Shown here: positions 1 through 35,949 of the stretch, piece by piece
Layout of the letters: each line of letters starts with the position of its first letter
Position numbering within the stretch: the first letter of the stretch is position 1
Source of the DNA: a virus
Reading direction: 5' to 3' (one strand)
Virus record (IMG/VR): IMGVR_UViG_3300044712_001059
Location: 1 to 35,949 of that record
DNA length: 35,949 nucleotides
The notes under the pieces: generated by a model
Database searches by the model: none
Told to the model about the DNA's origin: nothing
The model's input: the letters and a program-made list of their open reading frames with translations, nothing else
Position numbers and translations under genes: made by a program

Positions 1-246
1 GTAAAGCAACCCACCTTTGAGGAAATCGGCTAATCTTAGGGTGGCGTCCTGATCTGTATCGGTTAAGTAATAGGTGAGATTATTCCGACAGGTTCTTTGA
101 CTGTATCCGTAAGAATCATTGAACGTTGCGTAATTTATAAAATTCACAAACAGGAATAAAAGAGTCGCCCCCCCAATCCAAAGGACCTTCAAAATACGAT
201 ACCAGATTTTTTCGTTCAACCTTTTGATTGATTTTTGTCCGTCCAT
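1..246 (-). CDS. Membrane protein, N-terminal part (gene crosses the window ends)
   Basis: An ATG at 246-244 opens a frame of exactly 82 codons that reaches base 1 without a stop. Continuing from base 35949, the frame matches the open frame that ends at 35668, which gives one protein of 175 residues. The first part has a basic start (MDGQKSIKRLNEKIWYR), then a hydrophobic segment at about residues 16-38 (transmembrane), then a polar region. The function is not known. The basic WYR-plus-membrane-segment layout resembles small proteins I recall from Patescibacteria genomes, but that is an impression only. A leftward promoter sits at 269-297. The gene lies opposite to the late operon and next to another membrane-protein gene, so it is probably a moron expressed in the prophage. 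Confidence 0.7.
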   Translation of the reverse strand, partial: MDGQKSIKRLNEKIWYRILKVLWIGGATLLFLFVNFINYATFNDSYGYSQRTCRNNLTYYLTDTDQDATLRLADFLKGGLLY

Positions 247-268
247 TTTGAAGACATTATTTTCTCTG

Positions 269-297
269 ATTAAAAACCAAATGGGACGGCAAGTCAA
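269..297 (-). promoter_or_regulatory. Leftward sigma70-like promoter for the membrane-protein cassette
   Basis: Read on the minus strand there is TTGACT (297-292), a 17-nt spacer and TTTAAT (274-269). It lies about 25 nt before the ATG at 246. The -35 is good and the -10 is weak. No Shine-Dalgarno sequence follows. Confidence 0.5.
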
Positions 298-318
298 ATA
301 TATTTCTTGCTGTTAAAA

Positions 319-347
319 TTGAAAAATGCCATTTTGGGTGCTATATT
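319..347 (+). promoter_or_regulatory. Rightward sigma70-like promoter of the folded RNA
   Basis: TTGAAA (319-324), a 17-nt spacer and TATATT (342-347). Transcription would start near 354, just before a run of stable helices and with no reading frame following. This supports a dedicated RNA gene. Confidence 0.6.
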
Positions 348-353
348 CTCCCT

Positions 354-499
354 GTTCTTTGACAAATGTCGGATTGGTACCCGACCGTAAACACACATCG
401 AGGCCGTAAGGCCATTACATACCCGCCTACTTGAGGTTTAAAGTACCAACTTTGACCTTGATGTGGGCCTCAGTGGGCGGATATGTGCTGGTCTTTTTT
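354..499 (+). ncRNA. Candidate structured small RNA with pseudoknot and T-run terminator
   Basis: No credible protein is encoded here. From the promoter at 319-347 the RNA would carry: a hairpin GTCGG/CCGAC near 368-385; GGCC-GTAA-GGCC at 402-413; a long helix pairing 417-436 with 468-486 (about 18 pairs, one mismatch, one bulge); and a small AAAG/CTTT hairpin inside that loop. The stretch 394-403 (CACATCGAGG) can also pair with 456-465 (CCTTGATGTG). The first lies outside the long helix and the second lies inside its loop, so the pairing would form a pseudoknot. A run of six T at 494-499 follows the helix, as at an intrinsic terminator. I do not recognise the family. The fold was worked out by eye. 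Confidence 0.6.
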
Positions 500-722
500 A
501 ATACCCGGTTAAAGGATAATTCTCTGTCTTGCTACGGGGCAGAAGTGGAGTAACAAAGTGGCGATTTTATCCTTTAATCCATACCAGCATGACTGGCCTT
601 CTCTGCCGCAAGTGCGGCCGCCCGATAGTAATTCGGACAAAGAAAAACGGGGACAAATACCCCGTTCATACTCATTAGCCGTGAGTTCAGCCCCATCGAA
701 AGGTGGGGCTTTCTTGTATATA
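500..722 (+). other. Further hairpin-rich non-coding stretch after the small RNA
   Basis: Several stems can be seen: AAAGGATAA (511-519) with TTATCCTTT (567-575); CCAG/CTGG (584-596); GCCGC-AAGT-GCGGC (605-618); and AACGGGG (646-652) with CCCCGTT (660-666). The stretch ends in the terminator hairpin at 689-716. It may be a second RNA, or the 3' part of one long transcript that reads through the T-run at 494-499. No convincing gene was found on either strand. Confidence 0.4.
689..716 (+). terminator. Rho-independent terminator, rightward
   Basis: AGCCCCA (689-695), an 8-nt loop, TGGGGCT (704-710), then a T-rich tail from 711. It closes the non-coding region before the next late promoter. Confidence 0.65.
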
Positions 723-775
723 TTATCGGACAAGTAATGTCAAGTTGGCAAGTGTAATTCCTTGACTAATCCAAC

Positions 776-819
776 TTGCATTTTCGCTGACCTGGCGTAT
801 CTTCAGAAATTGGCGCAGG
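776..819 (+). promoter_or_regulatory. Late promoter cassette, copy 1
   Basis: TTGCAT (776-781), 16 nt, TATCTT (798-803), then GGCGCAGG (812-819), with the ATG at 835. The same order and spacing recur before the genes at 1549, 15701 and 28125. GGCGCAGG would lie at the very start of the transcript. Confidence 0.75.
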
Positions 820-834
820 TGGAATCATAAATTT

Positions 835-1485
835 ATGGTTACACTACCGCCTGACAGCTGGTTCCCGCCCCAGAAGATCATCTCCGCTCTTGCCTCACAA
901 CCGGAAACCAAGCCAAAAAATAGTTTTCTGTCCAGCCTTATTCCAACCGCTCATGCTGCATATGCCGGGCCGAAAGCTCTGGGTTTTGTCAGTGCGAAAA
1001 TGGAGGGAAAAACCTTCAGTTCTTCGCAGGATGCTATCCCGAGATTTGAAATTGATGACAGTCGGGCAACGCTGATTAAGGGTGTTGATGAGGTGGCGAA
1101 GGATTTGAACAGTAAAAAGAAAGTGACGCTGGGAGACGTTTTAAAACATGATGAGCTCTACAGGAATTATCCGGATCTGAAGAAAATCCAGCTCGAACTC
1201 CTGCCGGCCGACGCCGTCCCGGGATTTAAGGGTGGAACCGTAAATGCCCAGGTGACGCCCACCGACATCATCCAGCTCGGCAAAACGTCGCTCGGTGGTG
1301 GGGAGCCGCTCAGGAAAAATCTGATGCACGAAATTCAGCACATTATCCAGCACAAAGAGGGCATGACTTACCAAACCAGCCCCAAACAGCCGTACATGAT
1401 GAAGCCCGGCGAAGTGGAGGCCCGGGAAGTGTCAGACCGAATCAATTTAACTGCGGCGCAGAGAGTAAGGAAGCCACAAAAGTAA
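835..1485 (+). CDS. HExxH metallopeptidase-like virion or polyvalent-type protein
   Basis: A 216-residue protein. Residues 165-169 are HEIQH, a zincin HExxH motif, and the GEVEAR segment near 192-197 supplies a possible third ligand glutamate. The LYRNYPDLKKIQ segment, the HEIQHIIQ..EG segment and the EVEAREVSDR segment resemble, in order, the peptidase-like domains found in large phage polyvalent proteins that are injected with the DNA. That resemblance is from memory. The first 50 residues are proline- and alanine-rich with a mildly hydrophobic stretch (FLSSLIPTAHAAYAG). It has its own late promoter cassette and no Shine-Dalgarno sequence. It could instead be a lysis-related peptidase. The zincin fold is fairly secure and the role is not. 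Confidence 0.7.
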   Translation: MVTLPPDSWFPPQKIISALASQPETKPKNSFLSSLIPTAHAAYAGPKALGFVSAKMEGKTFSSSQDAIPRFEIDDSRATLIKGVDEVAKDLNSKKKVTLGDVLKHDELYRNYPDLKKIQLELLPADAVPGFKGGTVNAQVTPTDIIQLGKTSLGGGEPLRKNLMHEIQHIIQHKEGMTYQTSPKQPYMMKPGEVEAREVSDRINLTAAQRVRKPQK

Positions 1486-1489
1486 AGGC

Positions 1490-1533
1490 TTGCTTTTTTA
1501 AAATTCTGGCGTATCTTTCAGAATTGGCGCAGG
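1490..1533 (+). promoter_or_regulatory. Late promoter cassette, copy 2
   Basis: TTGCTT (1490-1495), 16 nt, TATCTT (1512-1517), GGCGCAGG (1526-1533), with the ATG at 1549. The GGCGCAGG-to-ATG gap is 15 nt, as in copy 1. Confidence 0.75.
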
Positions 1534-1548
1534 TTGAAGTCTTCAATC

Positions 1549-2409
1549 ATGACTACAACCTACTTAAGAAACCAGCCAACCTATGCACGAGGAATTAATC
1601 TGGCTGGCCAAACGGTTCAGACAAACAACGGTCCGTATGTAATGCGGGGCGCGTCTTCCGGTCCGGCCGTGAGAACTCTTCCAAACTATGTCCAGGGCAG
1701 GCCGGTCTCCCAGGATGATCTTTCCAATGCCCGGAATGCTCAGGCTCAAGCCGTGGCAACCGTCGGAAATAATATGCCATCCGGTGTCCAGATAAACAAA
1801 GTCAGACAGGGATGGATGTCGAATCTGAATCCGGAACTCCGGGGCGGTGTCGCGGAGGCAACTGTCAACGGAGCGCCGATCAGGATACCGAACGCCCTGA
1901 TGCAGCAGTTGATGTTTACGGATGCCTACAATCAGGGCCGGAGTAACGCCGTTGGAGACTTTTTCAATGCCTCCAGGAATCCGGATCCGAAGGTTTATCA
2001 GTATGCCAATTACGACGCTACCCAACAGCGCTTTAATAAAATTCTTGCAGACAATCCCCAGTGGACCACGGATCAGCCGCTGGATCCATATAAAGCTGCT
2101 CAAGAAAAGGCCATGGCCGCTTCCAGCCGATATAATCAATATATGGGGGAATTGGCCAAGCCCCAGAAAGAAACTCGCACCGCCGGCGGGCAAATGCTCG
2201 GAGGTGATGTGATGGGTGGGTTGAGAAAGAAAGCAGACCAGGCGTTGGATGAAGTCAGGTCTTATGCCCCGGAACTGAACGCCAGACGGGCCAGTTACTT
2301 TGGAGACCTGCAGGCAACGCGCACTCTGGAAGCACAGCAAAATGCGTTTAAAAATGGAGTAAAGGCAACTTATTCAAATCTCCCAATCCGGGAGACCGTA
2401 GTTCGCTAA
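1549..2409 (+). CDS. Virion-type protein sharing an N-terminal module with the CHAP protein
   Basis: A 286-residue protein with no known catalytic motif. ATG 1549 is preferred to the in-frame TTG at 1534 because it keeps the 15-nt gap to GGCGCAGG. Residues about 17-43 (LAGQTVQTNNGPYVMRG...) match residues about 37-65 of the 973-residue CHAP protein encoded at 30908-33829. The DNA of the two copies has diverged, so the match is kept at protein level. The rest is polar and rich in Ala, Gln and Asn, with probable helices near the C-terminus. Its late promoter, its place beside the lysis genes and the shared module suggest a minor virion or ejected protein. This is inference. Confidence 0.7.
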   Translation: MTTTYLRNQPTYARGINLAGQTVQTNNGPYVMRGASSGPAVRTLPNYVQGRPVSQDDLSNARNAQAQAVATVGNNMPSGVQINKVRQGWMSNLNPELRGGVAEATVNGAPIRIPNALMQQLMFTDAYNQGRSNAVGDFFNASRNPDPKVYQYANYDATQQRFNKILADNPQWTTDQPLDPYKAAQEKAMAASSRYNQYMGELAKPQKETRTAGGQMLGGDVMGGLRKKADQALDEVRSYAPELNARRASYFGDLQATRTLEAQQNAFKNGVKATYSNLPIRETVVR

Positions 2410-2420
2410 CCAAAAAACAC

Positions 2421-2618
2421 ATGAAGGAAAAGTTAATCAAGTCAGCTCTCATCGCTCTTGGCGGGGCTTTAATAACCATTGTCCCTCTTCTGACGGTGGA
2501 AATCACGGACTGGCTTACAAAGTCCGACCCCATCGACTGGCGGACACCGTTGGCCATGGGGATCACGGCCCTGGGTACCTGGATTGTGAACACTGTTCGG
2601 GAATTAATTAAAAAATAA
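2421..2618 (+). CDS. Holin-like small membrane protein
   Basis: A 65-residue protein with a short basic N-terminus, a hydrophobic segment at about residues 8-29, a polar turn rich in Asp and Trp, a second hydrophobic segment at about 43-59, and a basic C-terminal tail (RELIKK). Two membrane spans and a position directly before the amidase are typical of a holin, which would form the membrane lesion that releases or activates the endolysin. The start is preceded by the AACCAAAA box (TAACCAAAAAACAC then ATG) rather than a Shine-Dalgarno sequence. The family was assigned by topology and position only. Confidence 0.7.
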   Translation: MKEKLIKSALIALGGALITIVPLLTVEITDWLTKSDPIDWRTPLAMGITALGTWIVNTVRELIKK

Positions 2619-2622
2619 ACAT

Positions 2623-3240
2623 ATGAAAGCGATTTTCCTCGACGCAGGCCATGGAAAAAACGTCCTGGGTGCCTATGACTACGGAGCTTGCCGCATATAT
2701 CATGGCCAGCTTTTTAAGGAGCGGGAATTTGCAAAAGACATCGTTTCCACGATGAAAAACATTTTGTCGAGCAAGGAAGAGCTGAAGGGCTGTCTCATTC
2801 AAACCGTCGGCCTTGAGACAGATACGACCCCGGCTAAAAAGATGGCATTCATCAATCAGACGATCAGAGAAAACCGGTTCCCCGTGCTGAGTTGTTTATC
2901 GGTCTCAATCCATATGAATTCGGTAGCCTTTGGCGAAGCAAGGGGGTTTGAGGTCTGGCGGCAAAAAAGAAGCGCAACGGCAACCCTGCTGGCAGATGAG
3001 ATTGTGAAAGCCTGGGGAGATTATAAAATCCTGCCACTTCGGCCAAGACCGGTGATGTCCACCTCTCTTAACTCCAAATGGCACCGGCTTTACATAGATG
3101 ACGCGGTCTGTCCCGCAGTTCTGGCGGAGGTCGGATTTATCTCAAATTTCAACGATTTATCAGCGGTCAAACAAGATACCGGCCGGGTTGCAGAATGCCT
3201 GGCGCACGGGATTTTAAGTTTCATCCGCAATAATGGGTAA
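2623..3240 (+). CDS. Endolysin: N-acetylmuramoyl-L-alanine amidase (Amidase_3 type)
   Basis: A 205-residue protein. It cleaves the amide bond between the glycan strand and the stem peptide of peptidoglycan at lysis. Zinc ligands and catalytic residues are visible: DAGHG at residues 7-11 (His10), a Glu in FKEREF (33-35), SIHMNS (His97), and AVLAEVGFISN with Glu169. The length is that of a catalytic domain alone; no cell-wall-binding repeat is attached. No signal peptide is seen, so export would need the holin gene just upstream (4-nt gap). It overlaps the next gene by 8 bases. Identification is firm. Confidence 0.92.
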   Translation: MKAIFLDAGHGKNVLGAYDYGACRIYHGQLFKEREFAKDIVSTMKNILSSKEELKGCLIQTVGLETDTTPAKKMAFINQTIRENRFPVLSCLSVSIHMNSVAFGEARGFEVWRQKRSATATLLADEIVKAWGDYKILPLRPRPVMSTSLNSKWHRLYIDDAVCPAVLAEVGFISNFNDLSAVKQDTGRVAECLAHGILSFIRNNG

Positions 3241-3646
3241 AAACCGCCGCTATTCGCAGACGGTCCACCATGTCGTGCCGAGCTCACGGCGGGATGAAGG
3301 TTTCAATCCCGGACTGAGAGTTAATCTGAGGGATCTTCGAAAAACCTACCATGAGAACTGGCATCGGCTTTTTGCAAATAAAATACCCTCCGAAATTGTG
3401 GACGCGGTTGTTCAAGTACAACACAATGTAATCCGTCCGCAGGTTCGAAGGGTAATAGAGGCACTTTGTGACCTACCTAAGCGAGATTTTTATGTAACTG
3501 AGATTCTGACTGAATATGCAGATGAGGACTTTGACCCCATGGATGTCGAGCTGGTCCGTGGTGAACTGAAGCGGCGGATTCAGGAATTGCTCGAATGGCT
3601 TAGCGGTGATGCTTCGAATGAATGTCCCGAAGATAAGAATCCGTGA
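3233..3646 (+). CDS. HNH-like small protein of unknown role
   Basis: A 137-residue protein. The N-terminal half has HHVVPSSR (His12-His13), then NPG, then HENWHRLFANKIPSEIV. That arrangement recalls a cysteine-free HNH or beta-beta-alpha fold (HH..P.S, N, H...H). The C-terminal half is acidic and helical. It starts 8 bases inside the endolysin gene, so translation is probably coupled, and its last 47 bases overlap the convergent integrase gene. A nuclease acting on DNA at packaging or lysis is possible, but nothing proves activity. Confidence 0.65.
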   Translation: MGKNRRYSQTVHHVVPSSRRDEGFNPGLRVNLRDLRKTYHENWHRLFANKIPSEIVDAVVQVQHNVIRPQVRRVIEALCDLPKRDFYVTEILTEYADEDFDPMDVELVRGELKRRIQELLEWLSGDASNECPEDKNP

Positions 3647-4478
3647 TGTGGGTGTAGACTTGGGTTGTGGTGACGGAAGCATGACCAAGTAATTGCTGGA
3701 TTGCCGGCAGGGGAGCACCATTTTTCAAAAGCTCCGTGGCGAACGTGTGTCTCAGGGTATGGGGCGTAACCTTTTTATCGATCCCTGCAGCTTTGGCGTA
3801 CTTTTTGACAATCACCTCGATCATTGCCACCCCCAGGCGTTTCCCCGTACAGGTAACAAAAAGGGCCCTTGCCGCGTCCTCCCGGAGGGACAGATACCGG
3901 TCAAGAGCCCTTCTAGCGGGTTCTGAGATAAAAACGATTCTATACTTTCGGCCTTTACCCAGAACCCGTACACTGTTTTCGCGCACATCATCGCGATCAA
4001 GTGAGTAAAGTTCCCGGACCCGACATCCGGTAGAGTAGAGAAGCCTGATGATTGCCGTATTTCGGATTGATTTTATAAGATTTACGTCTTTGATTTTGAG
4101 AATCTTGTCCAGCTCGGACCGCTCCAAATATGAAGGCTCGGGCCTGTCATATTTACAGGTCTCTACTTTATAGTATTTTAGCGTTGGAAAATCCCGGACA
4201 AAGCAGAATTTTAAGAATTGCCGTAAAACAATGAGGTGGTACTGGATGGTGTTTAGACCGAGCCCCTTTTCTCTAAGTTTCAGGCGAAAACTATCAATAT
4301 CCGAGTTATCTATCAACTTTATATCTTTTCCTCTTAAAACCTCTAAAAACGCATATAGGCAGGACCGGTAGTTTCTCAGGGTAAAAGGGCTGTAATTCTT
4401 AATAATTTCAAGATACTCTAAATATTTGTCAATCAAGTCGAGCACATGGTAAATCGGCCTGTCCACTATTTCACACAT
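3600..4478 (-). CDS. int: Tyrosine site-specific recombinase (phage integrase, XerD-like)
   Basis: A 292-residue protein. An N-terminal SAM-like core-binding domain covers about residues 10-95 and the catalytic domain about 115-290. The active-site set is visible: Arg153 in STGCRVREL, Lys175 in GKGRKYR, His240 and Arg243 in HTLRHTFATEL, His266 in LLGHAS, and nucleophile Tyr275 in TTQVYTHI. It would integrate and excise the phage at attP/attB. An excisionase-like gene lies at 4840-5013. No Shine-Dalgarno sequence is present. The 3' end overlaps the convergent late gene by 47 bases, so late transcription would run antisense into it. The attP core cannot be located by eye; the AT-rich stretch at 4479-4530 is one candidate. 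Confidence 0.95.
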   Translation of the reverse strand: MCEIVDRPIYHVLDLIDKYLEYLEIIKNYSPFTLRNYRSCLYAFLEVLRGKDIKLIDNSDIDSFRLKLREKGLGLNTIQYHLIVLRQFLKFCFVRDFPTLKYYKVETCKYDRPEPSYLERSELDKILKIKDVNLIKSIRNTAIIRLLYSTGCRVRELYSLDRDDVRENSVRVLGKGRKYRIVFISEPARRALDRYLSLREDAARALFVTCTGKRLGVAMIEVIVKKYAKAAGIDKKVTPHTLRHTFATELLKNGAPLPAIQQLLGHASVTTTQVYTHITDSYLRDIHSKHHR

Positions 4479-4503
4479 AGTTAAACAAATATTAAAAAAT
4501 ATA

Positions 4504-4659
4504 TTACAAATTTCTTAATTTTTGTATCGATGTTTGTTTGGCGGCCTCGATAATTTTCGTGGCCTCTTCATAGCCGACCTGCTCCATGATCTGGTCGAAA
4601 AGAAACACCAGTGATTCGAAAAGGTTGCCGGCTTCACTCTTGATTTCTTCTATCTTCAT
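4504..4659 (-). CDS. Small acidic helical protein, unknown
   Basis: A 51-residue frame starting MKIEEIKSEAGNLFESL and ending IEAAKQTSIQKLRNL. It is acidic, with a regular hydrophobic spacing that suggests two helices. It begins inside the end of the zinc-ribbon gene at 4634-4843 and stops 25 bases before the integrase start. Its place in the tightly packed leftward operon and its compact composition support it as a real gene. No family recognised. Confidence 0.6.
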   Translation of the reverse strand: MKIEEIKSEAGNLFESLVFLFDQIMEQVGYEEATKIIEAAKQTSIQKLRNL

Positions 4660-4843
4660 AAGGAAATTTAAATAATGTTTTGTGGTAGCGGATCCTGTTA
4701 ATTATCATCAATTTTGTTCTCGGCGTGACCTTGCAGGGCAAGTCGGTTAAGGGGTTGACGGTCCGGAGCCCGCACAGCTGACATTCAAGAACTTCCTGAT
4801 CCGCAAAAGTCTTGAATCCGGTGGAGGTGAATTGATGACTCAT
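4634..4843 (-). CDS. Small Cys-containing protein, unknown
   Basis: A 69-residue protein. CQLCGLRTVNPLTDLPC at about residues 21-37 gives a CxxC plus a third Cys, a possible partial zinc-binding knuckle. The C-terminal half is basic (RTKLMIINRIRYHK). Its ATG overlaps the stop of the excisionase-like gene (ATGA), so the two are probably translated together. No family recognised. Confidence 0.65.
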   Translation of the reverse strand: MSHQFTSTGFKTFADQEVLECQLCGLRTVNPLTDLPCKVTPRTKLMIINRIRYHKTLFKFPYEDRRNQE

Positions 4844-5013
4844 GGCATTAAGAGGATTAAACCCTTTCGGTGAATCATCATTTTTCGGTCGGATTTTGAG
4901 AGAAAGTTTCTAAGCCTGAATTCGTTTGGCTTGAGCCTGGCGTAAAAATCCTGTTTAGATACGCCTAAATATTTCGCCGCCATCTCGGCGTCGAACCATT
5001 GTTTTTGTTTCAT
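4840..5013 (-). CDS. Excisionase-like small DNA-binding protein
   Basis: A 57-residue frame. The sequence WFDAEMAAKYLGVSKQDFYA at residues 6-25 fits the winged-helix or MerR-like start of phage excisionases and AlpA-type regulators (a W..eEvA.yLgvs...vY pattern), and a basic tail follows (SDRKMMIHRKG). Such proteins bend attachment-site DNA and steer integrase toward excision, or act as small regulators. It is three genes upstream of the integrase in the same transcript, which suits that role. It overlaps the next gene by ATGA. The helix-turn-helix is fairly clear; excisionase function is inferred. Confidence 0.7.
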   Translation of the reverse strand: MKQKQWFDAEMAAKYLGVSKQDFYARLKPNEFRLRNFLSKSDRKMMIHRKGLILLMP

Positions 5014-5022
5014 AAGTTTAAA

Positions 5023-5214
5023 TTATTTGATTTTAGCGAGCCATCTTTGCGTAGCTCTTGCGAGTTTTAGTCTTTTTCGGTTGTTTTCGCGCGTCAGCTT
5101 GTTGCCTGGCTGCCAGCTCTGGAAGATCTGCCACTTTAAATGCTCGATTCTTTCCTCTAAAAGAAAGTTTAAGAGCGCCTTTGGCGTATCGATGGCGTTT
5201 ACTTTTTCTGTCAT
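5023..5214 (-). CDS. Small basic helical protein, nested out of frame in its neighbour
   Basis: A 63-residue protein, MTEKVNAIDTPKALLNFLLE at its start, then helical and basic (NNRKRLKLARATQRWLAKIK at the end). The start at 5214 is chosen because the AACCAAACAAAAA box lies directly before this ATG, as at many genes of the operon. Nearly all of the gene lies inside the 101-residue frame at 5033-5338, in a different frame. Composition is natural and protein-like. No family recognised. Confidence 0.65.
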   Translation of the reverse strand: MTEKVNAIDTPKALLNFLLEERIEHLKWQIFQSWQPGNKLTRENNRKRLKLARATQRWLAKIK

Positions 5215-5338
5215 TTTTTGTTTGGTTAGATAGTTGGACGATCTCACTGGGCTTGAGACCGGTATCACGTTGGATAAATAAAAGAGGGGCGTTCTTTTGG
5301 AGTAAATCCAAAGCACGCTCCCGGGTTTCGGTGAGCAT
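5033..5338 (-). CDS. Putative helix-turn-helix protein with overprinted C-terminal half
   Basis: A 101-residue frame preceded by an AACCCAAACAAAA box before the ATG. The first 40 residues (ALDLLQKNAPLLFIQRDTGL and on to KPSEIVQLSN) look like a helix-turn-helix of the type found in small phage regulators. The last 60 residues are very basic and overlap the 63-residue gene at 5023-5214 in another frame. The N-terminal part is credible. The C-terminal part may be a by-product of the overlap after loss of an earlier stop codon. Function unknown. Confidence 0.55.
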   Translation of the reverse strand: MLTETRERALDLLQKNAPLLFIQRDTGLKPSEIVQLSNQTKNDRKSKRHRYAKGALKLSFRGKNRAFKVADLPELAARQQADARKQPKKTKTRKSYAKMAR

Positions 5339-5366
5339 TTTTGTTTGGGTTATGAATTGAAATCTA

Positions 5367-5672
5367 TTATTCGAACAAGGCGTTACATCCGATACATCTG
5401 TCTATAAAAAGCGGATCTATGTTCTGATATTTAACGTGGAAATCACTGTATTTCACATCGTCCGGATCGTCACTGGATCTGCCACAGTTTCCGCAGGTAT
5501 AGGTTTCAATCCGGCCTGAGCCTCCACACTCCTCGCAGTCCTCATCGTCTATTTCCAGTTCAGCCGTCAGATTGTTTTCCAGGGCCGCCCCGAGTTCATA
5601 ACCTTTCTTGGCCAGCTCTATATGCTGCGGATTCCCGAACTCAAGCCTTTTTGGTGTTTCAATTTTATTCAT
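5367..5672 (-). CDS. Zinc-ribbon protein with DnaJ-like cysteine motif
   Basis: A 101-residue protein. Residues about 46-66 carry CEECGGSGRIETYTCGNC, a CxxCxGxG pair as in DnaJ-type zinc centres, and a further CIGC near residue 93. The N-terminal half is acidic and helical. The box AACCAA precedes the ATG by about 10 nt. It overlaps the HNH gene by 8 bases. A structural zinc protein for DNA, RNA or protein binding is likely; the partner is unknown. Confidence 0.75.
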   Translation of the reverse strand: MNKIETPKRLEFGNPQHIELAKKGYELGAALENNLTAELEIDDEDCEECGGSGRIETYTCGNCGRSSDDPDDVKYSDFHVKYQNIDPLFIDRCIGCNALFE

Positions 5673-5979
5673 AAAGCCGATTGGTTATCTTGTTTACGAT
5701 TGGCGCAGTCTTACGCTCCAGATCACGAAGATATTTCCCCAGTAACGGGACCGTCTTCGGATTCCGATAATCGAGCTGATTTGCCTTGATCTGATTGCAG
5801 GTCCGGCACATATATTGCCAGTTAGATTCGTCATCCCAGATTGCATCCTCCTGGAGAAACAGCCTAAGCATCTGGACCGGGATAATATGGTCGACCGTTT
5901 CAGCCTGTCTACCGCAGGAGCATTGGTGGTTTTTAGCGTCCTTCTGCCACTGGGCTAGTTTCGAGCCGTGTTTTTTCAT
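5665..5979 (-). CDS. HNH endonuclease
   Basis: A 104-residue protein from ATG 5979. This start is chosen over the upstream TTG at 6015 because AATCCCAACACC lies directly before it. The HNH fold is complete: CSC at residues 20-22, VDHIIP with Asp30-His31, Asn53 in ESNWQYMC, and CRTCN with Cys58 and Cys61, then IKAN. Such phage HNH proteins nick or cut DNA and often work with the terminase in packaging, but here it is in the early operon, far from terminase. It could also be a free-standing homing-type nuclease. Confidence 0.85.
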   Translation of the reverse strand: MKKHGSKLAQWQKDAKNHQCSCGRQAETVDHIIPVQMLRLFLQEDAIWDDESNWQYMCRTCNQIKANQLDYRNPKTVPLLGKYLRDLERKTAPIVNKITNRLYE

Positions 5980-5989
5980 GGTGTTGGGA

Positions 5990-6232
5990 TTAAGGTTTAA
6001 TTTCGGATTTCCCAACCTGCCATAGATGCAAAGTAAATGGGTGGACGTTTACGAACTCCTCAAGCGGCGGAAAAATCTGGGCCATATATGCGACGGTCGG
6101 CAGGTATTTATAGCGGATTTCCTTCATCTCTTCATAGGTCGGAAGGCGGTCGGGGCATGACATAGAAAGATGCCATTTCCCACCATCTTTTGAGAGGATG
6201 CAGCTTACTCCGTTGTGATTAAATAATTTCAT
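5990..6232 (-). CDS. Conserved phage protein of unknown function
   Basis: An 80-residue protein. The pattern WHLSMSCPDRLPTYEEMKEI, then RYKYLP, then FPPLEEFVNVHPFTLHLWQV matches a small phage family I recall, in which a W.HLS.S...R.PT..E....RY...P core is followed by PP...YVN.HP..FHLW (a DUF7694-like group). The role of that family is not known. The box TTTAACCAAGACACC stands directly before the ATG, and the ATG overlaps the stop of the gene at 6229-6393. Confidence 0.75.
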   Translation of the reverse strand: MKLFNHNGVSCILSKDGGKWHLSMSCPDRLPTYEEMKEIRYKYLPTVAYMAQIFPPLEEFVNVHPFTLHLWQVGKSEIKP

Positions 6233-6393
6233 GGTGTCTTGGTTAAATTTGGTGGATTTCGATGGTCAAATAAATAAACACAGAGCCGGAAATGTTCTTC
6301 GCAGAGTATGTAGGTCTCCTCATCGCCGAACTGATTGGTGACTACAAAATTTATTCTCAGGCAGGGGATACATTCCGGGCAGAGATTTATCAT
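6229..6393 (-). CDS. Tiny zinc-binding protein, unknown
   Basis: A 54-residue frame. CPEC at residues 5-8, Cys11, then LCEEHFRLC near residues 30-38 form a likely Cys4 or Cys3His zinc site. The ATG is preceded by a CACCAACC box. The gene overlaps both neighbours by ATGA (6229-6232 and 6390-6393), which strongly supports it as real and translationally coupled. No family recognised. Confidence 0.7.
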   Translation of the reverse strand: MINLCPECIPCLRINFVVTNQFGDEETYILCEEHFRLCVYLFDHRNPPNLTKTP

Positions 6394-6623
6394 TTTTTGA
6401 TTACGGTTGGTGTTTGATTATGTTCAACGCAGGCAAACTTTTTCCCCGGGTCATTTTCTCCAAAATCAACAACGTCTTTGAACTCCTTTTCATCGCTGTT
6501 ATAGAGAAACTCCGTAGAAATACCGCGCACCTCAAGTTCGGTTTTAATGTCCTGGAAGCAGCTCCCGGGGACAATCACAAAGCCTTGTTTTTGAAGTGTA
6601 TAGATAATTGGGTCAAGATTCAT
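6390..6623 (-). CDS. Hypothetical protein
   Basis: A 77-residue protein starting MNLDPIIYTLQKQGFVIVPG. It has mixed alpha/beta composition and an acidic middle (NSDEKEFKDVVDFGENDPGK). It overlaps the next gene by ATGA and the previous gene by 11 bases. No motif recognised. Confidence 0.65.
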   Translation of the reverse strand: MNLDPIIYTLQKQGFVIVPGSCFQDIKTELEVRGISTEFLYNSDEKEFKDVVDFGENDPGKKFACVEHNQTPTVIKK

Positions 6624-6894
6624 GGCCCAGAGGATTACGAATCAGAAACCAGCATAGTCCGAGTAAATATCGGTCCGAGACCGGATCCCCGTTGTCCAGG
6701 CGATTGATTGTAGAAAGCATGATCTCGGACAAACGGTTCCCGGAGAGTGCCGTTGAAGCGATAGCCTCTTTTGTCGTCAGCCAATGCTCCATGTGGACAG
6801 TTTGATAGTGTTTCAGCCAGTCCAGGGCGTCTTGTGCTGATGGGTGGAATTCGTCTTCTTTGAGAGTGGCTTCTGGTGTTTTGTCATCGGTCAT
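6613..6894 (-). CDS. Hypothetical protein
   Basis: A 93-residue protein, mostly helical, with several Trp and His residues (DALDWLKHYQTVHMEHWLTT). The box TAACCCAACCTCAAA lies right before the ATG. No known domain seen. The middle (SGNRLSEIMLSTINRLDNGD) has the feel of a helix-turn-helix region but no strong pattern. Confidence 0.65.
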   Translation of the reverse strand: MTDDKTPEATLKEDEFHPSAQDALDWLKHYQTVHMEHWLTTKEAIASTALSGNRLSEIMLSTINRLDNGDPVSDRYLLGLCWFLIRNPLGHES

Positions 6895-6906
6895 TTTGAG
6901 GTTGGG

Positions 6907-7041
6907 TTAGTCTTGTATAATAATCTCTAAAATTACATCTATTTGTGCATATTCATCTCTAACCTCTCTCGTCAGATACTCACTGACCTCCTCCTCTACG
7001 AGGTCTCTACTGCCTGAAAAAGTCTTTTTACTTATTGTCAT
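6907..7041 (-). CDS. Tiny acidic protein, unknown
   Basis: A 44-residue frame, MTISKKTFSGSRDLVEEEVS then a helical acidic stretch ending IIIQD. The start is preceded by TTTAACCAATAAATAATCT, the start-codon box typical of this operon, and its TAA stop is part of the next gene's TAACCCAACC box. These context signs are the main support. Confidence 0.55.
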   Translation of the reverse strand: MTISKKTFSGSRDLVEEEVSEYLTREVRDEYAQIDVILEIIIQD

Positions 7042-7106
7042 AGATTATTTATTGGTTAAATTATTGATTAATAAGCCCTAAAACCATTTTGCTGGCGTGC
7101 GCAATA

Positions 7107-7181
7107 TGGTAGCGGAGGCCGGAATCGAACCGGCATCCTCCTGCTTATGAGACAGGCGAGTGGCCATCACTCTGCTCCGCG
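7107..7181 (-). tRNA. tRNA with CAT anticodon (Met, or Ile2 if lysidine-modified)
   Basis: A 75-nt cloverleaf read on the minus strand: acceptor CGCGGAG/CTCCGCT, D stem GAGT/ACTC, anticodon stem CCTGT/GCAGG with loop CTCATAA, variable AGGAT, T arm GCCGG-TTCGATT-CCGGC, discriminator A and an encoded CCA. The first acceptor pair is C1 opposite U72, a mismatch like the unpaired first position of bacterial initiator tRNA. However, the three G:C pairs typical of initiator anticodon stems are absent. An elongator tRNA-Met or tRNA-Ile2 is therefore more likely. The 5' 37 bases overlap the end of the gene at 7145-7765. Confidence 0.92.
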
Positions 7182-7765
7182 CTAAAAGTTCTCAAAATTT
7201 CTTCTGCCCTTCTGAGGCTGTCCAGGTCAGATTGAAACTTTGCAATTGCCTGTGTTAAAAGATTCTGGACCGGCTCCTGGAGAATTGGTCTTTGGTGAGG
7301 TAGTAAAGGAACTTTATTAACTTTTTCAATTTTAGGTTTTCTGTTCTGACGGGGATTAGGAAGTCCGGCCGCCTTTCTCTTTGCCCACCAGGCCCGTTTT
7401 GCCGCAGCCATCTTTTCTCTGGTCGACATCGGCCGCTCAGTTCCCATCTCTTCTGTATCCGTTTCATTCAAGAGAGCGTCTTCATACCGGGTCTGTTCAC
7501 GTCTGGCCGGCGCTGTCAAGGCAAGGTAGTGTCTACGAACGTCCATATAGAGAGGTTTATCGGCTGCGAGTTCCAATTCCAGAGCGTCAAAACTTGTAGA
7601 TCCATTCTGAACTTCTCGGGCCAGGTGTTTTGCCCTATTTTCCCTCTCTTCTTCGATTCGGTCTTCGTCACGTTTTTCTTTTGAAATTCTCCGGAGATAA
7701 TTCTCGGTTGTTGCCAAAGCTCCGTGCTCATCCTTCCATGGTTTTTTGCCTACAGTTTTAGTCAT
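7145..7765 (-). CDS. Basic coiled protein, unknown; ends inside the tRNA
   Basis: A 206-residue protein from ATG 7765 (MTKTVGKKPWKDEHG). That ATG overlaps the end of the gene at 7758-8036, so it was preferred to the far upstream start at 7894. The sequence is highly charged and helical (RRISKEKRDEDRIEEERENR), with a basic Trp-containing stretch (KMAAAKRAWWAKRKAAG) at about residues 115-131 that recalls the KRA.WAKRKA segments of phage DNA-associated proteins. No enzyme motif. Its TAA stop lies in the anticodon loop of the tRNA gene. Confidence 0.65.
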   Translation of the reverse strand: MTKTVGKKPWKDEHGALATTENYLRRISKEKRDEDRIEEERENRAKHLAREVQNGSTSFDALELELAADKPLYMDVRRHYLALTAPARREQTRYEDALLNETDTEEMGTERPMSTREKMAAAKRAWWAKRKAAGLPNPRQNRKPKIEKVNKVPLLPHQRPILQEPVQNLLTQAIAKFQSDLDSLRRAEEILRTFSAEQSDGHSPVS

Positions 7766-8036
7766 TTTCTTGTCTGTTAAAATCTGGACTTCTCTCGGTG
7801 TCGGAGTAGGGCTCGATAAATTTATAAGCAGCGTCGAGTCTGCTGCGAGCATGAGCGATGACTTCGTTAATCTCCTGGAAGAGCACGACCTCACCGGATT
7901 CCAACCGGTAAATCAGGTCTTTTGTGCAGGTCAGCGTGTGGGCCAACTCATTCCGGGCATCAAGATTATCGGTCTGGTCGTATAAATCCTGTGCCTCCTG
8001 GTGGTGGGCATACAAAGTGTCTAAGGGATTTTTCAT
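7758..8036 (-). CDS. Helical hypothetical protein
   Basis: A 92-residue protein, MKNPLDTLYAHHQEAQDLYD at its start. It is nearly all helix-forming, with heptad-like spacing in the first 60 residues, so a coiled coil is likely. It overlaps both neighbours by a few bases. ACC immediately precedes the ATG. No family recognised. Confidence 0.65.
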   Translation of the reverse strand: MKNPLDTLYAHHQEAQDLYDQTDNLDARNELAHTLTCTKDLIYRLESGEVVLFQEINEVIAHARSRLDAAYKFIEPYSDTERSPDFNRQEND

Positions 8037-8284
8037 GGTCTTATGTTTTTAGTGACTAATTCGAGAAGGTGATGGATCAATTGGATTTCAATTCCGACGT
8101 TGTAACCGCGAAAACTATTTGATTCTGCAGAAAACAGAACCTCTTTTGCCCTGTCGATTCTGCAGAGATTGTCGAATTTGGCAGGACCGCCCGGCTGTTC
8201 TTCCAGCATATCTTCTGTATGTGTAATCTGCTGCCTGGCATCTTCCAGATCCGGTCGGATAAAAGGAAAAGTGAGTTGTTTCAT
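8033..8284 (-). CDS. Helical hypothetical protein
   Basis: An 83-residue protein, MKQLTFPFIRPDLEDARQQI at its start, helical and slightly acidic. It is preceded by an ACCA box at the ATG and overlaps both neighbours by 4 bases. Size and composition are like those of the next gene downstream (7758-8036), so the two may work as a pair. No family recognised. Confidence 0.65.
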   Translation of the reverse strand: MKQLTFPFIRPDLEDARQQITHTEDMLEEQPGGPAKFDNLCRIDRAKEVLFSAESNSFRGYNVGIEIQLIHHLLELVTKNIRP

Positions 8285-8619
8285 TGGTATTGTTTTATGG
8301 TCTCAATCGCTTCATCCGCGCCATAACAGACGTGGGCGGCGACGTTATCGCATTTATTTAAGGCGTCGATCCAGAACTGCTGGGTGTCGCTGACTTTGCT
8401 TTGTTTTTTCCGCTTCATTTCGACAAAGACAATGCTGTCTTTGACAATCACCAGCAGATCAGGCAGGCCGGGGCGTAATCCCTGACGGTAGTTTTTTATT
8501 TTCTGAGTCTGTGAAGTGGTATAGGTGGAATTGGGAATCGCGGTAAATTTCAAGCCCTGGTATTCCAGCCAGTCCACAAAGACCGCCTGCTCTTCAGATT
8601 CTTTCGGGGTTTCATTCAT
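8281..8619 (-). CDS. VRR-NUC nuclease (PD-(D/E)XK fold)
   Basis: A 112-residue protein. Glu10 in ESEEQ, Asp54 in RPGLPDLLVIV, and Glu67/Lys69 in VFVEMKRKK form the PD-(D/E)XK site. The order (E...Q, then GLPDLLV, then E.K) is that of stand-alone phage VRR-NUC domains, which act as structure-specific or Holliday-junction-type nucleases in replication and recombination. It overlaps neighbours by 4 and 8 bases. With the RecB-like nuclease at 11683-12393 and the HNH protein it makes up the nucleic-acid enzyme set of the early operon. Confidence 0.88.
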   Translation of the reverse strand: MNETPKESEEQAVFVDWLEYQGLKFTAIPNSTYTTSQTQKIKNYRQGLRPGLPDLLVIVKDSIVFVEMKRKKQSKVSDTQQFWIDALNKCDNVAAHVCYGADEAIETIKQYQ

Positions 8620-8818
8620 TGCCGGCCGGGGTAGGATCTGTCACTTCGGGCTGAAACAACTCAAGGTTAATTAACATCGGGATTCCTTCTCGCCAGGCGG
8701 CCCGGAGACCTTCTTTGTCTCCCTGGCAGATATCATCAAATTTGAACTTAAAACCTACGCAAAATTCTCCATTTTTGGTTTCGTAGATTTTATTTACAAG
8801 ACATTCGGTCGGTTTCAT
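8612..8818 (-). CDS. Hypothetical protein
   Basis: A 68-residue protein, MKPTECLVNKIYETKNGEFC at its start, with alternating beta-like segments and an acidic tail. The box AACAAACCCAAAC lies directly before the ATG. It overlaps the nuclease gene by 8 bases. No motif recognised. Confidence 0.65.
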   Translation of the reverse strand: MKPTECLVNKIYETKNGEFCVGFKFKFDDICQGDKEGLRAAWREGIPMLINLELFQPEVTDPTPAGNE

Positions 8819-8829
8819 GTTTGGGTTTG

Positions 8830-9114
8830 TTAAGAATTAATTTTTTGTTCAGGGACGGGATAAATTTGGGCAATTCCACAGCCTTCCAGGCACCAGATAA
8901 CCTTGCCCTCGATGCCTTTTGCCATCCGGATAGCTTCAGATTCGTGGTGAGATTCCAGCTCCAGCTTTCCGTCCTTCCAGACTTGATAAGTGTTGGCTTC
9001 CGCATCTTTCGCCGCGTTCTTTCTTTGGGACTCTTCCCAGATTTCCTGCTCCGCCCGATCCTTTTGGTTCACCTGCTCTGTCTGTTTCCAGTCATCAAGT
9101 TTTTTTGTCTTCAT
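8830..9114 (-). CDS. Charged hypothetical protein
   Basis: A 94-residue protein from ATG 9114 (MKTKKLDDWKQTEQVNQKDR). The in-frame start at 9156 was rejected because CCCAAAAAATAATCAC stands directly before 9114 and the upstream codons overlap the repeat protein's end. The first 45 residues are highly charged and helical. The rest (AIRMAKGIEGKVIWCLEGCG) looks like a small alpha/beta domain. Function unknown. Confidence 0.6.
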   Translation of the reverse strand: MKTKKLDDWKQTEQVNQKDRAEQEIWEESQRKNAAKDAEANTYQVWKDGKLELESHHESEAIRMAKGIEGKVIWCLEGCGIAQIYPVPEQKINS

Positions 9115-9118
9115 GTGA

Positions 9119-9733
9119 TTATTTTTTGGGAACATAAATGATAAATTTTCCTTCAACTACTCCACAGGGATAAAGTCCCATCTCCCACAAAGGGATGAGA
9201 TTAATAAAATTGCCTTTTGGATATTTCCTTTTATACGCCGGTTCGTTAAGCGCCAGAACGTCAGCGGCAGCCCTGGCGGCATCCCAGGCGGCATCCCAGG
9301 CGGCATCCCTGGCGGCATCCCAGGCGGCATCCCTGGCGGCATCCCTGGCGGCATCCCAGGCGGCATCCCTGGCGGCATCCCAGGCGGCATCCCAGGCGGC
9401 ATCCCTGGCGGCATCCCTGGCGGCATCCCTGGCGGCAGCCCTGGCGGCAGCCCTGGCGGCATCCCAGACGGCATCCCAGGCGGCAGCCCTGGCGGCATCC
9501 CAGACGGCATCCCAGGCGGCAGCCCTGGCGGCAGCCCAATCTTGTGGAGTTTTTAAGTCTCTATATTCAATCTTGGCTTCCAGACCAAATGCTTTAAGGC
9601 AAACTTTTATCTGTTTATCAACTTTCTTCGTGTCTAAATCGCCGACTTTAAACCACTGGATCGCTTTAATACGATCAACAAACTGGTCTAATTGTTTCTC
9701 GACCTTCACGGGTAACTTCTGATTATATTTCAT
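9119..9733 (-). CDS. DAAW/DAAR tetrapeptide-repeat protein
   Basis: A 204-residue protein from ATG 9733 ([20 protein letters not shown]), chosen over 9832 because AATAACC abuts it. Three parts: a helical N-terminal domain (1-66), about 22 tetrapeptides DAAW, DAAR or AAAR (67-157), and a conserved-looking end, [20 protein letters not shown]. Long alanine helices with Asp and Trp or Arg every fourth residue are found in various phage proteins of unknown function; here they may form a rod or spacer between the two ends. All frames through the repeat stay open, so other frames in this stretch are not evidence for genes. Confidence 0.75.
9263..9535 (-). repeat. 12-bp tandem repeat inside the DAAW/DAAR gene
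   Basis: About 22 tandem 12-bp units, on the plus strand mainly GGCGGCATCCCT or GGCGGCATCCCA with some GGCGGCAGCCCT. Unit gain or loss keeps the reading frame and changes only the length of the helical segment. Confidence 0.95.
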
Positions 9734-9752
9734 GGTTATTATTAAAAAATAA

Positions 9753-9935
9753 TTAATTTCTAAGTTTAGTTCCCCGTAAATACAGGGCAGCTGCCAGGCA
9801 CGGTAAAAGAGTCCCGACGATGGCAAATCCAAACAGACCGGCGGATATCTTGTAGGTTACAATCATCAGATAAACGCCCCAGATCATGTTGAACAGGAGC
9901 AGGGAAAGAGTGCAGACGTGGATAATTGTCTTCAT
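9753..9935 (-). CDS. Small membrane protein with two spans
   Basis: A 60-residue protein. Hydrophobic segments at about residues 4-27 and 33-53 are separated by a short polar turn (TYKIS), and a basic tail follows (RGTKLRN). The box ATAACCAAAACAAA precedes the ATG. It sits right after the transglycosylase in the operon, so it may help that enzyme at the membrane, or it may be an early holin-like protein. Function not known. Confidence 0.65.
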   Translation of the reverse strand: MKTIIHVCTLSLLLFNMIWGVYLMIVTYKISAGLFGFAIVGTLLPCLAAALYLRGTKLRN

Positions 9936-9971
9936 TTTGTTTTGGTTATGAATTTGGAGAGGGGAGGATGG

Positions 9972-10289
9972 TCAAGCCTCCCAGGTGAAAGAGCCTTCAA
10001 TTTTATTACGGAAAGCGGCGTTTCTCTGGTATTTTTTTAGTCCATAAAACGTCGTGCCGCCTTTGTAAAGGCTGTAACATTGGTCGATCTGCCATTTATA
10101 GTTAGTAAAAAACCGGGGGTCGTTTACTACCTTGGAATGGTAGCCTTTATTTATCTGACAAAAACCATAGTCCCGGAATCCGTTGGAATTGACCGGGCTT
10201 TTCCGGTCTATGCTCAAGGACCCGTTTTCTGCCTTTAAAAGATAAATAAAGTTCTTGTCCTGGCTTATTTCCCAGGCATAGTCGATGAC
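9972..10289 (-). CDS. Lytic transglycosylase/lysozyme-like domain (-1 frame product)
   Basis: Read in this frame: VIDYAWEISQDKNFIYLLKA, then ENGS, DRKS, DYGFCQINKGYH, NDPRFF, YKWQIDQCYSLYKGGTTFYG. The KAENG glutamate followed by the DYG.CQIN segment is a lysozyme-like (SLT) active-site layout. It would cleave the glycan strand of peptidoglycan. The frame has no ATG, GTG or TTG before the catalytic Glu, although it stays open upstream to about 10537. Translation probably begins in the membrane-anchor gene at 10480 and shifts -1 at 10295-10289, giving an anchored enzyme of about 169 residues. A non-standard start or a sequence error are alternatives. I recall very similar domains in Patescibacteria genomes. 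Confidence 0.7.
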   Translation of the reverse strand, partial: VIDYAWEISQDKNFIYLLKAENGSLSIDRKSPVNSNGFRDYGFCQINKGYHSKVVNDPRFFTNYKWQIDQCYSLYKGGTTFYGLKKYQRNAAFRNKIEGSFTWEA

Positions 10290-10480
10290 TTTTTGCTGCT
10301 CTGCGGATCCTCGATGCGTTGGCGCTTTACTATTCGGCCGATCAGGTCGTGAGCCGTTTCCATCCAGCCCATCATTTCCTTTGACAGATGATACTGAGCC
10401 GAGAGGGTTCGCCAGAGTAACATTTGGCTGAAACCTAAGCAGATTATTGCTATCAGAATTGTCGTTATCAGGAGTTCCAT
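10265..10480 (-). CDS. Membrane-anchor protein, zero-frame part of the transglycosylase
   Basis: A 71-residue protein. A hydrophobic N-terminal segment (MELLITTILIAIICLGFSQM) is followed by an amphipathic helix with many His, Lys and Arg residues. The box TTAACCAAACCGTAA precedes the ATG. Eight codons before the end lies C-AAA-AAG, a possible -1 slippery site, and the zero frame stops soon after. The other frame continues into the transglycosylase domain. Made alone it would be a small membrane protein; after a shift it would anchor the enzyme. Confidence 0.65.
   Translation of the reverse strand: MELLITTILIAIICLGFSQMLLWRTLSAQYHLSKEMMGWMETAHDLIGRIVKRQRIEDPQSSKKSSTMPGK
10289..10295 (-). promoter_or_regulatory. 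Candidate programmed -1 frameshift site
   Basis: On the minus strand the heptamer is C AAA AAG, with the zero-frame codons AAA and AAG. A hairpin CCTGG-N8-CCAGG starts about 12 nt downstream and encloses the zero-frame stop. A -1 slip here leads straight into the conserved transglycosylase domain. The heptamer is not the ideal A AAA AAG, so efficiency may be low. Confidence 0.5.
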
Positions 10481-10531
10481 TTACGGTTTGGTTAAGAGTA
10501 AGAATACCGGTTTTCGCCTCACGGCTGGCAA

Positions 10532-10837
10532 CTAAAAATCACAACTCATGTCCCTTTTTGCGGCCAGGTCATTCCGGTCAATGCCGGCGACAGGGGAGTG
10601 CATATCATCCTCGAGCTTGGCCGTGGCCAGTTTCTTGATGAGTTCGCATCGGTCATGAGTAACTTTTACTTCGAAATTATCCAGGGTTGCCTGGACTCCG
10701 GGGGCCTGGGGTTCGAAAGTAGATTGGGCCCCAGCCTGGGAGATTAAGAGAATGCCACCGAAGACGGCGGCGATGATGCCAAGTCCCAGAATGTTATGTT
10801 TCAGAGACAGACCGTTTTTTGTTTTTGTAGTTTCCAT
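10532..10837 (-). CDS. Small secreted or membrane-anchored protein
   Basis: A 101-residue protein. After a basic start (METTKTKNGLSLKHN) there is a hydrophobic segment at residues about 16-36 (signal anchor or signal peptide ending near AGAQS), then a soluble part with THDRCELIKKLATAKLEDDM. The C-terminal part would lie outside the cytoplasm. The box AAACCAAATAA precedes the ATG. It lies just before the anchored transglycosylase and may be its partner. No family recognised. Confidence 0.65.
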   Translation of the reverse strand: METTKTKNGLSLKHNILGLGIIAAVFGGILLISQAGAQSTFEPQAPGVQATLDNFEVKVTHDRCELIKKLATAKLEDDMHSPVAGIDRNDLAAKRDMSCDF

Positions 10838-11026
10838 TTATTTGGTTTGATGAATTAATTGTTTGTCGATTTTTTTACACCTCCAGCAGCCCTCGACGAT
10901 CTGCCAGGGTTCGAATACTTTCTCGCCGCAGTATTTGCATTCATACGGCGACATCGATAGGCGGCACTCCTTACATTTCTTTTCGTAGAAACTCATGGAG
11001 TTGCCACACTTACAGGTATTAATCAT
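10838..11026 (-). CDS. Small double zinc-ribbon protein
   Basis: A 62-residue protein with four cysteine pairs: CKC at 5-7, CKEC at 18-21, CKYC at 30-33 and CWRC at about 47-50. That is enough for two zinc sites (rubredoxin or zinc-ribbon knuckles). A nucleic-acid or protein adaptor is likely. The box AATCCAATTCAC precedes the ATG, and the stop TAA touches the next start codon. Confidence 0.75.
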   Translation of the reverse strand: MINTCKCGNSMSFYEKKCKECRLSMSPYECKYCGEKVFEPWQIVEGCWRCKKIDKQLIHQTK

Positions 11027-11168
11027 TGTGAATTGGATTATGCTGTCTGATATTCCTCTGGATCTGGTTTAGAGATTCGGCCTGGTGTACAAGCCGGAAT
11101 ACCTGTTCAAAGTCCAGGGGATTGGTGATGTCGGCCAAATTTGATTTGACCATTTCGTTATTTTCCAT
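11019..11168 (-). CDS. Tiny helical protein, unknown
   Basis: A 49-residue frame, MENNEMVKSNLADITNPLDF at its start, then a helix (RLVHQAESLNQIQRNIRQ). The start-codon box AACAACCCAATTAT precedes the ATG, and it overlaps the zinc-ribbon gene by 8 bases. These are good signs for a real coupled gene. No family recognised. Confidence 0.6.
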   Translation of the reverse strand: MENNEMVKSNLADITNPLDFEQVFRLVHQAESLNQIQRNIRQHNPIHND

Positions 11169-11192
11169 ATAATTGGGTTGTTAATTGAATTG

Positions 11193-11216
11193 GACCGTTT
11201 GCAGACGGTCTTTTTT
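11193..11216 (+). terminator. Terminator-like hairpin opposed to the early operon
   Basis: GACCGT (11193-11198), a 6-nt loop, ACGGTC (11205-11210) and six T on the plus strand. It could stop rightward antisense transcription entering the early operon. Read leftward it lacks a T tail and may only slow or protect the message. Confidence 0.45.
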
Positions 11217-11370
11217 AATGCGCCATTGCCGGCGCGTGGTCTTTGCATAAAAGCTCGCGGCCCTGATCCTCGCCGTCGTCATCATAGATAACGGCTTCGG
11301 TGACAGCGTGATTTTTGCAATTGGGAAAGTCGCAGGTGACATAATCACCGGCATCTTGGAGATGAATCAT
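11215..11370 (-). CDS. Small zinc-binding protein, unknown
   Basis: A 51-residue protein from ATG 11370. The in-frame start at 11427 was rejected because it runs into the upstream gene, while TTTAACCAATTCATCT precedes 11370. Residues CDFPNCKNH (13-21) and LLCKDHAPAMAH (40-51) give a Cys/His zinc site. Such CxxxxC...CxxH proteins are common small phage products. Function unknown. Confidence 0.65.
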   Translation of the reverse strand: MIHLQDAGDYVTCDFPNCKNHAVTEAVIYDDDGEDQGRELLCKDHAPAMAH

Positions 11371-11389
11371 AGATGAATTGGTTAAAGGC

Positions 11390-11686
11390 TTATTCTTTGC
11401 CCTGTTCTTTGCCTTCCCACTTGGCAAACTTATGCCAAAAGTAGGCTTTACCTTCTTTGTAGCTGCCGAGATTGGAAGTCGCGCCGCATTTCGTACAGAG
11501 ACGTTTGACGTACTGATGGCCTTCCTCGGTTTTATTACCTACCAGGGCAATATCTTTCGAACTGCAGAGATTGCAGATATCGTCGCAGGTAAATATCGAG
11601 GCCCGGAAAAGTTCGTCTTTGATGTCGCTGCCGGAAATTTCCAGCTCAACTTCGGTGGTGAGATACTTTTTTCTGATTTTAATCAT
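11390..11686 (-). CDS. Zinc-ribbon protein, possibly single-strand nucleic-acid binding
   Basis: A 98-residue protein. An N-terminal beta-rich segment (about 1-35) is followed by CNLC (38-41) and CTKCGA (64-69), then a basic aromatic tail with EGKAYFWHKFAKW. A beta domain followed by a zinc ribbon and a basic end resembles small phage proteins placed beside recombination nucleases. It overlaps the RecB-like nuclease gene by ATGA, so the two are made together. Partnership with the nuclease is inference. Confidence 0.7.
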   Translation of the reverse strand: MIKIRKKYLTTEVELEISGSDIKDELFRASIFTCDDICNLCSSKDIALVGNKTEEGHQYVKRLCTKCGATSNLGSYKEGKAYFWHKFAKWEGKEQGKE

Positions 11687-12393
11687 TTTGAGAATTGTTT
11701 ATCGATATATGGTAGAGAGAAAGAGAGGGGATATCCTTCCGGTGGTTTGTCTCCAGGACGGAGCAGGTGATACATCGCCAGACACTGATTAAACAGGTTC
11801 CAGTAATATTGCTCATCTTCCGGTTTAATTTCCGTGAAGGTGTATCTTTTCTTGGTCTTATTGCCCAGCTGTAGAATTGCGCACCTTGTGGCTTCAGAAT
11901 CAGCAGATTTATAGGCTACGATCTGAGCCTTCCCGGTGTCATAAACGCCTCCGGATTTATAGTCAATCAGCCAGACGCCTTTGTAATCATCGCTGGCCAG
12001 CCGGCAAAGTAGATCTACAGTCCCGGCATATTCTCCGGCCCAGATTTTGTACTCGAACCTGAGAATTTTAGGCTTTTCTACGGTAAACCAGTCTATAAAT
12101 GACTGAATTGCACGTTTAGCCTTGAGCGACAGATCCACCGTGACGACTTCATTGCCTTTTAGGAGCTCTTCAATTGAATGGTGAATTATCGAGCCTTCGT
12201 CAGCTGCTTTGTTTTTTACCTCTTCGGCTTCATCCCATCCGAGATCAGCTTTCCACTTCTGCAGATGGGTTGGAGTTGGATAGCCAGTACCTAGGATATA
12301 GGTAACCGACGGGCGGAACTCCTCACCGCACACGTAAAAACGGGAGTCAAATTCGGTTATTTGCCGAATCTCACCCTGTTCGGGTTTCTTCAT
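11683..12393 (-). CDS. RecB/Cas4-like PD-(D/E)XK exonuclease
   Basis: A 236-residue protein. The motifs are in the usual order: GSIIHHSIEELLKG with His71-His72, AGTVDLLC with Asp127, WLIDYKS with Asp144 and Lys146, and QIVAY with Gln157 and Tyr161. This is the nuclease domain alone, without helicase or cysteine cluster. It probably trims DNA ends for phage recombination or replication. The box AATCCAACTAT precedes the ATG. It is the second gene of the early operon and overlaps the zinc-ribbon gene that follows. Confidence 0.88.
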   Translation of the reverse strand: MKKPEQGEIRQITEFDSRFYVCGEEFRPSVTYILGTGYPTPTHLQKWKADLGWDEAEEVKNKAADEGSIIHHSIEELLKGNEVVTVDLSLKAKRAIQSFIDWFTVEKPKILRFEYKIWAGEYAGTVDLLCRLASDDYKGVWLIDYKSGGVYDTGKAQIVAYKSADSEATRCAILQLGNKTKKRYTFTEIKPEDEQYYWNLFNQCLAMYHLLRPGDKPPEGYPLSFSLPYIDKQFSK

Positions 12394-12413
12394 ATAGTTG
12401 GATTAAAGGGGAT

Positions 12414-12767
12414 TTAGACCTTCTTGGTATATCTATTGCCAGTCTTGCGATTTGGGAAGCTATAACGCGATTTGCGTTTGAAAGCGTCCATCTTGGCTAA
12501 CAGTTCAGGCGCGAACCTTGCAGCGAGGGTATAATTTACCAGCTCGGTAATGGTGGCCTTGTCGTGTTGAGCCTTCTCGGTAATCGATTTAATAATCGAT
12601 CTATGGATCCGGAATCGACTTTCTTGAGCCTCTTCCCGAGGAAACAGTCCGATTATTGGCATGAGTAACGGAATTATTTGATTAGGGTTGACCGCATGGC
12701 GGCTGCGGAATATAATATCACCGTATCTGATCTTTGCAATCCAGGGTGTCCCAGACTTCTCTAGCAT
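12414..12767 (-). CDS. Ribbon-helix-helix-like regulator, first gene of the early operon
   Basis: A 117-residue protein from ATG 12767; a TTG three codons upstream is possible. Residues about 54-88 (FRIHRSIIKSITEKAQHDKA, then TITELVNYTLAARF) fit the strand-helix-helix order of Arc/MetJ-type DNA-binding proteins. A beta-like N-terminus and a very basic tail (FKRKSRYSFPNRKTGNRYTKK) flank it. It is closest to the leftward promoter, and a 7-bp inverted repeat lies 41 bases before its start, so autoregulation is likely. It may be the repressor or switch protein. The fold call is moderate. Confidence 0.6.
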   Translation of the reverse strand: MLEKSGTPWIAKIRYGDIIFRSRHAVNPNQIIPLLMPIIGLFPREEAQESRFRIHRSIIKSITEKAQHDKATITELVNYTLAARFAPELLAKMDAFKRKSRYSFPNRKTGNRYTKKV

Positions 12768-12807
12768 TTTGTACAAGATACATTATTCTGAATCTGTGTA
12801 CTTTCTG

Positions 12808-12835
12808 CTAGGTCAATCATTTACGATGGACCTAG
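12808..12835. promoter_or_regulatory. Inverted repeat, possible operator
   Basis: CTAGGTC (12808-12814), 14 nt, GACCTAG (12829-12835). It lies in the leader between the leftward promoter and the ribbon-helix-helix gene. It could be a protein-binding site or an RNA hairpin. Confidence 0.45.
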
Positions 12836-12889
12836 ATTTTAATGGGCATGATGGGTAGCTTGCCGTTCCAGAACTCCATCATCACAATC

Positions 12890-12919
12890 ATTATAACTCT
12901 ATCAGCCACCAGAAGTCAA
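12890..12919 (-). promoter_or_regulatory. Leftward early promoter
   Basis: On the minus strand TTGACT (12919-12914), an 18-nt spacer and a perfect TATAAT (12895-12890). It is the best sigma70 promoter in the window and stands ahead of the whole early operon. Confidence 0.8.
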
Positions 12920-12955
12920 GGGAATAGTCAAGTAATTCTCTTGGTTTTTGGATGC

Positions 12956-13235
12956 GTGCCTACTCGCCAGTCCCCAGTAGGCGCACACCTGAAAAGACAG
13001 GAGGCTGCGAATTGAGGATACCTCTACTTAAATTCAATCAGCGGGTAGTGAATCTACCGGGGACGAGGTGAAGTTGCTAAAGGGAGCGATAGGGCACGGG
13101 CATACAGTCCAGCCAGTAACTACCAATGCAACTGCCCCAGGAACAATCAAGATAATCATGTCTTGGGGGTAGGGGGGAGAAGTGCATCAGGGTAGCTCCT
13201 GAGCTGGGCATTGAACCTCTCTTCTCTCTTCAGGA
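12956..13235 (+). ncRNA. Candidate structured leader RNA upstream of the packaging genes
   Basis: No protein frame is convincing in this stretch. Visible helices: GTGCCTAC with GTAGGCGCAC (two-base bulge) near 12956-12986; CCTG/CAGG near 12988; GAGG/CCTC near 13015; GGTAG/CTACC near 13045; AGTTGC (13071-13076) with GCAACT (13128-13133); CAAGA/TCTTG with CCCC/GGGG near 13135-13168; TCAGG/CCTGA; and GAGAAG with CTTCTC near 13177-13225. GTCCCC in the first loop can pair with GGGGAC near 13059, a loop-to-distance pseudoknot. It ends at a strong Shine-Dalgarno AGGAGG before ATG 13255. No clear rightward promoter was found, so the strand is inferred from the gene direction. Confidence 0.5.
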
Positions 13236-13254
13236 GGAAACAAAAAAAAGATTA

Positions 13255-13479
13255 ATGAAAAAGTATTTTCTCAATTCAAGAGAAATCACAAAAGAAGAGT
13301 GGGCTAACGCTTTCAGAGACAATCCGGATGCAGACGTGATCCTCGCTGTCCCGGTACCAGAGTCCTACAAGTCAGCCCCACCAATCTCACTCGCAAAACT
13401 AAAACAAATAAAGGAGCTATACAAAAACAAACATGAATTATTCCGAAACACAAAAACAAATCCTGATGGCCCTTCTTGA
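13255..13479 (+). CDS. First gene of the late packaging operon, unknown
   Basis: A 74-residue protein, MKKYFLNSREITKEEWANAF at its start, with a short alpha/beta first part and a lysine-rich helical end. It has the only textbook Shine-Dalgarno site in the window (AGGAGG), unlike almost all other genes, and directly follows the folded RNA. No family recognised. Confidence 0.65.
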   Translation: MKKYFLNSREITKEEWANAFRDNPDADVILAVPVPESYKSAPPISLAKLKQIKELYKNKHELFRNTKTNPDGPS

Positions 13480-13573
13480 AGACTTCGCCCAGGACGTAGC
13501 CTTTTTGAAGGCTGTCAACGCTCTGGCTTTTGCTCTTATGCAGATCTCCAAAGAGGATAAACGCCAAATATGA
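13433..13573 (+). CDS. Tiny helical protein, unknown
   Basis: A 46-residue frame, MNYSETQKQILMALLEDFAQ then DVAFLKAVNALAFALMQISK. It overlaps the end of the previous gene and shares ATGA with the next, so coupling is likely. It is amphipathic to hydrophobic and probably one long or two short helices. No family recognised. Confidence 0.6.
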   Translation: MNYSETQKQILMALLEDFAQDVAFLKAVNALAFALMQISKEDKRQI

Positions 13574-14034
13574 AACATCAATTCCAGTCCGTAAAAGGGA
13601 AAAACTGGTTCAGATGCAAAGTCTGCAAAATAGAAACTGATGTCCCGGAATGGTATCGGAAGCATGAATGCCCAAAAAAACACATTTTCAATAAAAATCA
13701 TTTAACCCCAACAAAAATGAATTTGAAAGATCAACTCCTCGAATCTGTAAGGACCGGTATCGTTTCTTCGGTTAATGCCCAAAAGGCCGACATCGACAAA
13801 ATAGCTGCCGATCATTTTAAAATCCTCGATGAACTCGCTACCTGGCCTGATGATAAATTCGAAGCCAAATGGCACAATTTTATTCTCGCCTCCGGTGCCG
13901 GACCATTCATGTTCTTAAGAGAAGTCCACAAACAAGAAAAGGTTGAGCAGGACAAGGAAAAGATGAAGGCGGAAGCTGAGGCAGCGAAAGCCGCAACAGA
14001 GAAGGAAGCAAAAAAAGAGGAAGACAAAAAATAA
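13570..14034 (+). CDS. Zinc-finger plus coiled-coil protein, possible internal start
   Basis: A 154-residue frame. Residues 1-49 hold a zinc-finger-like unit (CKVC at 16-19, HEC near 32). Residues 50-154 begin MNLKDQLLESVRTG and end in a Lys/Glu/Ala-rich coiled coil. The box TTTAACCCCAACAAAA stands directly before the internal ATG at 13717, just as before other starts, so a second protein of 105 residues may also be made. It lies before the small terminase. Role unknown. Confidence 0.65.
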   Translation: MKHQFQSVKGKNWFRCKVCKIETDVPEWYRKHECPKKHIFNKNHLTPTKMNLKDQLLESVRTGIVSSVNAQKADIDKIAADHFKILDELATWPDDKFEAKWHNFILASGAGPFMFLREVHKQEKVEQDKEKMKAEAEAAKAATEKEAKKEEDKK

Positions 14035-14065
14035 CGCCATTAATAAATGGTAGAAAAATGGTTCT

Positions 14066-14362
14066 ATGAGCAAAGAGGCAACACAATTTAAAAAAGGTGA
14101 GATCCACAACCCGAATGGTCGGCCCAAAGGATCATTCTCACTTGTTGCCATGTTAAAGGAAAGTCTGCAGGAAATACCGGAAGGCGAGCGTAAAACCTAC
14201 GCGAAACAATTCATCGATGCGGTTCTCGAAAAATCAATCAAGAAAAAAAATGTCATCGCAATGAAAGAGGTTTTCAATCGTGTTGACGGGCTTCCAACTC
14301 AAACAGTCAATCTGGGAGGTGATGGGATAAAGTTTGTCGTCGATTTAGGTAAAAAACAATAA
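14066..14362 (+). CDS. Probable small terminase or DUF5681-type protein
   Basis: A 98-residue protein. The N-terminus has FKKGEIHNPNGRPKGSFSL, the basic N-P-N-G-R-P-K-G signature of DUF5681-type phage proteins usually found just before the large terminase. The middle is helical, and the end (NLGGDGIKFVVDLGKK) is beta-like. It would bind phage DNA and hand it to TerL. Its stop overlaps the TerL start (TAATG). The signature and position make this a good but not certain call. Confidence 0.75.
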   Translation: MSKEATQFKKGEIHNPNGRPKGSFSLVAMLKESLQEIPEGERKTYAKQFIDAVLEKSIKKKNVIAMKEVFNRVDGLPTQTVNLGGDGIKFVVDLGKKQ

Positions 14363-15639
14363 TGGAAGAGATAAAACTTCCCTACAATCTCGACCTTGAA
14401 TCCCGCCCCTTCCAGGGAGAAATCCTCCGGGATTCCCGGCGAAATAAAGTTCTCGTCATTCCCCGGCGCCATGGCAAAACTACCCTAGCCATCGCCAAAC
14501 TGATTATGGAGGCGATTATCAATCCGAACAGCATTTATCATTACGTTTTTCCTTACTATAAGCAGGCCAAAGAGGCCGTATGGATTGCCCCGGACATGAT
14601 TAACAAGCTGGTCCCGCCGGTGGCAATCGCCAAGAAAAATGAACAAAGTCTGATTTTATTCTTTCACAACGGATCCCAGATCCACATCAAAGGTGCCGAT
14701 AATCCTGACTCCCTGCGCTCACTGGATTGTCAGGGCGTCATCTTTGATGAGCCCGCCCAGATCAAGGCGGCGATCTTTGATGAGATTTATTATCCCATCC
14801 TTGCTGCCAACGGTGGGTGGAGCTGGTATGTAGGAACTCCCAAAGGAAAGAACGCTTTTTATCAGAAGTTTATCACTTGCCGTAAAGATGAATTAAATTG
14901 GCAGGTTGTCCATCTTAAAGCCTCGACCGCCGGCCTATTCACCACAGAGCAGTTGGCCAAAATCCGGTCTGAGATGACACAAAAGGCATTCAGCCAGGAG
15001 ATGGAATGTGAGTTCCTAGATGATGGTGGCTCCCTCTTCCACCGGGTCCGGGAAAATATTGCCGACACTCTCTGCAATCCGGAAGTAAACAAACAGTATC
15101 TGATGGGCGTTGACCTGGCCAAATATTCAGACTTCACCGACATCTCCGTCCTAGACCGGCATGAACACAAGATTGTTTACCGGGAATCTTTCAATCAAAT
15201 CGACTGGAATCTGCAGAAGGCCAAAATAGAGTCTATTGCCCGGCGATACAACAACGCCAAGATCAGGATTGATTCTACCGGCGTAGGCGATCCGATTACC
15301 GAAGACCTGACCCGGACCGGTCTTACTGTCGAACCTTACCGGTTCAACGCTACCAGTAAAAAGCAATTAATTGAAAATCTGGTTATTATCATGGAAGAGG
15401 GGAAAGTTAAAATTCCCAATGATCCGAACCTGATTGACCAGTTGGAGGCTTTTGAGGCCACTATTAGCGATAAATCAAACAACGTCAGCTACAACGCTCC
15501 ATCCGGCCTGCACGATGACGCCGTGATCTCACTTGCCCTGGCCTGCTGGAATCTGGGACCAAAGATGAACATCAATTCGGAAGGAAAAAAGTTTAATTTC
15601 AAAGTCAGCTACGATAAGTTCGGCCGGCCATCCGTTTAA
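14362..15639 (+). CDS. terL: Large terminase subunit
   Basis: A 425-residue protein. The ATPase domain has Walker A at about 34-41 (PRRHGKTT) and Walker B VIFDE at 126-130. The RNase-H-like nuclease domain has Asp251 (MGVDLAKYSDF), Asp304 (RIDSTGVGD) and Asp385-Asp386 (GLHDDAVISLALA). It powers DNA entry into the procapsid through the portal and cuts the concatemer. Length and motif order are normal. It starts on the stop of the small-terminase-like gene. A new late promoter lies right after it. Confidence 0.96.
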   Translation: MEEIKLPYNLDLESRPFQGEILRDSRRNKVLVIPRRHGKTTLAIAKLIMEAIINPNSIYHYVFPYYKQAKEAVWIAPDMINKLVPPVAIAKKNEQSLILFFHNGSQIHIKGADNPDSLRSLDCQGVIFDEPAQIKAAIFDEIYYPILAANGGWSWYVGTPKGKNAFYQKFITCRKDELNWQVVHLKASTAGLFTTEQLAKIRSEMTQKAFSQEMECEFLDDGGSLFHRVRENIADTLCNPEVNKQYLMGVDLAKYSDFTDISVLDRHEHKIVYRESFNQIDWNLQKAKIESIARRYNNAKIRIDSTGVGDPITEDLTRTGLTVEPYRFNATSKKQLIENLVIIMEEGKVKIPNDPNLIDQLEAFEATISDKSNNVSYNAPSGLHDDAVISLALACWNLGPKMNINSEGKKFNFKVSYDKFGRPSV

Positions 15640-15640
15640 C

Positions 15641-15684
15641 TTGACATTAAGGATTTCGGGCGTATCTTGCTGAATTGGCGCAGG
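15641..15684 (+). promoter_or_regulatory. Late promoter cassette, copy 3
   Basis: A consensus TTGACA (15641-15646), 16 nt, TATCTT (15663-15668), GGCGCAGG (15677-15684), with the ATG at 15701. It begins only 2 nt after the terL stop. Confidence 0.8.
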
Positions 15685-15700
15685 GTTAAGCATTATTTGA

Positions 15701-17590
15701 ATGCCTACCCCATCAAAGGAACTGCAGAATCGGATTGTATCCGAGTTGCTCGAAACCTACAAAAACTATCAGGACCTGAACAAGACACGGAACTCCAGGC
15801 TACTTGATATTTATAAGGCTGTTTCGACGTATAAAGAGGAAAGAAAGGCCGATTATATGACCGATATCAAGGTCAATAAGGCCCATGAGGTTATCGAGCG
15901 CGTGCTCCCCCGGATAATTGCCAAAAATCCCCGGTGGATTGTCACCCCAAAGACCAACGATTTCTATCCAGAGCAGGCTCTGCCTACCTACAATCCCGAT
16001 GATCCGGCCAGTATCGAGGTTTATAATAAAGCCCTGGCTGATAAACGCCAGAAAACAACCGATTACAGCCGGGCAATCCAGGATTATCTGTCCTACATTT
16101 TTGATGAATACCACTTTGAGGATGCCTTAAGAGCCTTTGCCAAGACCGGTATCGTTTACGGCAAATCCCGGGCAAAAATCAGCTATAAATACGAAACAAT
16201 CCGCAATCTTGTCGACGTAGAAACGCCTGATGGGATGAAAAAAGAGGTCCAGGAGGATGTGACTGGCGAATATCCGTTCATCGATGTAAAAAGCTGGACT
16301 GAAACTTTGTCGGATCCGCGCTTCAAGAATGTTCAGGACTCCAGCGCTGAATTTGAGATAGTAAATGGCGTTCGGTTATCAGCAATCCGAAGAAAAAAAC
16401 AAGAATATTTCAATCTGGACCAGCTCGAAGATGTTTGTAGCCTGAAGATGGTCAACGACGATCTCGACACCTACAAAAAACAGGTCATGAGCGTCGCCGG
16501 TATCCAGACGCTGGATGTAAAGGCTCCGATTGATAAAAACGGCCTGTCACTACTTAATGTCTGGACTTTATTCGATGAAAACGAGGACGGGGAGGACAAA
16601 CTTTATAAAGCGACCATAATCCCGGAACTGCAGATTTTGATTGGATGGAAAGAGGTTACTAAAAAGCCTTTTGTAGATTTCAGAGTTTTTGAGGATGTCG
16701 AAACAAACTTCGACGTCGGTTTTGTTGAGCCCATTATCGGCTTGATGGATGAGCTTTCCTTTCAGAAGAACGCCGCCATCAACTTTGTAAATCAGGCGCT
16801 GAACCGGACTTTTGTCTGGTCCCCGAACTCAAACATCGACCCCAGAGACCTGATCTCCAAACCTTACGGGGTGATCCCCACTACCGGGGATGTGACAACC
16901 GCAATGCAGAACCTTCAGGAACTGCCGATGCGGCAACTCCCATCAGACTATTTTCAGCTCCAAAACGATATTGAACGTCAGATCCAGACCCAGACATTTA
17001 CCGTCGACACTTCAAATCCGAAGTCAGAACAGGCTTTGACCAATACCGCTACCGGGGCTCGCATAGAATTTTTTGAATCGAACTCCGTCCTAGATCAGGT
17101 CCGGAAAAACTATGAAGGCGCTCTGTCTCAGCTCGCCTATCTCTTACTCCAGGAGGCATTTGAAAACATGAGCGACAATATTGTGCTCAAGAAACTTGGC
17201 GCCGAAGAATACTGGGATCTACACCGGGAGGTTTTAAGGAACGCGGTCACTAGATATTCAATCACAGTCGAGGTCGGATCTTCCACCTATGACGACATTG
17301 CCAATCGCCGGGCTGATGCCATGGCCTTCTGGAACGTGCTCATGCAGGCCCAGAAAGCAGGCGAAAAAATTAAACTACGCCCAGCAGTTGAAGATATTGC
17401 AGCGACTTTTGAGAAAAAAGACCTCTCAAAATACTACGACAATTCAGTGGATATGGCGGCAATCGCTAATACCATGCCGGCATCAGGATCACCAAGTTTC
17501 AACAAGGCAGCTATCCCAGAACCGCCACCGACGCCGGCCGACGTTGTTCAACAGGTCTCCGGTGGAGAACTATTAACCGCAGGACAATAA
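15701..17590 (+). CDS. Portal protein (podovirus type)
   Basis: A 629-residue protein directly after terL. Its start, with TRNSRLLDIYKAVSTYKEER, VNKAHEVIERVLPRIIAKNP and RW, is typical of portal proteins of the P22/podovirus kind. Long helical stretches follow, then an end rich in Pro and Gln. It would form the dodecameric ring at the capsid vertex that the terminase docks on. There is no motif as sharp as in an enzyme; the call rests on position, size and the N-terminal pattern. Driven by late promoter copy 3. Confidence 0.85.
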   Translation: MPTPSKELQNRIVSELLETYKNYQDLNKTRNSRLLDIYKAVSTYKEERKADYMTDIKVNKAHEVIERVLPRIIAKNPRWIVTPKTNDFYPEQALPTYNPDDPASIEVYNKALADKRQKTTDYSRAIQDYLSYIFDEYHFEDALRAFAKTGIVYGKSRAKISYKYETIRNLVDVETPDGMKKEVQEDVTGEYPFIDVKSWTETLSDPRFKNVQDSSAEFEIVNGVRLSAIRRKKQEYFNLDQLEDVCSLKMVNDDLDTYKKQVMSVAGIQTLDVKAPIDKNGLSLLNVWTLFDENEDGEDKLYKATIIPELQILIGWKEVTKKPFVDFRVFEDVETNFDVGFVEPIIGLMDELSFQKNAAINFVNQALNRTFVWSPNSNIDPRDLISKPYGVIPTTGDVTTAMQNLQELPMRQLPSDYFQLQNDIERQIQTQTFTVDTSNPKSEQALTNTATGARIEFFESNSVLDQVRKNYEGALSQLAYLLLQEAFENMSDNIVLKKLGAEEYWDLHREVLRNAVTRYSITVEVGSSTYDDIANRRADAMAFWNVLMQAQKAGEKIKLRPAVEDIAATFEKKDLSKYYDNSVDMAAIANTMPASGSPSFNKAAIPEPPPTPADVVQQVSGGELLTAGQ

Positions 17591-17591
17591 A

Positions 17592-17867
17592 ATGGGAATT
17601 CTCGACTACATAAAGGACGCAGCATCCAAAAAGACTTTCGCCGAAAGCCAGGAGCAGGCTGTTAAAATATTCACCTCTCAAAAAGAGGCAATTAAGGCAA
17701 TCGCCGACACGACCGGATACGCTGAAATCAAGGCCTACTGGGAACGGGCAAAAGAAAGCTCTATGGAAAGGCTTGCTACTGCGAAAGTAGATGACCCTAA
17801 AGCGCGGGCAATGTTTACACTCGCCGACGGATTTTTGAAATTTCTGGAAGCCAGAATTAAAGGCTGA
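17592..17867 (+). CDS. Small helical structural-operon protein
   Basis: A 91-residue, almost fully helical, charged protein (MGILDYIKDAASKKTFAESQ and on). It sits between portal and scaffold, one base after the portal stop, so it is translated with it. A head-assembly helper is likely by position. No family recognised. Confidence 0.65.
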   Translation: MGILDYIKDAASKKTFAESQEQAVKIFTSQKEAIKAIADTTGYAEIKAYWERAKESSMERLATAKVDDPKARAMFTLADGFLKFLEARIKG

Positions 17868-17871
17868 CGCT

Positions 17872-17919
17872 TGGTGGGGACAGGTTTTTATCCTAAACCT
17901 GCGCCTATCCTCCCCACCA
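17872..17919 (+). other. Long intergenic RNA hairpin between portal and scaffold genes
   Basis: TGGTGGGGA (17872-17880) pairs with TCCCCACCA (17911-17919), and inside it CAGGTTT (17881-17887) pairs with AAACCTG (17895-17901). No T-run follows, so it is more likely an mRNA processing or stability element than a terminator. Confidence 0.6.
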
Positions 17920-17963
17920 GGCATGAGCCCTTAAAGCTCTGATAATTAATAACCCAAACAAGA

Positions 17964-18626
17964 ATGGCAGACTCTAATCAGTCTCCCACCGCCGGGGAAC
18001 AACCTGCAAGTCAGGATTCCTCAAACAAAGCGGCTGGAGCAGACCAAGAAGCAGGTCAGGCGGATACCGACGCTAAAAACATGGTAGAGATCGACGGCGA
18101 AAAAGTTTCCCTGGACCAGATAAAAGAATGGAAAAAGGGACACATGATGGAAGCCGACTATCGCAGAAAGACTCAGGAACTGGCAGAGGCCAAACGTGAA
18201 ATTGCCCGCTCTAAAACGAGCGTTCAAGACACCAAGGCAGAAGACCTTTCTCCCGAAGTCAAACAGGCGATGGATGTTCTCAAAAAGGCAGGTTTTGCCA
18301 CGAAAGATGATCTGAAGATGATGAAAATTCAGGAGGAAGACCAGAAAGCGTTTCGAAAGCTTATCAAGTCAAATCCCGAATTAAAACCTCATGAAAAAGC
18401 CCTGAAACAGATTGGGCTTACCGACAACCGGGCATGGGAAGACATCGCTAAAGATTACGGATTCCTCAAGGATTCCAAACTCGAAAAGGCAAAGGCTACC
18501 AGGCCAATCACTGGGACAAGAAGTTCTCCGGGCGCAAATGCTCCGAAACTCGACATCGCAAAGATGTCACCAAAAGAGTATGAAGCCTGGAAAAGACAGA
18601 ATTTAGGACAGGGAAAGTGGGCTTAA
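17964..18626 (+). CDS. Scaffolding protein
   Basis: A 220-residue, highly charged, mostly helical protein. The first 40 residues are disordered (Ser/Gln/Ala/Asp-rich), the middle is coiled coil (DYRRKTQELAEAKREIARSK), and the tail is basic (KEYEAWKRQNLGQGKWA), as coat-binding ends of scaffold proteins often are. Position directly before the coat gene fits. The box AACCCAAACAAGA precedes the ATG. The call is by composition and gene order. Confidence 0.8.
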   Translation: MADSNQSPTAGEQPASQDSSNKAAGADQEAGQADTDAKNMVEIDGEKVSLDQIKEWKKGHMMEADYRRKTQELAEAKREIARSKTSVQDTKAEDLSPEVKQAMDVLKKAGFATKDDLKMMKIQEEDQKAFRKLIKSNPELKPHEKALKQIGLTDNRAWEDIAKDYGFLKDSKLEKAKATRPITGTRSSPGANAPKLDIAKMSPKEYEAWKRQNLGQGKWA

Positions 18627-18675
18627 ACAGGCGAAAACTTAGGATAAAAGTTATTTCATTAATTTTTATCTAAAT

Positions 18676-19884
18676 ATGGCGAATACGCTATCAGATGGCT
18701 TCAAGACAGTCTGGGCCAAGGAATATGAAACAATATTCTACAAGCTGAACGTTGCAAAACAGGTTTGCGACATGAGCTTCAAACCAGATCTCGCAAAAGG
18801 AAATATACTGAAAAGAGTTTACCGCTCCGATCAGTCAGGTAACCTCCAGACTTATGTCAGGGGTACTGCAATCACGATTAACGATGTCACCGACACCGCA
18901 GAATCGCTGACAATTGATTCCCAGTTTGCTGATGGAATCTACAGAGACGATTTCGACGTTATCCAGGATAACTACGATTTCGCCGCTGCTTACGGTAAGG
19001 ATATTGCTACCTATGCCTCAAATCAACTCGATGCCGACATCCTGGGTGACTGGGATCAAGCCACTTCGACTGTTGACGATGGGACTATCGGCGGCACGTC
19101 CGGCAATGGCATCACCCTGACGACTTCCAACGTTCTCAAGGTTATTGCTGCTGCAAAACGCAAACTGAAGAAACAAAACGTCCCCGCTTCCGAACTGTTC
19201 GGTGTAATTTCACCGGAATTCGAGCAGGTCTTGATTGAATACGGCGCAGGCCGCGATACCAAGGCTGGTGACGATGCAAACGAAGGTGGCAGAATCCTCA
19301 AATTCTACGACTTCGATCTGTATGTCTCCAACATGCTCGGAACTTCTGCGGTTCTTTACATGGCCTCCGATCCCGGAGCCGGTGAGACTGTGGTTATCAA
19401 CGGTGTTACCTTCACTGCCGCCAATCCGATTGGCGCCGTAGCCGGTAACTTCTTGGTAGGTACCAACGTCGACACTTCACGTGCCGCTTTGGTCGCTCTG
19501 ATCAACGCTCCCGGGACTACCACTGCCAATGGCGTGGCTGTTTCCGCTGCAAACCAAAGAAAGCTCCGCAACTGTCATGCTACCAATGACAATGCGGCCG
19601 ATACCCTGACTCTTGATTACAAGGGACTCGGTGTTCTGACTGTATCCGAGACCTTGGCAGCCGCTGCTGATATCTGGACACTCGCAAAACAGAAACAGCA
19701 CTGTCTGTTCGGTCGCAAGGGTGCGATCACGGCTGTTGTTCAAAAGGATCCTTCCCCGGAAGTGAAAGAGGTCCCCGACAAGCTCGGTAAAAACGTCCTG
19801 GTCGGTATTCTCTACGGCTGGAAAACATATGCTGACGGCGCCAAGCAATTGGTGGACGTCGCTATCGACACTTCAGCGTTCTAA
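18676..19884 (+). CDS. Major capsid protein with inserted domain
   Basis: A 402-residue protein after the scaffold gene. The N-terminal part (FKTVWAKEYETIFYKLNVAK) and the segments AIVAAKRKLK-like (ALAAKR) and VISPEFEQVLIEYG are in the style of P22-like HK97-fold coat proteins. About residues 230-325 (GETVVINGVTFTAANPIGAV and on) look like an extra surface domain inserted in the fold. The last part (LVGILYGWKTYADGAKQLVD) returns to the core. Its start has no Shine-Dalgarno sequence but an AT-rich leader. A strong hairpin follows the gene. Confidence 0.88.
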   Translation: MANTLSDGFKTVWAKEYETIFYKLNVAKQVCDMSFKPDLAKGNILKRVYRSDQSGNLQTYVRGTAITINDVTDTAESLTIDSQFADGIYRDDFDVIQDNYDFAAAYGKDIATYASNQLDADILGDWDQATSTVDDGTIGGTSGNGITLTTSNVLKVIAAAKRKLKKQNVPASELFGVISPEFEQVLIEYGAGRDTKAGDDANEGGRILKFYDFDLYVSNMLGTSAVLYMASDPGAGETVVINGVTFTAANPIGAVAGNFLVGTNVDTSRAALVALINAPGTTTANGVAVSAANQRKLRNCHATNDNAADTLTLDYKGLGVLTVSETLAAAADIWTLAKQKQHCLFGRKGAITAVVQKDPSPEVKEVPDKLGKNVLVGILYGWKTYADGAKQLVDVAIDTSAF

Positions 19885-19894
19885 TTATCAACCT

Positions 19895-19923
19895 GAGTGG
19901 GGTGGCTTCGGCCGCCCCTTCTC
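19895..19923 (+). terminator. Hairpin with UUCG loop after the coat gene (partial terminator)
   Basis: GGGGTGGC-TTCG-GCCGCCCC, 8 pairs with one U.G, flanked by GAG/CTC. The T-run is short and broken, so it probably only reduces read-through or protects the coat mRNA 3' end. Confidence 0.6.
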
Positions 19924-19940
19924 AATAACCCAAATTTACT

Positions 19941-20387
19941 ATGACCGTTCACGTCACAGACCAAAGACTGGTAAATGGAGCCCAGCTCTTTGCAAATGAT
20001 AAGACTGTTACATCGCCGAAAGGCCGTGTACTAGAGGGTAATACGACTGTTTCCACGGTCGCTACCGCAACCAGCGTTACTTTAACTCCGACTCAAGTTC
20101 TTGGAGGTTTAATTCTCCAGGATCCGTCCGGAGGTGCTGTAACCACAACGCTCCCGACCGCTGCGCTTCTTGCTGCCGCGCTCAATGGGGTTGTAGCTGG
20201 AACCGCTTTGAGGTTTTATATCCGGAATACTGCAGACGCCAATGAGGCAATCACTGTCGCTGCCGGTACCGGTGGTGGAACTTCGGGCACAATGACAATT
20301 GCCCAGAATTACTCAAAAGAGTTTTGGCTGGTTTTCACCTCCAAATCTGCTTACACAGTATATTCTCTCGGCTCTGTCGCTGTTTAG
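19941..20387 (+). CDS. Probable capsid decoration protein
   Basis: A 148-residue beta-rich, Thr/Ala/Gly-rich protein (RNTADANEAITVAAGTGGGT, then MTIAQNYSKEFWLVFTSKSA). A beta-sandwich right after the coat gene is typical of head decoration or spike proteins. The box AACCCAAATTTACT precedes the ATG, and terminator-like hairpins stand on both sides of the gene, which suggests its level is set separately. Function by position. Confidence 0.65.
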   Translation: MTVHVTDQRLVNGAQLFANDKTVTSPKGRVLEGNTTVSTVATATSVTLTPTQVLGGLILQDPSGGAVTTTLPTAALLAAALNGVVAGTALRFYIRNTADANEAITVAAGTGGGTSGTMTIAQNYSKEFWLVFTSKSAYTVYSLGSVAV

Positions 20388-20396
20388 TTTTCGATG

Positions 20397-20423
20397 GAGA
20401 GGGCTCTCTGGAGCCCTTTTCTC
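20397..20423 (+). terminator. Rho-independent terminator
   Basis: GGGCTC-TCTG-GAGCCC (20401-20416) followed by TTTT and CTC, with GAGA/TCTC flanks. It separates the head genes from the following genes; some read-through must occur because no promoter is evident before 20450. Confidence 0.65.
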
Positions 20424-20449
20424 GAAGCCTATCAATTAATAAAATAGTC

Positions 20450-20800
20450 ATGGAAAATGGAGTATTAAAAGTCTGGCATAAAGTCCGCCAGGTGGAAATG
20501 TGGATCAAGGACTTCGCGTTTGATGAGTCAATTCATGAGAAAAGAGGAGAAATTGTCTCGAGAGAAACGATGATGGAGGAACTCGGCAAAGAAAAATTAA
20601 AAAATTCTCTTGAAACTGAACAAAAGCCGGTAGATAGTGATGATGAACAGCCGGAAAATCAGGAAAACTTCGAATATGATAAGCTGAAAATGACCGAAGT
20701 TCGGGCTCTGGCGAAAGAAAAGGGAATCAAATTCCTTCCAACAGACAAAAAAGCAGACATTTTGGCGAAAATTAAGGATACCAACGTTTCAAATCCTTAA
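20450..20800 (+). CDS. Small protein with C-terminal SAP/HeH-like domain
   Basis: A 116-residue protein from ATG 20450 (MENGVLKVWHKVRQVEMWIK); an upstream in-frame start at 20324 overlaps the previous gene and the terminator and was rejected. It has an acidic linker at about 55-75, then KMTEVRALAKEKGIKFLPTD and KKADILAKIK, a helix-extended-helix pattern as in SAP/HeH domains that bind DNA. It may be a head-completion or DNA-end protein. Moderate confidence on the domain. Confidence 0.65.
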   Translation: MENGVLKVWHKVRQVEMWIKDFAFDESIHEKRGEIVSRETMMEELGKEKLKNSLETEQKPVDSDDEQPENQENFEYDKLKMTEVRALAKEKGIKFLPTDKKADILAKIKDTNVSNP

Positions 20801-20811
20801 TCTTTACCCAA

Positions 20812-21726
20812 ATGTTCATAGAAAAATTCCAGTCAGCAGCAGGCTCGAAAATTGCAGTCACATCGACAGCAACTAACCTTTTCAGCCTGATTAACACCGC
20901 CCAGGGAACTACCCTTGCCAATGCGGGGTTTTCAACCGGTGTAAATGCTCTTATTATTCAGCCGGAAGATGGCGATATAAGGGTTTTATTTAACGATCTT
21001 GATCCAACGGCCGCCAATGGGTTTTTAATCCCTTCTGGGGCCATTGCTACACTCTGCAACGTGCCGCTCAAGAGTCTTAAACTGATTCGTACCGGCGGGG
21101 CAAACGTCGCCTGCTCAATTCAGATAGGTAAATCCGATCCGAGCGAATCAAGCCACATTGTCCCGAGTGGAGGCAGTGCAGTTTCTTCTGTCGTGCCTGG
21201 CGTCGGTGCTACCAATTTAGGTAAAGCTGAAGATGCAGCACATACTTCCGGAGATACCGGTGTCATGATGCTGGCTGTAAGAAAAGACACAATCGGGGCA
21301 CTGGCAGCCGATGGAGACTACGTGCCTTTTGTCCAGGACGCCTCGGGATATACGAAAGTTAATCCCGGAGCTGCAATTCTTGGACCAGGTAATCCGGTCA
21401 TCGATTCATATCAGCATCGAGCAATCAATCTGACCACGGGAGCCGATCAGCTTCTGGTTTCATCCGCTGCAGGTAAACAGATCTGGGTCTATGGATATGG
21501 CCTAACTGTAGGAACCGCAGCCGGGCAGTCTGTCTCTCTCCAGGATGAAGACGACACGCCGGTTACTGGCATTATGACTTTCGCGCAATATGGAGGTATC
21601 GCGGTCCCGCCAAGTGGAAATTTCGCTATGCCAATCTTCAAACTTGCTACGGATAAAGACCTCGAAGTCGATATCACCGATGGCGACGTAGACGGCTGGC
21701 TGGCTTATGCTATCGTATCTGTTTAA
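20812..21726 (+). CDS. Beta-rich virion protein (head fibre or baseplate-like)
   Basis: A 304-residue protein. The middle reads TSGDTGVMMLAVRKDTIGAL, then ADGDYVPFVQDASGYTKV, a phrase common in phage head/tail proteins of unknown role that join an N-terminal beta domain to a C-terminal sandwich. The C-terminal third is a receptor-domain-like sandwich (QLLVSSAAGKQIWVYGYGLT). The box TTTACCCAA abuts the ATG. Structural role by position and composition. Confidence 0.65.
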   Translation: MFIEKFQSAAGSKIAVTSTATNLFSLINTAQGTTLANAGFSTGVNALIIQPEDGDIRVLFNDLDPTAANGFLIPSGAIATLCNVPLKSLKLIRTGGANVACSIQIGKSDPSESSHIVPSGGSAVSSVVPGVGATNLGKAEDAAHTSGDTGVMMLAVRKDTIGALAADGDYVPFVQDASGYTKVNPGAAILGPGNPVIDSYQHRAINLTTGADQLLVSSAAGKQIWVYGYGLTVGTAAGQSVSLQDEDDTPVTGIMTFAQYGGIAVPPSGNFAMPIFKLATDKDLEVDITDGDVDGWLAYAIVSV

Positions 21727-21736
21727 TCAATAAATA

Positions 21737-24700
21737 ATGGCTAGATACTGGGTAGGTGGATCAGGCAACTGGGACGCCTCAGATACAACTCACTGGTCAG
21801 ACTCATCTGGTGGAGCCGGTGGACAATCTGTCCCAGGATCCGGCGATGATGTAATTTTTGATTTACACGGAAACGAACCGGGAGACACGGCTTATACTGT
21901 AACCGTCACGGCAGATGCGACCTGCAGAGGATTAGACATCTCATTTACCGGTACTACAAAGGTCACCTTTACCGGCGCGGCCGCAAGAAAAATCAGCATT
22001 TATGGCAACGTCTATTTCTCTGGTGGAACGGCTCAAATAACAAACACTTTTGCCGGCACCCTCGAGTTTGCAAATACGTCCGGGACTGTGACCTTTAATC
22101 CGAATGGTGTTACTATTGCAGGTCCGGTGAAGATGAACGGGGTTGGAGGGACTTTGCAATTCACGGGCACGGTTACGGCAACTAATAAAAATATTACTTG
22201 TACTGAAGGATCTCTCGATACGAACAGTCAAACGGTGACCTGCGATACTATGGACATCGCTACAACCTTTGATGGCTTGACATTGGGTAATTCGACAATC
22301 AACTGTACTGGGGGCGGGTTTAAATACCAGGCCAGTGTAACGCCTTCTGTTGGGAATTCGATTATTAAAGTTACTGGAGCCGGAGCGTTCTGGGGAAATG
22401 GAAAAACCTACTATGAAGTTCAATTAAATGGTACCTCCCACAACGTGACCGGGTCAAACACCTATACCACCCTAACCAGGACGGGAACCGCAACACTCAC
22501 CGATAGTGTGACTTTCCCATATTCTGGAACGCAAACAATCACCGGGACGCTCACTCTAACAGGTAATTCAGCCACGAAACGGCTATTGGTTTCCTCTGAC
22601 ATCAGAGGAAGTGCGGCAACGCTAAACGCTCATGCCATCTCGGTAGATAAGGTGGACTTCCTTGATATTACTGGGACTGGAGATGCTACATGGGATATGT
22701 CTGCAGCTGCCGGTTACACTGGAAACTGCGGTGGAAACACCATGCAGGCCCTGGGTGCCGCTGCTTTTACGTCTCCGATTACGTGCTACTGGGTTCATGG
22801 AGCGACTACTAATACGTACTGGTCCGGCGCTACTGGTGGGAACTGCTGGTTTGCCAATGATTATACTACCGGCGTCAGGGTGCCATTGCCTCAGGACTCT
22901 GCCGTCTTCGATACGCATGCATTTGCCGCTGACGGTAAAACTGTCACCCAGGACATGCCGAGAATACCGGGATTCACTTTTGCTGACACGGATCAGGCAT
23001 TCACCTTCACGACTTCAGCCGATGCCTGGGTATTTGGTTCGGTTATTCTTGATAGTAATATGACCCTGACCGCCAGCACGAATCAATACACATTAATGGG
23101 CCGGGGGAGTTACGTGATAGATAGCGCGGGCAAAACTTGGGCAAAGAATATCGCAGTCGTTTGTGTTTCAGGGACCTATACGCTAAACAGCGATCTTACG
23201 ACGGGGGCCACAAACATTATCAATCTTCAGTCTGGTACTTTCACCGTTGTCAATGGTGGGACAAGCTATGTTTTTACCGGAAAAATTATAATTCAGGGGG
23301 CAACTGTCGACCTTGGTAGTGCTACACATATCTGTAACGGGACTTCCAATGCCTTTACCTACAGTAGCGGAACGTTAAGTGCGGCATCGGCCACGATTAA
23401 ATTTACCGACTCCTCGAACACCGCGCTCACCTTTGCCGGCGGTGGACAAAGTTATGGAAAGGTCTGGTTTGCCCGCGGAACCAGCACGGCTACAAACACG
23501 ATTTCTGGAAACAATGTTATCGGAGAATTTAAAGATGATGGAACCATTGCTCACACGGATGCCTTTACCGCTCTTACTTGGCAGAAAATCGCCACCTTTA
23601 CAGTTTCTGGTGGGGCTGGCGCGTTAATTACGCTCAATAGTGTAACCGCGGGCAGTCCTTTCTATCTGTATTCAACAGCCGGGAATATTTCCCGAGATTA
23701 TTTAAATCTTCAGGACAGTGTCGTCGGGGGAAGTGGAACCTGGACAGCGGGAGCAAATAGCACTTTTGGCACCAATAATCACGGCTGGGCTGACCTACCT
23801 GTCGCTCCGAAACGCTACTGGGTAACTGGTGGCGATGGAAACTGGTCAAACACCAATAACTGGTCAACTTCAGACGGGGGTGGATCCGGGGCTTCGGTCC
23901 CGACGGGTGAATGTGATGTCTATTTTACAGCCACGTCCGGCGGTGGGGACGCGGTGGTAGGAGCAACTCCAGTGAAGATGAATAATCTGGATATGAGTGG
24001 ATTTACGGGAAGATTGACCGATGCCTCTTCAGGAGCAATGAGCATTTATGGAAATATGACTTTCGGGGCCGGGATGACGATGACCTACACCGGAGCGATT
24101 ACCATTATGAACACATTTCAAGCCCACACTTTAACCTTTGCAGGCAAGGCGCCAAACAGTGTTACTTATGGGAGTATTGCTCCAACTGATATTAGTGCCG
24201 ACACCTTTACTATTGCCGACGCATATGCAACCAGTTTTGGCACATTTTCTCTGGTTTCTGGGACCCTGGATATGAATAATCAGTCCGGGACGCTGCTCGG
24301 AGCGTTAACGTCAACGGGAAACGGACTCAGAACTCTCTTGATGAGAACCGGTACCCTGACCTCGGATACGACGACAACAATCGTGTCCTTTTCCGGCTCG
24401 AATTTCACGTTTACACCGGCAACTTCGTGCATCAAGGCTACCTGTCCGTCTAATCCCAATTCTGCTAAGACGTTTGCTGGGGGCGGGTTTACTTTTTACG
24501 ATGTCTGGTTTGCAATCGACGGCACAATCGGGACGGGGATCACTATTACCGGCAGCAACACCTTCCACGATTTCAAAGACACAGGAAACGCAGCACATAC
24601 TATAAAATTCACAGCGGGAACGACCCAAACTGTCACCACTTTCTCGGTAAATGGTTCAGCCGGAAAAGAAATTTCAATCAACAGCCAAAATACCCAAACG

Positions 24701-24901
24701 CACACTCTAACGAAAGCCGGTGGCGGGACAATTACTTGCAGCTATTTAAATATCCAACATTCAATTGCAACGCCCGGATCCACCTGGAATGCCAACAATA
24801 GTACGGATAACAATTCCGTGGCTACAGCTGGGAGTGGGTGGACTATAAGCGCGGGCGGTTCCGGACCGGTAGGCGCGATGCTTTTAATGGGAGCAGGTTA
24901 A
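21737..24901 (+). CDS. Large repeat adhesin-like tail or capsid fibre protein
   Basis: A 1054-residue protein rich in Thr, Gly, Ser and Asn, with no Lys/Glu-rich helices. Three repeats of about 340 residues each open with a YWV..G..NW....W motif: residues about 4 (YWVGGSGNWDASDTTHWS), 350 (YWVHGATTNTYWSG) and 693 (YWVTGGDGNWSNTNNWS). Each repeat then continues as a likely beta-solenoid and ends with a TF.V.G..G..I.L.S region and an L.I/L.DS stretch. It would bind the host surface or decorate the virion. No catalytic motif is seen. Family by pattern only. Confidence 0.75.
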   Translation: MARYWVGGSGNWDASDTTHWSDSSGGAGGQSVPGSGDDVIFDLHGNEPGDTAYTVTVTADATCRGLDISFTGTTKVTFTGAAARKISIYGNVYFSGGTAQITNTFAGTLEFANTSGTVTFNPNGVTIAGPVKMNGVGGTLQFTGTVTATNKNITCTEGSLDTNSQTVTCDTMDIATTFDGLTLGNSTINCTGGGFKYQASVTPSVGNSIIKVTGAGAFWGNGKTYYEVQLNGTSHNVTGSNTYTTLTRTGTATLTDSVTFPYSGTQTITGTLTLTGNSATKRLLVSSDIRGSAATLNAHAISVDKVDFLDITGTGDATWDMSAAAGYTGNCGGNTMQALGAAAFTSPITCYWVHGATTNTYWSGATGGNCWFANDYTTGVRVPLPQDSAVFDTHAFAADGKTVTQDMPRIPGFTFADTDQAFTFTTSADAWVFGSVILDSNMTLTASTNQYTLMGRGSYVIDSAGKTWAKNIAVVCVSGTYTLNSDLTTGATNIINLQSGTFTVVNGGTSYVFTGKIIIQGATVDLGSATHICNGTSNAFTYSSGTLSAASATIKFTDSSNTALTFAGGGQSYGKVWFARGTSTATNTISGNNVIGEFKDDGTIAHTDAFTALTWQKIATFTVSGGAGALITLNSVTAGSPFYLYSTAGNISRDYLNLQDSVVGGSGTWTAGANSTFGTNNHGWADLPVAPKRYWVTGGDGNWSNTNNWSTSDGGGSGASVPTGECDVYFTATSGGGDAVVGATPVKMNNLDMSGFTGRLTDASSGAMSIYGNMTFGAGMTMTYTGAITIMNTFQAHTLTFAGKAPNSVTYGSIAPTDISADTFTIADAYATSFGTFSLVSGTLDMNNQSGTLLGALTSTGNGLRTLLMRTGTLTSDTTTTIVSFSGSNFTFTPATSCIKATCPSNPNSAKTFAGGGFTFYDVWFAIDGTIGTGITITGSNTFHDFKDTGNAAHTIKFTAGTTQTVTTFSVNGSAGKEISINSQNTQTHTLTKAGGGTITCSYLNIQHSIATPGSTWNANNSTDNNSVATAGSGWTISAGGSGPVGAMLLMGAG

Positions 24902-24910
24902 AACCAAAAC

Positions 24911-25138
24911 ATGGAAAATCCAACGACAGTACAAAAAATATTAAGATCAGAGCTCTCGTTTTACGGAGCAATTATAGGCACGGTTATAGCGGTGGCTGGA
25001 TTTTATTTCGGTCTTTCAAATCAGATGAATTTAATTGCCCAAAGGTTGGACCAGCACATTGACAGCACTTCCTATGTCCCTGTGAAACTCGCTGAATTGG
25101 GAGAAAAAGTCGCGGTTTTGATTAATCAAATTAAATGA
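24911..25138 (+). CDS. Small single-span membrane protein
   Basis: A 75-residue protein: basic N-terminus, one hydrophobic segment at about residues 16-37 (FYGAIIGTVIAVAGFYFGLS), then a helical soluble tail. The box AAAACCAAAAC abuts the ATG, and it overlaps the next gene by ATGA. A holin-, Rz- or ejection-related role is possible. The classical holin candidate is at 2421-2618. Confidence 0.65.
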   Translation: MENPTTVQKILRSELSFYGAIIGTVIAVAGFYFGLSNQMNLIAQRLDQHIDSTSYVPVKLAELGEKVAVLINQIK

Positions 25139-25353
25139 CTCACGCGAGATTAAATGAATACTTATCAGATTTAGAGCGCGTCGAGGACGTGAGAAACAAA
25201 CTTCCTCCTGGAGACCGGCGCGGCGAGGTGGATAAAATAGCAAAACGGCTCCGGGAAATGATCTGCGAAGCAGATGGGGCAATCTGCCAGCATAGGAACG
25301 TAGAAAACCTGCTGGCCAGAATCAGAAACTTAATTAATGTCGTCTTAAAATGA
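25135..25353 (+). CDS. Small charged helical protein
   Basis: A 72-residue protein (MTHARLNEYLSDLERVEDVR and on), acidic/basic mixed and helical. It starts on the stop of the membrane protein gene and overlaps the adaptor gene by 4 bases. No family recognised. It could be the partner of the membrane protein. Confidence 0.6.
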   Translation: MTHARLNEYLSDLERVEDVRNKLPPGDRRGEVDKIAKRLREMICEADGAICQHRNVENLLARIRNLINVVLK

Positions 25354-26006
25354 GCACACTATCAAGCCTTGTATCAGACTTACGCAATTACCTCAAATCA
25401 GATCCAAATGACAAAATTTGGGGAAGCGCGGTTAAAGAAGCGGCAATCAATACCGCATATTTTCAAATACAAAAAGACGGCAATTTCCGCTGGCCCCAAA
25501 ACGAAGCTACAACTACCCAGGCAACAACCGGAGGCACGGCAGAATATGCCCTGCCATCAGATTTTATCAGGCTGGATATGGTCCAGTTTGCAGACACACT
25601 CGGCGAGCTCTTCCCATACTCCAAAGAGATGGCCATGAGAAACGGGACAACCTCCCAGGGAAGGCCATCGAATTACTATCTTTTCAATCAAAAACTCGGA
25701 TTTTATCCGACTCCTGACACGGCTTACACTGCAAATATTCTCTATAGAAAAAAGCTTCCTACGATGACCGTTTCTGTTGATTCCGCTTTCCCCATCGACT
25801 TTGATCCAGCAATGGTTAGATATGCAGCATATGTCATCTGGAGTACTACCAAGAATCAGGCAAAAACCGCCCAGGCACTTCAGGATTATCAATTGTTTTT
25901 AAATCAGCTCAAAAGCGCGTTCCTATTCCAGGACGCGAATATCAGTTTTGGATATCAGCGCGGCACGTCCCGGAGAATATCACTTGACCCCAGAATGCTC
26001 TCATGA
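25350..26006 (+). CDS. Head-to-tail adaptor protein (podovirus type)
   Basis: A 218-residue protein. The N-terminal helices (MSTLSSLVSDLRNYLKSDPN), the segment AAINTAYFQIQKDGNFRW, the beta segment with YALPSDFIRLDMVQF, and the C-terminal helices with PAMVRYAAYVIW follow the pattern of podovirus gatekeeper/adaptor proteins that ring the portal. Overlap with both neighbours by 4 bases shows tight coupling with the nozzle-like protein. Confidence 0.75.
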   Translation: MSTLSSLVSDLRNYLKSDPNDKIWGSAVKEAAINTAYFQIQKDGNFRWPQNEATTTQATTGGTAEYALPSDFIRLDMVQFADTLGELFPYSKEMAMRNGTTSQGRPSNYYLFNQKLGFYPTPDTAYTANILYRKKLPTMTVSVDSAFPIDFDPAMVRYAAYVIWSTTKNQAKTAQALQDYQLFLNQLKSAFLFQDANISFGYQRGTSRRISLDPRMLS

Positions 26007-28060
26007 GAAAGGTTTTTGACAATTTGACCGGGGGATTATCACTGAGAGAGCCTCAACTGCTCGGCGATAATCAGTTCACTGAGCTTAAAAACTTCTTTTA
26101 TAATGCAGATAAAAGACTACAAACCAGATATGGCTATCAGAGATATTTTCCAATCGTACCGGACACGGTTGTCCAGGTCGATTCGATGGACGCCATATCG
26201 GATTACACCGGAACCGATGATGCCACCAACGTCGTTGTCGGAGCGCCAATCCGGGGCAGCAATTCCTTGAGCTTTGATATCAACGTGTCTCTTTCAGCCA
26301 CCGATCAGGCGACCGTCACCAAACCCAGCCTGGCGGTGAATATTTCCGCAACAAAAGACTATTTGGGGAAGTGGGTCCATGTCCCGGCCGGATTCAACAC
26401 CAACCTGACCGCTTTTAAATATCGCCTGGGCTCTGACGCTGCAAATTACTACGAATGGACGCTACCGGCATTGACCGAAGCCACCGATCAATACGTGAAA
26501 CTGAATTTCAGCGCAGCCACGGTTGTCGGAACGCCCGTCGATACGACGATCACTTACGAAAGATTCCAGGTAACTTACGCAGCTGGCTATCTCGACCAGC
26601 TCGGGATCCGAATTGATGCAATTCTCACTTATTCCTCGACTTACACCAAGCCGGTGACAAGTTACTTTTTTAATCGAAATGAAGCCAATGACACCAATAT
26701 TACTATATGCGTCGCTGGCGATAATATGTTTTTATATAATGAGGGAGCCGCCTGCTGGGAGCGCATAGTCTCAAGCCTGACCGAGTTCGAAACTGCTCCT
26801 GGACGCACTACCCAAAGAACGCGCTGGGAATTTTTTGCCTACAACGGATCCGGCACGATGGAGGTCGGCTGCTGCAACGGAATCGACGATTATCGGGTCT
26901 GGAATGGTATAACAATGACATCCTATCCGGCCCAGCCAAAATGCAGATATTTCCTTGTCTTTGAAGACACCATCTACTCGGGCGGAGCAGACGCCAACCC
27001 GATGACCATTTATTACACCGCGGCAAGCCCGGCTAACGCACACACGCTGAATACAAGCGATGTCGACGTTGGGAATGAGGTCGATGGAAGGATTAACGGT
27101 CTTTTTCCGCTTGCTCAATCAGTAATGGCCGGAAAAAATGAGCGCGTTTATTATTTCGACGTAGTAAATTCAGTCTGTCTCCCACTGGATTCACAGAATG
27201 GCATGTATGGCCACCGGGCAATCCGTGAGGTCGGTAACGGCATCCTTTTACAAACCAAATCTGGTGTTGATAGCCTTGCCCAGAAAAGGGCGGTTACCGG
27301 TGCCGCTGCCGTCGAGAGTGAATCATATTCAAGCGATCTGGAAAGTTATTTCAATATGATTGCCTACAACAATCTGAACGCCAGCTGCGGACTTTACATC
27401 AAGGAAAACAACAATTATCACGTCAGCATAGATACCGATGGTGACAATAAGCCGGACAAAACACTGGTTTATAGCTCGCTGATTGGGAAAAGCTGGTCAG
27501 AGTATGTTTACCCATCAGCCTATACTTACGGGACCTACATTGATCCGGCCAACGCCTATCATTATCTGATGTGTTCAGCAACTGCTGGGCTCATTTGGGA
27601 GCTGGAAAGCGGATTTGATGATGACGGTTCGCCTATCAACTTTTCATTTAAGACAAAAGAGCACAATTTTCAGGCTCCTTATGACTGGAAAGACTTTGAA
27701 GCGGTCACCATCTCCGGGCTGAAAAATCTCGGCTCGGAAATGCTTATTGATGTCCTGGTGGATGGCGCGATTTTATACAGCGCCACTCTCGACGACACTT
27801 TTTTGACCTCGACCAGTTCTGCGATTACAATTGGTAGTCATCCGATTGGCCGTGAGGTAGTTGGAGGTGGCGTAGATTCGTCTGATATCGAAATGTACCC
27901 CTACACGATGCGACTGGGGGCGGAATTATTTGCCTCGGGCCAAACTATCCAGATTCAAGGCACGTCGGACTCAAAACCGCTTGTTTTGACATTGGATAGG
28001 ATTGAGGTGAAATACCAGAACGTTACCGATGATATGTTTCCGGCAGTAAATTTCGCATAA
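26003..28060 (+). CDS. Tail nozzle/stabilisation-type protein
   Basis: A 685-residue protein. The start (MRKVFDNLTGGLSLREPQLL, then GDNQFTELKNFFYNAD) has the GGL...LRE..L...Q..ELKN.. pattern of podovirus tail tube/nozzle proteins (gp10 or tail tubular protein B like). The body is all beta with several propeller-like blades (for example VYYFDVVNSVCLPLD and KGMYGHRAIREVGNGIL-like segments). It would extend the short tail below the adaptor, whose gene ends inside its start. Late promoter copy 4 follows the gene. Confidence 0.75.
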   Translation: MRKVFDNLTGGLSLREPQLLGDNQFTELKNFFYNADKRLQTRYGYQRYFPIVPDTVVQVDSMDAISDYTGTDDATNVVVGAPIRGSNSLSFDINVSLSATDQATVTKPSLAVNISATKDYLGKWVHVPAGFNTNLTAFKYRLGSDAANYYEWTLPALTEATDQYVKLNFSAATVVGTPVDTTITYERFQVTYAAGYLDQLGIRIDAILTYSSTYTKPVTSYFFNRNEANDTNITICVAGDNMFLYNEGAACWERIVSSLTEFETAPGRTTQRTRWEFFAYNGSGTMEVGCCNGIDDYRVWNGITMTSYPAQPKCRYFLVFEDTIYSGGADANPMTIYYTAASPANAHTLNTSDVDVGNEVDGRINGLFPLAQSVMAGKNERVYYFDVVNSVCLPLDSQNGMYGHRAIREVGNGILLQTKSGVDSLAQKRAVTGAAAVESESYSSDLESYFNMIAYNNLNASCGLYIKENNNYHVSIDTDGDNKPDKTLVYSSLIGKSWSEYVYPSAYTYGTYIDPANAYHYLMCSATAGLIWELESGFDDDGSPINFSFKTKEHNFQAPYDWKDFEAVTISGLKNLGSEMLIDVLVDGAILYSATLDDTFLTSTSSAITIGSHPIGREVVGGGVDSSDIEMYPYTMRLGAELFASGQTIQIQGTSDSKPLVLTLDRIEVKYQNVTDDMFPAVNFA

Positions 28061-28065
28061 TTGGC

Positions 28066-28108
28066 TTGCGAATAATAGGATAGCTTGTATAGTCAGGATA
28101 GGCGCAGG
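28066..28108 (+). promoter_or_regulatory. Late promoter cassette, copy 4
   Basis: TTGCGA (28066-28071), 16 nt, TATAGT (28088-28093), GGCGCAGG (28101-28108), with the ATG at 28125. The -10 differs from the other three copies, but GGCGCAGG and the spacing are kept. Confidence 0.7.
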
Positions 28109-28124
28109 GATAAACGATAAAAAT

Positions 28125-30566
28125 ATGTCGATCACTGTGCCGTTGGAAGATAATTACGAAGCGATTTTAACTCAGGCAGTTGCCGCTTCGGCATCAGCAC
28201 TTACTCTTTACGTTTCGAAAACGCCCGTCTTCACAATGCCCGCCGGCCGAGAGGTGGTGGTTACGATTGACCCGGGCAGGGGATTTCTCTACCAGGAAAA
28301 CTGTCTGATGGAGAGTTACGACGCGGTGAACAAAACAATTACTCTTAAAGCCGCCGGAAGGGCGCAATTAAGATACGCCGGGGATGCTCCGACTGCCTTG
28401 CCCCATGCGGTAGGTGCGAAGGTGATTATCTCCGACAATTATCTTGTCTGGGAGCAGTTAAATGATTATTTACCACTTGCAGGAGGGATTTTAACGGGCG
28501 CTCTTCAATTTGATGACGCTTTAACTCAGGTTATCCACAAGCTTGGCGACCTATATTTCAAATCAGATTTACAGGCTGAAATAAGCTTGTCGGCCTTAGC
28601 AAGCCTATCCGGGGTGAATGATAAAGTAAAAATCAGCGCCGCAGATACTACGGAAGGATATTTAAACGCAAAAATCAATGCCGCTCTGGGCCTGACATCT
28701 TCAATTACGAATCCCGCAGGAAACGAGGTGTTAAAACTGGATATCGACTTGGCTGATGCCAATGTCTTTTCTGCCACCGGCGCGAGTGGGAAAGTTCCTC
28801 TGGGTGGATTGACTGGTGAACTGGACCCTTCATGGATCCCCGCGATAAACCCCGAAGTCGGAACGTCCGCCGCGTCAATTACGAATAAAGATGTACTCAT
28901 CCAGGACGCAACGGGCCGAATGACACCAGCCGACGCTGATGCCATTGCCACCACCTTCAATTTAGGAGGAATTGCCGCCTCTGCCGCGGTTGGAGCAAAT
29001 GCTTCCGTAGATTTTATTCCACCCGGCCCAGTTGCCCCCATTGCTGCCCTCGCCATGGCTGAATATGGGAACGCAGTTCTAACCGCCCTCACACCTTCAA
29101 ATACTACTGTCGACACAGCTACAGACGCTCCGACCGCTATTGCGGAACGCAGGGCTCAAACATTCACAGCCTCGACAAACACATGGGAAGACAATCTGGT
29201 GTCGGCCACTCTTTATTTAACAAAGACCGGATCACCATCCGGTAATTCAGTAGTTTACCTCCATGCCACCTCGGGCAATCTCCCGATCAGTTCGGTTTCA
29301 CAAGTGGCCCAGGCAGCCAGTGACACAACCGACGCCCTGGCCAATGCGAATCACTGGAGAGCGCAGACATTTACACCTGCGGCTGGTGGTTATATCTCCA
29401 GTGCAAACATTTATCTATCAAAAGTCGGAGCGCCAGGAGGCAACTCTACCCTCTATCTGAGAGCGGTCGTCGCCGGAGTACCGAGTGGTGGAAATCTTGC
29501 CACTGCCACGGTTGTTGCCAACGCTGGCATCTCGACCGGTGTTGTTGCCTTCACCTTCCCGACCCCATATCTTCTGACTGCCGGGACTACCTATGCGCTG
29601 GTCTATTCACCAGGCACAGTTTCCGCTGGAAACACTTTGTCCTGGGATTATCAAAATTCGGATATCTATGCCGGTGGAAATTCCGCTCATTGCACGGATG
29701 GCGGCACTACCTGGACAGCAGACGCCTTTGATCGGAGATTTGAGGTTTTTTATAATGGGGAATTGGGAAGAGCAACGGTCGCTAACGCCTCAATCGCTAC
29801 CGGTGCCAACACATTTACCTTCGCAACGCCTGTTGCGCTTACGCCCGGCACTGTTTACGCTTTGGTCTATGAAGCTGGAGGCACTTCCGGTGGAAATGTG
29901 ATTGCCTGGAGTTACAATAACGGTGACGTCTATGCCGGGGGCCAGTCTGCACATTCGCACGACTCGGGCCAGAACTGGACGGCAGAAGCTACCTGGGATC
30001 GGTATTTCACCATGAAATATGGCGCCCTATACGGATGCCCGGCGTTCATCAGTTCAACAACCGGAGCAATCACGTTGTCACCTTATGCCGCTGGATCCGG
30101 AAAATATAATAAGCGGATTGGATATATTCTCTCCAGGACAAAATTAATTCTGGAACGTGGGCTCAGAAGCATCTACGCAACCTACAATTTCACGGCTGAC
30201 GCTACGGTCAACGTAGACACCGAGATTACGCTCGGATTTAGACCGTTTCTGGTCTTCGCAGCGTTGACCGCAGGTAGTGGAAGAGGGTCAAACGGGATGT
30301 GGATGTCTGGCGGAGTCAGTTTTTCAACAGAAAATAAAAACTCGGGAGTAGAAAGCAATGCGGCCACCGGATATTTTGGTTTATGGTCCGTAAATCTGGC
30401 CAACTGGTCAGGAATCAATCTCGGGACCGACGCGAACTATATGTTGGTTGCTCTAGACGTTACGGCTACCTCCGCAAATACGATCACCATCAGACGGACC
30501 TGTGTAGAAACGGGGGCCGGCTCAAGTTACAACATGACAGCTTATTTAAATATAATCGGTTGGTAA
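28125..30566 (+). CDS. Tail fibre with nested beta modules
   Basis: An 813-residue protein. Residues 1-110 look like a virion-attachment domain. Residues about 110-310 are a shaft-like region (LPLAGGILTGALQFDDALTQ and on). Residues about 340-640 hold beta modules: half-module A (RAQTFTASTNTWEDNL...), then a complete module A+B (RAQTFTPAAGGYISSANIYL through AGTTYALVYSPGT and SWDYQNSDIYAGGNS), then a second half-module B (TPGTVYALVYEAGGTSGGNV and on). The last 170 residues form a separate C-terminal domain. It probably binds the host envelope. Transcribed from late promoter copy 4. Confidence 0.75.
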   Translation: MSITVPLEDNYEAILTQAVAASASALTLYVSKTPVFTMPAGREVVVTIDPGRGFLYQENCLMESYDAVNKTITLKAAGRAQLRYAGDAPTALPHAVGAKVIISDNYLVWEQLNDYLPLAGGILTGALQFDDALTQVIHKLGDLYFKSDLQAEISLSALASLSGVNDKVKISAADTTEGYLNAKINAALGLTSSITNPAGNEVLKLDIDLADANVFSATGASGKVPLGGLTGELDPSWIPAINPEVGTSAASITNKDVLIQDATGRMTPADADAIATTFNLGGIAASAAVGANASVDFIPPGPVAPIAALAMAEYGNAVLTALTPSNTTVDTATDAPTAIAERRAQTFTASTNTWEDNLVSATLYLTKTGSPSGNSVVYLHATSGNLPISSVSQVAQAASDTTDALANANHWRAQTFTPAAGGYISSANIYLSKVGAPGGNSTLYLRAVVAGVPSGGNLATATVVANAGISTGVVAFTFPTPYLLTAGTTYALVYSPGTVSAGNTLSWDYQNSDIYAGGNSAHCTDGGTTWTADAFDRRFEVFYNGELGRATVANASIATGANTFTFATPVALTPGTVYALVYEAGGTSGGNVIAWSYNNGDVYAGGQSAHSHDSGQNWTAEATWDRYFTMKYGALYGCPAFISSTTGAITLSPYAAGSGKYNKRIGYILSRTKLILERGLRSIYATYNFTADATVNVDTEITLGFRPFLVFAALTAGSGRGSNGMWMSGGVSFSTENKNSGVESNAATGYFGLWSVNLANWSGINLGTDANYMLVALDVTATSANTITIRRTCVETGAGSSYNMTAYLNIIGW

Positions 30567-30567
30567 T

Positions 30568-30903
30568 ATGAAATACTACTTTGCAAAACATACAAACGGA
30601 CAGGTCACCTGCTGCAACTGGCCAGTCACTGAGACCGGGGCTGATTCATACGAATTTGAGGTAAATGAGCAGGACTTGAAAGATGTCCAGGGCGGCGATA
30701 AAGAGTGGCGGATTGAGGGCGGGAAACTCACGGTCGTTGCTTCAACAAAGAGGCTCGAATTCGAGGCCGCACAGAAGGCGGCTGAAGAGGCTATTGTTGC
30801 CGCTGATGAGGCCCAAAAAGCTCTTAAACTTGAGCTCGTGCAGAAAATTACTGAGGGGAAGGCGAGTCCGGAAGAACAAGAAGCATTCGTTAATTTAATC
30901 TAA
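30568..30903 (+). CDS. Small protein after the tail fibre, possible fibre chaperone
   Basis: A 111-residue protein: a beta-like first half (MKYYFAKHTNGQVTCCNWPV and on) and an Ala/Glu/Lys-rich helical second half. It begins 1 base after the fibre stop. Small genes right after tail fibres are often fibre-assembly proteins, which is the only basis for the guess. Confidence 0.6.
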   Translation: MKYYFAKHTNGQVTCCNWPVTETGADSYEFEVNEQDLKDVQGGDKEWRIEGGKLTVVASTKRLEFEAAQKAAEEAIVAADEAQKALKLELVQKITEGKASPEEQEAFVNLI

Positions 30904-30907
30904 AAAA

Positions 30908-33829
30908 ATGGTTGCAGAAGCTATCACAACGGGAAACTGGGGCAGAAAAAGACTTCCACCTGCTGCCGCACCTGTAATACCTGACCAAACTCCAAAAGGA
31001 ACGGATATGGCCGGTCAGACGGTCAACACCAATCAGGGGAAATATGTTATGCAGGGACCAACCTCCGGCGGAGTTCCCGTTATCAGAACTGGACAAACAA
31101 TCCCGGAACTCAGACAGCCCAGGCTCCCGGCCACAGTTGCTACCCAAGACAATCCTTTAATTAAAAAAGGACAGGCGGTCACTACCGGTGTTGCAGATCC
31201 ACGGCAAAAAGAGATTGAAATCATGGTGAAAAAGGCTAAAAACGAAAGCCTCAATGATGATGATCTGCGATATTTGGCAGAAAAAGAGCTTTCCGCAAGA
31301 GACCGGGTTACAACTCCGGCCGTACCTGCGGGCTGGGATCCTGAAACCTATTCCAATTTCAAAAACGCCAATCCCACACTGGAACCGACACCGGAAGACA
31401 CTTTTAGAATGAAAAATGCCGGCGGCCCGGAAATTACCGCTGAAGATATCGCGGCCATGACCCCGGAGCAACGCATGATGTATGAAAAACAAGGCTTCGA
31501 GCAAAATCGTAACAATCAGTTGGACGCCATTGATGAGTTCGGAAATGCCCAGCAGGACGTCTACAATAAACGGATTGCCGATGCCAACGCGCAGATCGAC
31601 CAGACTAAATCCGACACCGAGGCTCAAAACAGTGAACTTCTAAAGGCGTTCGCAGATGAACAAAACTCTGCTGCTGCGGCTTCAGAACAGGACGTCAGAG
31701 AGGCCGGAGCTGAAGGAATGAGCACTTTACAGCGAAGCGCGGCAAGACGCGGGATGAGCCGGTCCAGTGAGACAGAGGGGGCTATCGCTAAAGCTACCAA
31801 AAACACCCAGCAGCTTGTCGGTCAGATTGAACTTGCCACGAATCAGGCAATTCGAACCTATCAGGTTCAACTTCTCGACAAGATGGACCAGAAAATGCAA
31901 AAACTCCAGGATAGAGTTACCAGCCTGGGTGATGCCGCTGCTGATGCCGAACTAAATGTAATGAAAGAAAAACAGAAGACATACGTCGACCTGATGAGTC
32001 AGGATCCGAGCAATCCACAAAACATGATTGCCCTGGCTGATAAACTTAAGACCCAGCAATTGGCTGAACTTAAAGAAAACAACGCCGCTGCTGCAGAACT
32101 GAGAAAAGAGGCCCAGGCGAACTTCCAATTTATGGTAGGAAGCTTTGGAAGCCAGGCTTTTGCTAATACTTCACCGGAAGAGATGGCCAATCTCGCCGCT
32201 AATCTGGGCGTACCTGCTTCCGCACTGCAGAAACTTCCGGCCACTTTAAAAGAACAGGAAAACCAGTGGGAAAAACTGAAATATACCGCTGATCGACAGT
32301 GGGATGCTTCAAAATACGCACAGGACAGACAAGACAAATTCGCCCTGGCTGATATGTCCAACAGCAACGACTGGCAAAAGCTCCTTTGGCAGGCTGCTAG
32401 AGAGGACGAAAAGTCTAATTCTCAGTTGAATTCTATTCTATCCTCGGTTGGTATCGAATATGCCGACAAAGCTTCCGGAGCATCACCAAACGCAATGATT
32501 TACGACACCCCAGTCCCACATCCCGTCAGTGGTGGTTCGGTGGTCGAGGTAAATACAAATCTGGCATTGGCCAAACCTGAAGGCTTCAAATATTCCAGCT
32601 CCAACGGTCCTCTGGCAGGACAGTGTAAGTGGTACAGCGAACAGCTGACCAATTTAGGAGGTAAAGGCTGGACAATCGGTTCTACTGCACAAGAAACCAA
32701 GGCTGGGCTTGATAAGTACGTCAAACAGGGACTGGCTTATTATCCAGGACAGGAAGATATGCAGGTCGGACAAACAATCATCACCAATGATTCAAAGACT
32801 TATTGGCATTCTGCTGTTATCAATGCGATCCAAGAAGACGGTGGCAGGGTACTTACAGAATCAAACTATGCTGGACCTCTAAAAGTCACAAATACCCGTG
32901 TAGTTTATCCGGGTGATCCAAGTATCCAGGGCGTTTTGAAAACTACTCCAAAACCTCAATACCAGATCGCAAAGGCCGCTGTTGCAGCCGTCGGATCAGT
33001 TACTGACAAATTAGGACCGCTTGGCAAAGTCATTTCCGCTATTGGAAAGAGCAACCCAAACATCGGAGAATCAATCAGCCAAACTCTGGCCGGACTGCTT
33101 CCATCAGGAGAGACTGTCCAACCTGCGGAAGCATCCCAACCTGTAGAAACTCCAACGAAATTAAATGAGACTCAGATTAGAGGAATTGATAGCTTATCAT
33201 CCGACGAAAAGGCTTTGTTAAGACAAAAAGCTCCGCAAGTCTGGAACATGTATTTACAGAGTGGGGGCGCAAAAGATCAGGCCAGTGCGGCAGACATAAG
33301 GATGACCAGAAAAGAAGTTTACGCTATGCCGGTTGTCAAGAATTTCGAGTCATTAAATGATACTTATAAGAAGATGGACTCCTCGTATAATGCCTATACG
33401 AAAGGCAAAATTAACAAGGGCGGCGTCGATCAGGCGCTGGTAATGATGTTTAATAAGATGCTAGATCCCACTTCCGCAGTTAGGGAGGGGGAATATGCAA
33501 GAACAATGGAGGGACAATCTGCACTCGACCGTGCTCAACAATTTGTCGTGCAAGTATCTCAAGGGGGCGCGGGAATCACAGACAAAACCCGTACTGATAT
33601 GGTCGCTTTGGCAAAAGAGTTGCAGGGCGCGGCTCAAAAACAGTTTAACGATCAGATGAAATTTTATGTTGATCTTGCCCCAGAGCTCGGCACAACACCA
33701 CAAAACATTCTTGGCGCATATTATCAGTATTATCAGCCGGATATGGGGCAGGCCTCGAATGATCTGAGTAATAACAGTGATAGTTTGGGTATAAATGGAG
33801 GCGGGGGGGACAGTTTAGGTATTCTGTAA
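30908..33829 (+). CDS. Ejection/virion protein with CHAP peptidoglycan hydrolase domain
   Basis: A 973-residue protein. Residues 37-65 (MAGQTVNTNQGKYVMQGPTS and on) match the N-terminus of the protein at 1549-2409. About 150-540 is long, helical and Gln/Ala/Asp-rich, like internal virion proteins that enter the cell with the DNA. A CHAP amidase/peptidase domain follows, with catalytic Cys near 572 (GQCKWYSEQ), His near 634 (YWHSAVI) and ESNY near 651. The last 300 residues are helical. The enzyme would open the peptidoglycan during DNA entry. It is the third wall-active enzyme of the phage. Confidence 0.85.
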   Translation: MVAEAITTGNWGRKRLPPAAAPVIPDQTPKGTDMAGQTVNTNQGKYVMQGPTSGGVPVIRTGQTIPELRQPRLPATVATQDNPLIKKGQAVTTGVADPRQKEIEIMVKKAKNESLNDDDLRYLAEKELSARDRVTTPAVPAGWDPETYSNFKNANPTLEPTPEDTFRMKNAGGPEITAEDIAAMTPEQRMMYEKQGFEQNRNNQLDAIDEFGNAQQDVYNKRIADANAQIDQTKSDTEAQNSELLKAFADEQNSAAAASEQDVREAGAEGMSTLQRSAARRGMSRSSETEGAIAKATKNTQQLVGQIELATNQAIRTYQVQLLDKMDQKMQKLQDRVTSLGDAAADAELNVMKEKQKTYVDLMSQDPSNPQNMIALADKLKTQQLAELKENNAAAAELRKEAQANFQFMVGSFGSQAFANTSPEEMANLAANLGVPASALQKLPATLKEQENQWEKLKYTADRQWDASKYAQDRQDKFALADMSNSNDWQKLLWQAAREDEKSNSQLNSILSSVGIEYADKASGASPNAMIYDTPVPHPVSGGSVVEVNTNLALAKPEGFKYSSSNGPLAGQCKWYSEQLTNLGGKGWTIGSTAQETKAGLDKYVKQGLAYYPGQEDMQVGQTIITNDSKTYWHSAVINAIQEDGGRVLTESNYAGPLKVTNTRVVYPGDPSIQGVLKTTPKPQYQIAKAAVAAVGSVTDKLGPLGKVISAIGKSNPNIGESISQTLAGLLPSGETVQPAEASQPVETPTKLNETQIRGIDSLSSDEKALLRQKAPQVWNMYLQSGGAKDQASAADIRMTRKEVYAMPVVKNFESLNDTYKKMDSSYNAYTKGKINKGGVDQALVMMFNKMLDPTSAVREGEYARTMEGQSALDRAQQFVVQVSQGGAGITDKTRTDMVALAKELQGAAQKQFNDQMKFYVDLAPELGTTPQNILGAYYQYYQPDMGQASNDLSNNSDSLGINGGGGDSLGIL

Positions 33830-33841
33830 AATCAAAAGAAG

Positions 33842-35434
33842 ATGGCTTTAACGGTTCAAGAATTCGCCGGAAAAATTAAACAGAAATATCCTGAATACCA
33901 GGGTATGGATGATAAAACTTTGAGCGAGAAAATAGTCAATAAATATCCTGAATATAAAGATAAGGTTGATTTTGGTGGTGATTATTTTGGCAAAGGGTTG
34001 GTGGATTTTGGGAAGAGTACCGCCCTCGGTCTTGGAAATTTTGGCGCTCAGGCAGCAGCGGAGACGGCTAGATTTGGAGGTAACGCTCTCAATGCGGTTG
34101 GACAAATTGTTGATCCAGTAACCAATATTAATCGCGTTGCTCAGACCGTGGACAGAATAGGCGGAGGCAGCGGAGAAAATAATATTATCCCCAAAGAATT
34201 ACAGGTTGTAGAGGGGCTTACTGGACAGGCTAAGAAAGCCACTGATTATCTTGCAGATACAGCAGAAAAAACATCACAATTTACTAGCGGAAAAGGTGAG
34301 GACGACATATCAACCTGGGGTGGTAGAGGTCTTGGATTTGTCGCAGGAACAATAGGTTCAATGGCAGTCACTCCTCAAGTGCAGATAGCAAAACTGAAAG
34401 CATTGTCTCCATTTTTGGGGAAAATTATTCCACAATCTCTGGTCAATACTGCAGTACAGGCGGGTGGGATAAAAGGGGAAGCCCCAAACTGGCAAGACTA
34501 TGCAACAGGAGCCGCTTTCGATTCCGCATTATATGGAGGCGGCAAACTTTTGAGGATGCTTTCTAAAAAGGGACTGGCTTCTATCCCGAATTTTACAAAT
34601 ATCCAGAAAGGTAGAATGGCCGAACAGGGCTTAACAATGGACAAGATTGGAGAATCTCTCTATGATATAGACATACCTGTCACAAACGACCGTGAAGTAA
34701 TCAAGGCGGCAATTGCAAACAAGGTTGCAAAACTGTCAGGAGTGCTTGATGAGGCTATCGACGCGGCAGACAATACTCCGGGTCTCGTACCACGAGGACA
34801 GGGGGGAGCGGTTCGAGCAGCCGATCTGATCGATGATTTGAAGGGCAAAACTCTGGATGAACTGGGGAATCTAAAATTTGGTCAAGCCCAGCAGGTTAGC
34901 AACTCAATAGATAATGTTCTTGATGAATTCAAAAATACTGTCGGGTCCCGTGAATATTTGACCAACGCAGAGACTCAAGCTCTGAAGAAGAACCTTGGTG
35001 GTGCGCTTGAGAGTTTTTATAATTCAAATGCCCAAGAAAAAGCTCTTGATGTCGCTAATGATGTGATCCGCGGAAATGCCCAAGAGATAATTGAAAAGAA
35101 CGTGCCCGTGGCCGCAGGGTTAAACGCAGAAATGTCCCCCCTGCTTCAAGTCCAGAGCCGTTTAGCGAAAGCGGGGCGCTCTGGCGGGTATCTTGGCCGA
35201 TTAATTGCGGGATCAGCGGGCGCGGCTGGAGATTTGGCAAGGGGAAACCTTGTCGGAGCAGGCAAGAATGCTGCCACGGCAATTGGTATAAAAGAATTAT
35301 TAACTAGCGATCTCTCAAAAACAGCCCTGGCTAATTTTGCCAAAAGTACAGAAAGGGGGGCTTTATCGAAAATAGGAGAAATAACTAATCCAATCCTGAG
35401 AACCTTAATTTTTAAAGGCCTCAGCGGTCAGTAA
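33842..35434 (+). CDS. Ejection-type or internal virion protein
   Basis: A 530-residue protein. The first 45 residues contain two similar units (FAGKIKQKYPEYQGMDDKTL and LSEKIVNKYPEYKD), a tandem KYPEY repeat seen in phage virion proteins I recall. A Gly/Ala-rich stretch with hydrophobic segments (about 55-75 and 155-180) could cross membranes during DNA entry. The rest is helical. Position after the CHAP protein and at the end of the late operon fits a pilot protein. Its last 30 bases overlap the opposing membrane-protein gene. Confidence 0.7.
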   Translation: MALTVQEFAGKIKQKYPEYQGMDDKTLSEKIVNKYPEYKDKVDFGGDYFGKGLVDFGKSTALGLGNFGAQAAAETARFGGNALNAVGQIVDPVTNINRVAQTVDRIGGGSGENNIIPKELQVVEGLTGQAKKATDYLADTAEKTSQFTSGKGEDDISTWGGRGLGFVAGTIGSMAVTPQVQIAKLKALSPFLGKIIPQSLVNTAVQAGGIKGEAPNWQDYATGAAFDSALYGGGKLLRMLSKKGLASIPNFTNIQKGRMAEQGLTMDKIGESLYDIDIPVTNDREVIKAAIANKVAKLSGVLDEAIDAADNTPGLVPRGQGGAVRAADLIDDLKGKTLDELGNLKFGQAQQVSNSIDNVLDEFKNTVGSREYLTNAETQALKKNLGGALESFYNSNAQEKALDVANDVIRGNAQEIIEKNVPVAAGLNAEMSPLLQVQSRLAKAGRSGGYLGRLIAGSAGAAGDLARGNLVGAGKNAATAIGIKELLTSDLSKTALANFAKSTERGALSKIGEITNPILRTLIFKGLSGQ

Positions 35435-35665
35435 GAAGAATAAAACCGCAAGGATAGACAGTGTTAAATAAACCGCAATTGAGTGTTCTCTAATAAACTT
35501 GACCAGTTTTTCGTGCTTTTTTCTAAATACCGGCCAGGACTTCCCAATTTTTTGTTCTATCAAAGTCCAGGAAATTATCAAAAGCAAAACACAAATCAGT
35601 CCCAAAGCCAAGGAGGGGAAAAACCCCGTCAACAACCCGACTCCTCCTGCAAATAGATACTCCAT
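35405..35665 (-). CDS. Two-span membrane protein (moron-like)
   Basis: An 86-residue protein. Hydrophobic segments cover about residues 4-36 and 63-82. Between them is a basic amphipathic stretch (EQKIGKSWPVFRKKHEKLVK). It lies on the strand opposite to the late operon, just after the junction-spanning membrane-protein gene, so both are probably co-transcribed from 269-297. A role in lysogenic conversion or superinfection control is plausible but unproven. Confidence 0.7.
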   Translation of the reverse strand: MEYLFAGGVGLLTGFFPSLALGLICVLLLIISWTLIEQKIGKSWPVFRKKHEKLVKFIREHSIAVYLTLSILAVLFFLLTAEAFKN

Positions 35666-35667
35666 AA

Positions 35668-35949
35668 TTATTGTTTATTAGGCTTTAATTTACCAAAATA
35701 TATGTAGTAAAAAACTCTACGACCCATCTCAAATAGCCCCAGGATAATCAGATTATAAATGAAAAAATTAGTAATAAAACTCCATATATAGCCTTGGGAT
35801 ACATGCCATACAAAATCATCTACTTTGTGTTTCGGTGGATTCACTATATCAAACTCTGGGTTCTTTTGAGTTGTAAGGAATTGGTCACTTTTAGAAATGC
35901 CTGAGTAGGGAGAGGTGTTGTCGTATTTCCATGTAGAGCACTTATTCAA
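35668..35949 (-). CDS. Membrane protein, C-terminal part (gene crosses the window ends)
   Basis: This open frame enters from base 35949 and ends at 35668, giving 93 residues. It joins in frame with the 82 codons at 246-1. The part here has a polar stretch followed by a hydrophobic segment (YIWSFITNFFIYNLIILGLF) and a basic end (RRVFYYIYFGKLKPNKQ). There is no ATG near 35949 and none is needed if the sequence is circular. The complete protein would have two membrane spans with a soluble loop of about 95 residues. Confidence 0.7.
   Translation of the reverse strand: MNKCSTWKYDNTSPYSGISKSDQFLTTQKNPEFDIVNPPKHKVDDFVWHVSQGYIWSFITNFFIYNLIILGLFEMGRRVFYYIYFGKLKPNKQ

Follow-up and report, generated by a model that had tools for sequence, protein, structure and literature searches.

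What is encoded by positions 354-499 of the 35,949-nucleotide viral sequence analyzed here (the window): an sRNA in its own right, the leader of a neighboring gene, or sequence whose structure is fortuitous? The reading favored below, with somewhat less than even confidence, is that 354-499 is an orphan structured RNA, probably a stand-alone phage sRNA, putative and of a known kind; an attenuating leader is ranked behind it, and fortuitous structure last.

Genomic setting

When the record ends are joined, the minus-strand ORFs 1-297 and 35668-35949 become one in-frame coding sequence for a 175-aa membrane-like protein; the 35,949 bp therefore probably represent an entire, circular genome. Recognizable genes encode a terminase, a major head protein, a XerC-like integrase and an endolysin, and the phage is probably temperate. 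The candidate RNA is located in the largest gene-free gap of this phage (250-834, 585 nt), which is flanked by two minus-strand membrane-like genes and by a plus-strand block containing the endolysin, a position that reads as a moron-like break between late genes.

Gene starts in this phage almost entirely lack Shine-Dalgarno sequences. Of the 34 gene starts, 15 have a TAAYC motif in the preceding 20 nt, as compared with 38 of 968 other ATGs, and the same motif is frequent in a relative, L236. Separate observations made in the window include a 12-bp tandem repeat (9264-9537, 23 copies) encoding (A-A-R/W-D)n within the minus-strand ORF 9119-9832, and a plus-strand hairpin at 18643-18675 (TTAGGATAAAA/TTTTTATCTAA) that is immediately followed by the start codon of the gene for the major head protein, has the strongest z of the fold scan described below (-6.4), and may control translation of that gene.

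A promoter-like signal is shared by four plus-strand places and consists of TTGnnn-16-TATCTT/TATAGT followed by GAATTGGCGCAGG or its close variant GGATAGGCGCAGG:

775-820, plus strand, promoter-like site ahead of the gene at 835
1490-1535, plus strand, promoter-like site ahead of the gene at 1552
15641-15690, plus strand, promoter-like site ahead of the gene at 15701
28065-28110, plus strand, promoter-like site ahead of the gene at 28125

These sites probably form a promoter set under common regulation, in which the initially transcribed sequence is conserved. A strong plus-strand hairpin at 17870-17920 (GGTGGGGACAGG...CCTCCCCACC) was also observed, the loop side of which contains CCTGCGCCTATCC, complementary to the GGATAGGCGCAGG element. 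The promoter preceding the candidate RNA falls outside the four-member set, so that the RNA, in the manner of a moron, is probably under separate control.

A promoter, a stable fold and a terminator-like end

The features of the locus, as read from the sequence and from computed folds, are as follows:

319-347, plus strand, sigma70-type promoter, TTGAAA-17-TATATT (10/12 matches), with an extended -10 (TGC)
354-499, plus strand, predicted structured transcript (candidate sRNA or leader)
368-385, plus strand, 5' hairpin GUCGG/CCGAC with loop AUUGGUAC, populated in roughly half of the ensemble up to formation of the base stem
394-403, plus strand, 5' arm of a possible pseudoknot helix (S1)
402-413, plus strand, GNRA-type hairpin GGCC-GUAA-GGCC, competing with S1 and the terminator base
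417-436, plus strand, 5' strand of an 18-pair helix (S2) in the minimum free energy (MFE) fold
438-455, plus strand, inner hairpin of seven pairs with loop ACCA
456-465, plus strand, 3' arm of S1, within a bulge of S2
468-486, plus strand, 3' strand of S2
489-499, plus strand, terminator base (489-493, pairing with 410-414) followed by T6 (494-499)

Several elements of the preliminary description of this DNA are borne out by these data. The sigma70-like promoter that it placed at 319-347 is present, with TG ahead of the -10 element; both strands of the whole 36 kb together contain 11 sites that match at 10 or more of 12 positions, and no other of these has an extended -10. This unique, strong promoter, with a predicted transcription start at approximately 354, favors the sRNA reading. 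The stretch of about 145 nt said to be devoid of genes is overlapped by no ORF of at least 60 aa; small ORFs are possible at 367-435 and 461-553, the latter (461-550/553) having a borderline codon score within the top 2-3% of chance ORFs. The proposed helix between 417-436 and 468-486 has exactly 18 pairs, interrupted by a single A/C mismatch and a single bulged U, and the six T reported at the end lie directly 3' of the stem and form the sole T6 within 250-834. Speaking against the sRNA reading, the terminator hairpin, at 84 nt, is not of the classic short type.

The fold is unusually stable. The MFE of 354-499 is -53.4 kcal/mol, as compared with -37.6 +/- 4.0 kcal/mol in dinucleotide shuffles (z -3.95; 0 of 200 as low), and when fewer shuffles were used z was -4.26, a value undercut in just 3 of 796 other windows of equal length scanned genome-wide on both strands. 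That same scan shows comparable folding in several coding stretches, which counts against the sRNA reading. The minus strand of 354-499 is less stable (-46.4 kcal/mol, z -2.6), and greater stability of the plus strand is expected if the eight G-U pairs of 354-499 belong to an RNA.

Competing pairings and a possible pseudoknot

It had been suggested earlier that 394-403 pairs with 456-465 to form a pseudoknot. The complementarity lies where it was described and comprises 10 contiguous pairs, including one G-U, with the 3' arm placed in the 12 nt that bulge out from the 3' side of the long hairpin. When the 5' domain is shuffled, 0.3% of the shuffles contain a partner that matches this bulge as well or better (P 0.003), although 40% of shuffles have a 10-pair helix somewhere in the 146-mer if G-U is permitted. 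A pseudoknot is thus possible, as judged from the complementarity of one sequence.

A crude estimate, in which the nested energy with both arms free is added to that of the helix and a fixed pseudoknot penalty, places the pseudoknotted form at approximately -58 to -61 kcal/mol with the base stem 410-414/489-493 kept, versus -53.4 kcal/mol for the best nested fold, and at approximately -50 kcal/mol with the base stem forbidden. Read geometrically, the full pseudoknot and the base stem could hardly coexist, since a distance of more than 25 base pairs would have to be bridged by just six nucleotides; by the same crude estimate, the competing terminator and antiterminator helices are near-isoenergetic. 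In computed folds, nucleotides 402-414 are contested by S1, the GNRA-type hairpin and the terminator base, which are mutually exclusive, and the GNRA-type hairpin dominates the ensemble until about base 492 has been made, whereupon it is displaced by the base stem. The 3' end of the RNA may therefore contain a switch.

An additional alternative fold had been proposed between GAGGCC, previously assigned to 401-406 and in fact located one base to the left at 400-405, and GGCCTC (466-471). This fold is not populated in the computed ensemble and is excluded, since the long helix S2, at probability 1.00, takes the 3' partner and engages GGCCTC almost fully.

Search for relatives

In agreement with its earlier description as unrecognized, 354-499 yields nothing credible in Rfam at gathering or relaxed thresholds, the sole Rfam match of the whole window being a tRNA-Met at 7110-7181. 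The phage, plasmid and E. coli sequences searched with blastn gave chance matches only. A single-sequence covariance model found no match in 50 related records and genomes, in 380 genomes from the phylum of a Peregrinibacteria MAG, or in 113 genomes from the class of a Pelotomaculum MAG; a 22-nt exact pattern had no match, and a scan for CACATCGAGGCC gave unrelated matches only. Four IMG/VR matches to the pseudoknot-arm pattern, with wobble allowed, were rejected as chance hits, being unrelated near-palindromes that fail the RNA model.

Relatives of the phage itself can be recognized by their large terminases, which are 51% identical in L236, 48% identical in L156 (a contig binned as Pelotomaculum), and at most 43% identical in the rest, and the RNA is absent from the relatives found through the terminase and neighboring proteins. 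Altogether, exact-word scans and the one-sequence model identified no homologue in phage, plasmid, E. coli, related-phage and approximately 500 bacterial genomes. There are consequently no compensatory changes to count, and this lack of conservation or covariation in the sets searched weighs against the sRNA reading. As a separate observation, a distant relative binned as Pelotomaculum has a 193-nt gene-free stretch (L322 17218-17410; contig 35718-35910) with a fold of -62.3 kcal/mol; it precedes a putative peptidase gene and has no Rfam match.

The downstream unit and the alternative explanations

Three further features follow the candidate RNA within the same gap:

509-577, plus strand, hairpin TTAAAGGATAA/TTATCCTTTAA, just upstream of a small ORF
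589-678, plus strand, possible 29-aa zinc-ribbon-like ORF, MTGLLCRKCGRPIVIRTKKNGDKYPVHTH
689-715, plus strand, second terminator-like hairpin, AGCCCCATCGAAAGGTGGGGCT (689-710), followed by TTCTT

Given this ORF and its terminator, and given that no further plus-strand promoter site was found between 347 and 589, a leader or attenuator is a serious rival, and one that the original proposal of a stand-alone RNA overlooked. According to this explanation, which we hold to be possible at perhaps one chance in three, the RNA would be the 5' leader of ORF 589-678 and the T6 hairpin its attenuator: S1, or the GNRA-type hairpin holding 410-413, would block the base stem and permit readthrough, and the hairpin at 509-577 would cover the start region of the ORF. 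The three mutually exclusive uses of 402-414 speak for this explanation, as do the TAAYC motif upstream of the ORF, a terminator that begins 10 nt past its end, and Pfam zinc-ribbon matches to its product. Those matches, however, are weak (E 0.002-0.02) and fall below the curated cut-offs, the codon usage of the ORF resembles that of non-coding sequence, the explanation comes with no ligand, leader peptide or homologue, and the switch that it invokes relies on the folding of one sequence.

It is also conceivable, though unlikely, that the locus is ordinary intergenic sequence in which strong terminator hairpins and the promoter of a gene that is short or has decayed are accompanied by fortuitous pairings. 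The windows that fold equally well in the genome scan, the frequency of 10-pair helices in shuffles, the codon score of ORF 461-550, and the GGCC palindromes, able to pair with many sites, all suit this explanation; against it, a z of about -4, a pseudoknot arm at P 0.003, a unique promoter and a T6 coincide within one 180-nt stretch.

That a promoter, a structured non-coding stretch and a terminator-like end occur together beyond chance makes a stand-alone RNA plausible, and in this respect the original proposal stands. As a putative stand-alone sRNA of a temperate phage, 354-499 would have a promoter of its own, used by the RNA polymerase of the host, and an intrinsic terminator. It would be independent of ORF 589-678 and belong to a moron-like cassette flanked by late genes, and a fraction of its transcripts would probably extend as far as the second terminator (689-715). 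Such an sRNA might act in lysogeny or early infection. Antisense complementarity of the RNA to phage gene starts is no better than that of shuffled sequences, which counts against the sRNA reading, and any targets would be predicted to be host RNAs or proteins rather than phage start regions. A bolder proposal, in which the pseudoknot arm competes with the base of the 84-nt terminator and a host or phage factor acting on the pseudoknot switches the moron cassette, would define a new class of phage RNA, and we regard it as improbable.

Comparison with known systems

If transcribed, 354-499 would represent a structured RNA for which no relative was found, from a phage group that is distant from cultured phages (the closest terminase is 51% identical) and whose genes mostly start without a Shine-Dalgarno sequence, and would add to the little-explored regulatory RNAs of phages outside well-studied hosts; on its own it alters no general view. 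Phage-encoded sRNAs are a well-known kind that includes lambda PreS, DicF and AgvB, each shown to act on host RNAs, as well as lambda 6S RNA, and DicF resembles a Rho-independent terminator hairpin (review, PMC12197685). Like PreS, DicF and AgvB, 354-499 is predicted to be a short non-coding phage RNA; it differs in that no sequence relation to them was found and in that their action on host RNAs has been shown, whereas 354-499 is predicted only. At the lambda pR' promoter, 6S RNA is a short terminated RNA made ahead of further genes, and 354-499 likewise combines a promoter and a short terminated RNA before further genes; the present phage differs in having late-type promoters downstream (~775-815) and no known antiterminator site. 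Lastly, 354-499 is distinguished from transcription attenuators and riboswitch leaders by having neither an Rfam match nor a known ligand, and by a downstream ORF that is only possible, and yet resembles them in that its competing pairings could decide whether the stem preceding the T-run forms.
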